From positions 62,001 to 126,000 of the forward strand of contig CAMCVK010000003.1 in assembly GCA_945881865.1 (NCBI GenBank): DNA of 64,000 bases. Reading direction: 5' to 3'. Source of the DNA: Fimbriimonas ginsengisoli Gsoil 348 (GTDB lineage Bacteria; Armatimonadota; Fimbriimonadia; Fimbriimonadales; Fimbriimonadaceae). This document shows, piece after piece, positions 1 to 64,000 of the stretch. The notes under the pieces were generated by a model. It made no database searches, was not told the DNA's origin, and worked only from the letters and a program-made list of their open reading frames with translations. Position 1 is the first letter of the stretch; every line of letters starts with the position of its first letter. Position numbers and translations under genes: made by a program.

Positions 1-524
1 GCGAGAAGGCCGACGAGTACACGAAGCTTCGGCAGAGCAACGGTTCGGAAAATCCGTACAAGCTGCACGCCGAGCTCGCAGATGTGATGTGGAATAACTG
101 CGGCATCTGGCGCGTTCAGAAGGATCTGATCGCCGCGCAGGCCAAGCTGGACGAGCTTTCGCAACGCGCCCGCCAGGTGAACCTGATCGACGACTCCGGC
201 TGGAACAACCAGGCCGTGCCTTTTGCTCGTGCCGTTCAGAACATGATCGAGCAGGGCAAGGCGATTGTCGGCGGCGCGATGGCCCGCGACGAGTCGCGCG
301 GCGCGCACTTCAAGATGGATACGCCAGACCGAGACGACACCAACTGGCTGAAGTCGACTCTGGCCACTTGGACACCGACCGGACCGACGTTCCGGCTGGA
401 AGCGATCGACTGCCGATACATCGCTCCCCGCGCGCGAAAGTATCGGATCAATCAGAACAAGATCGTGAAGGATCTGATGGGCGAGGAATACCTCGCGGAG
501 CTAGCCATTAAGACCGAAGCGTAA
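1..524 (+). CDS. sdhA: Succinate dehydrogenase flavoprotein subunit, 3' end only
   Basis: The gene enters from the left edge and reads from base 3 for 173 codons to TAA at 522-524. It is the C-terminal part of the FAD subunit that oxidises succinate to fumarate and passes electrons to quinone on the inner membrane. The helical C-terminal domain is recognisable: ELADVMWNNCGIWR, then the family signature ARDESRGAH followed by RDDTNWLK, and the tail CRYIAPRARKYRINQ. The FAD-binding and active-site regions lie outside the window. Its stop codon sits in the loop of a perfect hairpin shared with the convergent secG. Fumarate reductase flavoprotein is the close alternative; sucC and isocitrate dehydrogenase in the same window fit a TCA role. 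Confidence 0.9.
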   Translation, partial: EKADEYTKLRQSNGSENPYKLHAELADVMWNNCGIWRVQKDLIAAQAKLDELSQRARQVNLIDDSGWNNQAVPFARAVQNMIEQGKAIVGGAMARDESRGAHFKMDTPDRDDTNWLKSTLATWTPTGPTFRLEAIDCRYIAPRARKYRINQNKIVKDLMGEEYLAELAIKTEA

Positions 525-535
525 GCTTCGGTCTT
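510..535. terminator. Bidirectional hairpin between convergent sdhA and secG
   Basis: An 11-bp perfect inverted repeat (AAGACCGAAGC, loop GTAA, GCTTCGGTCTT) lies exactly at the 3' ends of both genes. The loop is the sdhA stop codon, and the right arm runs into the secG stop codon. Adjacent A and T runs give a short U-tract in either direction, so it probably terminates both transcripts. Read directly from the sequence; termination itself is inferred. Confidence 0.75.
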
Positions 536-780
536 TAGTTGCCAAGCTTAAGGTAGTGGCTCAGCATGTCGATGCCGAGCATGAGGGCCATGAAGCCCAC
601 GCCCAGGTACAGCGTCCAGCGCGAGATCTGGTCGTCAAAGCTGGCCTTGCCCTTGAACGACGTGCGGACACTGCCGCCCCCCGACATCGCGTCGCCTTTC
701 CCGGTTAGCAGAATGAGGCCGGAGAAAACGATGGCGACAATGATGGCCACGGTTAGCAGGACCCAGTAGAACACGCTCAT
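535..780 (-). CDS. secG: SecG preprotein translocase subunit
   Basis: This 81-residue protein is the small SecG partner of the SecYE translocon in the inner membrane, which helps SecA-driven export. Start ATG at 780 gives MSVFYWVLLTVAIIVAIVF, the first membrane helix, followed by the family motif GKGDAMSGGG, a polar loop, and a second helix WTLYLGVGFMALMLGIDML. Length and two-helix topology match SecG. The frame stays open upstream to 975, but that extension has no SecG character and covers the promoter of the divergent gene, so it is rejected. It converges with sdhA over a shared hairpin. Confidence 0.9.
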   Translation of the reverse strand: MSVFYWVLLTVAIIVAIVFSGLILLTGKGDAMSGGGSVRTSFKGKASFDDQISRWTLYLGVGFMALMLGIDMLSHYLKLGN

Positions 781-871
781 GAACTCATAAGGGTACCCAA
801 CGGGCTTTCGATTGGGTGGGATTTGAGGCGGCGACAAAATCACCGTTAGGGCAAATGGGCCGTGGCTAACG

Positions 872-877
872 TATAAT
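872..877 (+). promoter_or_regulatory. Probable -10 box of the STAND ATPase gene
   Basis: TATAAT lies 20 nt before the ATG at 898, leaving a short leader with GGCAGG as a possible weak ribosome site. No convincing -35 is visible at 17 bp, so this is a tentative call. Confidence 0.4.
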
Positions 878-897
878 CGGGCGGCAGGTTTCCACCC

Positions 898-3810
898 ATG
901 CTCGGCCCAAGTCGCACCCCGCCCACCGACCTCTTTGAGGAGCGATTCACGAACCGTGTCGGGGAGATTCGCCACTTCCTAGATCTGCTCAATCTGCCCG
1001 AGACAGAGCTGGTGAAGATTCACTTCTTCCGGGGCGTCACCGGCGCGGGCAAGTCGCACCTGTTGACGAAGTTTGAGAAGCTCTGTCGGGAACAGTCGGT
1101 CGGCGTGTTGCGCCTTGACCTGGACCCGGAGCGGCAGGGCACGCCGACAATCGACCAGGCCGCGTTGGCGGCGCGCCTGGTGCACGCCTGGGAGCTATCG
1201 GCGCCGCGCACCCGGCATGCGCTCATGCGCATTGCGCTCATTGAGTCGCAGGCGCTGTGGAGCCAGAGCGAGCTGGCGAAGGAGCTTGGTAGCCAGGCGG
1301 CGGGAGTTAGCAGTGACATTCTGCTGGAGAATTGGGACTCGTTCTCCATCGGTGGGTTTGTCGCGGCCGGCTTCAAGACGGCGATCGGCGCGGCGAGAGA
1401 GTGGCGCAGCCCGCTGCAGACGTTCCTGCGGTCGGAGGAAGGCAAAGCGGACGAGCTGTTTTTTCGTGGGAATCCGACGGCGGAAAAGATTCGTGAGGAC
1501 CTGTTTCGTCGGCTTGGGCTCGATTTTCAGGATCATCCGGCGGGCGAGCGGCAGAACCGGGCGGTTAGAGCCGCCCTGCTCATCGATTCTCTGGAAAAGG
1601 CGTCCGGTTCCCATGATTGGATTTGGGATATCTACCAAAACTTCGCCGATGCGAACGGGGTGCCCCGGCTTTTGGTTTTGGGGGCCGGGCAAACCGTGCC
1701 CGAGTTGCCTCCGGCAGCGGCGAATTTTGTTGATACGGTTTTCCTTGACGGCTTTCTCGATTCGGATGCTCGGCAGTACATCGAAGAGAAACGACGGATC
1801 GACCCTGCCCGCACTGGGGAGATTTTGGAGGCGTCTGTGGAGAGCGGCGAGCCGGTGCGCTACCACGTGTTTTCGCTTGGCCTGTCCTGCGACACGGTCT
1901 TGCTGGACCCTTCCACGAACCTGAACGATCTTGGGACGGCTGGCCAGTTGTCCGAGGATGAACTCAAGGAGGGGTACACACGGGAATTGGCGGTGGTGAA
2001 CCGCTTTATGCGCGCTATTGCGGAACCGCTTAGGCGGCGGTATATGCGGCGGCTGGCCCTCACGCCGGTGTGGGACGACGACGCGGTCGGGTTTGCGTTT
2101 GAGCGCAACTCGCCGGACCAGCGCGAGGATATCCTCGACTGGCTCGCTCCGTTCAGCTTCATCACCCGGCGGTCCGACGGAACCTCGGTGATGCACGGGG
2201 CGATCAGAAGGTGTTTGCTGGCCACGAACGACCCGCAGGATGTCGCCCGCTGGCACGCCGAGTGGGCGAAGTACTGGCGTGAGCGGTCCGGTGAGGAGGA
2301 CGGCGGAACGAGCGAGCCGTACTGGCACCACCGGTTGCTGATGTCGAAAGGGATCAACGTCTGGGCAGAAGTCACGAAAGCACGCCGCTTGTCCTTGCGG
2401 ATGCAAGACCATGCCGCCCTAGTTGACCGATTGGAGTCGCACCTGGATGCGATGAACGCGGCAGCGGATGAGCAGGCCTGGGCGTTGGCGTGCTCGTGGT
2501 TTGGTTATGAAGCGCAAGAAGTCACGGTTGGGCGTGATCGTCTACGGGCCGCCGCTCGGGCCTGCCGGAATGCTCTGGCGATGAGCACCCGGGAATCAAT
2601 GCCCACGGACTGGGCGACGGCGCAGAACAACCTGGGGGAAGTTCTGAGAAAGTTGGGTGACCGGACGAACGAAGAGGAGGTATCGCAGCAGGCGGTGGCG
2701 GCGTACCGCAGTGCCCTAGAGGTGCACACCCGGGAGTCATGGCCCGCGAACTGGGCGATGACGCAGAACAACCTAGGGAACGTTCTGTCTACTTTGGGTG
2801 AGCGTTCGAACGACGCGGAGCTATTGCAGCAGGCTGTAGCGGCGTACCGGAGTGCCCTGGAGGTGCACACCCGGGAGGCATTGCCCGCGGATTGGGCGAT
2901 GACGCAGAACAACCTCGGGGGCGTTCTTTGGACGTTGGGCGAGCGGACGAACGACGCGGACCAAATGAAAGAGGGGGCGGCGGCGTGCCGGAACGCCCTG
3001 GCAGTTTACACCCGGGAGTCATTCCCCTCGGACTGGGCGGCGACGCAGAACAACCTGGGGAACGTTCTGAAAACGCTGGGCGAGTGGACGAACGACGCGG
3101 AGCTATTGCAGCAGGCGGTGGCGGCGTTCCGGAGCGCCCTGGAGGTACGTACCCGGGAGGCGTTTCCCGCAGATTGGGCGATGACGCAGAACAACCTGGG
3201 GATCGTTCTGGGAACGTTGGGTGAGCGGACGAACGACGCGGAGCTATTGCAAGAGGCGGTGGCGGCGTGCCGGAGTGCCCTGGAGGTTTACACCCGGGTT
3301 TCCCTGCCCGCGAACTGGGCGTTGACGCAGAACAACCTGGGGTCCGTTCTCGGAACGTTGGGCGATAGGACGAACGACGCGGAACTGTTGCAGCAGGCGG
3401 TGGCCGCGTGCCGGAGCGCTCTGGAGGTTTACACCCGGGAGTCATTGCCCGCGTTTTGGGCGATGACGCAAGACAACCTGGGGCTCGTGCTGCGAACGCT
3501 GGGTGAGCGGACGAACGTCCCGGAGCTGTTGCAGCAGGCGGTGGCGGCGTACCGCAGTGCCCTAGAGGTCCATACCCGGGAGGCATTGCCTGCATACTGG
3601 GCGCAGACGCAAAACAATCTCGGCACAGTTCTGCTGATCCTTGCGAGAAATGATGCAAAGCCTGACTTCGCTGACGAAGCGGCGGACGCATTTCGCGGGG
3701 CGTGGGAGGTTATCGAAGCGGGCGGCCAGACGCAGTACGCGGAATACTTCTCAGACAGAATTGGTGCCTCCGAGGAACTGGTCGCGCGGCTCTCCCTCCC
3801 GGCCGAATAG
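898..3810 (+). CDS. STAND-type P-loop ATPase with TPR repeats
   Basis: A 970-residue protein. The N-terminal NTPase domain has a P-loop, RGVTGAGKSH, near residues 45-54 and a probable Walker B ALLIDS near 226-231. A middle helical region follows. From about residue 555 to 950 there are eight tetratricopeptide-type units, each with a conserved W-A-x-T-Q-N-N-L-G core and spaced by exactly 47 residues. No membrane segment or signal peptide is visible, so it should be cytosolic. Architecture (NTPase switch plus repeat sensor) is that of STAND proteins, a class that includes signalling proteins and antiphage sensors. No separate effector enzyme domain is recognised at the N-terminus. It stands alone between secG and an oxidoreductase operon. 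Function is therefore open; defence or signalling is only an inference from architecture. Confidence 0.75.
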   Translation: MLGPSRTPPTDLFEERFTNRVGEIRHFLDLLNLPETELVKIHFFRGVTGAGKSHLLTKFEKLCREQSVGVLRLDLDPERQGTPTIDQAALAARLVHAWELSAPRTRHALMRIALIESQALWSQSELAKELGSQAAGVSSDILLENWDSFSIGGFVAAGFKTAIGAAREWRSPLQTFLRSEEGKADELFFRGNPTAEKIREDLFRRLGLDFQDHPAGERQNRAVRAALLIDSLEKASGSHDWIWDIYQNFADANGVPRLLVLGAGQTVPELPPAAANFVDTVFLDGFLDSDARQYIEEKRRIDPARTGEILEASVESGEPVRYHVFSLGLSCDTVLLDPSTNLNDLGTAGQLSEDELKEGYTRELAVVNRFMRAIAEPLRRRYMRRLALTPVWDDDAVGFAFERNSPDQREDILDWLAPFSFITRRSDGTSVMHGAIRRCLLATNDPQDVARWHAEWAKYWRERSGEEDGGTSEPYWHHRLLMSKGINVWAEVTKARRLSLRMQDHAALVDRLESHLDAMNAAADEQAWALACSWFGYEAQEVTVGRDRLRAAARACRNALAMSTRESMPTDWATAQNNLGEVLRKLGDRTNEEEVSQQAVAAYRSALEVHTRESWPANWAMTQNNLGNVLSTLGERSNDAELLQQAVAAYRSALEVHTREALPADWAMTQNNLGGVLWTLGERTNDADQMKEGAAACRNALAVYTRESFPSDWAATQNNLGNVLKTLGEWTNDAELLQQAVAAFRSALEVRTREAFPADWAMTQNNLGIVLGTLGERTNDAELLQEAVAACRSALEVYTRVSLPANWALTQNNLGSVLGTLGDRTNDAELLQQAVAACRSALEVYTRESLPAFWAMTQDNLGLVLRTLGERTNVPELLQQAVAAYRSALEVHTREALPAYWAQTQNNLGTVLLILARNDAKPDFADEAADAFRGAWEVIEAGGQTQYAEYFSDRIGASEELVARLSLPAE
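2623..3750 (+). repeat. Eight in-phase 141-bp coding repeats (TPR array)
   Basis: The codons for QNNLG (QDNLG in unit 7) begin at 2623, 2764, 2905, 3046, 3187, 3328, 3469 and 3610, a strict 141-bp period. Units share long nucleotide blocks such as CAGCAGGCGGTGGC and GAGCGGACGAACG, so the array looks recently expanded by duplication and may vary in copy number between strains. Confidence 0.9.
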
Positions 3811-3864
3811 AAACCAGAGGCCACGCCGCCACCCGCAAGCCGCACTCGAACCGACTCTGAACCC

Positions 3865-4047
3865 TTCTCCCGTCCGCGGAAAATGAACTTTCGGACGTGA
3901 TACTTGCCATCTGAACCCTTCTCCCGTCTGCGGGAGAAGGGCAGGGATGAGGGCTAAATCACCCATTTTAGCCACGTAGAGAGTACCCTTTCCTCCCAAT
4001 AGTGGCCGTCTCCGCCTCATCCTAATCCTTCTCCCGAGGGAGAAGGA
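3865..4047. repeat. Intergenic palindromes of the CCCTTCTCCCG type
   Basis: Three related motifs lie after the STAND gene. One is degenerate near 3865-3885. One is a perfect hairpin at 3916-3941 (CCCTTCTCCCG, loop TCTG, CGGGAGAAGGG). The third is at 4026-4047 (TCCTTCTCCC, GA, GGGAGAAGGA). No gene is seen in 3811-4187. They resemble dispersed REP-like elements; the copy next to the stop may also act as a terminator. Confidence 0.6.
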
Positions 4048-4061
4048 CTTTCAGAGCTCTC

Positions 4062-4140
4062 CCCCACGGTCACCGCTTCGCATGGGCACCATTTTGGAGA
4101 GAAACGGCTCCAGGTTTCCCCTTTCAACGGGCACCCTCTC
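4062..4140. repeat. Degenerate copies of the GGTKCCCC palindrome family
   Basis: CCCACGGTCACCGCTTCGC followed by ATGGGCACC, and GTTTCCCCTTTCAACGGGCACC, match in pattern the palindromic repeats at 28969-29152 and 29624-29720 (GG-T-CCCC arm, short loop, GGGG-ACC arm). They end just before the oxidoreductase gene. Confidence 0.45.
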
Positions 4141-4187
4141 GCAAGGAAGCGACGCCAGGTTGCGGGCGATTCGACTAGACTTTGCCC

Positions 4188-5762
4188 ATGGCTCCGGCGG
4201 CATCGAAGACACGGTACGACGCGGTGGTCGTGGGGAGTGGCCACAACGGCCTGGTCGCGGCGGCCTACCTGGCCCGGGCCGGAAAGTCGGTGTTGGTGCT
4301 CGAGCGCAATGCGACCCTAGGCGGCGCGACGGCTTCGCAGCGGGTGTTTCCCGACTACGAGGCATACCTTTCGCGCTACTCGTACCTCGTTTCGCTCTTT
4401 CCGCAAAAGATCATCGACGACCTGGGACTCACCTTCGAGACCCGGCGCCGGACGACGGCTTCCTTCACGCCGTACGGCGATTCGCAGGGGCTGGTGATGT
4501 CGAACGTCGATCCGGCGCGCTCGCGGCAGTCGATGGATGAGCTTGGAGCCGGGCTTTGGGAGAGCTATTCGCGGCTGATGGAGCTGGAAGGCGCGATCGC
4601 CGCCAAGGCATGGCCGACCATGTTGGAGCCGCTATTGTCACGCGAGGCATTCCGTGCGCAAATGGAAACCGCGGACGAGAAGGAGGCGTGGAAGTCCTTC
4701 GTCGAGGAGCCGTTGGGCGAGGTCATCGAACGGTTGATTCCGAACGATGTGCTGCGTGGACTGCTGCTGACGGACGCGAAGATCGGAGTCTTCACCCACC
4801 CACACGACCCGAGCCTCATCCAGAATCGCTGCTTTTTGTATCACATCATCGGCGGCGGGACCGGCGAGTGGCGCGTGCCGGTCGGCGGCATGCGGTCTCT
4901 CGTGAACGCTTTGCTGGATTCGTGCCGCGCCGCCGGCGTAGAGTTTTTGACTTCCGCGCCGGTGACGAACGTGGCGCAGGGCAACCCGCACACGGTGAGT
5001 TTTGGAGTCGAAGGGGTGCAGCGCGAAGTCGAGGCCGAGCACGTTTTGATTAATGCCGGGCCGAAGACGTTTGCCAAGATCACCGGGACGACGTGGAACC
5101 CGATTCCGACCGACGAGGGCTCCGTCATCAAGATCAATATGCTGCTGCGGCGGTTGCCGAAGGTGCGGGCGAAGGGGGTCGGTTCGGAGGAGGCGTTTGC
5201 CGGTTCGTTCCACATCGACGAGGGCTACGCCCAGATGCAGGCTTCGTACGAAAGCGCGCGAGACGGCGTCCTTCCGAGTCCGGCACCCGGCGAAATGTAT
5301 TGCCATACGCTCACCGATCCCTCCATTTTGAGCCCGGATTTGCAGGCCGCCGGGTACCACACCCTCACGTTGTTTGGGCTCGATATGCCCTATCGACTGT
5401 TCCAGCAAGACCACGATGCCCGGCGCGACCAGGTGCTGGAGGGCTATTTGGACGCACTTGATGGCGTTTGCGATGGCTCTTTCCGGGATTGTCTTGCGCT
5501 TGACAAGGACGGCCGCCCATGCGTCGAGATCAAAACGCCCCAGGATTTGGAGCAAGAAGTCGACCTGGACCAAGGCAATATTTTCCACAACTCGCTCTCG
5601 TGGTTTTTTGCCGACCGCGCGGAAGACGTTGGCACCTGGGGCGTCGAGACCGAGTTCCCGCGCATCTACCGGGCGGGGTCGTCGGCCTTGCGGGGCGGCG
5701 CGGTGAGCGGGATTCCGGGCCACAACGCTGCGCGCTGCATTTTGGAAAAGGATCCGTCATGA
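4188..5762 (+). CDS. FAD-dependent oxidoreductase, phytoene-desaturase/PYROXD2-like
   Basis: A 524-residue flavoprotein of the phytoene desaturase (amine-oxidase-like) superfamily. The dinucleotide-binding motif VVVGSGHNGLVAAAYLARAG is at residues 13-32 and is followed by the LERN/GGATAS segment typical of this family. The C-terminal FAD-contact region is RAGSSALRGGAVSGIPGHNA. No signal peptide or membrane helix is seen. ATG at 4188 is preferred to an in-frame TTG two codons upstream. The stop overlaps the ATG of the next gene (ATGA), so the two are co-translated with a flavodoxin-fold protein. Substrate cannot be told from sequence; PYROXD2-like members in bacteria are mostly uncharacterised. 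Confidence 0.75.
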   Translation: MAPAASKTRYDAVVVGSGHNGLVAAAYLARAGKSVLVLERNATLGGATASQRVFPDYEAYLSRYSYLVSLFPQKIIDDLGLTFETRRRTTASFTPYGDSQGLVMSNVDPARSRQSMDELGAGLWESYSRLMELEGAIAAKAWPTMLEPLLSREAFRAQMETADEKEAWKSFVEEPLGEVIERLIPNDVLRGLLLTDAKIGVFTHPHDPSLIQNRCFLYHIIGGGTGEWRVPVGGMRSLVNALLDSCRAAGVEFLTSAPVTNVAQGNPHTVSFGVEGVQREVEAEHVLINAGPKTFAKITGTTWNPIPTDEGSVIKINMLLRRLPKVRAKGVGSEEAFAGSFHIDEGYAQMQASYESARDGVLPSPAPGEMYCHTLTDPSILSPDLQAAGYHTLTLFGLDMPYRLFQQDHDARRDQVLEGYLDALDGVCDGSFRDCLALDKDGRPCVEIKTPQDLEQEVDLDQGNIFHNSLSWFFADRAEDVGTWGVETEFPRIYRAGSSALRGGAVSGIPGHNAARCILEKDPS

Positions 5763-6259
5763 AGGTTTTGGCGAATGTGTTTCACCCCGGACTCGCGGAG
5801 TCGCGCGTCATCCGGCTTTGGGCGGACGCGCTCGAAGCGGCGGGAGTTGAGGTTCGCCGTCACACCGGCGAGCCTCTGGACCACGCCGCCGAGCGAGCCG
5901 CGTGCGAGTCAGCCGACCGGCTCCTCTTCGTCCATCCGTTCCATTGGTACAGCGCGCCGTGGCCGCTGAAGCAGTGGATTGATCAAGTTTTGACCGGCGG
6001 CTGGGCCTACGGCGGGCCGGATCGCTTAGCCGGAAAGCCGTGGAGGCACGCGATCTCGGTGGGCGCGGGTGCCGAGGAGTACGAGCCGGGTGGCTCGCGC
6101 CGGTATTCGGTAGAGGAATTCCTGCGTCCGTTCGAGCGGACTGCGGCCTTCTGCCGGGCCGAATACCAGACGCCGTTTCTATTTTATGGCGCCGGGTACC
6201 GCGGCGACGAAGACATTCGAGCCGCAGCAGATGAGCTCGTTGATCGCCTAATTCGCTAG
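5759..6259 (+). CDS. Flavodoxin-fold NAD(P)H oxidoreductase
   Basis: A 166-residue protein of the flavodoxin_2 / NAD(P)H-quinone reductase family (KefF/MdaB-like), expected to bind FMN or FAD. The conserved block ADRLLFVHPFHWYSAPWPLK followed by QWIDQVLTGGWAYG is characteristic of the family. The C-terminal segment PFLFYGA also fits. Translation starts at ATG 5759 inside the stop codon of the upstream FAD enzyme, so the pair probably works together in a redox reaction. The frame is open further upstream but would overlap the oxidoreductase. The last 12 bases overlap the convergent glycosidase gene. Confidence 0.75.
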   Translation: MKVLANVFHPGLAESRVIRLWADALEAAGVEVRRHTGEPLDHAAERAACESADRLLFVHPFHWYSAPWPLKQWIDQVLTGGWAYGGPDRLAGKPWRHAISVGAGAEEYEPGGSRRYSVEEFLRPFERTAAFCRAEYQTPFLFYGAGYRGDEDIRAAADELVDRLIR

Positions 6260-7348
6260 CATGCGCTGCAACGCGTGGGCGGTTTCCTTCCACTTTTTGT
6301 CGCCACCGATGATGCCCCAGAGGTCAACCGGTCTCACGTCATGGCTCGGGATCGGACGGCCGTACAGCTGATCCGGCTCGAACCCGCCCTCGAACTCGTC
6401 CATGGACACCCAAAGGAAGATCTTCTCGCACCCGCGAATCTTGAGCAACTCGGGGCAAACGGCCTCCATCCAGCGCGCGCGATGCTCGTCCTCGCGCACC
6501 AGAATCGGGTGCTCCATCAACTCGCGACCGGTGTAGGCCGCCAGCACCGGAGTCCAAAGCCCGGGGAACTGCTTGTAGGTGTCGAACACGGTGTCGGTCA
6601 GGCTGCCGGTGCCCCACCAACCCATTTCGGTGATCCAGATTGGCTTGTCGGCCTCGCCGTTTGCGTCGGCAATGTCGCGAAAAGCCTGAGTCTCGGCGAC
6701 GTCGGCGTTCGGCAAAACCTCGGTCCGGAACATTCCCCAACTGTCGTATTGGTGATGATTCAGGATGTCGTAGTGCCCACGTGCGGCATCCCAAAACTCG
6801 ATGCGCTCGCCGACGACCGGCAGGTTGTTATAGGCGCAGGCCAAGGTTTTGGCATTCGAATCGAGGCTCTTCACGATGGCGTTGGCAGGCCGCAGCACCT
6901 TCTCGCAATACTCAACAACGGTTAGACCCTTGTGGTGAACCTTTGGTTCATTGAGGATTTCCCAATACGTGATGCGATCTTTGTATCGCTTCACCCAGGC
7001 CTCGACGAACCGATCTTGGTGCTCGGGGTGGTGATTGACGACGTCCTTGAGCGACGTTCCCGCCCAGGCGGGAACGGCCGGATCATCAAAGTGGCCGCCA
7101 AGCGTCGCAACGATCTGGACGCCCTTCGCGGCGCAGTCATCGACGATCCGGTCGTACAATTCCCAATCAAAAACGTCCGCCTCCGGCTGAACCAGCGGCC
7201 ACGAGAAGGCGAGACGGTTCCACTTGCAGCCCAGCTCGACAAACTGATCGACGATCCACTCGCTGTCATGGACGAACGTATGGAAGCCAGGACGACCGAC
7301 GTCCGGTCGCACGTGGTTCAGGCCAACGGAATCGGAGAGGTTATTCAT
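6248..7348 (-). CDS. Clan GH-A glycoside hydrolase
   Basis: A 366-residue (beta/alpha)8 glycosidase with no signal peptide, so probably cytoplasmic. The acid/base glutamate is in YWEILNEPKV (E134) and the nucleophile in WITEMGWWG (E241). These are the usual NEP and strand-7 Glu positions of clan A families such as GH5, GH39 and related ones. The start chosen is ATG 7348 (MNNLSDSVG), which overlaps the stop of the upstream dehydrogenase by 8 nt. A start at 7375 would lengthen that overlap. It is the last gene of a five-gene minus-strand operon. Exact family and substrate are uncertain. Confidence 0.75.
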   Translation of the reverse strand: MNNLSDSVGLNHVRPDVGRPGFHTFVHDSEWIVDQFVELGCKWNRLAFSWPLVQPEADVFDWELYDRIVDDCAAKGVQIVATLGGHFDDPAVPAWAGTSLKDVVNHHPEHQDRFVEAWVKRYKDRITYWEILNEPKVHHKGLTVVEYCEKVLRPANAIVKSLDSNAKTLACAYNNLPVVGERIEFWDAARGHYDILNHHQYDSWGMFRTEVLPNADVAETQAFRDIADANGEADKPIWITEMGWWGTGSLTDTVFDTYKQFPGLWTPVLAAYTGRELMEHPILVREDEHRARWMEAVCPELLKIRGCEKIFLWVSMDEFEGGFEPDQLYGRPIPSHDVRPVDLWGIIGGDKKWKETAHALQRMLAN

Positions 7349-8333
7349 GTTGCGTCCAATCGAGAACAATGCCAAGCGAAGGCTGCTTTTGCTGGATCAG
7401 CGACAACATTTCGGGTGCCTGCGCGAACGGCACGTGGTGCGAGACGATGTCGCGAAAACGCATTTTGCCTGCCGCCATCAGGTCTAAAGTGGCCCCGAGC
7501 CGCGCGCGCGTCCAACCGGAGACGAAGTGCGCGGTCACCTCGCGTTGCTGCAAATGGGCCATGTTCGCCCAGGTGTCGCCCGAGCTGAATCCGGCATAGA
7601 CGATTTCGCCGCCGCGCGGCGGCAAAAGATCCATGTATCGCGACTGAACCGCCTCGCCCTGGATCGTGTCGATGATCGAGAAAACTGACTCGAGGCCAGT
7701 TTCGCTTCGCACCGCCCCGACGAGATCGGACTCTTTGCCGTTCACCGTCGCATCGATGCCCGCTTTCCGGGCAATCTCAAGTCGCTCGGCACGATGGCCA
7801 ACCAACACGACTTTCGCCCCGCGTGCCCGGGCCGCCTGCGCGGCGCATTGGCCGATGACACCATCCCCAAAGACCGCCACCCAGTCGCCGGGCGTGATGG
7901 TCGCGCGGGAGGCCGCATTAAACCCAACCTGCGCGACGACAAAACTGGCCGCATCGACCGGATCCACCCCTTCCGGAAGGCGATAGATCTCGCCTTCGCT
8001 CGTATTGGCCAACCCGATGTGCGAACCCCACATCGAAGCGACGCCTTCCGGCGCCGAAGCCCACGTCGCCGCCACGCGCTCTCCGATGGCCCAGCCGCTA
8101 ACGCCGTCGCCAAGGGCGGTGACCCTGCCGACGCGCTGGTAGCCCGGAACGCATGGATACTGCGTAGGCTGCCAAGTGAAGACATCCTGCAATACCCAGC
8201 CTTCTGTACCGGGGCTGATCACGCTGAACTCAGTCTTCACCTGTACTTCGCCCGGGGCCGGGGGCGGGACCGAGACCTCGCGGACGGCGACCTGCCCAAG
8301 TGACTCAAAAACTACGGCGGGCGTCAGGCTCAT
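7341..8333 (-). CDS. Zinc-independent MDR dehydrogenase
   Basis: A 330-residue medium-chain dehydrogenase/reductase with an N-terminal GroES-like domain (about 1-130) and a Rossmann domain containing VAVFGDGVIGQCAAQAARARG. The usual catalytic Cys of zinc alcohol dehydrogenases is absent; the corresponding segment reads SVISPGTEGW. This resembles the zinc-free sugar dehydrogenase/BchC-like branch. The start overlaps the stop of the SDR gene (ATGA) and its end overlaps the glycosidase start, so it is translated as part of one operon. A role in oxidising a sugar released by the operon's glycosidase is inferred. Confidence 0.75.
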   Translation of the reverse strand: MSLTPAVVFESLGQVAVREVSVPPPAPGEVQVKTEFSVISPGTEGWVLQDVFTWQPTQYPCVPGYQRVGRVTALGDGVSGWAIGERVAATWASAPEGVASMWGSHIGLANTSEGEIYRLPEGVDPVDAASFVVAQVGFNAASRATITPGDWVAVFGDGVIGQCAAQAARARGAKVVLVGHRAERLEIARKAGIDATVNGKESDLVGAVRSETGLESVFSIIDTIQGEAVQSRYMDLLPPRGGEIVYAGFSSGDTWANMAHLQQREVTAHFVSGWTRARLGATLDLMAAGKMRFRDIVSHHVPFAQAPEMLSLIQQKQPSLGIVLDWTQHE

Positions 8334-9100
8334 CGGATCGTCCAGCCTCCGTCTACCAACATCGTCGTGCCGGTGACCAGCGACGACTCGCGTGAGGCGA
8401 GGAACAGCACGGCGGCCGCGACTTCGCGCGGCTCACCGATGCGATGAAGGGCGGCGATGCGCTCCTCCACGTCCGCGCGGCGTGCGGGATCAGCGAGGTA
8501 AGGGGTGGTTCCGGGAGTCCAAACGAAGGTCGGAGAGACGGCGTTGACGGTGATTCCGAAGCCGCCCCACTCGATGGCCATGCACCTCGTCAGATGGTTT
8601 AGCGCGGCCTTTGCCATGCAGTAGGTTCCGTCGCCCGGCAAAACGATGGTGCCGGCCTGCGAACTCATGTTGATGATGCGGCCGTAAGCCTGCTCGCGCA
8701 TGATTTTTGCCGCCACCTGCGAAGCAAAAAACGAGCCCTTCACGTTTTGACTCATCACGTAGTCGAACTGGTCTTCCGTAACGTCGAGCAGATCGCTTCC
8801 GCAGGCACCGCCGACATTATTCACGAGGATATCGAGCCGCCCCAGCGCGGCCGCCGCCTCGGCGACGCCCTCGCGAACGCGCGCCAGGTTGTGAACATCC
8901 ATTTCGATCATCACGGCGCGCCGACCGGTCGCTTCGATTTCGGCAACAAGCTCGGCGGCGGCGTTCACATCCCGAACGCCGATCGCGACATCTGCACCGG
9001 CCTGGGCCAGCGCCAGGGCGCATTCGCGCCCAAGACCTTTTGCAGCGCCGGTGACGAGGGCCGTTTGGCCAATTAACGAGAAGTACGGTGACATGCTCAT
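8330..9100 (-). CDS. Short-chain dehydrogenase/reductase
   Basis: A 256-residue classical SDR using NAD(P)H. The cofactor motif TGAAKGLG is at residues 17-24, NNVGG follows, and the catalytic set is MSS with YCMAK (Tyr about 160). The C-terminal LVTGTTMLVDGGW is typical of FabG/gluconate-5-dehydrogenase-like sugar dehydrogenases. It starts at ATG 9100, nine bases after the ADP-ribosylglycohydrolase-like gene, and its stop overlaps the next start. It sits with an MDR enzyme in a sugar operon, which favours a sugar or sugar-acid dehydrogenase over fatty-acid FabG. Confidence 0.8.
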   Translation of the reverse strand: MSMSPYFSLIGQTALVTGAAKGLGRECALALAQAGADVAIGVRDVNAAAELVAEIEATGRRAVMIEMDVHNLARVREGVAEAAAALGRLDILVNNVGGACGSDLLDVTEDQFDYVMSQNVKGSFFASQVAAKIMREQAYGRIINMSSQAGTIVLPGDGTYCMAKAALNHLTRCMAIEWGGFGITVNAVSPTFVWTPGTTPYLADPARRADVEERIAALHRIGEPREVAAAVLFLASRESSLVTGTTMLVDGGWTIR

Positions 9101-9109
9101 GATCTTGCG

Positions 9110-10450
9110 CTAGGCGGGCAGATGTTTTGCGGTCTTTTCGGCGAGGCCGGTCAAGCTCACTTTTTCGTATCCCTTCACGCCGGTCTCGAGCGAGTCTTGG
9201 AGCGGGTCGAGCCACTTCGCCGGGATGGACGACAGGCCGTGCGCCGTGCCAAAGATGGAGCCGGCAGTGGCTCCGTTGCAGTCCGTATCGTACAGTGGCT
9301 CAACGGCGGCGCAGATGGTCTTCTCGAAGTCATCCTCACCCCAAAGCAGACCAATGGCGACCACGACCGCGTTGGTAATCGTGTGGGTCCAAACGTGCCA
9401 GCTGTCCTCGTCATACTTGGCGCGTACGACCTCGATGACCTCTCGCAACGAGATGCCGGAATCACGCCAAACGATCGCTTCCTTGATGGCGTCGGCAAGC
9501 CGGCACTCGGCAGGAATCTCGCCGAGCCCCGCGGCAATGATCTTGCGAACGTCGGTTGTTGTGAAGGCGGCGGCGATACACGCGGCCGCCCACATTTCGC
9601 CGTAAATTCCATTTCGGATGTGGGAGATTCGGGCGTCCCGCCAGGCCATCTCAGCGGCAAGCTCGGGGTTACCCGGATTGACATAGCCAAAATAGTCGGC
9701 TCGAATCTGCGCGCCGATCCACTCTCGGTACGGGTTCTGATACGTTGCTGACTCATGCGGCGCGATGCCGTTCACAAAGTTGCGGTAGGCAATTCGCTCG
9801 GCGGTGCAGGTGTGGAGAATGGGGATATTTTCAAGCCAGAACGTCACCACGTCGCCACTGGTGAAGTCGCGACCATATTTCTCGACAGTCGCCAAACCGG
9901 TGACGGTGTAGTTCATGTCGTCATCTTCGGGCATGCCGTGGCAGCGGTCGATGAGGAACGCGCCGGACCACACGTTTTCGCCGAACGCCGCGTCCCAGGT
10001 TCCGGGTGCCACGTCGTCGGACCGCAGATACCGGTGCATCGGCAAATTGCCCGAGCCCGCTAGGATTGGATCGACTAGCTTGCTTCGATAGCCTTCGATC
10101 GGCTTGCCGAGAAGGCATCCCGCGGCGCGGCCGCACCAGGCTCCCTTCAATCGCTCGTCGATGTCCTGGGGAACGGGTCCCAGTTCAACGCGGTCGGAAG
10201 GTCGCAGCGCGCGAATCGCATCCAGTTCATCCGGTTCTCGGGCCGCAAGTCCATCATTGGTCGGAAGCGACTGAACGTCATCCATGAACTTGCGGAATCT
10301 CGCTTGGGTCTCCGGGAGATCGAAGTCGGCCGCCTTGAGCGCGGCAATTTCCGCCTCGACGGAACTGAGATCCCGGCCCTCGTCGCCGAGCTGTTGAAGC
10401 TCGGTCTCGAGGTCGGTGGTGGTCATATGGAGCCAGATGAACTTATGCAT
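9110..10450 (-). CDS. ADP-ribosylglycohydrolase-family protein
   Basis: A 446-residue protein with an N-terminal helical extension of about 110 residues and an ADP-ribosyl_GH (DraG) fold. Family blocks are RLKGAWCGRAAGCLLGKPIEG (split here as GAWCGRAAG and LLGKPIEG), the metal-site acidic cluster MPEDDDMNYT, and the C-terminal DTDCNGATAGSIFG. DraG relatives bind two Mg ions and cleave ADP-ribosyl bonds, but many members in carbohydrate operons have unknown substrates. Start ATG 10450 has AAGGAT 7 nt upstream and lies 3 nt past the previous stop. The open frame further upstream runs into the beta-helix gene and is not used. Confidence 0.75.
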   Translation of the reverse strand: MHKFIWLHMTTTDLETELQQLGDEGRDLSSVEAEIAALKAADFDLPETQARFRKFMDDVQSLPTNDGLAAREPDELDAIRALRPSDRVELGPVPQDIDERLKGAWCGRAAGCLLGKPIEGYRSKLVDPILAGSGNLPMHRYLRSDDVAPGTWDAAFGENVWSGAFLIDRCHGMPEDDDMNYTVTGLATVEKYGRDFTSGDVVTFWLENIPILHTCTAERIAYRNFVNGIAPHESATYQNPYREWIGAQIRADYFGYVNPGNPELAAEMAWRDARISHIRNGIYGEMWAAACIAAAFTTTDVRKIIAAGLGEIPAECRLADAIKEAIVWRDSGISLREVIEVVRAKYDEDSWHVWTHTITNAVVVAIGLLWGEDDFEKTICAAVEPLYDTDCNGATAGSIFGTAHGLSSIPAKWLDPLQDSLETGVKGYEKVSLTGLAEKTAKHLPA

Positions 10451-10452
10451 TT

Positions 10453-12273
10453 CTACGATCCTTGCGGTTTGGAGATTCTTGGATTCACGTCGAAGCGGTT
10501 TTGCCCCTCGCCAAGGGTGGCAAACGGGCCGGGAGCGCTGTTCGGCCCGCGAAGGTTGCCAAAATAGTCGCGCGGGCATTCGGTAGGGGTCGGAACGACC
10601 GGGCTGACCGCCTCCTTCGAGAGCCGAAGCTCGAAGTAGGTATCCCGCGCGGCAAGGGTGGTGGTCCCTTTCACCACGGCGCCGTTTTCGGAGGTGATTC
10701 GGAACGCGCCGGGCGCGAAGCTGTGCCGGTCGAAGCCGAGCTTTTGCCACTCTTCAAGCTTCAGGTAGGCGTTGCCGCTGTTCGAGTCCGGGGTCACGCC
10801 GGCGTCCGTGAGCTGCTTGTCCAGCACCGCGCGCGGGAGGTTGCCATCGTTATCGCCCAAGCAGAAGCGGTGGAAGCCCAAGCCCTCCCACTGCCACTGC
10901 GTGCCGTTGATGAAGTGGTTGTGTTCGCTTAGGTTGCCGCTGGAGCGCTCGGCGACGGCCGGCAGGCAAATGTGGCCGCGGTAGTTATCGATGAAGAGGT
11001 TGTTCAGCAACTGGTTCTTCGAGCATCCCGCCGGACGCTCGACCCCGTCCTTGTGCGGAAATGGGCGGTCGGTGACGTAGCGCATGTAGATGCCGAAGTG
11101 CGCGTTGCCAAAAACCAGGTTGTGCGCAATCAGGACGTCGTTGGCGTCGTGGCTGTAGATTCCGTCGCCGAGACGCGTGTAGGCAACAATGTTGTGGTCG
11201 ACGGTTGCTTTGTCCGCACCCAGCTCGATGAAAATTCCGCAGCCAACATTGTTCACCACAAAATTTCGTGAAACGCGCGCGCCGGTCCAAACGGCATCAA
11301 GCCAGATTCCGGCGGCCTCATTGTCGCGGATGATATTGCCTTCAATGACACCATCGATAAACTCATGAAACTTGAGGCCGCCCTCTTCAACGGTTGCCAG
11401 CGAGAGGCAGGAATTTCGTTCGACGATGTTGTTGCGGACGACGGTCCGCTTGGACCGCTGGCCGCACGCGCCGACCTCGCCGTTATCGCAAAGATGGTTG
11501 TCCTCAATCAGGTTGTCGTGCGGAATGATGCCGTCGCCGCGCTCGGCTCCGCCGCCGATTCCCGAGTCGATGCCGATCGTTTTCGCATAGCGCACGACGT
11601 TGCCGGCAAACCGGATGTGGTGACCGGCGCGGAAACCTACCGCTCCGCACTGGCGTCGCTGGACTTCCCAGAATGCCGCGGCCGATTGGTTGGCGCATCG
11701 CTCGAAAACGAAGCCCTCAACGTTGAAGTAGCCCATTCCTCGATTGAGCGGGGCAAAGAGCCGGTCGCGCAGGGTGACTTCGACCTGTCCGGGCGTCGAA
11801 TCGGACGAGACGTGGATCTCGATTTTGGTGCCGTTCTCTAGGGCGGCCCAAGTGCCGGGCTGCAGAGCCTCGCCATTCACCTCGCGCATCATCTGGTCGC
11901 CGATGAAAACCTGGCCGAGGGTTCCGCCGATTCGGCTTCCGTCGAGGCGCATGGCGAACGGATTTCTCGCCGCGATGAGCGCGGGCGGCAGAACGAGAAC
12001 GTGCCTTCCCGGCGCAAGCGGCGTTTCCTGCAAGATTTCGGAGCCGCGCACGATGGCCGCGTGCGGGATCGCCGACCGAATCGTGATCGGCTTGCCTTCG
12101 GCTCCGCTCTTCGGCGGAGTGACGGTTTCTCGGTAGATCCCGGGGGCAACGTTCACCGTGTCGCCGGGTCCGGCCAGCTTCAACGCGGCGTTGATCGTCT
12201 TGGTTGGCTGGTCTTTTGAACCGGGTCCGGCGTCGCTGGCGGAGGGGTGAGATATGTCAGTCCAAAATTCCAT
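10453..12273 (-). CDS. Right-handed parallel beta-helix protein
   Basis: A 606-residue protein whose start resembles polysaccharide-active beta-helix proteins (DUF1565/NosD-like): DISHPSASDAGPGSKDQP, then TINAALKLAGPGDTVNVAPG. The centre (about 190-420) has many short turns of the form IEDNHLCDNG, VRNNIVERN and IEGNIIRDNEAAGIWLD, which are parallel beta-helix rungs. No signal peptide is evident, unusual for this class. It is the first gene of the five-gene minus operon and shares a 124-bp promoter region with the divergent glycosidase. That region holds a palindromic operator. Lyase, epimerase or glycosidase activity is possible; none can be assigned. Confidence 0.75.
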   Translation of the reverse strand: MEFWTDISHPSASDAGPGSKDQPTKTINAALKLAGPGDTVNVAPGIYRETVTPPKSGAEGKPITIRSAIPHAAIVRGSEILQETPLAPGRHVLVLPPALIAARNPFAMRLDGSRIGGTLGQVFIGDQMMREVNGEALQPGTWAALENGTKIEIHVSSDSTPGQVEVTLRDRLFAPLNRGMGYFNVEGFVFERCANQSAAAFWEVQRRQCGAVGFRAGHHIRFAGNVVRYAKTIGIDSGIGGGAERGDGIIPHDNLIEDNHLCDNGEVGACGQRSKRTVVRNNIVERNSCLSLATVEEGGLKFHEFIDGVIEGNIIRDNEAAGIWLDAVWTGARVSRNFVVNNVGCGIFIELGADKATVDHNIVAYTRLGDGIYSHDANDVLIAHNLVFGNAHFGIYMRYVTDRPFPHKDGVERPAGCSKNQLLNNLFIDNYRGHICLPAVAERSSGNLSEHNHFINGTQWQWEGLGFHRFCLGDNDGNLPRAVLDKQLTDAGVTPDSNSGNAYLKLEEWQKLGFDRHSFAPGAFRITSENGAVVKGTTTLAARDTYFELRLSKEAVSPVVPTPTECPRDYFGNLRGPNSAPGPFATLGEGQNRFDVNPRISKPQGS

Positions 12274-12288
12274 GGTCGATCCTAGTCG

Positions 12289-12310
12289 GGTCGTTTATAA
12301 TTATAACGAG
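12289..12310. promoter_or_regulatory. LacI-type operator, site 1, with divergent -10 boxes
   Basis: The palindrome TTATAATTATAA occupies 12295-12306 inside GTCGTTTATAATTATAAC (12290-12307). That 18-mer recurs exactly on the other strand at 28866-28883. TATAAT occurs on both strands within it, so a bound repressor would cover the -10 of both the beta-helix operon (minus) and the glycosidase (plus). Confidence 0.65.
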
Positions 12311-12397
12311 ATCGATCCAAGAAGTGGGAAGGCCTGCAAAATTCAGCGGAACTTTGCTTCGCAGTTGCCCACGCCAAGACGCCTTACCGGTTAGCCA

Positions 12398-14674
12398 ATG
12401 AGAAACCTCCCCGTAAAAGCCACCCTTCTTTTGCTTCTGGCCGCCGGATTGCCGGGCATGGCGCTCTCGCAATCGGCGCTTCCGCCCGACGACCAGTACG
12501 TGATGGTTCAGAACGGACGCCTGACCGTTGGCGGGGAGCGGATTCGCCTTTGGTGCGCCATCGGTGGCTTCCCCAACCCTAGCTATATCCAGGCGACCGA
12601 TCCAGCGGAAGAAAAAAAGAAGAAGCGCGATCGCGCCTACCGCGATGCGGAGGCCATCATCGCACGCTTCATCGACCTGGGCTTTAACGGCATGCGCATG
12701 TGGGCCCGACCCAACGGCAACTACGTGAAAGGAGATGGCTCCGAGAGCGACGTTGTGGATTACTTCGTATCCGTCGCGAAGGCCAAAGGCTTCCGAATCT
12801 GGGTGCCGTCGATTTCTACGACCCCGGCGGTTGATGCCGACGCCAAGCTGGTCGATGATCCGGCGACCGAGGCCGCATGGAAGGCCGGCCTTGCCCAGGG
12901 CGGAAACGGCATCGCGCGGGTTTGGGACGCTCGACTCGAGAAAGCCCAGATTCAGGGCATGCAGAAGCTCGCCGATCATGTGAACCAGCACACCGGACTT
13001 CGATGGGGCGATGACCCGGTTTTTGGCATCTGGGAGCTCACCAACGAGGAGTGGTGGATGATGAAAATGGTCGGCGGCGAGTGGCAAAAGCTACCGGCGT
13101 TTTTCCGCGAGTCGCTCTCGCGCCAGTGGCACGAGTACCTAAAGCAGAAGTACGCATCCGAGTCGAAGCTGGTCACCGCCTGGTCGTTCCTTTTGCCCGG
13201 CGAGAACCTCGATAAGGGAACGATCCAGATTGCGCCGATCGCCAGCGGAGTGGCGCGAGACCTCTCCGGTATGGATCCGCAGGCGCGGCTTCAGGTGGAA
13301 GCGGCCATGTCTTCCGGCAAGCAAAAGTGGACGCGCGATGACTTCGTTCGGCAGCGCGGTGCCGACGTGCTGGAGTTTTTCCTGCAGATCCAGCTTGCGC
13401 ACAAAAAGAGATTGCAAACCGCGCTGAAAGGGATGGGGAAGAGCACCCGGCTCGGCCCAACGGTTTTTGATACCGGAATAGGCTACGAGGCGCAATCGCA
13501 GTTCATCCACCAGAATGCCGACGCGGTTGCGCACGACGCGTACATTACGGGCTTCACCGCCGACAATAAGAACCCTCGCTACCCATGGTTTGCCGGGGTG
13601 GAAGAGTGGCCGAAGATCTCGCAGGACGTGCCTTGGCTGGAGCATAACCGGGTCGAAGGCAAGCCGTATCTCTGCTACGAGACCCAAATCATGCAGCCGG
13701 CCAAGTACCGGGCCGAGTTCCCGCTACGCATTCTGGCCCTTGCGGCGATCCAAGATTGGGATGCCATCTGCTGGCACTACTGGGGAAGCGTGGGCGACAT
13801 TACGACCAGCCCGAATCCCTGGGATCGGCCGATGGACAACACCACCGGATGGCACCCGCAGGGTTACCACTACACCTATGACGCCGTTCAGAACGCGATG
13901 ATGCGCGCCGCCGCCCACATGTTTCGCGGCGGATTGCTGAAGCCGGCCCCGACTCCTACGAAGTTTATCTTCGGAAAAAAGAGCCTCTACGATCCGGCCT
14001 CGATGGATTACGGCGGGTCGTACGGCGCGATTGGACGACGCCTTTTGCCGACGACCTACAAGCACGGCGTTCGCATGCTGATTGACCCGACTCGGGAGGA
14101 CGACGCGGTGGAGGGCCCGACCCAAGACCCGCTTGGCAACGCGCTGCCGAACATCGTCAAGTCGACCGAGCAGATCACGTGGGACGTTGGCCGGGGCGGA
14201 TTGAAGATGGATGCGCCCGGCGCGGCCGCATTCACCGGCTTTTTCAGCCGATTCGGCGAGAAGATGGTCTTCTCCAGCGGCGTCACTCTCAGCGACGTCA
14301 AGATCACGGTTCCCGCGAAAATGCCGTACCCAGAAGGCGTCGCGCAAGAGCGCTACATCGGCTTCGTGCTCTGCTCCGAGGACGGCCTTCCGCTCGCGTT
14401 GACGAAGCGGGCTACTTTGGCCATCAAGAGCACGAGCTTCAACACCGGTTTCAAGATGCTTTGGAAGGACGGCAACCTGTCGGAAGGCGGAACGCTTCCC
14501 GTCCTAGAGGCGCAAGTCGCTGCGACGGTGCGGGGCAAAGCGCTTGCCGGCATGCGCTACGCATACTTCGATTGGAGCATGAAGCGAATTGGTAGCGGTA
14601 CGATTGGTTCCGACGGCGTGATCAAGATTCCGAGCACGCTGCCCATCTGGATCATCGAGCTAACCCGACCATGA
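12398..14674 (+). CDS. Secreted clan GH-A glycoside hydrolase (GH5-like)
   Basis: A 758-residue exported protein. The leader MRNLPVKATLLLLLAAGLPG ends near ALS-Q. The catalytic barrel spans about residues 30-510, with a candidate acid/base in WELTNEEWW (E217) and nucleophile in YLCYETQI (E428). The C-terminal part (about 620-758) has beta-sandwich character. The spacing is longer than in simple GH5 enzymes, with an insertion rich in charged residues around 60-85. It is transcribed away from the beta-helix operon, from a promoter overlapping operator site 1, and is translationally coupled (ATGA) to a GDSL esterase. Substrate is unknown; context suggests a decorated plant-type polysaccharide. 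Confidence 0.7.
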   Translation: MRNLPVKATLLLLLAAGLPGMALSQSALPPDDQYVMVQNGRLTVGGERIRLWCAIGGFPNPSYIQATDPAEEKKKKRDRAYRDAEAIIARFIDLGFNGMRMWARPNGNYVKGDGSESDVVDYFVSVAKAKGFRIWVPSISTTPAVDADAKLVDDPATEAAWKAGLAQGGNGIARVWDARLEKAQIQGMQKLADHVNQHTGLRWGDDPVFGIWELTNEEWWMMKMVGGEWQKLPAFFRESLSRQWHEYLKQKYASESKLVTAWSFLLPGENLDKGTIQIAPIASGVARDLSGMDPQARLQVEAAMSSGKQKWTRDDFVRQRGADVLEFFLQIQLAHKKRLQTALKGMGKSTRLGPTVFDTGIGYEAQSQFIHQNADAVAHDAYITGFTADNKNPRYPWFAGVEEWPKISQDVPWLEHNRVEGKPYLCYETQIMQPAKYRAEFPLRILALAAIQDWDAICWHYWGSVGDITTSPNPWDRPMDNTTGWHPQGYHYTYDAVQNAMMRAAAHMFRGGLLKPAPTPTKFIFGKKSLYDPASMDYGGSYGAIGRRLLPTTYKHGVRMLIDPTREDDAVEGPTQDPLGNALPNIVKSTEQITWDVGRGGLKMDAPGAAAFTGFFSRFGEKMVFSSGVTLSDVKITVPAKMPYPEGVAQERYIGFVLCSEDGLPLALTKRATLAIKSTSFNTGFKMLWKDGNLSEGGTLPVLEAQVAATVRGKALAGMRYAYFDWSMKRIGSGTIGSDGVIKIPSTLPIWIIELTRP

Positions 14675-15384
14675 AATTCACCGATTTTCCGGCCGATATT
14701 CAGGAGAAAGCGAGCGGCGATTGGGGGCTTCAGGGTCCCTTAGATCCGCTTCCCGGGTTCTTCCCCGAAGACGCGGAGGAGTGGATGTCGCGTCACAACC
14801 GGTATTCGGCGGTTGCCGCCGCAGGCGGTGTCCGATTGCTCTTCATCGGCGACTCGATCACCGAAGGTTGGGGCGGCGAAGGCACCGACACTTGGGCGAA
14901 GCACTTTGCCCCGCTTGGCGCGGCGAACTTTGGCATTGGTGGCGACCGCACGCAACAGATCCTTTGGCGGCTGCAGCACGGAACCCTGGACGGCATCGAG
15001 CCGGAGATCGTGGTTCTGCTTATTGGCGTGAACAACCTTTGGTCGATGAGCCATTCGGCCGACGAAGTTGCGGCCGGCGTCTTCGCCGTCGTCGCTGAGA
15101 TTCAGCACCGCTTGCCGAACGCGAATATCCTCTTGCAGGGCATTTTGCCCACCGGCGAAGCCGCCGACCACCCGTTGCGGGCGATCATTCGCGACATCAA
15201 CTCGGCGTTGGAAGCAAAGGATTTTGGCGAGAAAGTGCGATACGTTGACTTCGGCAGCCTGTTCTTGGAGCCGGATGGGACGATCCTTGCCAGCACCATG
15301 CCCGACTTCTGCCACCTATCGGCAGCAGCCTACGCCAATTGGGGCGAAGCCCTGGCGACGGAACTCGCTCTGATTAACCCTTAA
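14671..15384 (+). CDS. SGNH/GDSL hydrolase (acyl or acetyl esterase)
   Basis: A 237-residue SGNH-fold esterase. Block I is LLFIGDSITEGWGG with nucleophile Ser62. The block II Gly is in NFGIGGDRT and the block III Asn in LLIGVNN. The block V pair is Asp212/His215 in MPDFCHLS. It most resembles the PAF-acetylhydrolase beta/gamma-like group. No signal peptide is seen, although its partner glycosidase is exported. The ATG overlaps the glycosidase stop. In a rhamnose/fucose glycan locus, removal of acetyl groups from sugars is the natural guess. Its 3' end overlaps the convergent permease gene by 11 nt. Confidence 0.8.
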   Translation: MKFTDFPADIQEKASGDWGLQGPLDPLPGFFPEDAEEWMSRHNRYSAVAAAGGVRLLFIGDSITEGWGGEGTDTWAKHFAPLGAANFGIGGDRTQQILWRLQHGTLDGIEPEIVVLLIGVNNLWSMSHSADEVAAGVFAVVAEIQHRLPNANILLQGILPTGEAADHPLRAIIRDINSALEAKDFGEKVRYVDFGSLFLEPDGTILASTMPDFCHLSAAAYANWGEALATELALINP

Positions 15385-16192
15385 CCGCGCCTAGCTGAAT
15401 TCCCTTCACGAGGTGCTTCTGGCCCACGATGAAGAGGATCAGCCGCGGGATGATGCTCATGACCGAAGCGGCCATCAGCAGGTTCGTCTGGCTGCCGTAC
15501 TTACTGTCGAAGAACGTGAGGCCAACCGGCAGCGTCCGCAATCCGTCGCTTTTCAGCATGATTAGCGGGCCGATGAGGCTGCCATAGTTGCCCATGAAGG
15601 AAAAAATCGCGAGGGTGATGATGCCAGAGCGCGAAAGCGGTAGAACGATTTCCCACAGGATTTGCCAGCTGTTCGCGCCGTCGATGCGGGCGGCCTCGTC
15701 GAGTGCCTTCGGAACTCCGAGCATCACCTGCCGCAACAAGAAAACGCCGAACGCAGTGAAGGCGCTTGGCACGATGAGTGCGGCATAGGTATCCGGCATT
15801 CCCAAGTTGACGATGATCGCGAAGCCAGGAATCTGCGTGACGACGCCCGGGATCATCATCGTTGCCAAGTAAACGCGGAATAGGAAGTCGCGCGACTTCC
15901 ACTCCAACCGCGTGAAGGAGTAGGCGGCCAACGCGCTGGTTAAACACGTTAAGTAAGTGACCCACGACGCCACAAAAATGCTGTTGAGGTAGTACCGGCC
16001 AAACCGGATCTGCGCGAACACTTCCTGGAAGTTGCCGGGCCGCCAATCCTTCGGCAGAAAGCTACCGGACTCGACTTCGGAGAGCGGCTTGAGGCTCGTG
16101 AAAAGCATCCAGAAGAACGGGACCAGCGACATGATCGCCAGCCCGACCAGGGCCGTGTAGACGAATGCGCCCTTGGCTATCGAACCTTTCAT
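15374..16192 (-). CDS. ABC sugar transporter permease (MalG-like)
   Basis: A 272-residue inner-membrane permease with about six helices. The cytoplasmic EAA loop that docks the ATPase reads EAARIDGANSWQILWEIVLP. The N-terminal block VPFFWMLFTSLKP is typical of MalG/UgpE (CUT1) permeases, which import oligosaccharides with a MalF-type partner. It overlaps the upstream permease by one base and closes the fucosidase-SBP-MalF-MalG operon. No ATP-binding subunit is in the locus, so a shared MsmX/UgpC-type ATPase encoded elsewhere is expected. Confidence 0.85.
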   Translation of the reverse strand: MKGSIAKGAFVYTALVGLAIMSLVPFFWMLFTSLKPLSEVESGSFLPKDWRPGNFQEVFAQIRFGRYYLNSIFVASWVTYLTCLTSALAAYSFTRLEWKSRDFLFRVYLATMMIPGVVTQIPGFAIIVNLGMPDTYAALIVPSAFTAFGVFLLRQVMLGVPKALDEAARIDGANSWQILWEIVLPLSRSGIITLAIFSFMGNYGSLIGPLIMLKSDGLRTLPVGLTFFDSKYGSQTNLLMAASVMSIIPRLILFIVGQKHLVKGIQLGAVKG

Positions 16193-17166
16193 CAGTAGTT
16201 TGTCTCCTTATTGCCAAACTTCCACAGCAAGCCGCTGAAGGCGAAGACAATGGCGAAAAGCACCCAGGCAACCGCCGAGGCGTAGCCAAACTGGTATTCC
16301 ACGAACGACTTCCGGAAGATGTGATAGGCCAACGTCGTCGTGGTTCCGGCCGGGCCGCCACCCGTCATGACCTGCGCGGAATCAACGCCACCCTGGAAGC
16401 CGCCGATGACCGACATGATGACGATGAAGAACGTCGTCGGGGCAAGCTGCGGCCACTTCACGTGGCGGAAAACCGCCCACGGTCCGGCGCCGTCTAGCGA
16501 CGCCGCTTCGATCAATTCATCCGGCATGTTGGTGAGCGCCGCCAGATACAAGAGCATGTTGCCGCCGCCCAGCCCGGCCCAGAATCCCATGAAGACCAGC
16601 GCTTCCCTGGCTCCCAAGCCGATATCCTTTACCGCGAACGCGATCTTCTCGGGGTGCAAGCCCATCAGGTTTTGCGTCGATTGAAGCCATCCCGGCCCTT
16701 GGAACGGCAGCGAAAAAAGGTCAAAAACTCCGCGCAGGCACGCATTGATGAGTCCGTGATCCGGGTTATACAGCCCCTTCCACATGATCATGATCGCGAC
16801 GCCGGCCGTGAACGACGGCAGATAAAGCAACGTCCGGAACAGCGTCATCCCGCGAAGGCGGCTGTCCAGCAGCAACGCTACCACCAACGAGCCAACAATG
16901 CCGACCGGGCTGAACGCCATAAAGTAGACGGTGTTGATGAAGAACGTCCAAAACTGTGAGCTCTGGCCGACCTGCTGGTAGTTCCGAAAACCCACGAACT
17001 CGAGCGGGGGCGAGTTCATGATGTTCCAGTTGGTGAGGCTTGCGCCAAACGAGAAAATCACCGGTCCGGCGGTGAACACCAAAAAGCCAAGCAAGTTCGG
17101 CAGCAAGTAGGCCAAGCCGAGAATGGTCGCGATTCGCATCGCTCGTTTTTTGTTCTTTGCCGTCAT
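16192..17166 (-). CDS. ABC sugar transporter permease (MalF-like)
   Basis: A 324-residue permease of the CUT1 family. The N-terminus AYLLPNLLGFLVFTAGPVIF is the usual first helix of MalF/UgpA proteins. The EAA-type motif is EAASLDGAGPWAVFRHVKWP. An extended periplasmic loop lies around residues 125-180. It starts inside the last codons of the solute-binding gene (4-nt overlap) and ends on the first base of the MalG-like gene. It forms the membrane channel with that partner. Confidence 0.85.
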   Translation of the reverse strand: MTAKNKKRAMRIATILGLAYLLPNLLGFLVFTAGPVIFSFGASLTNWNIMNSPPLEFVGFRNYQQVGQSSQFWTFFINTVYFMAFSPVGIVGSLVVALLLDSRLRGMTLFRTLLYLPSFTAGVAIMIMWKGLYNPDHGLINACLRGVFDLFSLPFQGPGWLQSTQNLMGLHPEKIAFAVKDIGLGAREALVFMGFWAGLGGGNMLLYLAALTNMPDELIEAASLDGAGPWAVFRHVKWPQLAPTTFFIVIMSVIGGFQGGVDSAQVMTGGGPAGTTTTLAYHIFRKSFVEYQFGYASAVAWVLFAIVFAFSGLLWKFGNKETNY

Positions 17167-18494
17167 TTCGAGCCCTCCGCGTACCGTTTTGCCAGGGCGG
17201 CGTTTGCCGCCAGATTTTCCTGCAGGAGCTTTTCGCCCGCCGCCTGGGCCGCTGCAAGGGCCGCCTTCGAATCCTTAATTCCTTGATTCACCAAGTCGAG
17301 CTGGAAGCCAACGGCTTCATCCACTTGCCCATTGGAAATATACGGGCTGCTTTCGTCCGGCTGTGCCGCGAGCATCGACTGCCGCCAGATCGGGTTGTAC
17401 TTTTCCTCCGGAAAGTCCGGGTTGAACTGAAACTTCGGCTCCTCGGTGTACTTCAGTGAAGGGCCAACTCCGTCCGCTAGGTCGTTGTTGAGCCGGTTGT
17501 AGCCCCCGTCCGTGACAAACTTGATGAAGCGAAGCGCCGCGGCGCGGCGCGGGCTTCGGGAGTTCACCGCGATCGTTCTTCCCTTCAGGCGAGTCGAGCC
17601 GGTGGCCGAGAGTGGCAACTTGACGACGCCAACCTTCAGGTCCGGTGCACGGCGAAAGTTGCCGGTGAAGTAGCGCGGTCCAACGACCATAGCCGCCCGG
17701 CGTCCCACGAATCGGCTTTCATTGCCGGAACCCCAGCCCCCGACGGAGGCCATCGAATTCGACTCGGATGCGGTTGGCGCAAGCTTATGGACGTAGATGG
17801 GAGACGACATGAGGTTAACCGCCTCCAGCGCCTCCGGGGTGTCGATCGTCAGCTTTCGCCCGTCATCGGTGAAAAGTCTGGCTCCACACATCGCAAAGAA
17901 GTCGCGCCAATCCCACCAGAACAGAAGGCCGTACCGGGTTGTCCGTCCGGAAGCGTCTTTCACGGTGAGCTTTTTGCCGATGGCGATGATCTCGTCCCAG
18001 GTTGGATTTGCCGATGGATAGGGCAACTTCATCTCGCCAAACACCTCGCGGTTGTAGTAAATCGCGAGCGTGTCCAGGTTCGCCGGGACGCCGTAGGTTC
18101 GGTCTTCGATGGCGAACAGCGGCTTCGCGGCTGGCCAGATTTCTGCGAGAGGGTCGTAGCCCAGCTTCGGCAACTCTTCAGTGAGATCGAGCGCGATTCC
18201 AGAATCTACGAACACCTTCAGCGTCGTACCGGGCATATCGAAAACGTCCGGACCCACGCCGCCGATCGACTGCACGACAACCTTGTTCGGGTCGTTGTTC
18301 GTGGGATCGATGCGCAGGTCGAGGTCAGGATTCAGTTTGTTAAAAAGCGCAATCTGCTCGCGACGAATCGGCGTGTCGTCGGTCGCCCACGTCACGATGG
18401 TCTTTCCTGCGGGCACCGGATCGCGCGAAGTCGGCAGCATGAAAAGCGTCCAGCCGACAAGGACGACGAGAATCGCAGAAAAAAGGGCGCGCAT
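17163..18494 (-). CDS. Extracellular solute-binding protein, family 1
   Basis: A 443-residue sugar-binding component of the adjacent importer. The N-terminus MRALFSAILVVLVGWTLFML is a membrane segment without a lipobox cysteine, so it may stay anchored by an uncleaved helix rather than by lipid. The mature part shows family-1 features: TIVTWATDDTPIRREQIALF, VVVQSIGGVGPDVF, YGVPANLDTLAIYYNREVF and, later, NPTWDEIIAIGKKL. It begins 2 nt after the fucosidase stop and overlaps the MalF-like gene, so stoichiometric expression is likely. Ligand is unknown; the partner fucosidase suggests a fucosylated oligosaccharide. Confidence 0.85.
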   Translation of the reverse strand: MRALFSAILVVLVGWTLFMLPTSRDPVPAGKTIVTWATDDTPIRREQIALFNKLNPDLDLRIDPTNNDPNKVVVQSIGGVGPDVFDMPGTTLKVFVDSGIALDLTEELPKLGYDPLAEIWPAAKPLFAIEDRTYGVPANLDTLAIYYNREVFGEMKLPYPSANPTWDEIIAIGKKLTVKDASGRTTRYGLLFWWDWRDFFAMCGARLFTDDGRKLTIDTPEALEAVNLMSSPIYVHKLAPTASESNSMASVGGWGSGNESRFVGRRAAMVVGPRYFTGNFRRAPDLKVGVVKLPLSATGSTRLKGRTIAVNSRSPRRAAALRFIKFVTDGGYNRLNNDLADGVGPSLKYTEEPKFQFNPDFPEEKYNPIWRQSMLAAQPDESSPYISNGQVDEAVGFQLDLVNQGIKDSKAALAAAQAAGEKLLQENLAANAALAKRYAEGSK

Positions 18495-18496
18495 TC

Positions 18497-19759
18497 CTAA
18501 TCCGGAAACCTTGCCATGATGTCGGCTCCGGAGATCACGCGGCTAATTTCTTGGTCTGGCGTCCCGTCCAAATCTAGCCGCAGCACGGTGAGAATGTCGT
18601 CCGGGTCGTCGGCAGGCAGTCCGCGGATAATCGTTTGGTCGCCGCGTCGCTCCCAGGTTAGGTTGGCAGGGTAGCCGAGGAGCTTGGCGTCGGTCACATT
18701 CGGCACCAAACCACCGATATGCAGTTCGGAGCCGAAGTATCGCTCCAAGAAAAGGTACATCCGGTTTTCGGCGGCAAGGGTAGATCCCCAGAGGTTAAAC
18801 GGCAACCGGTCTACCGGCTTTGCTTCGATAGCCTCGCGATTAGTTTCTAACCATGCGCCGACACGCTCGACAATCTGGCGGCTTTCATCCGGAATTCTTC
18901 CGGCCGCATCCGGCCCAACGTTTAGCAACAGATTGCCTCCGTTACTCGAAATCTTCGCCAGGGTCCGCGCGACCTGCCGTGGAGTTTTGAAATCTTTATC
19001 GCCGTCCACGTACGCCCACGACTCGTTCAGCGTCATGCAAGCTTCCCACATGCGGCCCATATGAGGCGAGTTGCTGTTCTGCTCGGAGATCGAAAAGTCC
19101 TCGGCGAGCATGGAGCGGTTGTTGATGAGGATGCCCGGCTGATGCTGCCGAACCATCGCGTTCAGCTCTTTTGCGCGCCACTGGGCGGCAGAAAGACCCT
19201 GCGGAAGGTCGTACCACATCACGTCGATCTTCCCGTACTGGGTTACTAACTCTTCGACCATCGCCCGGGTTGTCTCGGCGAACCGAACCTGAGCGGCCAC
19301 GTCACCGTGTACGGCGCGAGACCAATCGGGCTGGTCCCAATCACCTAATGAGTAGTACAAACCAACACGAAGCCCTTCAGCGCGAAATGCTTCCACAAAC
19401 TCCGCTACGAAGTCTCGCTTCGCCGCCGAGCTCACCGAGTTAAACGCACAAACCTTTGAGTTCCAGAGGCAGAAACCGTCGTGGTGCTTGGTCGTTAAGA
19501 CCGCGTAGCGCATTCCGCTCGCGGCGGCAAAAGCCGCCCAATCGCGAGCATTGAACCCGGCACCGGTAAATCTGTCAGCGAGCGTATGGTATTCGTCGGC
19601 GGGAATTTGCTCCCGGTTTCGCGCCCACTCCCCGCGACCGAGAATGGAATAAAGACCCCAGTGCAAGAAGAGTCCGTAGCGAGCCTCTTGGAACCAGGCA
19701 CGATCACGCTCGGAGGCCAGTGCGTCCGGACGCAACTCGGTGTTCCTAACCGATTCCAT
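18497..19759 (-). CDS. Alpha-L-fucosidase, GH29
   Basis: A 420-residue GH29 enzyme that releases L-fucose from non-reducing ends with retention. Signatures are WFQEARYGLFLHWGLYS near the N-terminus, LTTKHHDGFCLWNS, and the nucleophile in IDVMWYDLPQG (D184). SSNGGNLLLNVGPDAAGRIP is the usual C-terminal block of the barrel. No signal peptide, so it should act on imported oligosaccharide. ATG 19759 is chosen because homology starts just after it. A GTG at 19768 with AAAGGA 9 nt upstream is an equally good start, and the frame stays open to 19804. First gene of the fucosidase-SBP-permease operon. Confidence 0.9.
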   Translation of the reverse strand: MESVRNTELRPDALASERDRAWFQEARYGLFLHWGLYSILGRGEWARNREQIPADEYHTLADRFTGAGFNARDWAAFAAASGMRYAVLTTKHHDGFCLWNSKVCAFNSVSSAAKRDFVAEFVEAFRAEGLRVGLYYSLGDWDQPDWSRAVHGDVAAQVRFAETTRAMVEELVTQYGKIDVMWYDLPQGLSAAQWRAKELNAMVRQHQPGILINNRSMLAEDFSISEQNSNSPHMGRMWEACMTLNESWAYVDGDKDFKTPRQVARTLAKISSNGGNLLLNVGPDAAGRIPDESRQIVERVGAWLETNREAIEAKPVDRLPFNLWGSTLAAENRMYLFLERYFGSELHIGGLVPNVTDAKLLGYPANLTWERRGDQTIIRGLPADDPDDILTVLRLDLDGTPDQEISRVISGADIMARFPD

Positions 19760-19854
19760 CACACTCACAATCTTTCTTCCTTTCTCGATTTCTTTACGCA
19801 ACAACGCTGGGCACCTTTTGGCGAAGCAAATACTTGGCGGGACACAAGTCGAGG

Positions 19855-20127
19855 CTAGTTCGACATGCTGCCGAGCGCCGGCCAGCCCTTCTGCGCAAGC
19901 ATTTCGTCGTTATTCGAAAACTCGACGATGCGTTTCTTGTCTTCTGGCGTCAATTTGTTCCAGTCACCTTCGGCACGTTTGAAGATCGCAACCGCTTCAT
20001 CGCGACGGGCGCGCGCAGCGTCCATTTCCGTCTTCGGTGGGTTCTGGGCGAGGTTCGGATCGTACTGCTCGCCGCAACCGAACAGGAAAAGCGACGCGAA
20101 AATGGCGAGGAGGAGTCGATTTTTCAT
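19855..20127 (-). CDS. Small lipoprotein
   Basis: A 90-residue protein starting at ATG 20127. MKNRLLLAIFASLFLFGCG is a classic lipoprotein signal with lipobox LFGC. The rest is charged and helical (EMDAARARRDEAVAIFKRAE). No known domain is recognised. It lies between the prepilin-like gene and the fucosidase on the same strand. A prepilin gene followed by a tiny lipoprotein is a repeated pairing in Planctomycetota and Armatimonadota genomes, so the two probably function together; this is an inference from context. Confidence 0.65.
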   Translation of the reverse strand: MKNRLLLAIFASLFLFGCGEQYDPNLAQNPPKTEMDAARARRDEAVAIFKRAEGDWNKLTPEDKKRIVEFSNNDEMLAQKGWPALGSMSN

Positions 20128-20186
20128 GGCTGTATGCATCAAAACGGGTGCGGCCCACCCCAAGGCAGACCGCACCGCGTGGTCTC

Positions 20187-21074
20187 TTAGTAAACGCCCG
20201 GGATCGAGTCCTGCGGGAAGATGTTCTCTACCTTCAGGCTACCGAGCTTGATGACTTTCGAGTGTCCGTCTACGTAGGTGACGGGTGCCGACTGGGTGTA
20301 AGCCCATCGGATGCCTTTGCACATGTAGGGTCCCCAAGTGCAGAACCAGGTGCCAAGGGCGCCCGGACCATTTCTGTTCTCCCACGAGAGGTCAGCCTTG
20401 ATCCAGTTGTCCTTGTACCACTGAGCGGCCACGGCGAGGCCGGCTCCGCTGGAGCTGCCACCGGATACCTGCTCCGGTCGCGTCCACTCAACCGGCACCT
20501 CCCACGCTTCGCGTGCGCCGCCGCTCCAAGTGAAGTTCTCGGTGAGGCCCATCATCAGCATTTCTGCCGGGCGAGCGGCTTCCGTTCCGCTGAGGCTGTT
20601 GATCGTGCCGTTCGGGTTCGATTCGCCCATAACAAGCGCGTTCGCACCGTAGCTCGGTCCGTAGGTTCCACGAGCCCAGCCGGCCGTGAAGCCAACTTCT
20701 CGTGCGACCGGGCTGCGCCACAGTCCGAGGCTGATTCGGCGAGGAGGGTTGACCGAGAAGTCAAGACCCGTGATGAAGTCGCCCTGAGCGAGCGGAACCG
20801 ATCCGGACTTGATGTACGGATTGACCGTAACGTGCCATGGGGTCCAGTTCGACCAGCCCGGGTTCGAGCTAGCCATCGGGAAGACATCATCGCTGTCTGC
20901 CGAGTACATGATCGTGCCGAGGCCGATCTGCTTGACGTTGCTGAGGTCGGAGGTCTTCTTGGCGGCCAGCTTGGCCTGAGCGAAGACAGGAAAGAGAATT
21001 GCGGCGAGGATCGCAATAATTGCGATGACGACTAGGAGTTCGATGAGCGTGAATGCTCTATCGCTTCGTTGCAT
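20187..21074 (-). CDS. Prepilin-type secreted protein (DUF1559-like)
   Basis: A 295-residue type IV pilin-like protein. The leader is [20 protein letters not shown], with prepilin peptidase cleavage expected before Phe8, followed by a hydrophobic alpha-1 helix [20 protein letters not shown]. The C-terminal YVDGHSKVIKLG is the DG-containing motif of the H-X9-DG class. Such proteins are abundant in Planctomycetota and Armatimonadota, with mostly unknown roles. Here the gene has a strong own promoter overlapped by a palindromic operator, and lies between the LacI regulator and the sugar importer, so it looks like part of the sugar regulon. Confidence 0.8.
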   Translation of the reverse strand: MQRSDRAFTLIELLVVIAIIAILAAILFPVFAQAKLAAKKTSDLSNVKQIGLGTIMYSADSDDVFPMASSNPGWSNWTPWHVTVNPYIKSGSVPLAQGDFITGLDFSVNPPRRISLGLWRSPVAREVGFTAGWARGTYGPSYGANALVMGESNPNGTINSLSGTEAARPAEMLMMGLTENFTWSGGAREAWEVPVEWTRPEQVSGGSSSGAGLAVAAQWYKDNWIKADLSWENRNGPGALGTWFCTWGPYMCKGIRWAYTQSAPVTYVDGHSKVIKLGSLKVENIFPQDSIPGVY

Positions 21075-21096
21075 ATTTCACCTTCGGACAGAATTT

Positions 21097-21162
21097 CGGT
21101 GGAAAACCACCGAGTTATAGTTATAACTCGCTCAATATACCAAAGGTTTCCGGGTTTGCCAA
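21097..21162 (-). promoter_or_regulatory. Promoter, LacI-type operator (site 2) and leader hairpin
   Basis: On the minus strand, TTGGCA (21162-21157) and TATATT (21139-21134) are separated by exactly 17 bp, a near-consensus sigma-70 promoter. Three bases downstream, 21130-21111 holds the near-perfect 20-bp palindrome CGAGTTATAACTATAACTCG (one mismatched pair), covering the start of transcription. A leader hairpin CGGTGG-TTTT-CCACCG follows (21112-21097). Then come AAGG and the ATG at 21074. This geometry is that of a repressor-blocked promoter. Confidence 0.75.
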
Positions 21163-21170
21163 GAATTTTC

Positions 21171-22196
21171 TTAAAATTCTTTTGCGGGGAAGGAAGAGCG
21201 GCGGACAACCAGCTCCGGGGGCACCCGATCGGTGACCGGATCGGACACTTTGCCCGAAAGTCGGGCAATCATTCGGCTTGCGGCACGGCGTCCCATCTCA
21301 ATCGGATGCTGTTCGATGGTGGTTAGCCAAAGGTAGCGCGAAAACTCCAAGTTTCCGTAGCCAACGAAGGCCAAGATATCGCGTCGGTAGATACCTTCCG
21401 ATTCCAGGCGCATCATCGCCTGCCCCACCAAGCCATCACTGACGCCAAAGACCGCCGTTGCGCGGTGGGGCCCGACAATAAGCGGGCTGAGATCCGGATC
21501 AACGTCCGTTCGGTAGTGATGCCCAAGTTGAAGGGCAGGGTCTACGTCTATTCCATGCCGTTGCAGCGCCTGCTCATAGCCAATCCGTCGATCTCGCGAG
21601 GTCGTGGTCAACTCGCTTCCTCCCAAGAAAGCGATGCGCTCATGCCCCTGGGAAATGAGGTGCCCGACCGCGAGGTTTGCCCCGGCGATGTCGTCTGACA
21701 CCACGGTATCCACAATGCCATCCAGCGACGAGTCGTCCACGACGCAAACATCAACGTCCAGCTTAATTGCCTGTTCGACCCACGCCGGAAGCTCGGCGAT
21801 GGTTGCTTCGTCGCCAACCGCGATGATGCCGGCAACGCGGTGCTCCATCAACATTCGAACCTGATGACGCTCCAATTCCGGCTCATTTCGGTTGTGGGCG
21901 ATGAGGATGCTGTAGCCCGCGTCGGCGAATTCGCTCTCCAGGCCGATGAGAATTTTCGAGTTAAAGGAGTGCCCGAAGTCGGGCATCAACACCCCGACCG
22001 TAAGGGTTTTACCGCGCAAAATACCGTCGGCCAGCCGGTTCGGCATGTAGCTGAGCTTCTCTGCGGCCGCCAAGACCTTTGATCGCGTGACTTCGCTGAT
22101 CACCTTGTCCGTTCGGTTGCTAAGGACATAGGAGACGGTCGCCTGGGAGACCTCGGCGAGTCGAGCCACATCGATGCTGCTAGGTCTTTTCCTCAC
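21171..22196 (-). CDS. LacI-family transcriptional regulator
   Basis: A 341-residue repressor. The N-terminal helix-turn-helix is SIDVARLAEVSQATVSYVLS, with hinge helix YMPNRLADGILRG near residues 50-62. A periplasmic-binding-protein-like sugar sensor follows (LTVGVLMPDFGHSF, AGIIAVGDEAT, FLGGSELTTTSRDRRIGYEQ). The start is GTG 22196, with AGGAT 8 nt upstream and the LacI alignment beginning there. The frame open to 22334 would cross the divergent dehydrogenase start. Four similar palindromes lie at nearby sugar-gene promoters, one of them in its own 59-bp divergent region, so it probably represses the whole locus and itself until a sugar ligand binds. Confidence 0.9.
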   Translation of the reverse strand: MRKRPSSIDVARLAEVSQATVSYVLSNRTDKVISEVTRSKVLAAAEKLSYMPNRLADGILRGKTLTVGVLMPDFGHSFNSKILIGLESEFADAGYSILIAHNRNEPELERHQVRMLMEHRVAGIIAVGDEATIAELPAWVEQAIKLDVDVCVVDDSSLDGIVDTVVSDDIAGANLAVGHLISQGHERIAFLGGSELTTTSRDRRIGYEQALQRHGIDVDPALQLGHHYRTDVDPDLSPLIVGPHRATAVFGVSDGLVGQAMMRLESEGIYRRDILAFVGYGNLEFSRYLWLTTIEQHPIEMGRRAASRMIARLSGKVSDPVTDRVPPELVVRRSSFPAKEF

Positions 22197-22236
22197 TAAA
22201 TTAATCCTACTCCCATGCCCCGCGTTACCGGTCAAT

Positions 22237-22255
22237 CCGGTTATCATTATAAACC
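22237..22255. promoter_or_regulatory. LacI-type operator, site 3
   Basis: GGTTTATAATGATAACCGG on the minus strand matches site 4 at nearly all positions. It ends directly against the ATG at 22256, so a bound repressor would block the plus operon and lie at the head of the divergent lacI gene. The closeness suggests either a very short leader or a start at ATG 22274. Confidence 0.6.
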
Positions 22256-23290
22256 ATGGTGCACAACGCCTTGATGGCCGTAGGGAAAAACGAGATCGCC
22301 TGGCAGGAGGTTTCGCGCCGCGACCTAGCCGCAAATCAGGTTCGAATTAAGAACCGATTCGGCACCGAGAAGCACGGGACGATGAAGGCCATCGTGAAGG
22401 GCTTCGGCGAAGATCGCGGCAAATGGGACGAGGAATTGGGCCTGTACTTTGGCACCGGCGTCGCCTGGGGCTATCCCATTTCGCTTGGCAACATGAATTT
22501 TGGCGAGATCACCGAGGTCGGGCCGGGCGTGGAAGAGTTCACGGTTGGCCAAACCGTTGCGGCCAGTGGCCGCTTCGAAACCGAGTCTGTGGCCTCCATC
22601 TCCGACTGCTTTCGGGTTCCGGACGGCCTGGGCTGGAAAACAGCTTTTCTTCAGGATCCGGCGGAGTTTGCCATCGGCGCGCTGCGTGACGGCAACGTCC
22701 GGTTTGGTGACCACGTGGCGGTTTTTAGCCTGGGTGCCATTGGCCTGACCGCGGTTCAGTTGGCGAAGGCGGCCGGTGCCGAATGCGTTATCGGTATCGA
22801 TCCGCTTGCTTCCCGCCGCGCGGCGGCGCTGGCGTGCGGAGCCGATGTCGTCCTTGGCGAGAATCCGGAAGACATCGGCTGGCAGATCCGGCGGACCTCT
22901 CGACGCGAAGGCATCGACGTGGCGATCGACTTCAGCGGCTCGGTCCCGGCCATGCAAAGCGCGTTCCGTGCTCTGGCTCCATTAGGAACGTTGGTTCTCG
23001 GCGCGTATCCCGACGCAACTCAGGCGTTGGTGGACTTCGGCCGCGAGTCGCACGCGAACCAGCTGAACATCGTGTTCACACGGGCGTGCAGCCATCCGTT
23101 GCGCGACCATCCGCGCTGGGATTGGCACCGCATCCGCAAAGCCGCTTGGCAGGCGATTCTCGCCGGCAAGCTAAACGGCGAACCGATCGTGGATGACCCG
23201 ATTCCGTATGCGGACTTGCGCGAAGCCTACGAGCGCGTCGTCGGTAATCCGCACGAGAGCATCAAACTGTCGGTCCGCTACCCGGATTGA
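22256..23290 (+). CDS. MDR-family sugar dehydrogenase
   Basis: A 344-residue medium-chain dehydrogenase. The N-terminal GroES-like domain has GEITEVGPGVEEFTVGQTV. The Rossmann domain has VAVFSLGAIGLTAVQLAKAA, and IGIDPLASRR ends in an Asp that favours NAD. The zinc-ligand Cys/His pattern of alcohol dehydrogenases is not evident. It is the first gene of a plus-strand operon with a GH78 enzyme (8-nt gap) and a second MDR gene, directly behind an operator. Oxidation of a released deoxysugar such as L-rhamnose or L-fucose is inferred from context only. Confidence 0.75.
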   Translation: MVHNALMAVGKNEIAWQEVSRRDLAANQVRIKNRFGTEKHGTMKAIVKGFGEDRGKWDEELGLYFGTGVAWGYPISLGNMNFGEITEVGPGVEEFTVGQTVAASGRFETESVASISDCFRVPDGLGWKTAFLQDPAEFAIGALRDGNVRFGDHVAVFSLGAIGLTAVQLAKAAGAECVIGIDPLASRRAAALACGADVVLGENPEDIGWQIRRTSRREGIDVAIDFSGSVPAMQSAFRALAPLGTLVLGAYPDATQALVDFGRESHANQLNIVFTRACSHPLRDHPRWDWHRIRKAAWQAILAGKLNGEPIVDDPIPYADLREAYERVVGNPHESIKLSVRYPD

Positions 23291-23298
23291 CGAGGCAT

Positions 23299-25392
23299 AT
23301 GACCACGTTTTGGATCGGTCCGAACCACCCTTCCGAGGACGTTGGGGTGTTTGTCTTTCGTTGTTTGCTGGATTTGGCCGAGCGGCCCGAAGCGTTGTGC
23401 GTGGATGTCTCGGCGGACCAGCGCTACAAGCTCTATGTAAACGGCGAATTGGTCGCCCACGGCCCGCAACGTGGCGACCTGAACCGGTGGTTTTACGACT
23501 CCGTCGATCTGGCGCCGTACCTTCGACAAGGCGAAAACGAGATCCGGGCGGTGGTTTGGAACTTCGGCTGGCTTGCCCCGGTTGCCCAGATGGGCCTTCG
23601 CACCGGATTCTTGTGCCGGAGCGAGTGGCCGAACCTGACCACGCCGGGCGAGTGGGAATACGCGCGGCTAGAGCACTGGGGTTTTGAACGTATGACGGCC
23701 CAGCCGGTCAGCTTCTACATGGAAGTCGGTCCCGGCGAGATATATGATTTCCGTCTGCCCGCTTCTACCGGGTGGAAGAAGCCAAAACTGATCGCAGACT
23801 GGCGAGACCGGGGCAGCCGATACGAATCCATTTGGGCGATGACGCCGCGATCGATTCCGCCGATGCGCCGCGACCTCCGGACCAAGCCGCCGGCGGTCCG
23901 GCGCGGTTCCGGTAACTTCTTGAGCGGCGGGCTTTTGCTCGATTTCGAAGAGCTGCTCTGCGCGTATCCGGTGGTCGTCCTTACCGGCGATCCGGGCACA
24001 ACCGTCACCCTCACGTACGACGAAGGACTTTGGGAGACTACGGAAGCCACCGGAGCCTACGGTTCGCAGGCCGTGAAGGGGCATCGCGACGAGGTTGAAG
24101 ATAAGGAAGCCCGTGGGTACCAAGACAAGGTGATTTTGGGCGACGTCCCGTGCTCGTTCGAGCCACTATGGTGGCGGACGTTTCGCTACGTCACGCTGGA
24201 ATCCGACGGCCCGGCGAGTCTGATCTCTTTCGATGCGGTGGAAACGGGCTATCCCTACCAAATTTATTCAAGCTTCGAAGCCGACGAGGCGAGCATCCAA
24301 CCCATCTGGTCGACGGCGATTCGCACTTTGGAGCGATGCGCCGGCGAGACCTACTTCGACTGCCCGTACTATGAGCAGCTCCAGTACGCGGGGGACACAC
24401 GCCTCCAGGTGCTCGCGCACTACTACATATCGTCCGACCGCCAACTGGCGCGCAATGCGATCACTCAACTGGGTGATTCCATGCAGGCGAATGGATTAAC
24501 CCAAAGCCGGTTCCCGAACCGAACGACGCAGTTCATTCCGCCGTTCAGCCTGTGGTGGGTGATGATGCTCCACGATCAGATGCTATACGACGGCGAAGCC
24601 CACGTCGAGGAGCATCAACAACGGTTAGCCCGCCTCGCGATCGACACGTTCACGGATTTACAGCGTGCGGAAACGACCCAACATTGGATGTTTGCCGACT
24701 GGGTTCCGGGCTGGGACGCGGGCGTCCCGCCCGGAGGCGCGAATGCCACCGTGCATCACCTCACGAGGGAACTCGCCAGCGTCGCGCCTTGCGACATCTC
24801 CGGGCAGCAGCCCCCGCCACCGGGTTACTTCTCCACCGTCGGCGGACTGATTTCGTCCGATCTGGATAGGGATTGGCGGCCTTCCGAGCACGCCGAAGCC
24901 CTGTTTCGCCTGCTTCAGGTGGCGCGCGGCCACGAACCATCCGCCTGGCCCGCCGCCGAACTCCGGGCCGCGAACGCCGCCCAGACGACGCTGTACTTCA
25001 GCTACTACAAGCATCTCGCGATGCGGCCAGAAAACTACTTGGCCGAGCTTGGGCCTTGGCAGCAGATGATAGAGGATGGCTTGACGACCTTCGCCGAGAC
25101 TCCCGAACCTGCCCGCAGCGACTGCCATGCCTGGTCGGCCCACCCGGTTCTCGGCTTTTTCCAGATCGTCGCGGGAATCACCAGCACGTCCGCCGGCTGG
25201 CGAAAGGCGAAGATCGCCCCCAACCCCGGGGCTCTCTCGCGCTTCAACGCCGAAGTCGTTCACCCGCTGGGCTGCATTTCCGTTCGCTGGGAAGATCAAG
25301 CTTTTGACATCGACACGCCCGTTCCCACCGAGTTCACCTACGGCGGAAAGACGGAATCGTTCGGCCCGGGCAAGCACCGGATTCGACCTTAA
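23299..25392 (+). CDS. Alpha-L-rhamnosidase-like glycosidase, GH78
   Basis: A 697-residue cytoplasmic enzyme of the GH78 type. The N-terminal beta-sandwich domain contains SADQRYKLYVNGELVAHGP and the (alpha/alpha)6 barrel starts near residue 330. The hallmark DCPYYEQLQYAGDTRLQ starts at Asp354, with Glu359 as the likely general acid. SDCHAWSAHPVLGFFQIVAG is the usual late block. ATG 23299 has GAGG close upstream; a TTG at 23287 overlaps the previous stop and is less likely. It would cleave L-rhamnose from imported oligosaccharides. It is flanked by two MDR dehydrogenases in one operon. Confidence 0.85.
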   Translation: MTTFWIGPNHPSEDVGVFVFRCLLDLAERPEALCVDVSADQRYKLYVNGELVAHGPQRGDLNRWFYDSVDLAPYLRQGENEIRAVVWNFGWLAPVAQMGLRTGFLCRSEWPNLTTPGEWEYARLEHWGFERMTAQPVSFYMEVGPGEIYDFRLPASTGWKKPKLIADWRDRGSRYESIWAMTPRSIPPMRRDLRTKPPAVRRGSGNFLSGGLLLDFEELLCAYPVVVLTGDPGTTVTLTYDEGLWETTEATGAYGSQAVKGHRDEVEDKEARGYQDKVILGDVPCSFEPLWWRTFRYVTLESDGPASLISFDAVETGYPYQIYSSFEADEASIQPIWSTAIRTLERCAGETYFDCPYYEQLQYAGDTRLQVLAHYYISSDRQLARNAITQLGDSMQANGLTQSRFPNRTTQFIPPFSLWWVMMLHDQMLYDGEAHVEEHQQRLARLAIDTFTDLQRAETTQHWMFADWVPGWDAGVPPGGANATVHHLTRELASVAPCDISGQQPPPPGYFSTVGGLISSDLDRDWRPSEHAEALFRLLQVARGHEPSAWPAAELRAANAAQTTLYFSYYKHLAMRPENYLAELGPWQQMIEDGLTTFAETPEPARSDCHAWSAHPVLGFFQIVAGITSTSAGWRKAKIAPNPGALSRFNAEVVHPLGCISVRWEDQAFDIDTPVPTEFTYGGKTESFGPGKHRIRP

Positions 25393-25410
25393 CCAACAAA
25401 AAGATCCATC

Positions 25411-26379
25411 ATGAAAGCCCTTCAAATTCTCTCTGGTGCCGATGTCGCCGTCGTCGATTTGCCGATTCCCCAGCCTGGGCCGGGCGAGGTCCGAGTTCGG
25501 ATCGACGCCGTGACGATTTGCACCCAGTGGGACTTGCACCTCCGGCATAACTCGCCGATGTTTCCTGGCCATCAGTTCCATTACCCATACACGGTTGGGC
25601 AGCCGGGCCACGAAGGGTCGGGCGTGGTGGATGCGGTCGGTGCCAACGTCGCGGAGCTCAAGGAAGGTGACCGCGTCAGCCTATGGCGCGACCCGGGCCA
25701 CGATGTTCAGGGTTGCTTTGCCCAATACGTCGTCCGCGAAACCTCAGAGGTCATTCAGGTTCCAGAGGGCCTTTCGCCGGTCGCGACCGCACCCGTCGAG
25801 CTCGCGATGTGCGTTGCCTGCTCCATCATGCAGATGGACTCTATGCATGCCATCGACGGCAAGCGAATCGCCGTCGCCGGTCTTGGCCCGGCCGGCCTCA
25901 TAGCGATCCAGATGCTGAAAGCGGAAGGTGCGGCGCATATCACAGGAATTGATCCCGTAGAAAAGCGACGCGAGATCGCAATTCAGTTAGGGGCCGACGT
26001 CACCTACTCGCCGGAGGAAGCCGCCGCCGCCATTCCACTCCGAAATGCCGCCATTCTCGACTCGGCGATTGATTGCGTTGGTGCCGAGCGAAGCGTGCAA
26101 TTCCTGATGGACCGTGTCGCCGATACGATCTCGATTTTCGGCGTTTTGCGCTGCGAGGTGAAGTTTGGCGTCCCGCACTACATTGGCCTGCGCCTGTGCG
26201 GATATCCGCCGCATAACCGACCGGCCGCTGAGTATGCCGTGCAACTTATGACCGACGGCAAACTCGACTTGATGCCGGTGATCAGCCATGTGATGCCGAT
26301 GGCCGCCTACCGCGAGGCCATCGACATGCTAGAACGGCAGGAGGCGACCAAAGTCTGCCTCCTGCCGTGGATGGATTAG
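25411..26379 (+). CDS. Zinc-type MDR alcohol/sugar dehydrogenase
   Basis: A 322-residue MDR protein. QPGHEGSGVVDAVG carries the conserved HE pair of zinc alcohol dehydrogenases, and the nucleotide-binding segment is IAVAGLGPAGLIAIQMLKAE. A Cys is present near the usual first ligand (VTICTQWDLHLR), so a catalytic zinc is possible. It follows the GH78 gene by 18 nt and ends in a strong hairpin. It is the third MDR gene in 19 kb, each tied to a glycosidase, which suggests oxidative rather than isomerase-type sugar catabolism. Confidence 0.75.
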   Translation: MKALQILSGADVAVVDLPIPQPGPGEVRVRIDAVTICTQWDLHLRHNSPMFPGHQFHYPYTVGQPGHEGSGVVDAVGANVAELKEGDRVSLWRDPGHDVQGCFAQYVVRETSEVIQVPEGLSPVATAPVELAMCVACSIMQMDSMHAIDGKRIAVAGLGPAGLIAIQMLKAEGAAHITGIDPVEKRREIAIQLGADVTYSPEEAAAAIPLRNAAILDSAIDCVGAERSVQFLMDRVADTISIFGVLRCEVKFGVPHYIGLRLCGYPPHNRPAAEYAVQLMTDGKLDLMPVISHVMPMAAYREAIDMLERQEATKVCLLPWMD

Positions 26380-26400
26380 CCGGGCTAGATTAGCCCGGCT
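26378..26400. terminator. Bidirectional hairpin between convergent operons
   Basis: AGCCGGGCTA, loop GAT, TAGCCCGGCT is a perfect 10-bp stem. It begins on the last bases of the dehydrogenase stop codon and ends 3 nt before the stop of the convergent beta-helix gene. As at 510-535, one compact hairpin appears to serve both genes. No long T-tract is present. Confidence 0.65.
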
Positions 26401-26403
26401 GGC

Positions 26404-28797
26404 TTAGAGTCCGCCGCGGAAGAGCGGAATCGCGCTTCCGTTCATGAACGAGAACCGGAAAGGAGCCTGACCGCGAAGGAGGCTTCGCGTGACGCCGCCC
26501 TTCGTCTCCTGAACCAACGTTCCGTAGGGTGGTGGGCCGTAGGCGACCTCCGCAATCGTCGCACCGATGGAACCGTTGAGCACGGTGAACATCGGGTCGG
26601 TGCCAGACGTGGTGGTGTAGCTTAGGCCACCCAGCATCTCCGACTTTCCGCCATTGATTGTGTTGACCAGAGTTCCGGCTCGCTCCGTCTTCAAGCCGAG
26701 GATCCACAGGCGACCGCCGTCGTTTTGAATCTTCAGTCCTTCGGGCTCACTATTGACCTGGCGGCCCCAAACCGAGCCGCGACCGAACCGGAAGGTTCCA
26801 CCTACGTTATCGAGGAACGTCTTTCCGGCAATGCCGCCCTCCTCGAACTCCGTGGAGACGCTGCTTTCGCTGTCCACAACGGCCAGAGTTCGCGAAGACT
26901 CGTTGACGAAGTCAACGCCCTTGAACCGCTCGAACAGAACGAACGGCGCGGTACCGTCCTGCAGCCGAATCTTGGCTCCGTTTGCCGTTTGAACGTTTGC
27001 GTGGAAGCCGACGATATGTCGAGTTCGACCCTCGACGAACACATCGCCGCGAAGGACGATGGCAGCGTCGCTGGGGAGATAGACGACGGCATAGCCGAAG
27101 TCCAGGGCGCGCTGGAAGGCGAGCGTGTCATCCGGCTCGTCGGTCTTTCGGAAGGTGCGCACGTTGCCCCAATCCTTCGAAAGGATCGTCGCGGGCACCG
27201 GCGTTTCTTCCACTCTCAAGCGCAGGAACGCGGTCGGGTTGGGGAACAGCGTCAGGGTCGGCGAATGCGACAAGAACTGTGACGAAGTGGCCGCCGCCAC
27301 CGAAGCGGCGCCGCCATGATTGTTCTGGATCAGCGAGCCAAACCCGGCGCTGGCCAAGTCCCGTCCCACAAGAAACTCGCCGTTGCTCACGGCGGCAACC
27401 GTCGACGCCGGGCCGGTTCCGGTGAAGTTGCTGTTCATCACGTAGGCAAAGCCGTACAGGTTCTTAAAAGCCGGAACCGTTCCGGTCGTCGTCAGGTTGC
27501 GAACGGAGACGCACTGGCCGTTGTTCTGGAAGGCAACGGTTCGCTGTCCGTTCAGTCGAATGTTCTCAAGCGTCTGGCTGTTGACCGTTGCGCCGGTGCT
27601 GACGCCGATATCAAAGCCCTGAACAGTTAGCCCCTTTACCAGGAGAGGACCGTTCTTATCCGCATGGCCGAGATCAAGGCCAACCGCGCCCTGGCCGTCT
27701 TGAGAGATAATGCGCACGTCGCGCATGCTGCCGGTGTTGTTCGAGTAGAACTCCACGCCCTTCGCGCCGGGGTTGCCAGATCCGGTATCTACCGTCAGGC
27801 CCTTCAGCGTGTTGTTAAACCAGTCGGCGGTGGTTTCTTCCCACGAACCGTTCCAGAACGAAATGACGCCGTAACCGATGACCGGCTGCGGGTTGCTGGT
27901 GTTCGTAAGCGTGTTGTTATCCAAACGGATGGTCGTCCTCGTGCTGCCCGCGCCAAGAAGGTGGTTTCGGCCGAAGTACCAGTTGCGGTCGGAACTACTG
28001 TTCGACCGGAATCGGATGGGCGCCGTAACCCGGTAAGTTCCGGCCGGCAGATATACGATACGATCTCGGCCTTCCCAGTCGAGAATGGCTTGCTGAATCG
28101 CGGCCGTGTCATCGGCAATGCCGTCGCCCTTCGCGTTGTACGGAGCCGCCTTCACGTCGATGAGGCCGGCACCGCGCGGATACTCTCCGGTATCCGTAAA
28201 CGGCGTCCATCGTCCGCCTGCGTAGAACCGAACCTTACCCAATGAGGCAATGTCTGCCTGCGGGAAATCGCGGTGGGTCGAGTTGATGCAGAAGCGAATG
28301 TAACGAGCCGAAATCGGTCGCGCCAGGGTTTTCAGTTCACCGTAGTAGCTGTCCGTTCCCGGTCCACGCGCCACGGTAACGCGCTCGGGGACGGTTGTCC
28401 AGCGCTCAGCGTTGTTCGACCACTGGATCGTGATGTCCTTTGCACCACGGAACGTGTAGCTCGTACCGTTTGGGTTCCAGATTCGGAACCGATCGATGGT
28501 TCGCGGCACGCCGAAATCGAAGTGGACGAGTGGAGCCTCATCATTCGGGCTTCCGTAACCCGAGTTGTACGAAAGGGCGTCCGTCGTGAGACGAAACTTG
28601 CCGCTTCCGGGGGGATCTTCCACCAACCCGTCGTTCGAGATGATGTTTTGTGGTCCGAGGTATCCGGCCTGCGCGCTTGAGGCAACCGCCTCGATCACGT
28701 TTACGGGAGTCTGAGCCACCGAAATTCGCGTGCAAAGCAAAGCGCAACAGCCAAGCAATAACCTAAGTGACAAGGAGGTCGATAGATTGAGGTTCAT
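26404..28797 (-). CDS. Secreted discoidin-domain plus pectate-lyase-like beta-helix protein
   Basis: A 797-residue exported protein. A signal peptide of about 28 residues ends near SVAQ. A discoidin (F5/8C, CBM32-like) sugar-binding domain spans about 40-195 (LVHFDFGVPRTIDRFRIWNP, ARYIRFCINS). A pectate_lyase_3-type beta-helix follows, beginning DVKAAPYNAKGDGIADDTAA and IVYLPAGTYRVTAPI. A second, shorter IQQA-like start appears at about 565 (TDEPDDTLAFQRALDFG, VVYLPSDAAI), so it may hold two beta-helix blocks. Transcribed alone from a promoter containing operator site 4. It is likely an extracellular enzyme or binder that acts on the polysaccharide first. Confidence 0.8.
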   Translation of the reverse strand: MNLNLSTSLSLRLLLGCCALLCTRISVAQTPVNVIEAVASSAQAGYLGPQNIISNDGLVEDPPGSGKFRLTTDALSYNSGYGSPNDEAPLVHFDFGVPRTIDRFRIWNPNGTSYTFRGAKDITIQWSNNAERWTTVPERVTVARGPGTDSYYGELKTLARPISARYIRFCINSTHRDFPQADIASLGKVRFYAGGRWTPFTDTGEYPRGAGLIDVKAAPYNAKGDGIADDTAAIQQAILDWEGRDRIVYLPAGTYRVTAPIRFRSNSSSDRNWYFGRNHLLGAGSTRTTIRLDNNTLTNTSNPQPVIGYGVISFWNGSWEETTADWFNNTLKGLTVDTGSGNPGAKGVEFYSNNTGSMRDVRIISQDGQGAVGLDLGHADKNGPLLVKGLTVQGFDIGVSTGATVNSQTLENIRLNGQRTVAFQNNGQCVSVRNLTTTGTVPAFKNLYGFAYVMNSNFTGTGPASTVAAVSNGEFLVGRDLASAGFGSLIQNNHGGAASVAAATSSQFLSHSPTLTLFPNPTAFLRLRVEETPVPATILSKDWGNVRTFRKTDEPDDTLAFQRALDFGYAVVYLPSDAAIVLRGDVFVEGRTRHIVGFHANVQTANGAKIRLQDGTAPFVLFERFKGVDFVNESSRTLAVVDSESSVSTEFEEGGIAGKTFLDNVGGTFRFGRGSVWGRQVNSEPEGLKIQNDGGRLWILGLKTERAGTLVNTINGGKSEMLGGLSYTTTSGTDPMFTVLNGSIGATIAEVAYGPPPYGTLVQETKGGVTRSLLRGQAPFRFSFMNGSAIPLFRGGL

Positions 28798-28863
28798 CCA
28801 ATTTCACCCTTTCGTTTTTCCGCAGCTCGCCCGTTGACACCCTTTCGGGAAGGACGGCAAGCC

Positions 28864-28883
28864 CGGTTATAATTATAAACGAC
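28864..28883 (-). promoter_or_regulatory. LacI-type operator, site 4, with -10 box
   Basis: TTATAATTATAA at 28867-28878, embedded in GTCGTTTATAATTATAAC (minus strand, 28883-28866), is identical over 18 nt to site 1. It lies 66 bp before the beta-helix start and contains TATAAT reading toward that gene. Confidence 0.65.
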
Positions 28884-28968
28884 ACCTACGAAAAGATGTT
28901 CCGGCTTTTTTCGTAAAGTTTTCTCGGGCTTTCCTGCTGGCGAACAGTCTGCAATCACACCTCTAGGA

Positions 28969-29152
28969 GATGGTGCCCCTGCGAAGCGATGGAACCATGG
29001 CATCGCTATGACGCAAGGTGGTGCCCCTGCGAAGCGGGAGAAACGAGGAGCCGCTCTCTCCGAGATGGTGCCCCTGCGCAACGGGGGAACCATCTTCCGG
29101 AGTGTGCCGACTGAGCTATCCGAGATGGTGCCCCTGCGCAGCGGGGGAACCG
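28969..29152. repeat. Tandem palindromic repeats, GATGGTGCCCCTGCG type, four copies
   Basis: Four copies start near 28969, 29018, 29064 and 29124, each of the form GATGGTGCCCCTGCG, A/CA, then GCGGGGGAACC-like. The arms GGTGCCCC and GGGGgAACC pair imperfectly. Copy 3 carries the tail CATCTTCCGGAGT that recurs at 29648-29660 and 29708-29720. No gene is seen in 28798-29170 apart from this block and the operator. Confidence 0.7.
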
Positions 29153-29170
29153 TGGGGGAGGGGGCGGACT

Positions 29171-29554
29171 TTAGTCCAAATTCGTTTCAGATCCAGCCAA
29201 TTCTGAGTCCCGCATCTTGCACCGAAGCAGGAGCGCTTCTACCATTGCATCCGTCTCTTGGAAGACGTCAAACGACGAAACCCGCCACGTGACGATGCCT
29301 CGTTTCAGCAGATACGCATCGCGGATTTCGTCCTTTCGGGCATCGTGAAATGGACCATCGACCTCGACGCAGAGCCGAAGTTCTGGCGAAAAGAAGTCCA
29401 GGATAAAGGGCCCGGCCGGATACTGGCGTCGAAACTTGTACCCGAGCTGCTCCCTACGAATCCGGTGCCAGAGGGCGCGCTCCATCGCGGTCATTTCCCG
29501 TCGCAGTTTTCTCGCCCGATTAACTGCCGATGGTGAATCGTTTCGGACGCTCAT
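29171..29554 (-). CDS. DUF559 endonuclease-domain protein
   Basis: A 127-residue protein of the DUF559 (Vsr/MutH-like fold) family. Conserved blocks are MTAMERALWHRIRREQLGYK, FRRQYPAGPFILDFFSPEL and LCVEVDGPFHD. It also has a C-terminal WRVSSFDVFQ. The E-x-D pattern fits a PD-(D/E)XK-type nuclease core. Such single-domain proteins are common, often near repeats or mobile DNA, and none has a firmly established role. It sits between two blocks of palindromic repeats and overlaps the first by its 3' side only at 29171. Whether it acts on those repeats is speculation. Confidence 0.8.
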   Translation of the reverse strand: MSVRNDSPSAVNRARKLRREMTAMERALWHRIRREQLGYKFRRQYPAGPFILDFFSPELRLCVEVDGPFHDARKDEIRDAYLLKRGIVTWRVSSFDVFQETDAMVEALLLRCKMRDSELAGSETNLD

Positions 29555-29623
29555 CTTCGAAATTTTGGCTTACTTCAGCCTCGCAAATTGTTAGTTTTCA
29601 CGGATTTAAGAACCCCCTCCCCC

Positions 29624-29720
29624 ACGGTTCCCCCTTTTAGGGGGAACCATCTTCCGGAGTTGAAGAGGGTTTAGATAGCCGAGATGGTTCCCCCTTTCAT
29701 GGGGAACCATCTTCCGGAGT
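29624..29720. repeat. Two perfect palindromes of the GGTTCCCC family
   Basis: GGTTCCCCC-TTTTA-GGGGGAACC at 29626-29648 and GATGGTTCCCC, 7-nt loop, GGGGAACCATC at 29683-29711. Both are followed by CTTCCGGAGT. They are the cleanest members of the family seen at 4062-4140 and 28969-29152. Lying 3' of the beta-helix gene, they could also aid termination. Confidence 0.7.
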
Positions 29721-29746
29721 CGGTAACGGTTCTGGCTGCCAAACCG

Positions 29747-31603
29747 TTACCGGCGCGGGCCGACCGAACGCAGGTCGATCGGGCGGAAGCCGAGACGGAA
29801 GACCTCGGAGTTTTTCGGCGGGAGGCCATCTTTCGTCAGCTTCACCGAGACAAACCGACCCGTGCCGTCATCGCCAAACGGAAGGTCCGTCGCCGGAGCC
29901 GCGTAAAACATCCCGGTCATCGAGACCGCCCGTTTAAGCCAGTTACCGACAACGATCGGCGCATCGCCAGGGCCAACCACCACCAGGTTTCGCTCGAACT
30001 GGATCGGCCCCTGCTGGTCGTCTCGCTGCCGAATCAGTTGCCCCTCGCGCTTCGCGAAGGCAAAGATGTTGTTTCGAATCAGATTATTCCCGCCGTAGTG
30101 AATGTGGAAGCCACCGGTTTTCGTGTTCGTCACCACGTTGTTTTCGACCGTCCAGCCGGTCGAACCTTCGTCCAGATAGACTCCCCAGCCACCATAGCCG
30201 CGCGCCTGAACGTTGTCAATCCGGTTGTTGTAGATGCTGCTGCCGGGCTGCTTGCCCAGAACGTAGATGCCGCCCATATCGGACAGCTGGCCTTGGCCAA
30301 TGTCGCGAATGTCGTTGAAGGCGATCTCGTTGTTCTTGGCCGCCGTGTCCTTGAAGCCCCAATCCCAGCCCATCGAAATTCCGGTGTAGAAGAAATCGCG
30401 GATTCGGTTATGAATAATCCGGTTGTCACCGCTGAGGCCGGCCCAAACCCCTTCGCCAGCGGCGAACAGCCGCCCGCCACCCTCGATGACGTTGTCGGTG
30501 ACCACCGTGCCCAGCGTGCCGTCGCCGAGTTTTACGCCCCCGGCACCAAGATCGGTCAGCCGCGATCGCTCGATTCGGCAGTTTCGCGACGCCCCCAGGA
30601 TTTCGACACCGTAGTTGCCAATGCCATTGATTTGGCAGCGTTTCAGCGCCGCGGCTTCGCAATCCGCAAACTGCACCGCGCCCGGAACCCCGAAGGCGGC
30701 CTGAATATCACCTGACTTACCATCCGGCAGGGTGTATTCCGAATGCGCAAATCGCAAGTTCTCGAAAGTCACGTTCTTCGCCCCCCGAACCTTAAGGAGC
30801 ACCGGCAACTGGGACGCCAACGCTACGAAACCCTCCGGCCGCTCGCCCGGCTTCGGAAGGTAGTAAAGCGTGCTACTAGCACGGTCAGGGTACCACTGAC
30901 CGGGCGTATCCAATGCCTCCGCCACGTTCTCGACAACGTACGCGCTCGCGCCGGGATTGTAGTCGTTAGTTAGCTTGAAGACGCTCCGCTTCGTGAACTT
31001 CACTAGGTTGCTGGATTCATCCACGCTCGCAAGCGGTAAGCGCGACGTGACCCAAAGATGGTGGGCGACCAGCTCGACATCGCCCAAGTTGCGCCAGTTC
31101 GCCTTGAGGTCACCCGGCTTGAAGCGCGCCGCGTCTTGACCAGAGTCCCACCCGGCCTTGGCATCCGATTCGGAAGCAAACCCGGCAAGCTCCAAAAACC
31201 CCGTCTTCGGCAGACGTGTTCGCGGCGCGCGGACCTCGCTCTTGCCCACGAAAAGCTGCCGGAAATTCCAACCAGTGGGAACCTCGGTCGCCCAAACGTC
31301 GCGACCATTAAACTTGGTGGGACGCCAACCCGTTAGTTCCTTTGCGCCGCTGATGGTTGCCGGGCCAACGAACCGAACGCCGCTTGCTTCCGGCCCAAGA
31401 TCAATCGTCTGGTCGATGCGAAACGTGCCGCGCAGGCGAACGACGATCTCGGGCCGCTGGGCTCCGGTCGGAATCTCTTTCAGCCGCGCCTGCAACCTCG
31501 AAAACGTCTGGATCGGCGCCCGCGACGTCCCCGGGTTCGCATCCCGTCCATTCGGAGAAATGTAAATCGTGATCGGGTTCAACGCAAGCAGCACCGCTAA
31601 CAT
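29747..31603 (-). CDS. Secreted right-handed parallel beta-helix protein
   Basis: A 618-residue protein. Start ATG 31603 gives MLAVLLALNPITIYISPNGR, a short leader directly followed by the YISPNGRDANPGT start of DUF1565/pectate-lyase-like proteins. PIQTFSRLQARLKEIPTG and VVRLRGTFRIDQTI precede a beta-sandwich insertion. Beta-helix rungs cover about 320-540 (IERSRLTDLGAGGVKLGDG, VTDNVIEGGG, IIHNRIRDFFYTGIS, NNEIAFNDIRDIGQG). This layout matches GH120/GH141-type or alpha-fucosidase/xylosidase-like beta-helix glycosidases. GH141 includes fucosidases on rhamnogalacturonan-II, but family membership is not proven. It is preceded by a 17-nt palindrome. Confidence 0.75.
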   Translation of the reverse strand: MLAVLLALNPITIYISPNGRDANPGTSRAPIQTFSRLQARLKEIPTGAQRPEIVVRLRGTFRIDQTIDLGPEASGVRFVGPATISGAKELTGWRPTKFNGRDVWATEVPTGWNFRQLFVGKSEVRAPRTRLPKTGFLELAGFASESDAKAGWDSGQDAARFKPGDLKANWRNLGDVELVAHHLWVTSRLPLASVDESSNLVKFTKRSVFKLTNDYNPGASAYVVENVAEALDTPGQWYPDRASSTLYYLPKPGERPEGFVALASQLPVLLKVRGAKNVTFENLRFAHSEYTLPDGKSGDIQAAFGVPGAVQFADCEAAALKRCQINGIGNYGVEILGASRNCRIERSRLTDLGAGGVKLGDGTLGTVVTDNVIEGGGRLFAAGEGVWAGLSGDNRIIHNRIRDFFYTGISMGWDWGFKDTAAKNNEIAFNDIRDIGQGQLSDMGGIYVLGKQPGSSIYNNRIDNVQARGYGGWGVYLDEGSTGWTVENNVVTNTKTGGFHIHYGGNNLIRNNIFAFAKREGQLIRQRDDQQGPIQFERNLVVVGPGDAPIVVGNWLKRAVSMTGMFYAAPATDLPFGDDGTGRFVSVKLTKDGLPPKNSEVFRLGFRPIDLRSVGPRR

Positions 31604-31620
31604 AGGCTTATGATAAGCCT
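31604..31620. promoter_or_regulatory. 17-nt perfect palindrome before the beta-helix start
   Basis: AGGCTTATGATAAGCCT has two perfect 8-bp arms around one central base. It touches the ATG at 31603 and lies 12 nt past the stop of the DinB gene. It could be an operator, an RNA hairpin masking the start region, or a weak terminator for the DinB gene. It is unlike the TTATAATTATAA family. Confidence 0.4.
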
Positions 31621-31632
31621 CGCGGGCCTGGA

Positions 31633-32151
31633 TTAGTTGAAATGCGGGAGATTCAGATACCGCTGGTATGGACCGATCTCCGATTCGTACGTCGCGGCAA
31701 AAGATTTGAACATTTGCCCGAGGTGGTAGAGGTCGTGGGCTACCCAAGTGGAAAGCAGTTGCCCCACGGTGCAGGTTCCGGCGGCGTTCACGGTCTGCAA
31801 GTCAGCTTCCGTCAGGCTTAGTGCATGTAATTGCTGAAGGGCGGTCGCCCGGAGAGCTTCAAATTCGTCAAGCAGCGTCTCGAATGTTCGGCTAGCCAGT
31901 AGCGTCGCTTCCGAAACGCTTTCGTCCGTGTCTGCCGCATAGTTAGGATCAAGAATCTTGCGGGAGCGGTCGATCCACGTCCCATAGCCCTCGCAGAGCA
32001 CAAGGTGGGCCACCGCCTCGCGGGGGCTAAAAACATCTGAGGAGTGGCGGCGATCCAGCCAGTCGTCCGGCCGCCCCGCCACGACCGCTCGAAGCAAGTT
32101 GGGCGTGAGGGAGAGTGGTTGCGTGAATTGGGTGATGTCGGCGGCGGCCAT
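31633..32151 (-). CDS. DinB-family protein (metal-dependent four-helix bundle)
   Basis: A 172-residue DinB-like protein, a fold shared with bacillithiol/mycothiol transferases. The three expected metal-binding His residues are seen in REAVAHLVLCEG and THE-like WVAHDLYHLGQM. The N-terminal helix ends in DWLDRRHSSDVFSPRE, a typical family block. Cytosolic, monocistronic or upstream of the beta-helix gene. It is divergent from the PhyH gene with only 40 bp between starts. Substrate is unknown; thiol transfer or detoxification is usual for the family. Confidence 0.8.
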   Translation of the reverse strand: MAAADITQFTQPLSLTPNLLRAVVAGRPDDWLDRRHSSDVFSPREAVAHLVLCEGYGTWIDRSRKILDPNYAADTDESVSEATLLASRTFETLLDEFEALRATALQQLHALSLTEADLQTVNAAGTCTVGQLLSTWVAHDLYHLGQMFKSFAATYESEIGPYQRYLNLPHFN

Positions 32152-32191
32152 TGCCTATTCTGTCCGACCGGCAATCTGCGAAAATAGGGCG

Positions 32192-32971
32192 ATGTTCACC
32201 GCCGATCAGCTCGCCGCCTTCGCCAAGGATGGCTTCTTCGCCGTCCCGCACTTCTTCGATGCCGCCGAAGTCCGGGTGCTCCAATCCGAAATCGAGCGCC
32301 TAAAAACAGAAGGCCTGCTGCGAAATGTGGCCACCGAAGGCGACGGCGTGACTTACTCCGCGACGAAGCGGAACCTGCAGCTTTGCCCGGCGACCCCGCA
32401 CTCCGCGCCGTTTCGGGCGTTGCCCTTCGCCGAGAAAGTGGTCGCCGCCATCTCGCAACTCATCGGCGATCCGGCGCGCATTCGGCTCGACCAGGTGTTT
32501 TTGAAGCCTGCGGGCGACGGCGCGGGGACGAATTGGCACCAAGACAACGCCTACTTCCGCGTCGCCGACCCAATGCGCGGCGTTGCGATGTGGATTGCCG
32601 TGCACGACGCAACGATCTCGAACGGAACGATGCACCTGCTTCCGGGCCTGCAGCATGAGCAGCTAGAGCATCAGCGCGACCCGGATAGCGACCACCACAT
32701 CCGCTGCTTTCCGGATACCACGAACGAAATCGCTTGCGAGCTGGCCGCCGGCGGGGTCGTCTTCTTTGCCTACGGCACGCCGCATTGCACCAAGGGGAAC
32801 TCTACCGGCACCGACCGCGCCGGGCTGGCGTATCACTTTTTCCACGCCGACTACCCGTCGCAGGACGGCTTTCCGACCGACCTTCCATACATCACCGGTG
32901 AGCTGGCGGACGGCGGTTTGGCTCAGCTCGGCGAAGATCAGCGGGGCCGCTGGGCCGCCTTCTGCGCTTAA
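32192..32971 (+). CDS. Phytanoyl-CoA dioxygenase-family protein (PhyH)
   Basis: A 259-residue Fe(II)/2-oxoglutarate oxygenase. The iron ligands are His116 and Asp118 in NWHQDNAYF and distal His198 in TPHCTKGNSTG. Arg in TDRAGLAYHF should bind 2-oxoglutarate. MFTADQLAAFAKDGFFAVPHF is the standard PhyH opening and fixes the start at ATG 32192; the frame is open to 32099 but without homology. Function in the family ranges from lipid to sugar and natural-product hydroxylation, so the substrate is unknown. It is followed 18 nt later by a secreted protein. Confidence 0.85.
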   Translation: MFTADQLAAFAKDGFFAVPHFFDAAEVRVLQSEIERLKTEGLLRNVATEGDGVTYSATKRNLQLCPATPHSAPFRALPFAEKVVAAISQLIGDPARIRLDQVFLKPAGDGAGTNWHQDNAYFRVADPMRGVAMWIAVHDATISNGTMHLLPGLQHEQLEHQRDPDSDHHIRCFPDTTNEIACELAAGGVVFFAYGTPHCTKGNSTGTDRAGLAYHFFHADYPSQDGFPTDLPYITGELADGGLAQLGEDQRGRWAAFCA

Positions 32972-32989
32972 CGGGGATACTGCCTAACC

Positions 32990-33916
32990 ATGCTTTCCCT
33001 GCTCGCCGCCCTGCTTCTCCCGACGCCGCTGAAAGACCTGCTGGGTAATGTGACGTCCGCGACCAGCTATCGCTACAACCTGAAGGACGCCGACGGTCGC
33101 GGCATGGACTGCCTGGAAGTGAGCCAAGCCGCCGGCGCGCGCGACTACCTGGGCGTGTACCACTCGCTGGAAGGCGGCTTCTTTCGGCTGTACGTTGCCC
33201 AGTCGAAGGACCTGCTAGATTGGCGGCCAAGGGTGAAGATTGACGACCGCGCCTCGCAAGGATCCTTGCAGCAAGTTGGCGGAAAGTTCTTGCTGGCGTA
33301 CGAAGTCGATCGCACCCCGGGCAACTTCATACGGCTGCGGCTTTATCCGTCGCGAGCGGCATTGGAGGCTGGGAATCACGAGCGGCAGGTGGATCTTCCG
33401 GCGCAGCTTTCGCAACTGGCCGAGGGCACGCCGAGCTTTGTTTCGGCCGACGTCGCCACCGGGAACATCGCGCTGCACTTCCATTTTCTGTCTGAGACCG
33501 GTGTCGACCGGACCTCCGAAGGGACGCTGACGAACTGGTCGAACTGGAAATCAAAGCCCCGGACCGACCTGAACTCGGCGCTGGAACGCGTCGGCGCGAG
33601 AGGAAATTTTGGCGACCGCACACCGTTTACGTATCGCGGGAAGCGCTATGAGCTGCAGGAAGTGCAGTTTGGCAAATACGACTGGTACTCCTGGCGCGTG
33701 TTTCTGCACGACCTGGGGGCCGGCACGATCTCGCGCCTGGTGGTTCGGACTCACGGTGGATCGAACTCGTTTGCCAACCCGAACGTGCGGTTTCTGACCC
33801 TGCCGAACGGGAAACCTGGCCTCGTGCAAACGCTCTTCATCCCCAGCGAGGGCTCGGCCCCCGGCGAAGCCGGGTGCCTGATCTTTACGAAACAACTGGC
33901 GGCTGAGAGTTCATAA
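32990..33916 (+). CDS. Hypothetical secreted protein, beta-propeller-like
   Basis: A 308-residue protein starting MLSLLAALLLPTPLKD, a short hydrophobic leader. The body has repeated aromatic beta segments (YLGVYHSLEGGFFRLYVAQS, LLDWRPRVKI, FLLAYEV, FVSADVATGNIALHFHF), as in five-bladed propeller glycosidases (GH43/GH32/GH130 clans). No firm catalytic triad was identified. It follows the PhyH gene in the same direction and could be co-transcribed. Not assigned to a known family. Confidence 0.6.
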   Translation: MLSLLAALLLPTPLKDLLGNVTSATSYRYNLKDADGRGMDCLEVSQAAGARDYLGVYHSLEGGFFRLYVAQSKDLLDWRPRVKIDDRASQGSLQQVGGKFLLAYEVDRTPGNFIRLRLYPSRAALEAGNHERQVDLPAQLSQLAEGTPSFVSADVATGNIALHFHFLSETGVDRTSEGTLTNWSNWKSKPRTDLNSALERVGARGNFGDRTPFTYRGKRYELQEVQFGKYDWYSWRVFLHDLGAGTISRLVVRTHGGSNSFANPNVRFLTLPNGKPGLVQTLFIPSEGSAPGEAGCLIFTKQLAAESS

Positions 33917-33951
33917 AGACGTTCCCTCGAAACCCGAAATTTTGGACATGC

Positions 33952-34989
33952 CTACGAGGGGCTCGGCTCGCTTCCACGCTTCTTCCGGCGAATCTCAAGT
34001 CCCTTCGTTTCTTCTTCAAGCTCGGCCACGCCGTCTGGCCGAGCTTCCAGTTCCCTCACTTTCTCGGACCGGCGACGCGCTTCGAACAACTCGTATTGCT
34101 CGTGGGCGTGTTCTTCTGAAACTCGGGCCGAAATCCGGCCTGCGTCCTGCAAAACCGAGAACCCGTTAAGTTGCAATATTTGATCTAGTTTTCCGAGCCA
34201 ATCGGCCATTCGAATCTCCAGCTTGCGCTTCGCTTGAAGCTCGGCGAACTCCAGGAACTGAGCCACTAACCGATTTAGGGTGTCGATTTCCTCATGCAAA
34301 AGGTAGTTCTTGGCCGTCGTCACATCCTTCTTGCGAACGACCTCGCCGCTCCATGTTTGCGCCCCCATGTTCGGCTTGGCGGCATCCGCGCGAGTACGGA
34401 CGATCTCGGCGGCGGTCATCCCGGTCACCGCGAAATGAAGCTTGTTTTGGGTGATCGCAAAGAACCGCGTTTCCGGCTCAAGCTTCGGATCGTAATCCAC
34501 GCTCAAAGCGCAAATATCGCGAACCCGTTTGTACAGAAGCTTCTCGGAGCTCCGTATGTCGCGGATGCGCTCCAGCAGCTCGTCAAAGTAATCCGCAACC
34601 GTGGCTTGATCTTTCAAGCGTTGGTCGTCCAGGGTAAAACCCTTCACCAAGAATTCGCGCAACCGCTGTGTTGCCCAGATTCGGAACTGGGTGCCAACGT
34701 GCGACTTCACCCTGTATCCGACCGAAATGATGACGTCCAGGTTGTAGTAGTTCGTCCGATATTGCTTTCCATCGGCGGCAGTTGTCAAGTATTCCTTGAC
34801 AACTGAATCGGGTTCCAACTCGCCTTCGGCAAACACGTTCTTGATGTGCAGCGAAATGTTCTGCTTTGTGGTCTGGAAGAGCGCGACCATCTGCGATTGG
34901 GTGAGCCAAACCGTCTCGTCCTCCAATCGAACCAGGAGCCTCGGCCCCTTGTCGCCCTCGTTGTAAAGTATGAAATTGGCTTCACTCAC
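33952..34989 (-). CDS. RhuM-family virulence-like protein
   Basis: A 345-residue RhuM protein. Family blocks are VWLTQSQMVALFQTTKQNIS, HIKNVFAEGEL, YNLDVIISVGYRVKSHVGTQ followed by FRIWATQRLREFLVKGF, and later EKLLYKRVRDICALS. The C-terminus is charged and helical. GTG 34989 is preferred because GGAG lies 8 nt before it; an ATG at 35007 adds only six residues. RhuM was named in a Salmonella pathogenicity island and occurs widely in mobile or defence-rich regions, with no proven biochemical role. A 14-bp palindrome overlaps its promoter, suggesting autoregulation. No clear partner gene is adjacent. Confidence 0.85.
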   Translation of the reverse strand: MSEANFILYNEGDKGPRLLVRLEDETVWLTQSQMVALFQTTKQNISLHIKNVFAEGELEPDSVVKEYLTTAADGKQYRTNYYNLDVIISVGYRVKSHVGTQFRIWATQRLREFLVKGFTLDDQRLKDQATVADYFDELLERIRDIRSSEKLLYKRVRDICALSVDYDPKLEPETRFFAITQNKLHFAVTGMTAAEIVRTRADAAKPNMGAQTWSGEVVRKKDVTTAKNYLLHEEIDTLNRLVAQFLEFAELQAKRKLEIRMADWLGKLDQILQLNGFSVLQDAGRISARVSEEHAHEQYELFEARRRSEKVRELEARPDGVAELEEETKGLEIRRKKRGSEPSPS

Positions 34990-35008
34990 AAGTAACGCTC
35001 CGAACATG

Positions 35009-35022
35009 TAGACATATGTCTA
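35009..35022. promoter_or_regulatory. 14-bp palindrome upstream of the RhuM gene
   Basis: TAGACATATGTCTA is a perfect palindrome 20 nt before the preferred GTG start. It sits in an AT-rich stretch, so it may be an operator for RhuM or another factor. Confidence 0.45.
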
Positions 35023-35139
35023 TTTTACTCCCCATTTTTTTCACCGTTCTAAGTCGCCTGGACTTCAGCATTCTGTTGGTTCCTCCAGAGACTCGGCAGC
35101 AATCCCGCCGGATTGTTCGCGAGAGGTAAAGTCCCTGCC

Positions 35140-35631
35140 ATGAACGTTCAAGCGGCGTTGAAGGGTCAGTACCGGGCTGGGCTTGCCATGTTGCGGCAGT
35201 GCATCGAGGTCTGCCCGGAGGACGTGTGGTCCGCCGGGATCCACCCGCGCACGTTTTGGCGCATCGCCTACCACGCCCTGTTCTACACGCACTTCTACAT
35301 GATGCCGAGCCACCAGGCGATGACCCCGTGGGATCGCCACCATCGCCACGCGGTGGTGCTGTGGGAGGACGACGAATCGGGCGTGCCGCCGGTCGAAACC
35401 ACGTATTCCCAGGCGGACCTGCTGGCTTACGCGGACTTCGTTGCGGCCAACGTCGACGCCTGGGTGGACGCGCTGGACCTGGATTCCGTCGAATCGGGCT
35501 TCCCGTGGTATCCGATTCCGAAGCTGGACCACCAGCTGGTGAACGTTCGGCACCTCGGCACCCACGTTGGCCAACTGCAAGAGATCCTGATGGGCCACGG
35601 CATCGACACCGACTGGGCCGGAATTCGCTAA
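35140..35631 (+). CDS. DinB-like protein
   Basis: A 163-residue helical-bundle protein with the DinB_2-like pattern: IHPRTFWRIAYHALFYTHFY near residues 34-53 and a final NVRHLGTHVGQLQEIL, giving His residues positioned for a metal site. Start ATG 35140 is chosen because the family match begins there, though the frame opens at 35113. Cytosolic, unknown substrate. It is the second DinB-like gene in 4 kb but is not closely similar to the one at 31633. Confidence 0.75.
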   Translation: MNVQAALKGQYRAGLAMLRQCIEVCPEDVWSAGIHPRTFWRIAYHALFYTHFYMMPSHQAMTPWDRHHRHAVVLWEDDESGVPPVETTYSQADLLAYADFVAANVDAWVDALDLDSVESGFPWYPIPKLDHQLVNVRHLGTHVGQLQEILMGHGIDTDWAGIR

Positions 35632-35632
35632 C

Positions 35633-35654
35633 TTGGGAGCGGCGCCGCACCCAA
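35633..35654 (+). terminator. Hairpin after the DinB-like gene
   Basis: TTGGGAGCGGC and GCCGCACCCAA form a 22-nt palindrome with one mismatched pair (A-A), placed 1 nt past the stop codon. It lacks a T-tract, so terminator function is only likely. Confidence 0.45.
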
Positions 35655-35695
35655 AATGAAGGCGTTGCTGATATAGTGCGAGCAAGCTGGGGACA

Positions 35696-37321
35696 ATGCT
35701 ACTTACACTTTTGCTCGCAAGCCAGGCTACGCAACTGGAACCGATTGACTTTCGCTCCGCTAGTCTCACGAGCGTTTGCGAGAGGTTGGCGCGAACCAGC
35801 GCTAAACCCTTGCGGGTAGAGGCTGCCCTAGCGGACCGCAAACTCAGTATGCAGTGCGGTCCCCTGCCGACGGAAACGGTTCGGGAGCATATCGCCGATT
35901 ACCTCGGCGGTGAATGGCTTGACACAAAGAACTCCCTCACTCTGCAGCTGACCAAAGATACAAAGAGAAAAGAGGCTGAAAGACGCGCGGAGCGGCGGTC
36001 GGCGATTCGCCTGATGTTGAGCGAAACGCTTCGCTTGTTGGATTGGGCGGCGACTCAAGACGAAAAAACTATCCGGCTGGTGCAATCTGGAGACCGCAAG
36101 TACACCGGACCTAAGCTAACAAGCCCTGCCGCCGAGGAACGCAATAAGCTTCTGGGAGAACGCCTCGCGTTTCGAGTGGCCTCGCAAGCTTGTACGCGGC
36201 TGAACGCGTCGCTCGACGAGCTTCTTGCCGGACGCCTGCTCACCTTTCGGGACGTGCCGCCAACCAGGGAGACCGGGCCGACCGACGCGCCGACCGCTTT
36301 TTCCCTCGTTCGCTTCAGCGCCGGCGCGAGAGAGTTGCGATTTGTCTGCGCCGAGAGTAATACATCGAATGTCGATGACATCATTCCTCTCGCCGCGATT
36401 CTTACGCTGCCGGCCCCGAAGGATGGTGCCGATGCGCTTGAGTCGGTAGCCAGCGACCCGTCGGCTCTGAGTGTCTACCGTCCGAAAACCGACTTACCGG
36501 AGAAAACGGCGGTGCCGTTCGGCGGTCAAGCCATGAGCCTTGCCGAACATGCGTCGCGCATTTTCAAGGCCTACGAAGTTCCCGTCATCGCGGATGGGTA
36601 CCGCGTCGCCGTGAGCAGCACCCAGTTTCCGGCGAACGTGCCGCTTTCGGAATACCTGGCCCGCCTGCGCCAGACATCGAAATCGTATCCTTTCGCCCCG
36701 ATTCTGGGCTGGAAGATGCACAAAGGGTTTCTCCAGATCCGCCACGACGACGAACTGGCCTTGCAGGAAACCGAAATCCCGGAGCACCTTTTGGAGCCCA
36801 TGGAGGCCGAGGCCTCAAAAAACGGTGCCCCTTCCCTTCAATCCTACATTCGCATTGCAACGACGATCAACGACCGCCAACGCGAATTCTTTGAAGCGAG
36901 AAGAAATTGCCTTGTTGCGTTTCCAACGGTGCCGCTGCGCCAGCACATCGCCCACCTCCGGTTTCTCGCCCGGCTCAGCCCAACGCAAGGCAAGTTGGCC
37001 CAGGGCGACGGTTTGATCTACACCAGTTTGACGCTGCCGCAAAAGCAGTCTTTTCAGGATGTGCTGGCGACTTCGATCACGTGCGGGATTGTCACAAAGC
37101 CGTTTTTGGATTTGCTTTTGGATGGCAGCTCTAACTTCGATGACTACCTGTTTTCCTATAGCACCTCGTTCCAGGACGCTTTTGGATGGAACCCGGAGCT
37201 CGTCGTTCCGGAGTCGAAAGAACTCACTCCTTCGCCGGGCACTTTCGTGAAATTCTCGTTCCTGTCGCCCACCGAACAGCCGTTAATCACCGCGTTCACG
37301 ATTCGCCCGCTCGGCAAGTGA
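35696..37321 (+). CDS. Hypothetical exported protein
   Basis: A 541-residue protein with a weak N-terminal leader MLLTLLLASQATQLEPIDF. The first part (SASLTSVCERLARTSAKPLR, then LADRKLSMQC) resembles the small beta-alpha STN/secretin-N type repeat. A second similar block may occur near residues 280-330 (MSLAEHASRIFKAYEVPVIA followed by VPLSEYLARLRQTSKSYPF). The rest matches nothing known to me. A possible -10 GATATAGT lies about 25 nt before the ATG. No operon partner: the next gene is convergent. Function unknown. Confidence 0.6.
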   Translation: MLLTLLLASQATQLEPIDFRSASLTSVCERLARTSAKPLRVEAALADRKLSMQCGPLPTETVREHIADYLGGEWLDTKNSLTLQLTKDTKRKEAERRAERRSAIRLMLSETLRLLDWAATQDEKTIRLVQSGDRKYTGPKLTSPAAEERNKLLGERLAFRVASQACTRLNASLDELLAGRLLTFRDVPPTRETGPTDAPTAFSLVRFSAGARELRFVCAESNTSNVDDIIPLAAILTLPAPKDGADALESVASDPSALSVYRPKTDLPEKTAVPFGGQAMSLAEHASRIFKAYEVPVIADGYRVAVSSTQFPANVPLSEYLARLRQTSKSYPFAPILGWKMHKGFLQIRHDDELALQETEIPEHLLEPMEAEASKNGAPSLQSYIRIATTINDRQREFFEARRNCLVAFPTVPLRQHIAHLRFLARLSPTQGKLAQGDGLIYTSLTLPQKQSFQDVLATSITCGIVTKPFLDLLLDGSSNFDDYLFSYSTSFQDAFGWNPELVVPESKELTPSPGTFVKFSFLSPTEQPLITAFTIRPLGK

Positions 37322-37425
37322 GCCGTGGGAGACGTCCATCTGCCGTTGGGGTGGACTCGGAGGAAGTTGGGATTCGATGGCCGACACCGCCGACCATCGA
37401 AGCAGTTTCGTTGATCAGGCTATCG

Positions 37426-39126
37426 TTAGACCTTTCGGCATTCCATCACGCAGATCAACGTTCTATTCGGCAATAGCAGGCCGTCGTTTGCCGGCCATGA
37501 TTTTGTCATCACCCGCTGGTCTACGTTTCCGCCAATCGTCGTAATTGCGTTGTCCGAAACGGCAACGACAATGTCTGTATGCGAGGGGAAGAAACCATCC
37601 GGGACAGAGTCGAATTGAACGGGATGGTCACTTCGCCAAGCCGCGATCAGGTCGCCGGGCTTTGGCCGGTGCGAGTCTACTTTTCGCCCATAGTAAGTCT
37701 TGTTCGGCTTGTTGTGGAGCGTATTCTGGATCGCCCAACGGATATAGCGATGGTGGGCTTCGCTGTACGGAAATTCGGTGTCCGGCATACCCGCCTCTCG
37801 CATGCAATAGCAGATGAACGCAGCTGACCAGAAGACATCGCGATCACAACCATCGGTATCAGTTCTCCTCAGACCAGTCGCCCAGTACTCGGCTACAGCC
37901 TTTGAACCTCTCCGATCGCTACTGCACTCGTGCAAGGCGTTCTCCTGCCACTCCTTTCGCTCTCTCACGGCGATGGCAATCAGTCGTCTGGGAAAGTCAG
38001 GAGCAACAGCAGCAGCGACAATTGCCGGCGGCAGAACCACATCCGCTACAGGATCGGCAACTTCATCGACGTCTTCGCGCGTCAGCACCGCTTGTCCATC
38101 TGCTGGCTCGAGAGCCTTTGGCGCCCTTACGCTAGCGTTCCTGAGCTCTCCGACACGCTCGCCACCCGCAAGTCGGTCATCAAAAATGTCGTCCGAGTTG
38201 CCAGTCGGCGAGGTAATCATGAGTCGGCCTGGCTCGGAAGTGCCGTCAAAGTCTAGTCCCAGTTTCAGAAAGCCACGAATCAAGTCGGAGGCGTCAACAA
38301 AGCCGACACCGCCGATATTGCGGGCGTCAAAGTCTCGAAGATCATTCGAAGCAGGATCAAGAGAACCAGGTGTCCGCCGGGCAATTGTGATCTCGAATTT
38401 GGGGACGTTCTTGACTCCCACCAACTCCGCGCCCGATAGATGGGGAATCAGGTTACGCACACCAATCCAAGAGTTTCCTTTCTCCAAGAAGGCTGGCACG
38501 TCGCTCTGGTCACCGTCAATTAGAACGGACAACTGTTCCAAGGTGGGTGCCGAAAGTTCCACTGCACCGCGTTCTGCTAGCCGCTTCAAGATTACTGCCG
38601 CGCCAATTTGCTGGCTGACAGTATTTACGCTGTAAACACCATCTCCGATGAACTTCCCTCTGGTGTAATGGTTCGATCCGCTCCACAGGTAAGGGCTATG
38701 GATTGGTTCGGCGACTCTGCGGTAACCGAAACCATTGAATTTCTCAAAAACGAACAACGTCGCTTCGATGCTCCACTCGGTGAGACCCGATAGACCGTCA
38801 AATTGCAGCGCGTCGATAGCACTAGACTCCCAAGTGAACGGCGGATTTCCTGCGGGCCGACCGGACGGCACATGAACTGTCTTGGCGGTTAACGGGTCGC
38901 CGTTGTGCAAGTGACGGTCGAAGCGGAGGGAAGCTTCGAGCAAGTGAATGCAAGCGATCACATGCCAGGGAACACCGGTACGCTGCGAAACGGACGTGTA
39001 AGCACCTTTGTTCGCAATGATTTTGTCGATATGTCGATCCACTTCTGGCAGTTTTCCAGGTGAAATCACAATCGAAGAGAAGAGGGTCTGATACTCGGCG
39101 CGGAGGCCTTCAAGTGTAAATGCCAT
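37426..39126 (-). CDS. Lysozyme-like domain plus DUF2272 protein
   Basis: A 566-residue protein without a signal peptide. The N-terminal 200 residues look like a lysozyme/muramidase-like fold: VSQRTGVPWHVIACIHLLEA (Glu as candidate acid), FDRHLHNGDPLT, FGYRRVAEPIHSPYLWSG and GVYSVNTVSQQIGAAVIL. The C-terminal part (about 395-560) is DUF2272-like: RDVFWSAAFICYCMREAGM, YSEAHHRYIRWAIQN, PKPGDLIAAWR. Proteins of this layout occur in phage, secretion-system and Gram-negative lysis contexts, but no other phage genes are near. Start ATG 39126 has GGAAAT upstream. A type VI-like effector or cell-wall hydrolase role is conceivable, unproven. Confidence 0.65.
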   Translation of the reverse strand: MAFTLEGLRAEYQTLFSSIVISPGKLPEVDRHIDKIIANKGAYTSVSQRTGVPWHVIACIHLLEASLRFDRHLHNGDPLTAKTVHVPSGRPAGNPPFTWESSAIDALQFDGLSGLTEWSIEATLFVFEKFNGFGYRRVAEPIHSPYLWSGSNHYTRGKFIGDGVYSVNTVSQQIGAAVILKRLAERGAVELSAPTLEQLSVLIDGDQSDVPAFLEKGNSWIGVRNLIPHLSGAELVGVKNVPKFEITIARRTPGSLDPASNDLRDFDARNIGGVGFVDASDLIRGFLKLGLDFDGTSEPGRLMITSPTGNSDDIFDDRLAGGERVGELRNASVRAPKALEPADGQAVLTREDVDEVADPVADVVLPPAIVAAAVAPDFPRRLIAIAVRERKEWQENALHECSSDRRGSKAVAEYWATGLRRTDTDGCDRDVFWSAAFICYCMREAGMPDTEFPYSEAHHRYIRWAIQNTLHNKPNKTYYGRKVDSHRPKPGDLIAAWRSDHPVQFDSVPDGFFPSHTDIVVAVSDNAITTIGGNVDQRVMTKSWPANDGLLLPNRTLICVMECRKV

Positions 39127-39295
39127 GGTTTTATTTCCGACAAGCAATTTCTATCACTGTTCGCCAATTACGTCAAGTTACAGATCAGCTATCCTTAGAT
39201 AACTTAACGGAGTCTTAACATAGAGTCTGCGCTGCTACCTTTAACATAATAACCAAAGACGCGTCTTGATACCTTGGCTAGGAATGGAGCGCCCG

Positions 39296-40393
39296 TTAAC
39301 GTTCCAGTTTTGCCATAGACGTGGCGGCGGCGCGGGTTTTGCCTGCGTACAGCAAGGCTGCAATCCGGTCGAGTTCCGCCCTATTGGCGCGCTTCTTGCG
39401 CAGCTGATAAAGCCGAAGCGGCAGACGGAGGTCGCTCGGCGTGAATGCCACTTTCGCCTGGCGCTGCGTTTCCTCCAAATCGCGGTACCCAAACTCCGAA
39501 GAAGGCTCAATCTGGGTGCCTTCGCCCCAGTCGTTCCAGGTGGCGACCTGAACCGCCGCCGCCCCGGACCGGAGCCCCCGCGCCAGCGTCTCGCGATAGG
39601 TTTTTCCATTGCCATCCGGAATCACCGGGAAGCTTTTCTGCGCGCCGGCTTGCTCGTATACGTCCTCGAACCGGGGGTAAGCCGAGGCCACCCGAACCGG
39701 CCAATCGCGGGAACTCCGCTCAAAACGGTCGATTTGCGAAAGGCCCAGGCTGGGAATCGGCCAGTCGTACGCACCTTCCGCCGACCCCCGCCGGTCGTGC
39801 AGCGTCAAGAACGTCACCGGCTTCCGGAAGGTCTTCAGCGCCGCCGACCACTGCTCATCCGATAGATACTGCGGTCCAAAAACGAAGACGGCCGGCTTGC
39901 CAGCCAGCCGCAAGTACTGCCGGTCCGAGATCCAATTCTCATCCAGCCAGCGCAGCGCGGCGGCCACCTGCCCCGGCCCGGCCTCGGCGGTCAGCTTGCC
40001 GTTCGTCACCTGGTGCTTCACGGACTGGTCCTCGTAAACGACCCCAAACGACAGCCCGGCGCGCTTCGCGGCGGCAAACAACCGGATCGTATTCCGGTGG
40101 ATCATCGCGTAATCCCAAAAGTCGGCCGGGCCGTACCAGTCGGCGAGCACGCCGTCGAATCCGGCCAATTTCATCTGCAACACCTGGCACTCCACCACGT
40201 CCGGATCGCCCGAATCGTACAGCCCGATCAGCGGGCGGAACTTCGAAGCGATCTCGGCAGGCGGCTTAAAGTGCCGCATCGTCCAGTGGTAGCCGTATTC
40301 CTTGCTAAGTGGCGGGGCCTCAAACCACGGCATCACGTGCGCCAGCAACTTCGGGCGCGTGACCGCGAAGACCAGAAGCGCCGAGATCACCAC
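39296..40393 (-). CDS. GH71/GH99-like glycoside hydrolase
   Basis: A 365-residue protein. The N-terminus from GTG 40393 is hydrophobic (MVISALLVFAV) and leads into AHVMPWFEAPPLSKEYGYHW. FDGVLADWYG and the late motif VATWNDWGEGTQIEPS are characteristic of endo-mannosidase-like GH99 and related GH71/WbsX enzymes, which use a neighbouring-group mechanism. It follows the GH130 gene by 9 nt and ends the GT4-GH130-GH99-like operon. A mannose-containing glycan is therefore the likely substrate. The hydrophobic start may be a signal peptide or anchor. Confidence 0.75.
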   Translation of the reverse strand: MVISALLVFAVTRPKLLAHVMPWFEAPPLSKEYGYHWTMRHFKPPAEIASKFRPLIGLYDSGDPDVVECQVLQMKLAGFDGVLADWYGPADFWDYAMIHRNTIRLFAAAKRAGLSFGVVYEDQSVKHQVTNGKLTAEAGPGQVAAALRWLDENWISDRQYLRLAGKPAVFVFGPQYLSDEQWSAALKTFRKPVTFLTLHDRRGSAEGAYDWPIPSLGLSQIDRFERSSRDWPVRVASAYPRFEDVYEQAGAQKSFPVIPDGNGKTYRETLARGLRSGAAAVQVATWNDWGEGTQIEPSSEFGYRDLEETQRQAKVAFTPSDLRLPLRLYQLRKKRANRAELDRIAALLYAGKTRAAATSMAKLER

Positions 40394-40402
40394 GCCCCAA
40401 TC

Positions 40403-41407
40403 TTAGCCCGGATTCGAAAGCTGGATCCGCTCGGCCAACTGACCCGCGACCCCGGTGAATTCGGTGCCGTCGCGATCCAGCCAGTCCAGCATCTTCGAAA
40501 TGCTACCGACGGCGAGACAGATGCTCGTGTCGGCAGCTCCGTAATACATGTGCAACGTGTCGCCGTCCGGCAAGATCGTGTAGCCGCCGGGGAAGACCGC
40601 TCCGCCAACGTCGCCCTGAACCTCGTACCGTTCTTCCGGTCCAAAAATCCAGGACTGACCGCGGGTAAGGCAGTTCTCCGGATGCTCCTTATCAAACAGG
40701 GCCAGACCCAGTCGGTAAATCGAGCCCGAAGCATGGCGACGCACGCCGTGATAAATCACCAGCCAGCCGCGAGGCGTGTCGATGGGAGGGGGCGAAAGGC
40801 CAATCTTGTTGGCGTCCCACCAAGCACCCCGTCGCGCCGGAAGCAAAACGATGTGGCCGCCCCAGTTTCGAAGGTCGGGCGAGAACGAGAGCCACATGTG
40901 CGACCCCATCTCCGTCGTCGGCCGGTGGATAAGCGCGTACTCCCCGTGAAACCGGCTCGGGAACAGGGCCGCGTCCTTGTCGTCGGGCTGCATGACCAGG
41001 CCAAGCCGCTCAAACTTGTGAAAGTCCTTCGTGGAGGCAATGGCCACGCCCGGACCAGACTTACCAAATGCGGTGTAGGTGATGAAGTATTCGCCGACCT
41101 CGGGAACAAACGTAATGCGCGGATCCTCGATTCCCCACATTTCCTCGGGATGGTTGGTCGGGTCGGGGGCAAAGGTCGGCTCGGTATCAATCACCCAGCC
41201 GTCGATCCCGTTTTTGCTTCGGGCGGCGCAAAGGTGCGAGATACCACGTCGGTCCTCAACGCGGCAAAGTAGCAATGTCGTGCCATCTTCAAGAATCGTG
41301 GAGCCAGGGTTGAAAACCGTATGGGCCGGGTACGGCCACATGTCGGCGGTTAAGATCGGATTGTTTGGGTGCCGCTCAAGCAGCACCTCGTATTGGTTTG
41401 ATTTCAT
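40403..41407 (-). CDS. GH130 beta-mannoside phosphorylase/hydrolase-like
   Basis: A 334-residue five-bladed propeller protein of GH130. Typical blocks are LLERHPNNPILTADMWPYPA, then VFNPGSTIL, LCRVEDRRGISHL, the catalytic-Asp segment WGIEDPRITF, and AVFPGGYTILPDGDTLHMYY near the end, a loop shared by all GH130 enzymes. These usually phosphorolyse beta-1,4- or beta-1,2-mannosides. ATG 41407 is chosen because the family match starts there; it overlaps the GT4 gene by 32 nt, so translation is coupled. The frame is open to 41767 but only as a shadow of GT4. Confidence 0.85.
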   Translation of the reverse strand: MKSNQYEVLLERHPNNPILTADMWPYPAHTVFNPGSTILEDGTTLLLCRVEDRRGISHLCAARSKNGIDGWVIDTEPTFAPDPTNHPEEMWGIEDPRITFVPEVGEYFITYTAFGKSGPGVAIASTKDFHKFERLGLVMQPDDKDAALFPSRFHGEYALIHRPTTEMGSHMWLSFSPDLRNWGGHIVLLPARRGAWWDANKIGLSPPPIDTPRGWLVIYHGVRRHASGSIYRLGLALFDKEHPENCLTRGQSWIFGPEERYEVQGDVGGAVFPGGYTILPDGDTLHMYYGAADTSICLAVGSISKMLDWLDRDGTEFTGVAGQLAERIQLSNPG

Positions 41408-43535
41408 GGAGTTCCGCACGAACGGGGGCGACCGCAGGAATTGCGGACGCTTCGCGCAGCTCGGCAAGGGCGCAAAGATAGGAAAGGGTAGATTCGGCGC
41501 CTTGGTTTCGGTTGACACGCTCGGCGTGCAGCCCGTCGTGGCAACCGCCGCTCGATCGATCGACGACCGGTTGGCAAAGCATGTTCTCGCCCAGGAACCA
41601 TCGGAAAGCCCGGCTGGCTTCTTCTTGCCAACGCGACTGACCGCTGATTTGCCCCGCCGTGAGACAGGCTGAGACGCTGCACCAAGCTTCCACGGGTTGC
41701 TGGTCGAAAAAGGCACGCTCGCCGCCGCTCGCGTAGAAGCCATCGCTGCCAATGGGGGCGAAGACACCCTTGGGGCCGGTCTGAACGTCCATCAACCAGG
41801 CGAGGGAACGCATGCCGGCCGCGACCAAGTTCTTATTGCCCAGGGTTCGCCCGGCCATCAGGAGCGACTGCGGGAGTCGTGCATTGGCGTAGGTCAGCTT
41901 GCGCTCGAACCAAGGCCAATCGGCCGTCTCGTGAATCGAAAACTGTTCCCAAAGCTGCGCCGCCATCGTTTCCATCAGCTCGAGGACCGACTCTTCTTGC
42001 GGGTAGCCGCTTAGGTATTCGTCGGCGGCAAGAATGGTGTAGGCCCAGGTTCGAAGGCTGGTCGTGGGATACAGCCCCGGCGCGGCCTGCAAGAATAGCG
42101 AGCGCGCGACGTCCCGCCGGCCCCGGTTTCGGCATCGGTGAACCATGCTGCCCAGGCCCCACAACGAGCGGCCCTGCGAGTCTTCCGAACCGGCTTCTTC
42201 CAACCAGGTGCGGTCGTAGCTCATGAAATTGCGGAACTTACCGTTCGCCGGATTGTAGGCGTCCATCAGAAACGCAAGGTAGCGGCTCTGAAGAAGCGAA
42301 ACATCGGCGGGTAAGTGTCGGCCGGTTTCCTGCATCGCGGTGAAAAGCAATGCGCGCGTATTGTCGTCCACGCAGTACCCCTCAGACCGATTCGGAACAT
42401 TGAACGTGGCGTGCTGAAAAATGCCGGTGTCGTCACTGAGGTCGAAAAGATGGTCCAGCCGAAGGTCGGGCAACCGCTCGCGACCAAGCACCGGTTTTTG
42501 CACCAGCTCGCGAAGCCGCTCCGCGCTCTCGGCTTTTGCCCGCGTAAACGAGTCCAGGTAACGTCGGCCAACCTGCGGCCAGTGCATGTGCTTGCCATAT
42601 TCGGCGGCAAGTCGCCCCATTTCGGCGCGAGCGGCCGTATCGCTCTGGATCGTAATCGCCGCTTCGGCGATCGCCGATGCGTTCCGGAAAGGCACAAGCA
42701 TGCCTCGGCCTTCGGCCAGAAGTTCTTGGGCGTACCAGTACGGCGTTGAAATGACCGCTTTGCCGGCGCCGACGGCGTAGGCAAGCGTGCCCGAGGTGAT
42801 CTGCTTTAGGTTCAGATACGGCGTGATGTAGATGTCCATCGCGCCCAGGTACTGCACTAATTCTTCGATGGTGACAAATCGGTCGACGAACCGAACGTTG
42901 TCGGAGACGCCAAGTTTTTTGGCGAGGTCGGCCAAGCTTTCTCGGTAGCTCTCTCCGGCCGAGGTGCGAACGTGCGGGTGGGTCGCGCCAACGATCACGT
43001 AGCTCGCTCCGGGGTGCGCTCGGACGATTTCTGGCATCGCTTCGATGACGTACTGGACGCCTTTATCCGGCGACAACAGCCCAAAGGTGAGGAGCATCGG
43101 GCCGTCGATGCCGAGTGTCTTGCGGAATTCGCGGCCGGTAGACGGCGTGATTTCAGGGATTCCGTGCGGAATCAGGTCGACCTTGTCGGCGGGTGTCCCG
43201 TGCACTTCTTCCAAAAATCCGACCGCCTTCTTGCTCATCACGATGACGCGTTCTGAGTACTGGAGCAGCTCGTCCATCACGGCTCTCTGGCCCGGCGTTG
43301 GATCGCGCAAAACAGTGTGGAGGGTGGTCACGATCGGCATCTTCGCCTCGCGCACCAGGCTCATAAGGTAGGCGCCGTCGTCGCCGCCGAAAATTCCGTA
43401 CTCGTGCTGAACGGAAAGGACGTCGTAGCCGTAGCGATTGATAAAGTCGGCGGCGGGTCTATAAGCCGCGTGGTCGGCCGCGTCGATTTCATAACGTACC
43501 TTTTCGGGATAGACGTCATCCGGTCGATCACTCAT
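41376..43535 (-). CDS. GT4 glycosyltransferase with C-terminal helical domain
   Basis: At least 719 residues. A GT-B glycosyltransferase of family 4 spans about residues 1-345 (VLSVQHEYGIFGGDDGAYLM, LLTFGLLSPDKGVQYVIEAM, the E-x7-E-type region PYLNLKQITSGTLAYAVGAG). A second domain of about 360 residues follows, opening RSEGYCVDDNTRALLFTAMQ. It resembles (alpha/alpha) toroid glycan-processing enzymes. The given start ATG 43535 removes the conserved family N-terminus; that stretch is encoded in frame upstream (see 43536-43658) without ATG, GTG or TTG. It heads an operon with GH130 and a GH99-like enzyme, so synthesis and turnover of a mannose-type glycan are inferred. Confidence 0.8.
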   Translation of the reverse strand: MSDRPDDVYPEKVRYEIDAADHAAYRPAADFINRYGYDVLSVQHEYGIFGGDDGAYLMSLVREAKMPIVTTLHTVLRDPTPGQRAVMDELLQYSERVIVMSKKAVGFLEEVHGTPADKVDLIPHGIPEITPSTGREFRKTLGIDGPMLLTFGLLSPDKGVQYVIEAMPEIVRAHPGASYVIVGATHPHVRTSAGESYRESLADLAKKLGVSDNVRFVDRFVTIEELVQYLGAMDIYITPYLNLKQITSGTLAYAVGAGKAVISTPYWYAQELLAEGRGMLVPFRNASAIAEAAITIQSDTAARAEMGRLAAEYGKHMHWPQVGRRYLDSFTRAKAESAERLRELVQKPVLGRERLPDLRLDHLFDLSDDTGIFQHATFNVPNRSEGYCVDDNTRALLFTAMQETGRHLPADVSLLQSRYLAFLMDAYNPANGKFRNFMSYDRTWLEEAGSEDSQGRSLWGLGSMVHRCRNRGRRDVARSLFLQAAPGLYPTTSLRTWAYTILAADEYLSGYPQEESVLELMETMAAQLWEQFSIHETADWPWFERKLTYANARLPQSLLMAGRTLGNKNLVAAGMRSLAWLMDVQTGPKGVFAPIGSDGFYASGGERAFFDQQPVEAWCSVSACLTAGQISGQSRWQEEASRAFRWFLGENMLCQPVVDRSSGGCHDGLHAERVNRNQGAESTLSYLCALAELREASAIPAVAPVRAELHEIKPIRGAA

Positions 43536-43658
43536 CGCAATGGTGTCGACGACCAGCTTGGAATCGACGCCTGAGATCGCCCGCGCGAGGTCCGCGCTAA
43601 AAGTTGCAATCCCACATTGTCTTGGAAGAGAGCTGCTTAAGACGGCGACCTGATGGAT
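43536..43658 (-). other. In-frame N-terminal extension of the GT4 gene lacking a normal start
   Basis: Reading the same frame upstream of ATG 43535 gives IHQVAVLSSSLPRQCGIATF, then SADLARAISGVDSKLVVDTI and Ala. This is the conserved GT4 opening (the PRQCGIATF block). The frame runs back to a TAG at 43731-43733 with no ATG, GTG or TTG. The best start is ATC at 43658-43656, with AAGGGG three bases before it; ATT occurs at 43610. So a rare start codon, a mutated start or a sequencing error is present. Confidence 0.6.
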
Positions 43659-43783
43659 TCGCCCCTTGCCTTGAGGATGTTGGTGGCTTTGTACGATACG
43701 GGTTCCTACTCCCGCGCCTGTGATATGTCGCTATCCTTATCCTTTTCATAGCTTTGCCGTGCGGGTACCTTCTGCCTTGAACC

Positions 43784-44707
43784 GTGCCGCGCGTCTCCAT
43801 CCTCCTCACCTGCTACAACCACATCGCCTACATCGAGGCGGCGGTGGCCGGGGTGCGCGCGCAGACGTTTCGCGATTTCGAAATCATCGCGATTGACGAT
43901 GGTTCTACCGACGGAACGCGCGAATGGCTTTCGGCGCAACCTGATATTCAGTGCATCTTCAACTCAACTAATTTGGGCACGTATGCGACACTGAATGTGG
44001 GCCTCGAGCGCGCGATCGGCGAGTTCACGGCGGTGCTAAACGATGACGACGTCTGGCATCCCGAGAAGCTGGCCCGCCAAGTGGCGTTGCTGGATTCGAA
44101 TTCGAAAGTGGGCCTGGTGCATACCGGTGGCCACTTCATCAATGGCAAAGGCGAGCGGACGGAAGGCAACCCGCTCGGCTTTCGCTTCCCTACCTTTGAG
44201 ACCGGCGACATCCTGCTCGGCCTGGTTTACGAAAACAAAATCATTGCGAGCGCGGCGTTGGCGCGAACGGCCATCTTGCGGGAGTTGGGCGGATTCAATC
44301 CCGACTACTTCGGCTCCGGTGACTGGGAAATGTGGTTTCGGGTTGCCGAGCAGCACCACGTTGGCTTCGTCGACGCACCGCTGACCGACTACCGCGTGCA
44401 CGGCGCGAACGCCTCGCACAAGCTGGAGCGCATCTGGCGCGATGACGAACGGCTGCGACTTTGGATCGAATCTCGCCTGACTCACCTCGCCGACGAGGGT
44501 CGCTTTGCGGACCGTTTAGATGATTACCGAAACGCCCGGGCGTTCAATTTTGCCGCGCTCGGAACGGTGAAAATGCTGAACGGCGACGCCGCGGCGGCGC
44601 GGCGTAGCTACGCGGCCTCGATTCGGCTAGCTCCCTCGCGGTGGAAATCTTACGCGCGATGGGCGTTGACGTTCGCCGGCAAGAACGCGTTTCGGAAGTC
44701 GCTATGA
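43784..44707 (+). CDS. GT2-family glycosyltransferase
   Basis: A 307-residue GT-A enzyme. VSILLTCYNHIAYIEAAVAG, then FEIIAIDDGSTDGTREWL and the DXD-containing LNDDDVWHPEKL are standard GT2 blocks. The ED-like catalytic base lies in FGSGDWEMWFRVAEQHHVGF, and YRVHGANASH closes the domain. A C-terminal helical tail of about 60 residues follows. Starts at GTG 43784, divergent from the GT4 gene. The stop overlaps the ATG of a cysteine desulfurase gene (ATGA), an unusual pairing. Acceptor and sugar are unknown; surface polysaccharide assembly is likely. Confidence 0.85.
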   Translation: MPRVSILLTCYNHIAYIEAAVAGVRAQTFRDFEIIAIDDGSTDGTREWLSAQPDIQCIFNSTNLGTYATLNVGLERAIGEFTAVLNDDDVWHPEKLARQVALLDSNSKVGLVHTGGHFINGKGERTEGNPLGFRFPTFETGDILLGLVYENKIIASAALARTAILRELGGFNPDYFGSGDWEMWFRVAEQHHVGFVDAPLTDYRVHGANASHKLERIWRDDERLRLWIESRLTHLADEGRFADRLDDYRNARAFNFAALGTVKMLNGDAAAARRSYAASIRLAPSRWKSYARWALTFAGKNAFRKSL

Positions 44708-45792
44708 AGCGCTGGTACCTGGACAACGCCGCGACCACGCCGCTGGCGCCCGAGGTTCGCGAGGCGATGTTGCCTTGGCTGGACGCCGGGAACCCGAGCA
44801 GTCTGTACCGCGAGGGCCGCGCGGCAAAAGCGGCCATCGACGAAGCCCGCGAGCGCGTGGCCGAGCGGGTCGGGTGCCTCTTTGCCGAGGTGATCTTCAC
44901 CAGCGGCGGGACCGAGGCCGCAAATTTTGCCATTATCGGGGCGGCTCTGGCAAATGAAAACCCGCAACGCCGGCGGATTCTCATCTCCGCAGCGGAGCAC
45001 CATTGCACCTTGGAAACGGCCGCCGTGCTGACCCGGCTCGGGTACCAGGTGGAAATCACGCCGGTTGATCGCCTGGGCCGAGTTTTGATCGATCAGATCG
45101 CGTTCGACGATGACGTCTTGCTGATAGCGGCGATGCACGCGAACAACGAACTGGGAACGTTCAACGACGTAGGCGAAATCGGGCGCCGGGCGCGTGAGTC
45201 CGGCGCGCTCTACTTTTGCGATGCCGTGCAAACCTTCATGAAGCACCCGGTGAGCCTCTACGCCCTCGGTGCCGACCTGATCGCCGTCTCCGGCCACAAG
45301 ATTCACGGACCGAAGGGAATCGGAGCCTTGATCGTACGCGCCGGAACCAAGCCTAAGCCGCTCATCAACGGCGGCGGGCAGGAGCGCGAAATGCGAGGCG
45401 GAACCGAGAACGTCGCCGCCATCGTCGGGCTCGGCGAGGCCGTCCGGCGTGAGCCAAAACCCGGCCGCGTCGCCTCCCGCGAGGCATTTCTCTCGGAAGT
45501 CCCCGCCGTGCGGACCGTCCCGGCCGATGCACCAAGCCTCGCCGGACACGCGCACGTTCGCATTCCCGGCAAAACCGCCGAGACCGCGCTCATCCGGTTG
45601 GACCGGGCGGGAATCTCGGCGAGCAGCGGAGCCGCGTGTAGTTCGGGTAGCACCGAGCCCTCGCACGTCATGCTGGCCGCCGGGTTCTCGGTGGCGGAGG
45701 CCCGGGAAGGGCTTAGGTTCACCCTTCCCACCGAAATGACCGAAACCGAGGCCCGCGACGCGGGCCGCGCCGTCGCAGCGGCCCTCGGTTAG
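44704..45792 (+). CDS. Cysteine desulfurase (NifS/IscS-like)
   Basis: A 362-residue PLP-dependent class V aminotransferase-fold enzyme that takes sulfur from cysteine for Fe-S clusters or tRNA thiolation. It opens YLDNAATTPLAPEVREAMLP. PLP Lys199 is in SGHKIHGPKGIG, preceded by His in AAEHHCTLET. The persulfide Cys312 is in SSGAACSSGS. GGGQEREMRGGTENVAAIVG is also diagnostic. It is slightly shorter than typical IscS (about 400). ATG 44704 overlaps the GT2 stop, so translation is coupled, yet no iscU or mnmA is adjacent. The frame open to 44641 lies inside GT2 and is rejected. The stop overlaps the convergent outer-membrane gene. Confidence 0.88.
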   Translation: MKRWYLDNAATTPLAPEVREAMLPWLDAGNPSSLYREGRAAKAAIDEARERVAERVGCLFAEVIFTSGGTEAANFAIIGAALANENPQRRRILISAAEHHCTLETAAVLTRLGYQVEITPVDRLGRVLIDQIAFDDDVLLIAAMHANNELGTFNDVGEIGRRARESGALYFCDAVQTFMKHPVSLYALGADLIAVSGHKIHGPKGIGALIVRAGTKPKPLINGGGQEREMRGGTENVAAIVGLGEAVRREPKPGRVASREAFLSEVPAVRTVPADAPSLAGHAHVRIPGKTAETALIRLDRAGISASSGAACSSGSTEPSHVMLAAGFSVAEAREGLRFTLPTEMTETEARDAGRAVAAALG

Positions 45793-47585
45793 CGGGTTCT
45801 CAGCCTGGCAAAAACGCCAAAGCTAACCGGACTGGAACCGTAAGCCGACTTCAACGCCTCCGGAAGGAACGAGAGCGACACGTAGGCACCGACGCCAAGT
45901 CTTTGCTTACCGGGCAGCTCCTTCAGCCCGCCAAACGTCAACTTGCCAACCCGGTGCGTTCCGGCTGGAACCCCGGCAAGCTCGTCCTTGTCGACGCTCT
46001 CCATCCGAAAGAACAGGCTCCCCGAGGGCATGCCCTGGGTGACTTCAAACAGAAGTGCGCCCAGCTTTTCGTCTCCGTGCAGGTTACTGGCCGCGATGAA
46101 GGTCGCCGCCAAGTTGCCGTTACCCGGACGGTTGTAGTGCACGCCCAGCACCCAGCGGTGTCCGTTTTCGGTTGGCATGCTCGCCTCGGGCGAGCGGAGG
46201 AACCCGTAGGAAACGTTCGCCGACCAGTCGGAGCTCGGATTCCACGTGAGCCTCCCCGAATACGAGTTGATTCGGATCGGATCGAACTGGAACCGCCGGC
46301 TATCCGGCTCGCGGCCATTGAACGCGCTGGCTTCAAGTTTCCACCTATCCGCTAACTGCAGTCCCGCCGTAAGAACCCCGTACGTGATGTGCGTTCCGTC
46401 GTTCCAATGATGGTTGATGGGTGCCTCCGGAATCTCCAGACCGCTCTCGCGGTGGGGAAATGCGGCCGTCCCGAGGGCCGGCTCGCCGATCGGCGCGAGA
46501 TACAAGAAGCCACGCGCGCCGCGACCGATTGGCCGGGATAGGGTCACCGCCGCCTCCATGAGGGCGTCGTGCGGGTGTTGCCGGTCCGTTAGGCCCTCAC
46601 CGGTTTGCAGGAGCACCGGGTAGCCACGATCCCCGTTGGTCAAGGCATCCAGCGAGCCCATGAGCCGCAGGCCAACTCGGGTTCCCCGAACTTCACGTTG
46701 GGCCATTCCCATGAGCATCGAGTTGGCCGCGAGCTGACGCTCGCCCCTTTTTCCGCCGGCGTCCACAGCAAGGAACTGCACCATTCCCATTGTCATGACG
46801 TCCCACCCACGAAAGGGCGACTGCATCGTCATCGACATCGGCGAACTCCCCGGCAACCAGGTTGTGCCGGAGCCCTCTTGCGCCATTCGCGCTGAGAAGG
46901 CGCCAGTCATCTCGCCCATATCGTCCGCCATCACGGCCATGTCGGCAACCGCCATCGAATGGCCCATCCGACCGATACCGGCGGCTTGACCGTTCAGGCA
47001 TTGCCCGCAGATGCCGAGCTTCTTCGCCTTGGCTCCGTCTTTGGCGACGGCACGCTGGTCGGCCAGTAGGTTCGCCGCACAGCCGCAGTTCTCCTCCCGG
47101 GCACATTCGTCACATCCGCCGTTGCCAACGCAGCAGCCAAAGCGACCTTCCTTTACCAGGGTTCGCTTCGCCTCGTTCATCAGCTCGCCGTACTTGGCAA
47201 GCGCGGCATCCGGCGTGCCTTTAGGCGGAGACTTGACCGCAATCACCTTCGGAACGGCATCCTTCGGGAACAGACCCCGGCCATTCTCATAGCCCGCTTT
47301 ACACTCGCCGCAAACCCCGTTTCCGGAGACAAGCTCCGGGCCGCAGTCGCAACGCCCACGCAAGCGAAGGCAGAGGTCGCAGCCGGGAGCTTTGCCCGCC
47401 ATCGGCCGGATGCAACAATTCATCCGGCCGTCAGCGGCGGCAGCTACTTTCGCGGTTTGCAGTTCGGCTTGCGCTTGAAGCAAGATTCGCGCCGCAAGGC
47501 TTGGCACGCGCAGTCCCGCCGGAGGATGGGCGAAGCCCGCCACCGCCATCAGCAGGCAAACGAGCGTGACCCAAAGCCGGATCAA
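45789..47585 (-). CDS. Exported Cys/Met-rich protein with probable outer-membrane barrel
   Basis: A 598-residue exported protein with leader MIRLWVTLVCLLMAVAGFAH. Residues 55-205 hold many Cys pairs (MNCCIRPM, PGCDLCLRLRGRCDCG, GVCGECKAG, FGCCVGNGGCDECARE, ICGQCLNG). A Met/His-rich stretch follows (MGHSMAVADMAVMADDMGEM, SPMSMTMQSPF, WDVMTMGMVQF). The remaining 330 residues contain DRQHPHDALMEAAVTLSRPI and alternating beta strands ending in ARLRTR, like an outer-membrane barrel. It starts at TTG 47585 overlapping the upstream stop (TTGA). Thiol and thioether ligands suggest soft-metal, probably copper, binding. Not matched to a named family. Confidence 0.65.
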   Translation of the reverse strand: MIRLWVTLVCLLMAVAGFAHPPAGLRVPSLAARILLQAQAELQTAKVAAAADGRMNCCIRPMAGKAPGCDLCLRLRGRCDCGPELVSGNGVCGECKAGYENGRGLFPKDAVPKVIAVKSPPKGTPDAALAKYGELMNEAKRTLVKEGRFGCCVGNGGCDECAREENCGCAANLLADQRAVAKDGAKAKKLGICGQCLNGQAAGIGRMGHSMAVADMAVMADDMGEMTGAFSARMAQEGSGTTWLPGSSPMSMTMQSPFRGWDVMTMGMVQFLAVDAGGKRGERQLAANSMLMGMAQREVRGTRVGLRLMGSLDALTNGDRGYPVLLQTGEGLTDRQHPHDALMEAAVTLSRPIGRGARGFLYLAPIGEPALGTAAFPHRESGLEIPEAPINHHWNDGTHITYGVLTAGLQLADRWKLEASAFNGREPDSRRFQFDPIRINSYSGRLTWNPSSDWSANVSYGFLRSPEASMPTENGHRWVLGVHYNRPGNGNLAATFIAASNLHGDEKLGALLFEVTQGMPSGSLFFRMESVDKDELAGVPAGTHRVGKLTFGGLKELPGKQRLGVGAYVSLSFLPEALKSAYGSSPVSFGVFARLRTR

Positions 47586-48703
47586 TCCTTCACCTGGATC
47601 GTGAAGGAGAAGGTGAGGATTTTGTCCTTCCGCTGAACCTGCGCGAACGCCCGGTAGTTGCCCGATTTAGGGAAACGAGCGTTGAAACGGATTTCGCCGG
47701 TCTGCGCCGGAACTTCGTCGGGATGCGAGTGGACCGCCGTCAAGCCGTCTTGGCGGAAGATCATGAGGTGGCCCATTGCCCCCAACCACGGAGTTAGGTC
47801 CGTAATCCGTTGGTCCGTTGCCGGATCAATGAGTCGCAAGGTCACCGGAACGGAACGCCCAACTGGGATTCCATCCGACGGAAGGATGAGTCGTCCGGTA
47901 ATGCCTTCGGCCGAGCTTGGGCCGAGGTTCTGGTTCCAGTTCTCCGCTCGTTTGGGGGCGGGCCCTGGAATTCGCACCGGTGCCATCAGGATCTGCGACC
48001 CCTTGCCTGCCGGGGCAACATCGGCGTAGACGAAGTAGTTGCCGCCGTAGGGGAACTTGAAGGGCATTTCCCAAGTTCCGTCCGCACGCATGACGGGATG
48101 CTCATGCAGGAACCAGGTGAAGTCCGAAGATGCTACAAGGAGATGTAGCTTCTGTTCGTGGGCGACGTCGAAATCGGTGACGACCTTTCCGGTTTTGGAC
48201 TCCAAAACCTTCAGGCGCAGGGTCCCGTCGGTTTGGGCGGCTTCCAGACGATACGGTTTTGCCTTCGGTTTTCGGCCCTTTTGGCCTTCGTCTTGAACGT
48301 TCACCATAAACTTCGCCGTGAACTTTTCGCCGTCTGGCACGGTGAGATCAAGGCGAATCGCATACTCGCCGCCGTGCGGGAAGAAGGCCTCAATGCCGTA
48401 GTCGCCGGGCACGCCTTCGGCATGGATTTTCGGCCTTGCCGACGGCATTCCCGCCATGGAGGGCATGGTGATGACGGCCACCGCTTTTACGTCCGGGACG
48501 CCGGCCGGGCCGAGGATCGGATCATCCTGTTTTCGATCTCCGACGCGGAATTCAATGTCAACTTCCTCGCCGGCGAAAACGCCCTCGCTCGGAACGCGAA
48601 GCTCCACGCGATAGCGGTCGGTGAGGAAAACGTTTTGGCTTGCGGATTGCCCCGACGACATGGTCGTCAGGGCAATTGCCGCGCTCAAAGCGAGCGCTAG
48701 CAT
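47582..48703 (-). CDS. Exported beta-sandwich protein, YtkA/FixH-like
   Basis: A 373-residue secreted protein with a short leader ending near GQSAS. It appears to contain three Ig-like beta-sandwich modules: about 25-135 (YRVELRVPSEGVFAGEEVDI, ITMPSMAGMPSARPKI), 140-250 (LKVLESKTGKVVTDFDVAHE, WFLHEHPVMRADGTWEMPF) and 270-373 (LILPSDGIPVGRSVPVTLRL, LGAMGHLMIFRQDG, AVHSHPDE). The His- and Met-containing loops recur in each module, as in YtkA-like and CopC-like proteins. It is third in a four-gene secreted operon, 4 nt after the small Cys-rich gene. A periplasmic metal-binding role is inferred. Confidence 0.65.
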   Translation of the reverse strand: MLALALSAAIALTTMSSGQSASQNVFLTDRYRVELRVPSEGVFAGEEVDIEFRVGDRKQDDPILGPAGVPDVKAVAVITMPSMAGMPSARPKIHAEGVPGDYGIEAFFPHGGEYAIRLDLTVPDGEKFTAKFMVNVQDEGQKGRKPKAKPYRLEAAQTDGTLRLKVLESKTGKVVTDFDVAHEQKLHLLVASSDFTWFLHEHPVMRADGTWEMPFKFPYGGNYFVYADVAPAGKGSQILMAPVRIPGPAPKRAENWNQNLGPSSAEGITGRLILPSDGIPVGRSVPVTLRLIDPATDQRITDLTPWLGAMGHLMIFRQDGLTAVHSHPDEVPAQTGEIRFNARFPKSGNYRAFAQVQRKDKILTFSFTIQVKD

Positions 48704-48707
48704 GCTA

Positions 48708-48938
48708 CTAAGCTCCGGCTCCCTTCACGATCTTGCTTGCAGGCTTCGGGCAGCAGCTGCCGCCGGATTTGACTCCGGCTGTTTTCTTGCCGCTCTTCAT
48801 CTTTGCATTGCAGGTGCAGGCGCCGGCGGTGCAGCAGGTCATCGAGGCCTTGCCGGCCTTGGCGGACGAGGTCGCCTGACCGGGCATGGCGAAGGCGGCG
48901 AGAGCGACGAACGTGGATAGCGTGATAAATTTGAACAT
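48708..48938 (-). CDS. Small exported Cys-rich protein
   Basis: A 76-residue protein with signal peptide MFKFITLSTFVALAAFAMPG. The mature part is Lys-rich, with ASMTCCTAGACTCNAKMKSG and GGSCCPKPASK, giving CC-x3-C-x-C and CC clusters. No known family; it looks like a secreted metal-chelating peptide, metallothionein-like in spirit only. It lies between another Cys-rich exported gene (60-bp gap) and the YtkA-like gene (4-bp gap), all on the minus strand, so co-expression is very likely. Confidence 0.65.
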   Translation of the reverse strand: MFKFITLSTFVALAAFAMPGQATSSAKAGKASMTCCTAGACTCNAKMKSGKKTAGVKSGGSCCPKPASKIVKGAGA

Positions 48939-48998
48939 GGTTTCTTCGTAGTTGGGAAGGCAAATTGGCCCGCAGCACGAGGCGCAGGCAGGGGACGA

Positions 48999-49415
48999 CT
49001 ACGAGAGAAACGGCGGAGCGCGGGGGGAGGCGGTGCCCCGAGGCGGCGCGTTTGCCCGGTTGGTTTCACCGAGCAATAGGCGACGGCCGCCGGAGATCAC
49101 CCCGCGACCAGAAGGAATTGTCGCCGAAGCTACGAGTATGGCTACGGGAGAAAACGGGACCGTTTGCGGTGTGGGGAAAAACTGCGAAACCGGCGCGACG
49201 ACGCAGGTGCAACCCAGGTTCGCGTCTCGGCTTCCGATGTTCGTCGCGGTCTTTGGCTGGCAGCACGCCATTCCGCATTTCGGTGCCACTACGGCCGCGC
49301 AGCACGCTGGCTCTGGGGCCTCCGTCTTCGCAAAGGCGGCAAACGGAAAAAGACTGGCGACAAATAGGAGCGCGAAGATAAGATTTCCGATTCGGTTTCG
49401 CGGCTCCATCATCAT
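48999..49415 (-). CDS. Exported Cys-rich protein, first gene of metal-type operon
   Basis: A 138-residue protein. After three Met residues near the start, IGNLIFALLFVASLFPFAAF is a signal peptide. The mature N-terminus PACCAAVVAPKCGMACCQP and LGCTCVVAP hold a CC-C-CC-C-C pattern. The C-terminal half is Arg/Pro/Gly-rich. No domain recognised. It is probably the first gene of the four-gene secreted cluster, 32 bp downstream (on the minus strand) of uppS. Function is inferred from Cys content and neighbours. Confidence 0.6.
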   Translation of the reverse strand: MMMEPRNRIGNLIFALLFVASLFPFAAFAKTEAPEPACCAAVVAPKCGMACCQPKTATNIGSRDANLGCTCVVAPVSQFFPTPQTVPFSPVAILVASATIPSGRGVISGGRRLLLGETNRANAPPRGTASPRAPPFLS

Positions 49416-49447
49416 TGCAACGCCATTATGTCCAGGATAGTTTCAGG

Positions 49448-50215
49448 TCATTCAACGACGGCGCCGAACTTCCGGGTCCGGCGCTGGAATGTCTCGACGG
49501 CTTCCAAGAAATGCTGCGGCTTGAAGTCGGGCCAGGTCACGTCGGTCACCACCAATTCCGTATAGGCCGACTGCCAGATCAGGAAGTTGCTCCAACGCAT
49601 CTCCCCGGCGGTTCGAACCATCAGGTCCGGGTCGGGATGGCCTGGGTTATAGAGGTGAGCCTGAATCGTTTCCTCGGTGACGTCTTCCGGCGAGAGTCCG
49701 GCGGCCACGATGGACTTCACCGCATCCACGATTTCGGCGCGGCCACCGTAGTTGATCGCCAGCGTGAAAGTGATCCCGGTGTTCGTGGCCGTGGTCGCCA
49801 TGCCGTCTGTGAGGGCTTTTCGAAGGCCGTCGGGGACTTCCGAAATTCGGCCGCTGACATGCACACGAACGTTGTTTTGGTGCATCACGCGGAGTTCTTC
49901 GCGGGCGGCGGTCTCAATGAGCTTCATGAGGCCCATGACTTCGTCCTTCGGACGCCGCCAGTTCTCTGCCGAGAAAGCGTAAACGGTGAGGTACCTCACG
50001 CCGAGTTCGCTGGCCGCTAGCAACACACCGCGAAGCGCGCGGTAGCCCTCGCGATGCCCCAGAAGGCGGGCGAAGCCTTTGGCTTTTGCCCACCTTCCGT
50101 TGCCATCCATGATCACGGCGACATGCTCGGGGACGCGTGAAAGGTCCACGCCGAGACTTTCGGCCAACGCCTGGGTTGAATTTTGGACCGCACTCACCGC
50201 CATAGGTCGGGTCAT
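49448..50215 (-). CDS. uppS: Undecaprenyl diphosphate synthase
   Basis: A 255-residue cis-prenyltransferase that extends farnesyl diphosphate with isopentenyl diphosphate to the C55 carrier for cell-wall synthesis. The catalytic-Asp block VPEHVAVIMDGNGRWAKAKG is near residues 28-47. YLTVYAFSAENWRRP is the second signature, and the C-terminal PDLMVRTAGEMRWSNFLIWQ and SAYTELVVTDVTWPDF complete the family pattern. Length is normal. ATG 50215 is used; an in-frame ATG four codons in is equally possible. Cytosolic, peripheral to the inner membrane. Confidence 0.95.
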   Translation of the reverse strand: MTRPMAVSAVQNSTQALAESLGVDLSRVPEHVAVIMDGNGRWAKAKGFARLLGHREGYRALRGVLLAASELGVRYLTVYAFSAENWRRPKDEVMGLMKLIETAAREELRVMHQNNVRVHVSGRISEVPDGLRKALTDGMATTATNTGITFTLAINYGGRAEIVDAVKSIVAAGLSPEDVTEETIQAHLYNPGHPDPDLMVRTAGEMRWSNFLIWQSAYTELVVTDVTWPDFKPQHFLEAVETFQRRTRKFGAVVE

Positions 50216-50256
50216 ATCACACTGGCCCGGGCAAAGAGTTTAGCACGGAGCCGGAA

Positions 50257-51015
50257 TCAGTCGCACCGCCAGTACCAGGTGTCGTCGTACGGGGCTTCGG
50301 TTCCGGTCTTTTCGCCGGAAGCATGCCCCGCCGAATCGACTTTGCTGGCGTCGAATTGGCCCCGGTTGAGCTGCTTCGCGTGGCTATCGACGAAGACCAC
50401 GGTTCCGCCTTGCGGATTCCAGTTTTGGAAATAGCCGCAGTCGTAGCCATAGATCGTGCACTCCGGGTCGTTTGCTTTGGCGAAGAAGCCCATCATCTCT
50501 AGCCGGATCGCGCGAGTTCCGGCTGGATCCTCAAAGCTGGTCTCGGTGACGCTGCGGCTGAAGTCGTAGAACCCGTTGTTCTGGGAAGTTTCGCCCGCCG
50601 CGATCGAAAAGACGCACTTTCCGAACCGGTAAGAGCTGCCGTAAGCGGCCCAATAGGTCGGGGCGTTCCTGGCCGGACCTACTTCGCTTGCGAGATACGG
50701 CCCGCCGCTGTCGAGCGGACTCTTGAAAATCTCTTTAGCCTTGCTGTAGGGCAACAACAGGAGGTCGGTGCCGCGGCGTTGCCCATCGGCATAGATGCTC
50801 GGGTCGCTGTTGTAGGCATAGAACAGCGGCATCGTGTCGTCGTTGTCGCCCAGGTAGAGCTTCGAAGCGACGCCGATCTGCCGGACGTTGCTGAGGTCGG
50901 CCGTCTTCTTCGCGGCGAACTTTGCCTGCGCGAAAACGGGGAAGAGGATCGCCGCGAGAATCGCGATGATGGCGATAACGACGAGAAGTTCGATGAGGGT
51001 GAATCCGCGTTTCAT
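50257..51015 (-). CDS. Prepilin-type secreted protein behind a TPP riboswitch
   Basis: A 252-residue pilin-like protein. [20 protein letters not shown] is a perfect prepilin leader and alpha-1 helix, with cleavage expected before Phe5, then [19 protein letters not shown]. The C-terminal [12 protein letters not shown] is a DG-motif variant (DS here). It closely parallels the protein at 20187 in the first 55 residues but diverges afterwards. The ATG at 51015 lies 63 nt after a TPP riboswitch on the same strand, with no intervening gene. Thiamine-responsive expression of a pilin-like protein would be unusual. Confidence 0.85.
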
Positions 51016-51078
51016 GGTCTTTCGGTAACGGGACCGCCAACGCCATTGCGAAGGCAGCCGGGCGTACCGAACCGCGCT

Positions 51079-51170
51079 TCCGCAATCCCTCCGCCGGTGT
51101 TAACCGGATCAGGTTCATAGGGTCTTTGGAATGCCTCCAAACTCTCAGCCCAACGGCTCCCCCTGCGGAC
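51079..51170 (-). promoter_or_regulatory. TPP (thi-box) riboswitch
   Basis: On the minus strand, TCCGC (51169-51165) and GCGGA (51083-51079) close P1. GGGGGAGCC-GTT-GGGCTGAGAG forms P2 with the conserved CTGAGA. TTTGGA-GGCA-TTCCAAA is P3. Then come ACCCTATGAACCTGATC and CCGGTTAACACCGG, with the final GGAGGGA. The CTGAGA and GAACCTGATC segments are the pyrimidine- and pyrophosphate-sensing sites of the TPP aptamer. No terminator hairpin is obvious downstream, so control of translation is likely. It lies between isocitrate dehydrogenase and the prepilin-like gene, both on the same strand. Confidence 0.92.
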
Positions 51171-51223
51171 AAATCCCTTACTCCACTAGTAATACTCGAA
51201 ATCGCCGTCGCGATTTCACCGGG

Positions 51224-52246
51224 CTAGCCAGACTTTTCGAGGCAGACGCGGATGACTTCGCTGGCGTACTCTTCCGTGCTCGCCGTGCCGCCCATGTCGC
51301 CGGTTAGCACCTTCCCTTCGGCGCAGACTCGAAGGACCGCGCCGCCGATGTGGTCGGCGGTGACGTTCTCGCCTAGGTGGCGCAGCATCATAAGGGCTGA
51401 GAAAAGCAATGCCGTTGGGTTCGCCAGGCCTTTGCCTGCAATGTCGGGGGCCGAGCCGTGCACGGCTTCGAAGACCGCGCAATTCTCGCCAATGTTCGCC
51501 CCGGCGGCAAGGCCAAGACCGCCGACCAGGCCAGCACAAAGGTCGCTCACGATGTCGCCGTATAGGTTCTCGGTGACAATCACGTCGAATTGCTCCGGAC
51601 GCGTCACCAACTGCATGCAGCAGTTATCGACGATGATGTCGTCGGCGGTGATGTCCGGGTATTCCACGGCCGCCTTATAGAACTCTTCCAAGAACATTCC
51701 GTCGGTCAGCTTCATGATGTTCGCCTTGTGGACGGCGGTCAGCCGCTTTCGCTTCTGGGCGCGCACCATCTCGAAGGCGTATTTGAACAATCGCTGGCAA
51801 CCGGGCCGGGTGATCACTTTGATCGCCTGCGCTATGTCTTTGTGCGGCTGGAACTCAATGCCGGCGTACAGATCCTCTGTGTTCTCGCGCACGATGATCA
51901 GATCGATCCGCGTGTCCTGGAAGTGGCCCTTTGCTCCCGGGATCGACCGCGTGGGACGCACGTTGGCAAAGAGATCTAGCGCCTTGCGAAGGGCGACGTT
52001 AGCGCTGGTGTGGCCCTTGCCCACCGGGGTCGCGGTTGGGCCCTTCAGTGCGATTCCGAGCTCACGAACCGCGTTCAGGGTCTCTTCCGGCATTGCCGGC
52101 AGTCCTTTGTCGATGGCGGGCTGGCCGGCTTCGAGGGGCACCCACTCGGGACAGAACCCATTGGCCTCCAAAATGCGTTGGACGGCGGCGGTGATTTCGG
52201 GACCAATGCCGTCGCCGGGGATGAGGCCAATTTTGAGAGCATTCAC
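51224..52246 (-). CDS. NAD-type isocitrate/isopropylmalate dehydrogenase, probably isocitrate dehydrogenase
   Basis: A 340-residue beta-decarboxylating dehydrogenase. IGLIPGDGIGPEITAAVQRI opens the fold. The substrate loop GKGHTSANVALRKALDLFAN with NVRPTRSIPG matches the NAD isocitrate branch (Ser-Asn pair). IIVRENTEDLYAGIEF, VHKANIMKLTDGMFLEEF and ENLYGDIVSDLCAG are conserved active-site blocks. GSAPDIAGKGLANPTALLFS also fits. It converts isocitrate to 2-oxoglutarate in the TCA cycle, alongside sdhA and sucC in this window. Isopropylmalate or homoisocitrate dehydrogenase is less likely. The ATG at 52246 is followed upstream by the divergent subtilase promoter. Confidence 0.88.
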   Translation of the reverse strand: MNALKIGLIPGDGIGPEITAAVQRILEANGFCPEWVPLEAGQPAIDKGLPAMPEETLNAVRELGIALKGPTATPVGKGHTSANVALRKALDLFANVRPTRSIPGAKGHFQDTRIDLIIVRENTEDLYAGIEFQPHKDIAQAIKVITRPGCQRLFKYAFEMVRAQKRKRLTAVHKANIMKLTDGMFLEEFYKAAVEYPDITADDIIVDNCCMQLVTRPEQFDVIVTENLYGDIVSDLCAGLVGGLGLAAGANIGENCAVFEAVHGSAPDIAGKGLANPTALLFSALMMLRHLGENVTADHIGGAVLRVCAEGKVLTGDMGGTASTEEYASEVIRVCLEKSG

Positions 52247-52373
52247 CCCTTGAATTCTGCGTTATTTCGGGACAAATGCTCTGAAAAAACTGAGCCTATT
52301 CGATCGATTCCTAGTATGATTCTCGTAAAGAATGTATGGGTCCGTTGGCCCATGCGCTGGACAGGAATCGCTC

Positions 52374-53990
52374 ATGAAATTAGCTCGCATCTCACTTCTC
52401 GCCATCGGGCTCGGAGTCGTTGCTTCCGCGTGGGCGGAAGTTCCGGTCCCGACCGTCCCTTACAACACGACTCAACTGATCGTTAAGCTCAAGCCCGGCA
52501 CATCGGCCGAGCTCGTGAGCGGCCCGATTGGTGCCCGCGTCTCGCGGAACCTTGGCTTCGGCGACTGGTACGCCATCACCCCTTCCAGAAACTGGTCGCT
52601 CAAGCAGCTGGCTTCTTACCTTGACCAAAATCGCCTGGTCGAGGCCGTCGAGTACGACGTTAAGTACGAGATGTTCCGGAACGTCAACGACCCAGACGCT
52701 TCTCGACAGTGGCACCTCAACACGATCAACTCGCCCGCATCGTGGAACCTCACGATTGGCACGCCGAACGTGAAGATTGCGATCATCGACAGCGGATTGG
52801 ACTTCCGCCATCCGGAATTTGTCAACAAGTCGATTGACGCGCCGGACTTCTCGGACAACGACAACTCCTCGCAAACCGGTCCCTCGGATTCTGGCCACGG
52901 AACCCACTGCGCCGGAATTGCCGCCGCAAACACAAATAACGGAGTTGGCATTGCCGGCGTGGGTTACAACAGCGCGATCATCGGCATCAAGGTGTTCCCG
53001 AACTCGTTCGCGGCAAACATTTCTTCGGCCATCCGATACGCCGCCGATCAAGGGGCGAAGGTCATTTCGATGAGCCTCGGTGGCTATGGCCGCAGCCAGG
53101 CCATGCAGGACGCCTGCACCTACGCCTGGAACAGAGGCGTCGTCGTAATGGCAGCTGCCGGCAACGATAACCTCGATGCAGCCCAGAATCCGGCGTACCC
53201 GGCGAACTACGACAATGTGCTTTCGGTCGCTTCGACGACGATCACCGACGCCAAGTCCGGCTTCTCCAACTACAGCGGAACCCTGATTGACGTCGCCGCT
53301 CCGGGCAGCGAAATCCTTAGCACGTGGCCCTCGGACCAGGGCTCGTATGCGACCCTCAGCGGAACGTCAATGGCGTGCCCGGTCGTTGCCGGTGTGGCCG
53401 GTCTCGCCTGGGGTTATGCTCCCGCCGGAACCAGGGCTCAGGACATCGTCGACGCCATCACGCTCACTTCGAGAAGGGTCGGTAACTTCGTGAAGTTTGG
53501 TCGGGTGGATGCTTTCCGCGCCGTCGACTACCTAACGCTCTCGGTCCCCTACCCGGCAACCCTCACGCAGACCGGTGTGACCTTCGGCACGCAGACCTCC
53601 AGCAATCCGCTCACGATTCGATCTGCCGCCGTAAATGGTATCGGTCAAGTTGCAGGCGCCTGGATGGACTACCGGATGCCAAGCCAGCCGTATGCGCAAC
53701 TGCGGTCGAGCACGATCAGCTTCGACTTCAACCCGATCACCGGAGGAACCGCACAGGTCTACCTTTGGGTTCCGGCAACGAGCAAGTTTGAGCTCGTTCA
53801 GGCGATTCCCGCGGCAAACGGAAAGGCAACGCTCTCGCTTGGCCAGCTTCCCAGCAAGTACATCTCGGCCGGTTCGATCAAGGTCATGACCCGCGTCATC
53901 CTTCCGGTCCTGTCGGGACGAAATCCCAGCCAGTTCAACTTCCGGGTGACGAGGGCTTCGGCCATCTTCTCCTACAAGAAGAACCCGTAA
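52374..53990 (+). CDS. Secreted subtilisin-like serine protease (S8)
   Basis: A 538-residue exported protease. The signal peptide ends near SAWA (residue 21), followed by an inhibitor_I9-like propeptide (TTQLIVKLKPGTSAELVSGP) to about residue 105. The catalytic triad is Asp139 (AIIDSGLDFRHPEF), His175 (DSGHGTHCAGIAA) and Ser332 (LSGTSMACPVVAG), with oxyanion Asn264 (AAAGNDN). A C-terminal beta-rich domain of about 150 residues follows. ATG 52374 has AGGA 7 nt upstream; the frame open from 52332 is not needed. A likely promoter -10 TATGAT is near 52315. Confidence 0.92.
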   Translation: MKLARISLLAIGLGVVASAWAEVPVPTVPYNTTQLIVKLKPGTSAELVSGPIGARVSRNLGFGDWYAITPSRNWSLKQLASYLDQNRLVEAVEYDVKYEMFRNVNDPDASRQWHLNTINSPASWNLTIGTPNVKIAIIDSGLDFRHPEFVNKSIDAPDFSDNDNSSQTGPSDSGHGTHCAGIAAANTNNGVGIAGVGYNSAIIGIKVFPNSFAANISSAIRYAADQGAKVISMSLGGYGRSQAMQDACTYAWNRGVVVMAAAGNDNLDAAQNPAYPANYDNVLSVASTTITDAKSGFSNYSGTLIDVAAPGSEILSTWPSDQGSYATLSGTSMACPVVAGVAGLAWGYAPAGTRAQDIVDAITLTSRRVGNFVKFGRVDAFRAVDYLTLSVPYPATLTQTGVTFGTQTSSNPLTIRSAAVNGIGQVAGAWMDYRMPSQPYAQLRSSTISFDFNPITGGTAQVYLWVPATSKFELVQAIPAANGKATLSLGQLPSKYISAGSIKVMTRVILPVLSGRNPSQFNFRVTRASAIFSYKKNP

Positions 53991-54034
53991 GAATCAAGCG
54001 AAACGCTGACCTAGCCGCGCGCGTCCGAAGGGAT

Positions 54035-55258
54035 GTGCGCGGTTTCTTTTTGATCTTCTTTGCGGCAACGTTCGCCGCAACCGTCTGTGCCCAGTCTGAG
54101 CTCGGGAAGGGCCAGAAGAAAAACAACGGCGCCACCAATTCCGGTGGCAACTCTGGCGGTAAGCAGAACACCGGAGAGCGTAGCAACGGCTCGGGCAACC
54201 GAAACGGCGGCGGCTTTGGCGAGCGCAACTCGGGAGGAAACAACTCCGGCGGAAGCCAGAACTCCGGCGGAGGATTCGGCAACCGAAACTCCGGTGGCGG
54301 CCAAAACAATGGCGGCGGCTTTGGCGAGCGCAACTCGGGCGGAAATAATTCCGGCGGAAGCCAGAACTCCGGTGGCGGTTTCGGCAACCGAAATTCGGGC
54401 GGAACGCAAAACGGCGGCGGCTTTGGTAGCCGCAACGACGGCAACCGAAACACGGGCATCCGCGACTTTGGCGGTGAGCGATCCGGTGTAGAGGTTCCGC
54501 AGCGCCCAAGCCGAATTGGCCGGGGAGAATCGCGTTATCAAGGCAGCAACAACGACCGCAACTTTGGCGAGCGAGCCGCCGAACCCAACTTCCGCGGAAT
54601 CCCGCGCGACTTTGGCAGCCGAGACGACCGCCAAGTTCTTCGCCAGGACGGACTCCGGCGGCCCATCATTAGCGGAGTCCGAAGCGGCTACTACCACTAC
54701 GATTCGAACTGGAGCGACAACCGGTTCTGCTACCCGCGCTACGTTTTCAATCCATACACGACGGTGACCATCTACCCCTCGCCTTGGTACGGCTACTACA
54801 GCCTGCCGGCCTACATCTCCGCCGACCGCTGCTCCGACATCCGGCCGACCTTCTTCAGCTTCAGCTGGTCGAACATCAGCAACAACTACTCGAACGACCG
54901 CGCGCTCGACAGTGCGTTGCGAGACATTCGAAGCCTGTTCCGCCGCGCCGATGAGGACATCGTCGACGACCTGGTTCCTCGAAACGGAACCGTCGCAATC
55001 TACTTCGACGGTGACTTCCGCTACAGCCTGGAAACCGACGACTTTGCCGACCTGCTGCTCGACGGCGCGGACAACGTTCGCACCACCGACTACCGGATCA
55101 ATCGAATTGCCTACGAGGATCGATTCGTGAAGGTGTACGCCTCGCAGAGCTACCGAGATCCCTGGGGCGTCACGCGGTTCACCTACCACACGTTCGTGCT
55201 GGAAAAAGAGCGACGTCGCTACGTCATCCGCGCATTCGGCACCGGATCACCGTTCTGA
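54035..55258 (+). CDS. Exported Gly/Asn/Ser-rich repeat protein
   Basis: A 407-residue protein from GTG 54035 (GAAGGGAT upstream). MRGFFLIFFAATFAATVCAQ is a signal peptide. Residues 25-150 are low complexity, built of NSGG/GGGFG/RN units. The C-terminal half is folded-looking and aromatic, with tyrosine-rich SGYYHYDSNWSDNRFCYPRY followed by YPSPWYGYYSLPAY, then an acidic helical part (ALRDIRSLFRRADEDIVDDL). Not assigned to a family; a cell-surface or matrix protein is plausible. It follows the secreted protease in the same direction, 44 bp later. Confidence 0.65.
   Translation: MRGFFLIFFAATFAATVCAQSELGKGQKKNNGATNSGGNSGGKQNTGERSNGSGNRNGGGFGERNSGGNNSGGSQNSGGGFGNRNSGGGQNNGGGFGERNSGGNNSGGSQNSGGGFGNRNSGGTQNGGGFGSRNDGNRNTGIRDFGGERSGVEVPQRPSRIGRGESRYQGSNNDRNFGERAAEPNFRGIPRDFGSRDDRQVLRQDGLRRPIISGVRSGYYHYDSNWSDNRFCYPRYVFNPYTTVTIYPSPWYGYYSLPAYISADRCSDIRPTFFSFSWSNISNNYSNDRALDSALRDIRSLFRRADEDIVDDLVPRNGTVAIYFDGDFRYSLETDDFADLLLDGADNVRTTDYRINRIAYEDRFVKVYASQSYRDPWGVTRFTYHTFVLEKERRRYVIRAFGTGSPF
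54206..54412 (+). repeat. Tandem 105/102-bp coding repeat
   Basis: Two long units start at 54206 and 54311, each encoding GGGFGERNSGGNNSGGSQ followed by NSGGGFGNRNSGG. A third start (GGGFGSRN) is at 54413. Each unit also splits into two GGGFG half-units. Copy number may vary between strains. Confidence 0.75.
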
Positions 55259-55275
55259 TCCGGTAACGTAGCCAC

Positions 55276-56145
55276 ATGATCGCAATGGTGGTTGCTTGCC
55301 TCGCCTTCCCTTCGGATTTCTCGTCGCTTAAGGTCACGGAAGTGGCGAAGGGATTCATGTTTACCGAGGGCCCGGTTTGGACTCGCCAGTCCACCGTCAT
55401 CTTCAGCGACATTCCGGGCAATAAGCTCTACGAATATGACCCGGCGACGAAAGCCACGAAGGTCTTCCGCGAGAACAGCGCGAACGCGAACGGAAACACG
55501 CTTTCGCCCGAAGGCGTGCTCTTCACCTGTGAGCATGGCAGTCGGACAGTCACCAAGACGGTCGGCGGCAAGGTAAGCCCCGTCGCCGAGACGTTCGAAG
55601 GCAAGCGACTGAACAGCCCTAACGATGTGGCCATTACCAAGAACGGCACCGCCTACTTCACCGATCCGCCCTACGGAATTGACCCAAGCAAAGCCGACCT
55701 TCCGCACAACGGAGTCTACAAGCTGTCTCCCGGCGGTCAACCAGAGCTCCAGTTCAAAGGCTTCAACCGTCCGAACGGAATCGTTTTTTCGCCTAACGAG
55801 AAGCGCTGCTACGTAAGCGATACGTCCACCAACTCGGTCAACGTCTTCGACGTCGTGAAAGGCGATCTGGTGAACCCGAAACCGTTTGTCACCGTTCAGC
55901 CGACCGGCCGAGGTAGCGCCGACGGAATCCGGGTCGACAAGAAGGGCAACCTCTACGTCACCTCGGGCGGCGGTGTCCACGTTTATGACCCGAAGGGCGC
56001 TGTCCTGGGCATCATTTCCACCCCGCAAACGCCGACCAACTGCGCCTTTGGCGGCAGAGATGGCAAAACACTTTACATCACCGCCGGAACGGCCCTCTAC
56101 TCGGTTGAAGTTCCCATCGCAGGGGTTCGGCCGGGCATCAAGTAG
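55276..56145 (+). CDS. SMP-30/gluconolactonase-family protein
   Basis: A 289-residue six-bladed propeller of the SMP-30/gluconolactonase/LRE family. FMFTEGPVWTRQSTVIFSDI carries the N-terminal metal Glu (EGP). GKRLNSPNDVAITKNGTAYF carries the Asn-Asp metal site, and TDPPYGID and GSADGIRVDKKGNLYVTSGG the third (DG). Members hydrolyse sugar lactones or related esters with Ca or Zn. MIAMVVACLAFPSDF is a possible short leader. It lies 17 bp after the Gly-rich gene and 17 bp before sucC, so a run of co-directional genes continues. A sugar-lactone role would fit the MDR sugar dehydrogenases, but is an inference. Confidence 0.85.
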   Translation: MIAMVVACLAFPSDFSSLKVTEVAKGFMFTEGPVWTRQSTVIFSDIPGNKLYEYDPATKATKVFRENSANANGNTLSPEGVLFTCEHGSRTVTKTVGGKVSPVAETFEGKRLNSPNDVAITKNGTAYFTDPPYGIDPSKADLPHNGVYKLSPGGQPELQFKGFNRPNGIVFSPNEKRCYVSDTSTNSVNVFDVVKGDLVNPKPFVTVQPTGRGSADGIRVDKKGNLYVTSGGGVHVYDPKGAVLGIISTPQTPTNCAFGGRDGKTLYITAGTALYSVEVPIAGVRPGIK

Positions 56146-56162
56146 GTAACCTCTCCTCGACG

Positions 56163-57317
56163 ATGAAGCTCCACGAATACCAGTCGAAAGAACTGTTGGC
56201 CAAGTATGGCGTTCCCGTGCCGGGGGGCGAGGTCGCGCTGAACGGCGAAGAAGCGAAGGCGATTGCCGAGAAGTTCGGCGGCAAGGTCGTGGTGAAGGCC
56301 CAGGTTTTGATGGGCGGACGAGGCAAAGCCGGCGGCGTGAAGCTGTTCGATGACGCCGAAGCCGCCGGTACGTTTGCCGGTGAGCTCATCGGGAAGCGCC
56401 TCATCAGCATTCAGAACCCAGACGGCATGATCGTCGAAAAGGTGCTGGTCGCCGAGCTGATCGACATTGCGCAAGAGTTTTATGTATCGGTGCTGCTGGA
56501 CCGAAACATCCAAAAGACCATCGTCATGATCTCCGCCGAGGGCGGCGTCGAGATCGAGGAAGTCGCCGAGAACCACCCGGACGCCATCGTCAAACTGGCC
56601 GTGGACCCCAAGTGGGGCCTCAGCGACTATGAGATTCGCGAAGCCGTGATTCGGGCGAACATCCCCAAGCCGGCCCGCAACCAGATGGTTTCGATGATCA
56701 AGAAGCTGGTGCAGGCTTACGAAGCCGCCGACGCCGAGATGATCGAGATCAACCCGTGCGCGCTGACCCCGGACGGCAAACTACTGGCCGCCGACGCCAA
56801 GGTTTCCATCGACGACAACTCGCTTTTCCGCCGACCCGAGTACCAATCGGCCAGCGGCGACAGCGCCGAAGACCCGATTGAGAGCGAAGCCAACCGACGC
56901 GGAATCGCCTACGTTCGGCTTGGCGGCGAAATCGGAATTATGGGCAACGGGGCCGGCCTCGTGATGCAGAGCATCGACGAGATTGCTGCCGCCGGTGGCA
57001 AAGCCGCGAACTTCCTCGACGTGGGCGGCGGAGCCCAGGCCGACCGCGTTCAGAGCTGCATGGAAGTCATCCTGATGGACCCCAACATCAAGGGCATCTT
57101 CATCAACATCTTTGGCGGCATCACCCGCGTCGACCAGGTTGCGCTCGGCGTGCTGGAAGCCTTCAGCAAGATGAACGTGACGATTCCGGTTGTTGCGCGA
57201 ATCGAAGGCACCGCCGTCGAAGAGGGCCGAAAGATCCTTGCTGGTTCGCAAATCATTCCGGCCGAGACGGTTCAGGAAGCCGCCGCCAAGATCGTTGAGC
57301 TGGCCAACGCAGCCTGA
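56163..57317 (+). CDS. sucC: Succinate-CoA ligase (ADP-forming) subunit beta
   Basis: A 384-residue protein. The ATP-grasp domain opens MKLHEYQSKELLAKYGVPVP, with KVVVKAQVLMGGRGKAGGVK binding nucleotide. EINPCALTPDGKLLAADAKV holds Mg ligands, and the C-terminal CoA-ligase domain has GEIGIMGNGAGLVMQSIDEI and FINIFGGITRVDQVALGVLE. It forms succinate and ATP from succinyl-CoA with SucD in the TCA cycle. Length is normal. The usual partner sucD does not follow; the next gene is a methyltransferase, so sucD must be elsewhere. Confidence 0.95.
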   Translation: MKLHEYQSKELLAKYGVPVPGGEVALNGEEAKAIAEKFGGKVVVKAQVLMGGRGKAGGVKLFDDAEAAGTFAGELIGKRLISIQNPDGMIVEKVLVAELIDIAQEFYVSVLLDRNIQKTIVMISAEGGVEIEEVAENHPDAIVKLAVDPKWGLSDYEIREAVIRANIPKPARNQMVSMIKKLVQAYEAADAEMIEINPCALTPDGKLLAADAKVSIDDNSLFRRPEYQSASGDSAEDPIESEANRRGIAYVRLGGEIGIMGNGAGLVMQSIDEIAAAGGKAANFLDVGGGAQADRVQSCMEVILMDPNIKGIFINIFGGITRVDQVALGVLEAFSKMNVTIPVVARIEGTAVEEGRKILAGSQIIPAETVQEAAAKIVELANAA

Positions 57318-57370
57318 AAAGCGATTCCGGTAACGTCTTCGGAGATGGTTTGCGCTGAGCTTTCCGGGGC

Positions 57371-58111
57371 GTGCCGGCTTTGAATCCGGCCGAGTATGAC
57401 CGGATGTATGCCCTGGAAGACGGCTACTGGTGGTTTGTTGGCCGCCGCCAGTTGGCCCTTGGGCTGTTGGGGCGGTTCGCCGCGCCGCAGACGGAGTTGC
57501 TCGACCTCGGCTGCGGTACCGGCGTCGTCATGCAGCATGCGGCTTCGAACTTCCGGGTTTCCGGCCTTGATATGAGCGAGCAAGCTTTGCGCTATTCGGC
57601 TTCGCGGGGCATCAAGAATCTGGTCCAGGCGGATGGCACCAAGCTTCCTTTTGGCGAGGGGCAGTTTGGGGCGGTGATCGCGCTGGATATCTTTGAGCAT
57701 ATCGACCAGGACGAGGTTGCGTTCGCCGAGACGTTTCGCTGCCTGAAGCCGGGGGGCGTTTTGGTGCTGAGTGTTCCGGCGTACCCCATGCTTTGGGGGC
57801 CGCACGACGTCGCCCTGCACCACTTCCGGCGATACCGGCGGGCGGAGCTGGCGGGCAAGCTCCGGGCGGCGGGATTCGAGGTTCCGGTGCTTTCGTTTGC
57901 GGTGTTTTGGCTGTTCCCGCTGGTTTTGCTCAGCCGCCTGCTGGATAAGCTGCGGTCGGGCAAGGCCGAGGCGCGGCTGCCGTCGGTTCCAGGCTGGCTC
58001 AACGCCGCGCTGGGTCGGTTGCAGGGTCTCGAGGGCCGGCTGATTTTCGGCGCAGGCGTGCGGTACCCGTGGGGCAGCAGCCTGGTGGCCGTCGCCCGCA
58101 AGCCCAGGTAA
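57371..58111 (+). CDS. Class I SAM-dependent methyltransferase
   Basis: A 246-residue methyltransferase from GTG 57371. The SAM motif I is ELLDLGCGTGVVMQHA near residues 42-57, then VSGLDMSEQALRYS and VIALDIFEHIDQDEVAFAET. LKPGGVLVLSVPAYPMLWGP and HHFRRYRRAELAGKLRAAGF are typical of the subgroup often found with polysaccharide genes. A hydrophobic C-terminal helix VFWLFPLVLLSRLLD suggests membrane association. Substrate unknown. It ends 14 bp before a tRNA gene. Confidence 0.82.
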   Translation: MPALNPAEYDRMYALEDGYWWFVGRRQLALGLLGRFAAPQTELLDLGCGTGVVMQHAASNFRVSGLDMSEQALRYSASRGIKNLVQADGTKLPFGEGQFGAVIALDIFEHIDQDEVAFAETFRCLKPGGVLVLSVPAYPMLWGPHDVALHHFRRYRRAELAGKLRAAGFEVPVLSFAVFWLFPLVLLSRLLDKLRSGKAEARLPSVPGWLNAALGRLQGLEGRLIFGAGVRYPWGSSLVAVARKPR

Positions 58112-58125
58112 AATGGCTCTAGCCC

Positions 58126-58201
58126 GGGGATATAGCTCAGTTGGTAGAGCGCTGCAATCGCACTGCAGAGGTCAGGGGTTCGAATCCCCTTATCTCCACC
58201 A
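58126..58201 (+). tRNA. tRNA-Ala (anticodon CGC)
   Basis: Acceptor GGGGATA pairs with TATCTCC (one G-T). D arm is AGCTCAGTTGGTAGAGC, and anticodon stem CTGCA/TGCAG encloses loop ATCGCAC, giving CGC for codon GCG. T arm is AGGGG-TTCGAAT-CCCCT. CCA is encoded at 58199-58201. The cloverleaf is complete. Confidence 0.95.
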
Positions 58202-58513
58202 ATTCCTGCCTAAGCAAATTCGGAATCCGTTAGTTGCTCAGGCAAGATCACACAACTTGAGCGCGATGGCCCCGCATTTCCGCAGCTCGCGGAGTAGCCG
58301 CAGCCGGTAGGGCATGCGATAAAGCACACAGAAGCAAGCCAGCAAGCGATCAACAAAGCCGGACGAAAGCGCACGGGAGGTCATGGCATCTTCGATCAGG
58401 CAAATGAAGGCCGGGCGACTAAACCAGATTCCCGGGTGACAGCCAGCTCGGGGTGAACGCCGATCCGAAGAGCTTAAGTACCTAAGGCTTCGTTAGACTG
58501 CTAGAATGAAGTT
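58202..58513. other. Gene-free stretch after the tRNA
   Basis: About 310 bases with no convincing gene, RNA or repeat. Local short inverted segments (for example GCAGCTCGCGG) are weak. No integrase remnant or copy of the tRNA 3' end was recognised. It is the junction between the core genes and the low-GC helicase gene. Confidence 0.5.
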
Positions 58514-61500
58514 GTGCCTCAGTTCGACCGTGACCTCGTGTGTAGCAGACTCGGCGAGTTTCGCCGCAACCTGCTGGACACGAGCCTACGTAACCGCCTG
58601 ATCAACTTCAGAGCACGGACTAAGGCTGGAAAGCCGCTGGACAAGGTCGTCGAAATCCATGGTGAGGATCCGGTCGAAATCGTAAGGATCCTGGTGACCT
58701 TAGGGAAGGCAATGAGCTTCTTAGGTCGACCTGATCCAAAAGGAACGAGACAAGGTGAAGCGGGATTTGACGAGTTCTCCGTTGCGGAAAACTACTCGGA
58801 GTCTGTAGACAAAGCAGATCTTAAGCTAAACACGCGTGACACAGTCAGTGCCCTCCAACGGAAGCTAACAAAGATCCATCGGGATGCGCGCGTAGCACTT
58901 GAGGAGCAGGGAGTGAACATCCTGTTTCTGGCTCTGGGGTCTCTCGTTTGGCATGAGGAACAAAAGCCAGAAGAAGAACGAAGGGCCCCCTTGGTTCTGC
59001 TACCAGTCACCTTGGAGCGCACAGCAGGCGGAGCGTTCCGCCTTAAGTGGGATGGCGGTGATCCAGTCGGCAACCTGTCTATCGCTGCGAAAGTGAAGGC
59101 GGAGTATGGCCTTACGCTACCGCCGTTGCCCGATGAGCTAGAGATTGCAGCCTACATGGCCTTGATCCAAGGCTCAATCATCTCACGCCCCACTTGGCGA
59201 GTCGAACGTGATTCGGTGAGCCTCGCGTTCTTCAGCTACGCTAAGTTCCTGATCCACGTCGACCTCGATGTTCGTACTTGGCCGCCTGACGATCACCCTT
59301 GCGATCATTTGACGTTCGGTGCCCTCCTCGATAGCGGATTTGATGAACCAGATGACGCGATCTCTGACCAGGCACACCTTGATCCTATCCGTCCATCCCG
59401 AGAGGTCTGCGAAGTCTACGACGCGGACGGGAGCCAAACGCTGGCAATTCTGGAAGCGGCTTCAGGACGCTCCATGGTCATCGAGGGTCCTCCAGGAACG
59501 GGTAAGTCACAAACCATCACAAACCTCATTGCCGAGTATGTGGGAGCAGGAAAGAAGGTCCTCTTTGTAGCGGAAAAGGCTGCGGCGCTCGACGTCGTCT
59601 TCCGTCGGCTTCGAGAGGCACACCTAGGTGATGCCTGCCTTGAGCTTCACAGCAACAAAACCAACAAAAAGGCGTTTTATGGTGAACTCAAGCGAACTGT
59701 ATCCCTCGCAGCCCCCAGAACTGCTAACGCGGAAACGGATCTCAAGCGGCTCGATCAGTCGAAACAACAACTAAACGCCTACGCAGAGGCCGTGAACACG
59801 CCGGTGCGAGAGAGAAGCATCACGCCTCGCTATGCCATGGGGCGGCTTATTGCATTAGGCAAGGAAGAGACACCTGAAGGTCGACATGACTTTTCAAGAA
59901 TGCACGGCTGGGACGAGCAGGCATTCCAGGAGAGAAAAGTCGCTGTTGAGAAGTTGCAGAACCAGGTCTCAAGAATTGGCCAGCCCCGCTCGCACCCATA
60001 TTTTGGTTGCACGCTCACGCATCTAATCCCCCAAGACAAGGAGGACATAGCGCGGATGCTTGCGTTGGCGGACGAGGCAGTGGCCAAACTTGCTCGGTCC
60101 GGCTCTGCGTTGGCAGAAAGACTGAGGGTTGAACTGCCAGTACTCCCCTCCGACGTGGAGAAGCTGAAGGAGTGGGCGCATTTCGTCGCAAATGCCCCCG
60201 ACGTAACGGGGGTCCCAGTGGATCATCCTGACTGGTCCACATCGGACGAAGAGATCCGCACCCTCATTTCCACCGGTCGGCGGCTTACCGAGATTGAATC
60301 TGAACTTGGTCCTGACTCTTCCGGTCGCCTAGCTCGAGACATCTCGGGACTCCAGCGTCTTCTATGTTTCGAAGGCTTGTTGGTCTCGCCTTCACACGGT
60401 CGACGCCCGAGCCCGAGTTTGCTCGAACGGCTTCAGATTGCTTTCGAACAAATGCAGTTTACGATGGACAGGGCCAGCGTCCTCTCGACTACTCTCGGCA
60501 TGTCGCGGCCCGGAAGTCTCTCTGAAGTTGAGCCGATAGTTTTGGCCGCCAAAAGATTATCGACGGCACCAGAGACGAGGGGTATCCACGTTGCCGAGCC
60601 AGGGTGGCTAGAAAGCGAACAAACTATACATGAGGCACTATCTGCAGCAAGAACCGCTCAGACCCTCAGGCAGCGTTACGGGCACAGCCTCTCTTCCACC
60701 GCCTGGGAAGCCGATTTCACTTCGGATCTCAGCGTAATTCGGCATCATAGCTCCAGCATGCTCCGGTTCCTAAACGGTTCGTACCGTGGCGCGATGGCTC
60801 GAACGGGTGCCCTCTACCAGACTCCTCCGAAAGATCCTCAAGTAAGGATCGCTTCGTTACAGTCCGTCCTGGACGTGCGATCAGCTGAACAGATTCTAGG
60901 GAGACAACAGGGCCGATGCAGCATCCTTTTCGGCGAAGCATGGAAAGGAGCCGCGTCGAAGATAGATCAACTGGAGGCCGCTGCTTCCTGGACTATCGAG
61001 ATGCACCGCGCAGTTGATCAGGGAAAAGTCCCTCTTTCCGGTCTCCGGGCGATCGAACAAGGCGTTTCGTCCGTTTCTCTCGGGACAGCAGCCGAAGAGC
61101 TTCAAAGTGCCTCATCGGTGGCAGTCAATGTTATTCAGGACTTCCTTCGCCATGCAATCACCGAAAACTTCCTTCCTATCGATGTTAATCACTCAACAGA
61201 GTCCGCTGCGGCGTGGCTGATCGGCACATTCACGTCCCCTGTCCTGGAGATTTTCGAGTTGACGGGCTCCACGGATGTCATTCGCGCTCGGCGCACTCTG
61301 GACCTTATCGCAGAGGCTCAAGCCGCAAGGGATCTACTACAAGCCGCCCGGCCGGAAGCGCTAGGAACCCGTTGGTCGAGTTCTTCAACCAATTGGAACT
61401 CAATTGAGCTGATCCTCAATTGGGTAACGCGTTTTCGCAAGGATGTCTCGGAGGGGCGTCTTCCCCTAGGGTTGGTTGAGTTCTTCGCCGAGGAACGACC

Positions 61501-64000
61501 ACGTGATGGCCTTACCTCCGCCGTGGAGGAAGCGCAGTCGGATCGGCGCGCAGCTCAGGCGGCGGTAAGAGACGTGTTAATGGAGGCTCAACTCCACGAC
61601 GACCCGGCAGAATTTACAGAAGACGCGATCGCCATACAACAGGCGAAGATCCGGAACTGGCGACATCGGCTCGACGACCTACAGTCCCTAATCGTGTACA
61701 ACTCAATCTGTGCTGACGCCTGTCGTCTTGGGTTGGACGAGTCGGTCGAGCTTTCTCAAGAATGGCACGCCGCGTCCGCAAGGCTTGCCGAAGCCTTTGA
61801 ACGCACTTGGTATACCGGCGTCATCCGCGAGGCTATGAAGGAGCGGGAACCGCTCCGTCATTTCGATCGGGTCGAGCACGAAAAGATTGCTCTAGAGTTT
61901 CGCGCACTCGACACAACGGCTCTTCACTACAATCGCGCTAAAGTATCGCTTGCTCATTGGCGCGCTGTGCCAAGACAATTTGCTGGCGGAGCGATAGGCT
62001 GGCTGCAGACCCAATTCGAGCTCAAGCAAAGCCACAGGGCAATACGTACGGCAATGGAGAAAGCGGGGGATGCCATTCAGGCTATCAAGCCGGTCTTCTT
62101 AATGTCGCCGATTTCCGTTGCGATGTACTTACCGACTCACGGCCCTCGTTTTGATGTTGTCATCTTTGATGAAGCGTCGCAAGTCAAGCCTGAGGACGCT
62201 TTCGGAGGGATCTTGCGGGCAAAGCAAACGATCGTGGTCGGCGACTCTAAGCAAATGCCCCCTACGAGCTTTTTCGACAAGCTGACTGGAGATGAGGGCG
62301 ACGAGGATGAGGAGACCACAGACGAGGACATCAATTCGCTGAAGGAACTTGAAAGCGTGCTCGCCATGATGAGTTCGAAAATCCCTCGTGAGAGCGCTCG
62401 TCGCCGCTGGCTGCGGTGGCACTATAGAAGCCGTCATGACGCCCTGATTCAGACTAGCAACCGACTGTTCTACGATGACCGGCTTGTCGTTTTTCCGAGC
62501 CCATACCGATCAGGGGCTGGGGCCGGTCTTGTTCTGAGGCACGATCCATCAACAGTCTATGGAAGGGGCGGATCTCGCAAGAATCCGAAGGAAGCTGAAT
62601 CAGTTGCTCGAGCTGCGCTAAAGCATATTCTTGAATCGCCGAATCTCTCTCTAGGGATCGTTGCGTTCAGTAAGGCTCAACAGGAAGCTATCGAGGATGC
62701 ACTCGATGTCTTGCGAAGAGATGAACCTGCGTTTGCGCTCTTCGATAATCATCATCGGTTCGAACCACTGGTTGTCAAGAACTTGGAGAGTGTCCAAGGA
62801 GATGAGAGGGACGTGATCTTCATTTCTATCGGGTACGGCCGCGATGAAACCGGGTTCATTTCTGCTAGTTTTGGCCCGCTGAATCGAGACGGTGGCGAAC
62901 GACGTTTGAACGTTCTTATCACCCGTGCTCGCCTTAGATGTGAGGTTTACACTAATATTCTTGCAGGCGATATTCGTTTAGGTGAAATTCAGGCGATGGG
63001 GGTGATATCGCTGCGTACATTTCTCGCATTTGCTGAAACAGGCAGCCTAGATGTTCCTGCTGCAACGGGCATGGAACCGCAATCACCCTTTGAGGAGTCA
63101 GTCTTGAAGAAATTACGCAGTATGGGCTACGCTGTAGATCCTCAGGTTGGCAGTTGCGGTTTCTACATTGATATGGCTGTCCGGCACCCTGACTATCCTG
63201 AGCAATACGTGCTCGGAATCGAATGCGACGGAAGCATGTACCACAGTGCTCGGTCTGCGCGAGACCGCGACAAACTGCGACAAAGCGTGCTCGAAGATCG
63301 TGGATGGCGTATCCATCGGATTTGGAGTACTGACTGGTTCAACCACGAGGAGCGAGAGGTAGCCCGCCTTCTGGATGTCGTTCAAGCTGCCATCCGGAGT
63401 TCACCAACTCTGCTATCACAGTCGGAAGAAATCGATCATTCGCCTAGTTACAGCGAATTGGAACGTGAAGAAAAAATCACAGTCGCGGAAGATAGTGTTC
63501 CTTACGTCTTCTGCGACCTTCAGGTTGGTCCTGTTTCAGAGTCATATCAAGACCCAATCCAGATTCTAGGATCCTTAGCCGCACAGGTGGTTGAAGTCGA
63601 AGCCCCAGTTCATATTGATGAGGTTACGCGAAGGATTCGGGAAGCGGTCGGATGGGGCCGCGCTGGAAGCCGTATACAAGCTGCGGTGATTCAGGGGATA
63701 GGCTGGGCGGAATCACAAGGCTTGGTGAAGTGCCGCGGGTCGTTTCTGCACCACCCCATCGAAGAACAGAATCTAGTTCGGTGGAGAGGTCAGGTTCCAA
63801 GTGCCTATAAGAAGTTAGAGTACGTCGCTGACATAGAAATCGACGCCGCGTTGATGGCCGTCATTGCAAAGTCTTTTGGCATTGTGACGACAGAAGCGGT
63901 AGTTTTGGCTTCAAAGATGCTCGGCTTTGACAGAACGACTGCTGCAATGTCCGACCGTCTCACCCGGTGCTTAAAACGCTTAGTGGAGGACGGGACTCTC
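58514..64000 (+). CDS. DUF4011 helicase with Vsr-like nuclease domain, 3' end cut by window
   Basis: An open frame of 1829 codons from GTG 58514 (upstream in-frame TAG at 58502) runs off the right edge. The N-terminus FRRNLLDTSLRNRLINFRAR is the DUF4011 signature. A superfamily-1 helicase core is split: P-loop GPPGTGKSQTITNL at residues 325-338, Walker B VIFDEASQVKPED (Asp1219), then VVGDSKQMPP, RWHYRSRH, LESVQGDERDVIFISIGYG-like and LNVLITRAR. A Vsr/MTES_1575-type nuclease follows near 1545-1620 (GIECDGSMYHSA with Glu1570/Asp1572; GWRIHRIWSTDWF), then DUF3320-like sequence. This layout matches single-gene helicase-nuclease antiphage proteins (Hhe-like). A- and T-ending codons are frequent, unlike its neighbours, suggesting transfer. 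Confidence 0.88.
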   Translation, partial: MPQFDRDLVCSRLGEFRRNLLDTSLRNRLINFRARTKAGKPLDKVVEIHGEDPVEIVRILVTLGKAMSFLGRPDPKGTRQGEAGFDEFSVAENYSESVDKADLKLNTRDTVSALQRKLTKIHRDARVALEEQGVNILFLALGSLVWHEEQKPEEERRAPLVLLPVTLERTAGGAFRLKWDGGDPVGNLSIAAKVKAEYGLTLPPLPDELEIAAYMALIQGSIISRPTWRVERDSVSLAFFSYAKFLIHVDLDVRTWPPDDHPCDHLTFGALLDSGFDEPDDAISDQAHLDPIRPSREVCEVYDADGSQTLAILEAASGRSMVIEGPPGTGKSQTITNLIAEYVGAGKKVLFVAEKAAALDVVFRRLREAHLGDACLELHSNKTNKKAFYGELKRTVSLAAPRTANAETDLKRLDQSKQQLNAYAEAVNTPVRERSITPRYAMGRLIALGKEETPEGRHDFSRMHGWDEQAFQERKVAVEKLQNQVSRIGQPRSHPYFGCTLTHLIPQDKEDIARMLALADEAVAKLARSGSALAERLRVELPVLPSDVEKLKEWAHFVANAPDVTGVPVDHPDWSTSDEEIRTLISTGRRLTEIESELGPDSSGRLARDISGLQRLLCFEGLLVSPSHGRRPSPSLLERLQIAFEQMQFTMDRASVLSTTLGMSRPGSLSEVEPIVLAAKRLSTAPETRGIHVAEPGWLESEQTIHEALSAARTAQTLRQRYGHSLSSTAWEADFTSDLSVIRHHSSSMLRFLNGSYRGAMARTGALYQTPPKDPQVRIASLQSVLDVRSAEQILGRQQGRCSILFGEAWKGAASKIDQLEAAASWTIEMHRAVDQGKVPLSGLRAIEQGVSSVSLGTAAEELQSASSVAVNVIQDFLRHAITENFLPIDVNHSTESAAAWLIGTFTSPVLEIFELTGSTDVIRARRTLDLIAEAQAARDLLQAARPEALGTRWSSSSTNWNSIELILNWVTRFRKDVSEGRLPLGLVEFFAEERPRDGLTSAVEEAQSDRRAAQAAVRDVLMEAQLHDDPAEFTEDAIAIQQAKIRNWRHRLDDLQSLIVYNSICADACRLGLDESVELSQEWHAASARLAEAFERTWYTGVIREAMKEREPLRHFDRVEHEKIALEFRALDTTALHYNRAKVSLAHWRAVPRQFAGGAIGWLQTQFELKQSHRAIRTAMEKAGDAIQAIKPVFLMSPISVAMYLPTHGPRFDVVIFDEASQVKPEDAFGGILRAKQTIVVGDSKQMPPTSFFDKLTGDEGDEDEETTDEDINSLKELESVLAMMSSKIPRESARRRWLRWHYRSRHDALIQTSNRLFYDDRLVVFPSPYRSGAGAGLVLRHDPSTVYGRGGSRKNPKEAESVARAALKHILESPNLSLGIVAFSKAQQEAIEDALDVLRRDEPAFALFDNHHRFEPLVVKNLESVQGDERDVIFISIGYGRDETGFISASFGPLNRDGGERRLNVLITRARLRCEVYTNILAGDIRLGEIQAMGVISLRTFLAFAETGSLDVPAATGMEPQSPFEESVLKKLRSMGYAVDPQVGSCGFYIDMAVRHPDYPEQYVLGIECDGSMYHSARSARDRDKLRQSVLEDRGWRIHRIWSTDWFNHEEREVARLLDVVQAAIRSSPTLLSQSEEIDHSPSYSELEREEKITVAEDSVPYVFCDLQVGPVSESYQDPIQILGSLAAQVVEVEAPVHIDEVTRRIREAVGWGRAGSRIQAAVIQGIGWAESQGLVKCRGSFLHHPIEEQNLVRWRGQVPSAYKKLEYVADIEIDAALMAVIAKSFGIVTTEAVVLASKMLGFDRTTAAMSDRLTRCLKRLVEDGTL

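Follow-up and report, generated by a model that had tools for sequence, protein, structure and literature searches.

The window, the whole 64-kb stretch of DNA analysed here, has four genes in its open reading frame list that follow one another in the order A, B, C and D on the minus strand. The DNA belongs to an Armatimonadota genome, and its nearest named relatives are Armatimonadetes bacterium 55-13 and Fimbriimonadaceae MAGs. The four genes are tightly packed. The gap between A and B is 60 nt, that between B and C is 4 nt, and C and D overlap. Upstream, uppS ends 32 nt ahead of A, and no sigma-70 promoter was found before A. The gene beyond D is convergent. Each of the four proteins begins with a hydrophobic, signal-peptide-like stretch, and the preliminary description of this DNA as carrying a four-gene operon of exported proteins is borne out. 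The genes and the three elements proposed to control them are listed here.

48999 to 49415, minus strand: gene A, 138 residues with 7 Cys, exported, ending in RAPP-FLS (open reading frame and family alignment).
48708 to 48938, minus strand: gene B, 76 residues, exported, with CC, CxC and CC motifs, metallothionein-like.
47582 to 48703, minus strand: gene C, 373 residues with 0 Cys, exported, rich in Met and His, with a YtkA/CrdA-like Met domain and two beta domains.
45789 to 47585, minus strand: gene D, 598 residues with 17 Cys and 26 Met, exported, with two 8-Cys modules, a Met-rich stretch and a probable outer-membrane barrel.
49011 to 49022, minus strand: RAPP codons of A (R132 to P135), the proposed stall site (sequence; RAPP arrest is known from CruR, PMC12992588).
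48998 to 49011, minus strand: anti-Shine-Dalgarno arm GUUUCUCUCGUAGU, beginning with the final base of the second Pro codon and including the A stop codon (fold and duplex).
48940 to 48952, minus strand: partner arm ACUACGAAGAAAC, which is the ribosome-binding region immediately 5' of the B ATG (fold and duplex).

Pfam and NCBIfam models give no family match for A, B or the D barrel. The preliminary description had picked out A and B as small proteins rich in CC and C-x-C motifs. The motifs are present, but the end of A was overlooked. It consists of RAPP (R132-P135) followed by FLS. Homologues are 16-31% identical to A, and C51, C52, C69, C71, R132, P134 and P135 are invariant in an alignment of 22 sequences. 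The same description had made its metal-binding reading depend on the cysteines being conserved as a cluster, and in A they are, while the Cys pattern of the D head (see below) recurs far beyond chance. By profile search, 64 of 291 Armatimonadota genomes have a member of the A family; the genome of the window has a single copy. Because this profile includes the RAPP end, the presence of RAPP among the sequences it finds is not independent evidence. Spacing, neighbours and RNA pairing test the idea better.

One clue is position. When Cys-rich open reading frames of 80-240 residues are considered, 19 of the 48 that lie directly upstream of C or D end in R[AGS]PP, compared with 5 of 575 in other positions (p = 5e-19). 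L035, L096 and L098, and so at least three of the five, resemble family members, being neighbours of copper genes or falling just outside the distance rule. Another clue is spacing. RAPP follows the last CxC at a distance of 57-66 residues in the set linked to C or D, with one outlier, despite varying total length. The distance is 61-68 residues in nearly all measurable cases among 40 further loci. The next gene in this further set encodes a YHS, YtkA, cupredoxin or CusB-like HlyD/HMBD protein where it could be classified, and the remainder includes a few unclassified small proteins. What might such a constant distance mean? A span of ~60-65 residues from the motif to the active centre would be roughly enough to bridge the ribosome tunnel and the Sec channel. 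By the time RAPP is translated, the CxC would then be at the outer Sec exit.

The RNA provides the third line of evidence. In the window, GUUUCU-C-UCGUAGU, which starts at the end of the second Pro codon and runs to the A stop, pairs with the ribosome-binding region of B, and this stem is predicted by the minimum-energy fold as well as the centroid fold. The duplex energy is -15.4 kcal/mol, and among 21 Shine-Dalgarno sites its own site ranks first. The surrounding 146-nt region as a whole is no more stable than its shuffles (z -0.57). The pairing is specific to each locus. At 21 D-linked loci the mean for own partners is -12.56 kcal/mol versus -8.22 (sd 0.56) for permuted partners. The corresponding values are -14.46 versus -10.24 (sd 0.44) at 37 further loci and -12.10 versus -8.79 (sd 0.45) at 30 loci with similar ones removed. 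In each of these three sets, 0 of 200,000 permutations matched the own pairing. A synonymous-codon control points in the same direction, more weakly (p = 0.003). When each GU pair is counted as half, an unbroken helix with a score of at least 8 occurs at 27 of 58 loci versus 4.7% of mismatched pairs. Pairing is weak or absent in L095, L098, L107 and L183. Relative to the start codon, the helix has a median position of -15 to -7; counted from the first base of the Arg codon, it lies 9-16 nt downstream. This is the stretch that a ribosome halted at the two Pro codons would occlude. A separate case is L104, where a near-perfect inverted repeat of ~40 bases lies between A (which ends at 7456) and D (which starts at about 7621), spanning the A stop codon and the D ribosome-binding region. 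The repeat has the look of a palindromic insertion that has assumed the role of the masking stem.

The RAPP tail, the fixed CxC spacing and the anti-Shine-Dalgarno pairing together indicate that A is probably a regulator, a copper-sensing arrest leader rather than a part of the sequestration or export machinery. This probably removes A from the earlier claim that all four proteins sequester or export metal. That A acts as an arrest leader through the stem is, in our judgement, a strong likelihood.

There are precedents for such a leader. CutF of Rhodobacter capsulatus (cutFOG) is exported during synthesis and senses copper via CxxxC, and the proposal is that its stalling opens up a stem in the mRNA in which the cutO Shine-Dalgarno sequence is otherwise hidden (PMC9973294). 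Like A, it is a short Cys protein exported by Sec, has a Pro-rich end and stands at the head of a copper operon, with a stem over the next Shine-Dalgarno sequence. However, CutF is a DUF2946 protein that controls a multicopper oxidase, and its CxxxC lies 45 residues from the end motif, a distance that its authors place in the outer vestibule of SecY (PMC9973294). A instead has CxC and CC, about 57-68 residues to RAPP and an anti-Shine-Dalgarno sequence within the RAPP-to-stop codons. The second precedent is CruR of Bordetella pertussis. RAPP is the CruR arrest motif as determined by in vitro translation and toeprinting (PMC12992588), and it is needed for copper control of the CruR operon (PMC9426467). 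A and CruR share a C-terminal RAPP, a Cys metal motif at a fixed distance and a place as leader of a copper operon. The differences are that CruR uses CxxC at 45 residues, is Rho-dependent, turns off a TonB importer and has a dispensable signal peptide (PMC9426467). Most of the RAPP-like sequences of E. coli and B. subtilis that were tested did not stall (PMC10987492). SecM/secA-type arrest peptides are also comparable, in that a RAGP-like stall opens a masked ribosome-binding site, although they sense export and not metal.

Membership of A in DUF2946 was considered and rejected. A has no PF11162 match, the best of 22 family members reaches E 0.24, and a profile search of the window's own genome did not find PF11162. 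The export signal, the Cys motif and the Pro-rich/RAPP C-terminus are all present in A, whereas a CxxC or CxxxC 45 residues before the end motif is absent. Given the lack of a profile match and the different Cys motif and spacing, A would work like CutF and CruR without being a member of their family.

The link with copper comes mostly from relatives. In L030, A is followed in a single direction by a YHS-domain protein in the B slot, C, D, CsoR, CopZ and a CopA ATPase. L031 has A-C-D. L035 has A, C, a NosL/MerB-like protein and D with a similar head, followed by a copper ATPase; a second A-type RAPP leader (L035:4667-5275, minus strand) heads an operon of TolC and a YtkA-CusB-cupredoxin fusion. 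In L032, A precedes a cupredoxin-like protein and then a YtkA-D fusion. C is directly before D in 14 of 41 D loci and one gene apart in 2 more. A Cys-rich open reading frame ending in R[AGS]PP heads the gene set in 20 of the 41, and about half are without a recognised leader. Further afield, D homologues on Sphingobium plasmids lie behind a MerR regulator, a glutaredoxin-MauE protein and two small Cys proteins, with DUF305 after them and, in one of these plasmids, a copper ATPase after that. On a Pontibacter plasmid the D homologue is flanked by a copper ATPase on one side and a four-helix copper-binding protein on the other. Proteins on 237 plasmid records match the C-terminal half of C, and in a Staphylococcus plasmid the gene for one of them directly follows copZ of a csoR-ATPase-copZ operon.

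Gene neighbourhoods and homology together therefore support extracytoplasmic copper handling well, and by this comparison of sequences the operon very probably serves copper handling in the cell envelope. Three things speak for the extracytoplasmic copper system proposed in the preliminary description: the A-[YHS]-C-D-CsoR-CopZ-CopA runs, the CrdA likeness of C, and D beside copper ATPases on unrelated plasmids. Its remark that no P-type ATPase or copper regulator is adjacent is correct within the window but does not extend to relatives, where CsoR, CopZ and CopA are in the same run. A copper ATPase was sought in the genome of the window and the candidate was rejected, since the only heavy-metal P-type ATPase found there passes a Cd/Zn-type model and scores 336 against a copper cut-off of 397. 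The sole CsoR-family gene of that genome (L050:4986-5282, plus strand, contig C6) is away from recognised copper genes.

What do the other three proteins do? B has no clear relative in 85 family genomes (there are two marginal matches), relatives have a YHS protein in its slot, and any role given to it is guesswork. C is better defined. Its N-terminal domain matches YtkA (PF13115, E 1.2e-10), and its structure model is usable (pLDDT 76). Foldseek alone gave generic Ig-like matches for C; a second comparison found CrdA, which superimposes on the first domain with Z 14.2 and rmsd 1.9 over 102 residues, including the Met loop. CrdA of Helicobacter pylori is a periplasmic copper-resistance protein that binds copper, by its authors' model via a Met-rich loop (PMC9182242). 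Unlike CrdA and YtkA, with which it shares fold and Met loop, C has two extra beta domains with invariant H187, H200 and H202 and H312, H325 and H327, which are likely copper(II) ligands. C is thus, we infer, a three-domain Met/His copper carrier, and the repeated His/Met beta modules described earlier are real.

D is more complex. Its head has two copies of CC..CxxC..CxC..CxxC, at residues ~57-95 and ~151-196. Among 2.78 million translated residues there are 28 instances of this pattern, and every one is in a D head or a stand-alone head protein. Stand-alone frames of 143-189 residues with one D-head-like 8-Cys module each are found in L013, L014, L015, L016 and L019, and three that were scanned have no Pfam match. 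A Met-rich stretch follows the heads of D, and then a probable barrel (~260-598) with invariant Met, His and Asp and strongly conserved DxQHPH, HR, HHWxDxTH and MxM motifs. In relatives this barrel is fused to a YtkA head, a NosL-like head or none. L032 has two D copies tail to tail (7507-8802, plus strand, and 8852-10513, minus strand), only one of which has the YtkA head and A leader. No solved homologue of D was found by sequence, and no D relatives were found in viral contigs. The head and Met-rich stretch of the preliminary description are evident in the sequence. The barrel that it proposed is supported by conservation and predicted strands (about 14-15), although the model, built from three sequences, is poor (pLDDT 35); D is a probable outer-membrane barrel on the strength of this low-confidence prediction. 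The PcoB/CopB barrel is 12-stranded.

Identification of D as CopB/PcoB was rejected for want of a PF05275 match. D would share with PcoB a copper-linked barrel and a metal-binding N-terminal stretch, which in PcoB is needed for copper efflux (PMC12509749), but D has Cys modules there, or YtkA or NosL-like heads in relatives. PF05275 was not found in any of the 291 Armatimonadota genomes, whereas D is in 38 of them, so D may fill PcoB's place. It is somewhat more probable that D is an exporter or surface sink than an importer.

A single scheme can accommodate these observations. It starts from what the sequences establish, namely gene order, family conservation, the RAPP tail, the fixed spacing, the covarying stem and the copper neighbourhoods. 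A would be exported during synthesis, and its CC/CxC cluster would emerge beyond the membrane while the RAPP end is able to hold the ribosome. Copper(I) bound to the cluster would prolong the arrest. The stalled ribosome would then cover the anti-Shine-Dalgarno arm, from the RAPP codons to the stop, and free the B ribosome-binding site, allowing B, C and D to be translated. Without copper, A would be completed, the stem would close and B to D would stay low. B and the Cys modules of D would bind copper(I). The Met domain of C would carry copper(I) and the His domains of C probably copper(II), and D would pass copper to or across the outer membrane. Arrest, copper as the ligand, the sign of the response and the direction of transport are the inferred parts. 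We put the probability of the whole explanation, a copper-responsive envelope operon with A as its nascent-chain sensor, at about 0.72. That copper raises B-D expression is, taken singly, likely.

What if the switch works the other way? As in CruR, copper could relieve the arrest, with Rho ending transcription after A, so that the operon is off with copper and D is a copper importer. The RAPP tail is that of CruR, and PcoB, an outer-membrane copper barrel, has been described in one report as taking up copper (PMC9210255). The 3' end of A also forms a C>G stretch, at 0.26 against a background 95th percentile of 0.256, but Pro-rich codons yield such stretches anyway and confound this value. Moreover, the downstream genes of relatives are of detoxification types (CopA, CsoR, CopZ, CusB and YHS) with no TonB receptors, and Rho control needs no Shine-Dalgarno pairing. 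We regard this alternative as unlikely.

Perhaps no switch exists at all. The preliminary description implies that A is an ordinary secreted metal binder, with all four proteins serving sequestration or export only; control would then fall to the distant CsoR. The CC and CxC motifs of A and a CsoR-family gene elsewhere in the genome suit this, yet it leaves unexplained the RAPP end, the constant CxC-RAPP distance and the locus-specific pairing with the next Shine-Dalgarno sequence, and is quite improbable. Finally, the architecture could stand unchanged with another soft metal as ligand, such as silver, mercury or zinc. CC and CxC motifs are not copper-specific, and one solved CrdA structure contains silver. 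However, neighbours such as CopA-type ATPases, CopZ, cupredoxin and CusB-like proteins point to copper or silver, and another soft metal in place of copper is very unlikely.

If the nascent-chain scheme is true, copper outside the cytoplasm is read by a half-made protein, and not by a classical regulator, in a little-studied phylum. The A family would then be a large set of independent natural variants that share a fixed distance from sensor to stall, on which the geometry of metal sensing by nascent chains could be tested directly. It also suggests that arrest leaders outside DUF2946 are now annotated as "secreted Cys-rich metal proteins". The pathway was earlier called undescribed. This is too broad, given that the YtkA/CrdA domains, the YHS neighbours and the CutF/CruR leader principle are known, but it is apt for the D barrel family, the 8-Cys heads and the A leader family, which are without a Pfam or NCBIfam model. 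The D barrel family is a candidate PcoB counterpart in a phylum seemingly without PcoB. The chances are about even that a class of sensors found across the phylum detects extracytoplasmic copper by the nascent chain itself, with the CxC kept ~60-65 residues from the ribosome's active centre and so roughly where the Sec channel ends, that the arrest codons double as the anti-Shine-Dalgarno sequence, and that the target is an outer-membrane copper route with an undescribed head-swapping barrel family.

The Sphingobium plasmids provide a last observation. The two small Cys proteins before D (L022:8138-9528 and L023:8224-9596) are in an order like that of A and B, and the first of them has a Pro-rich APPPPR/K tail. 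From this tail, the leader idea may be extendable to Alphaproteobacteria.
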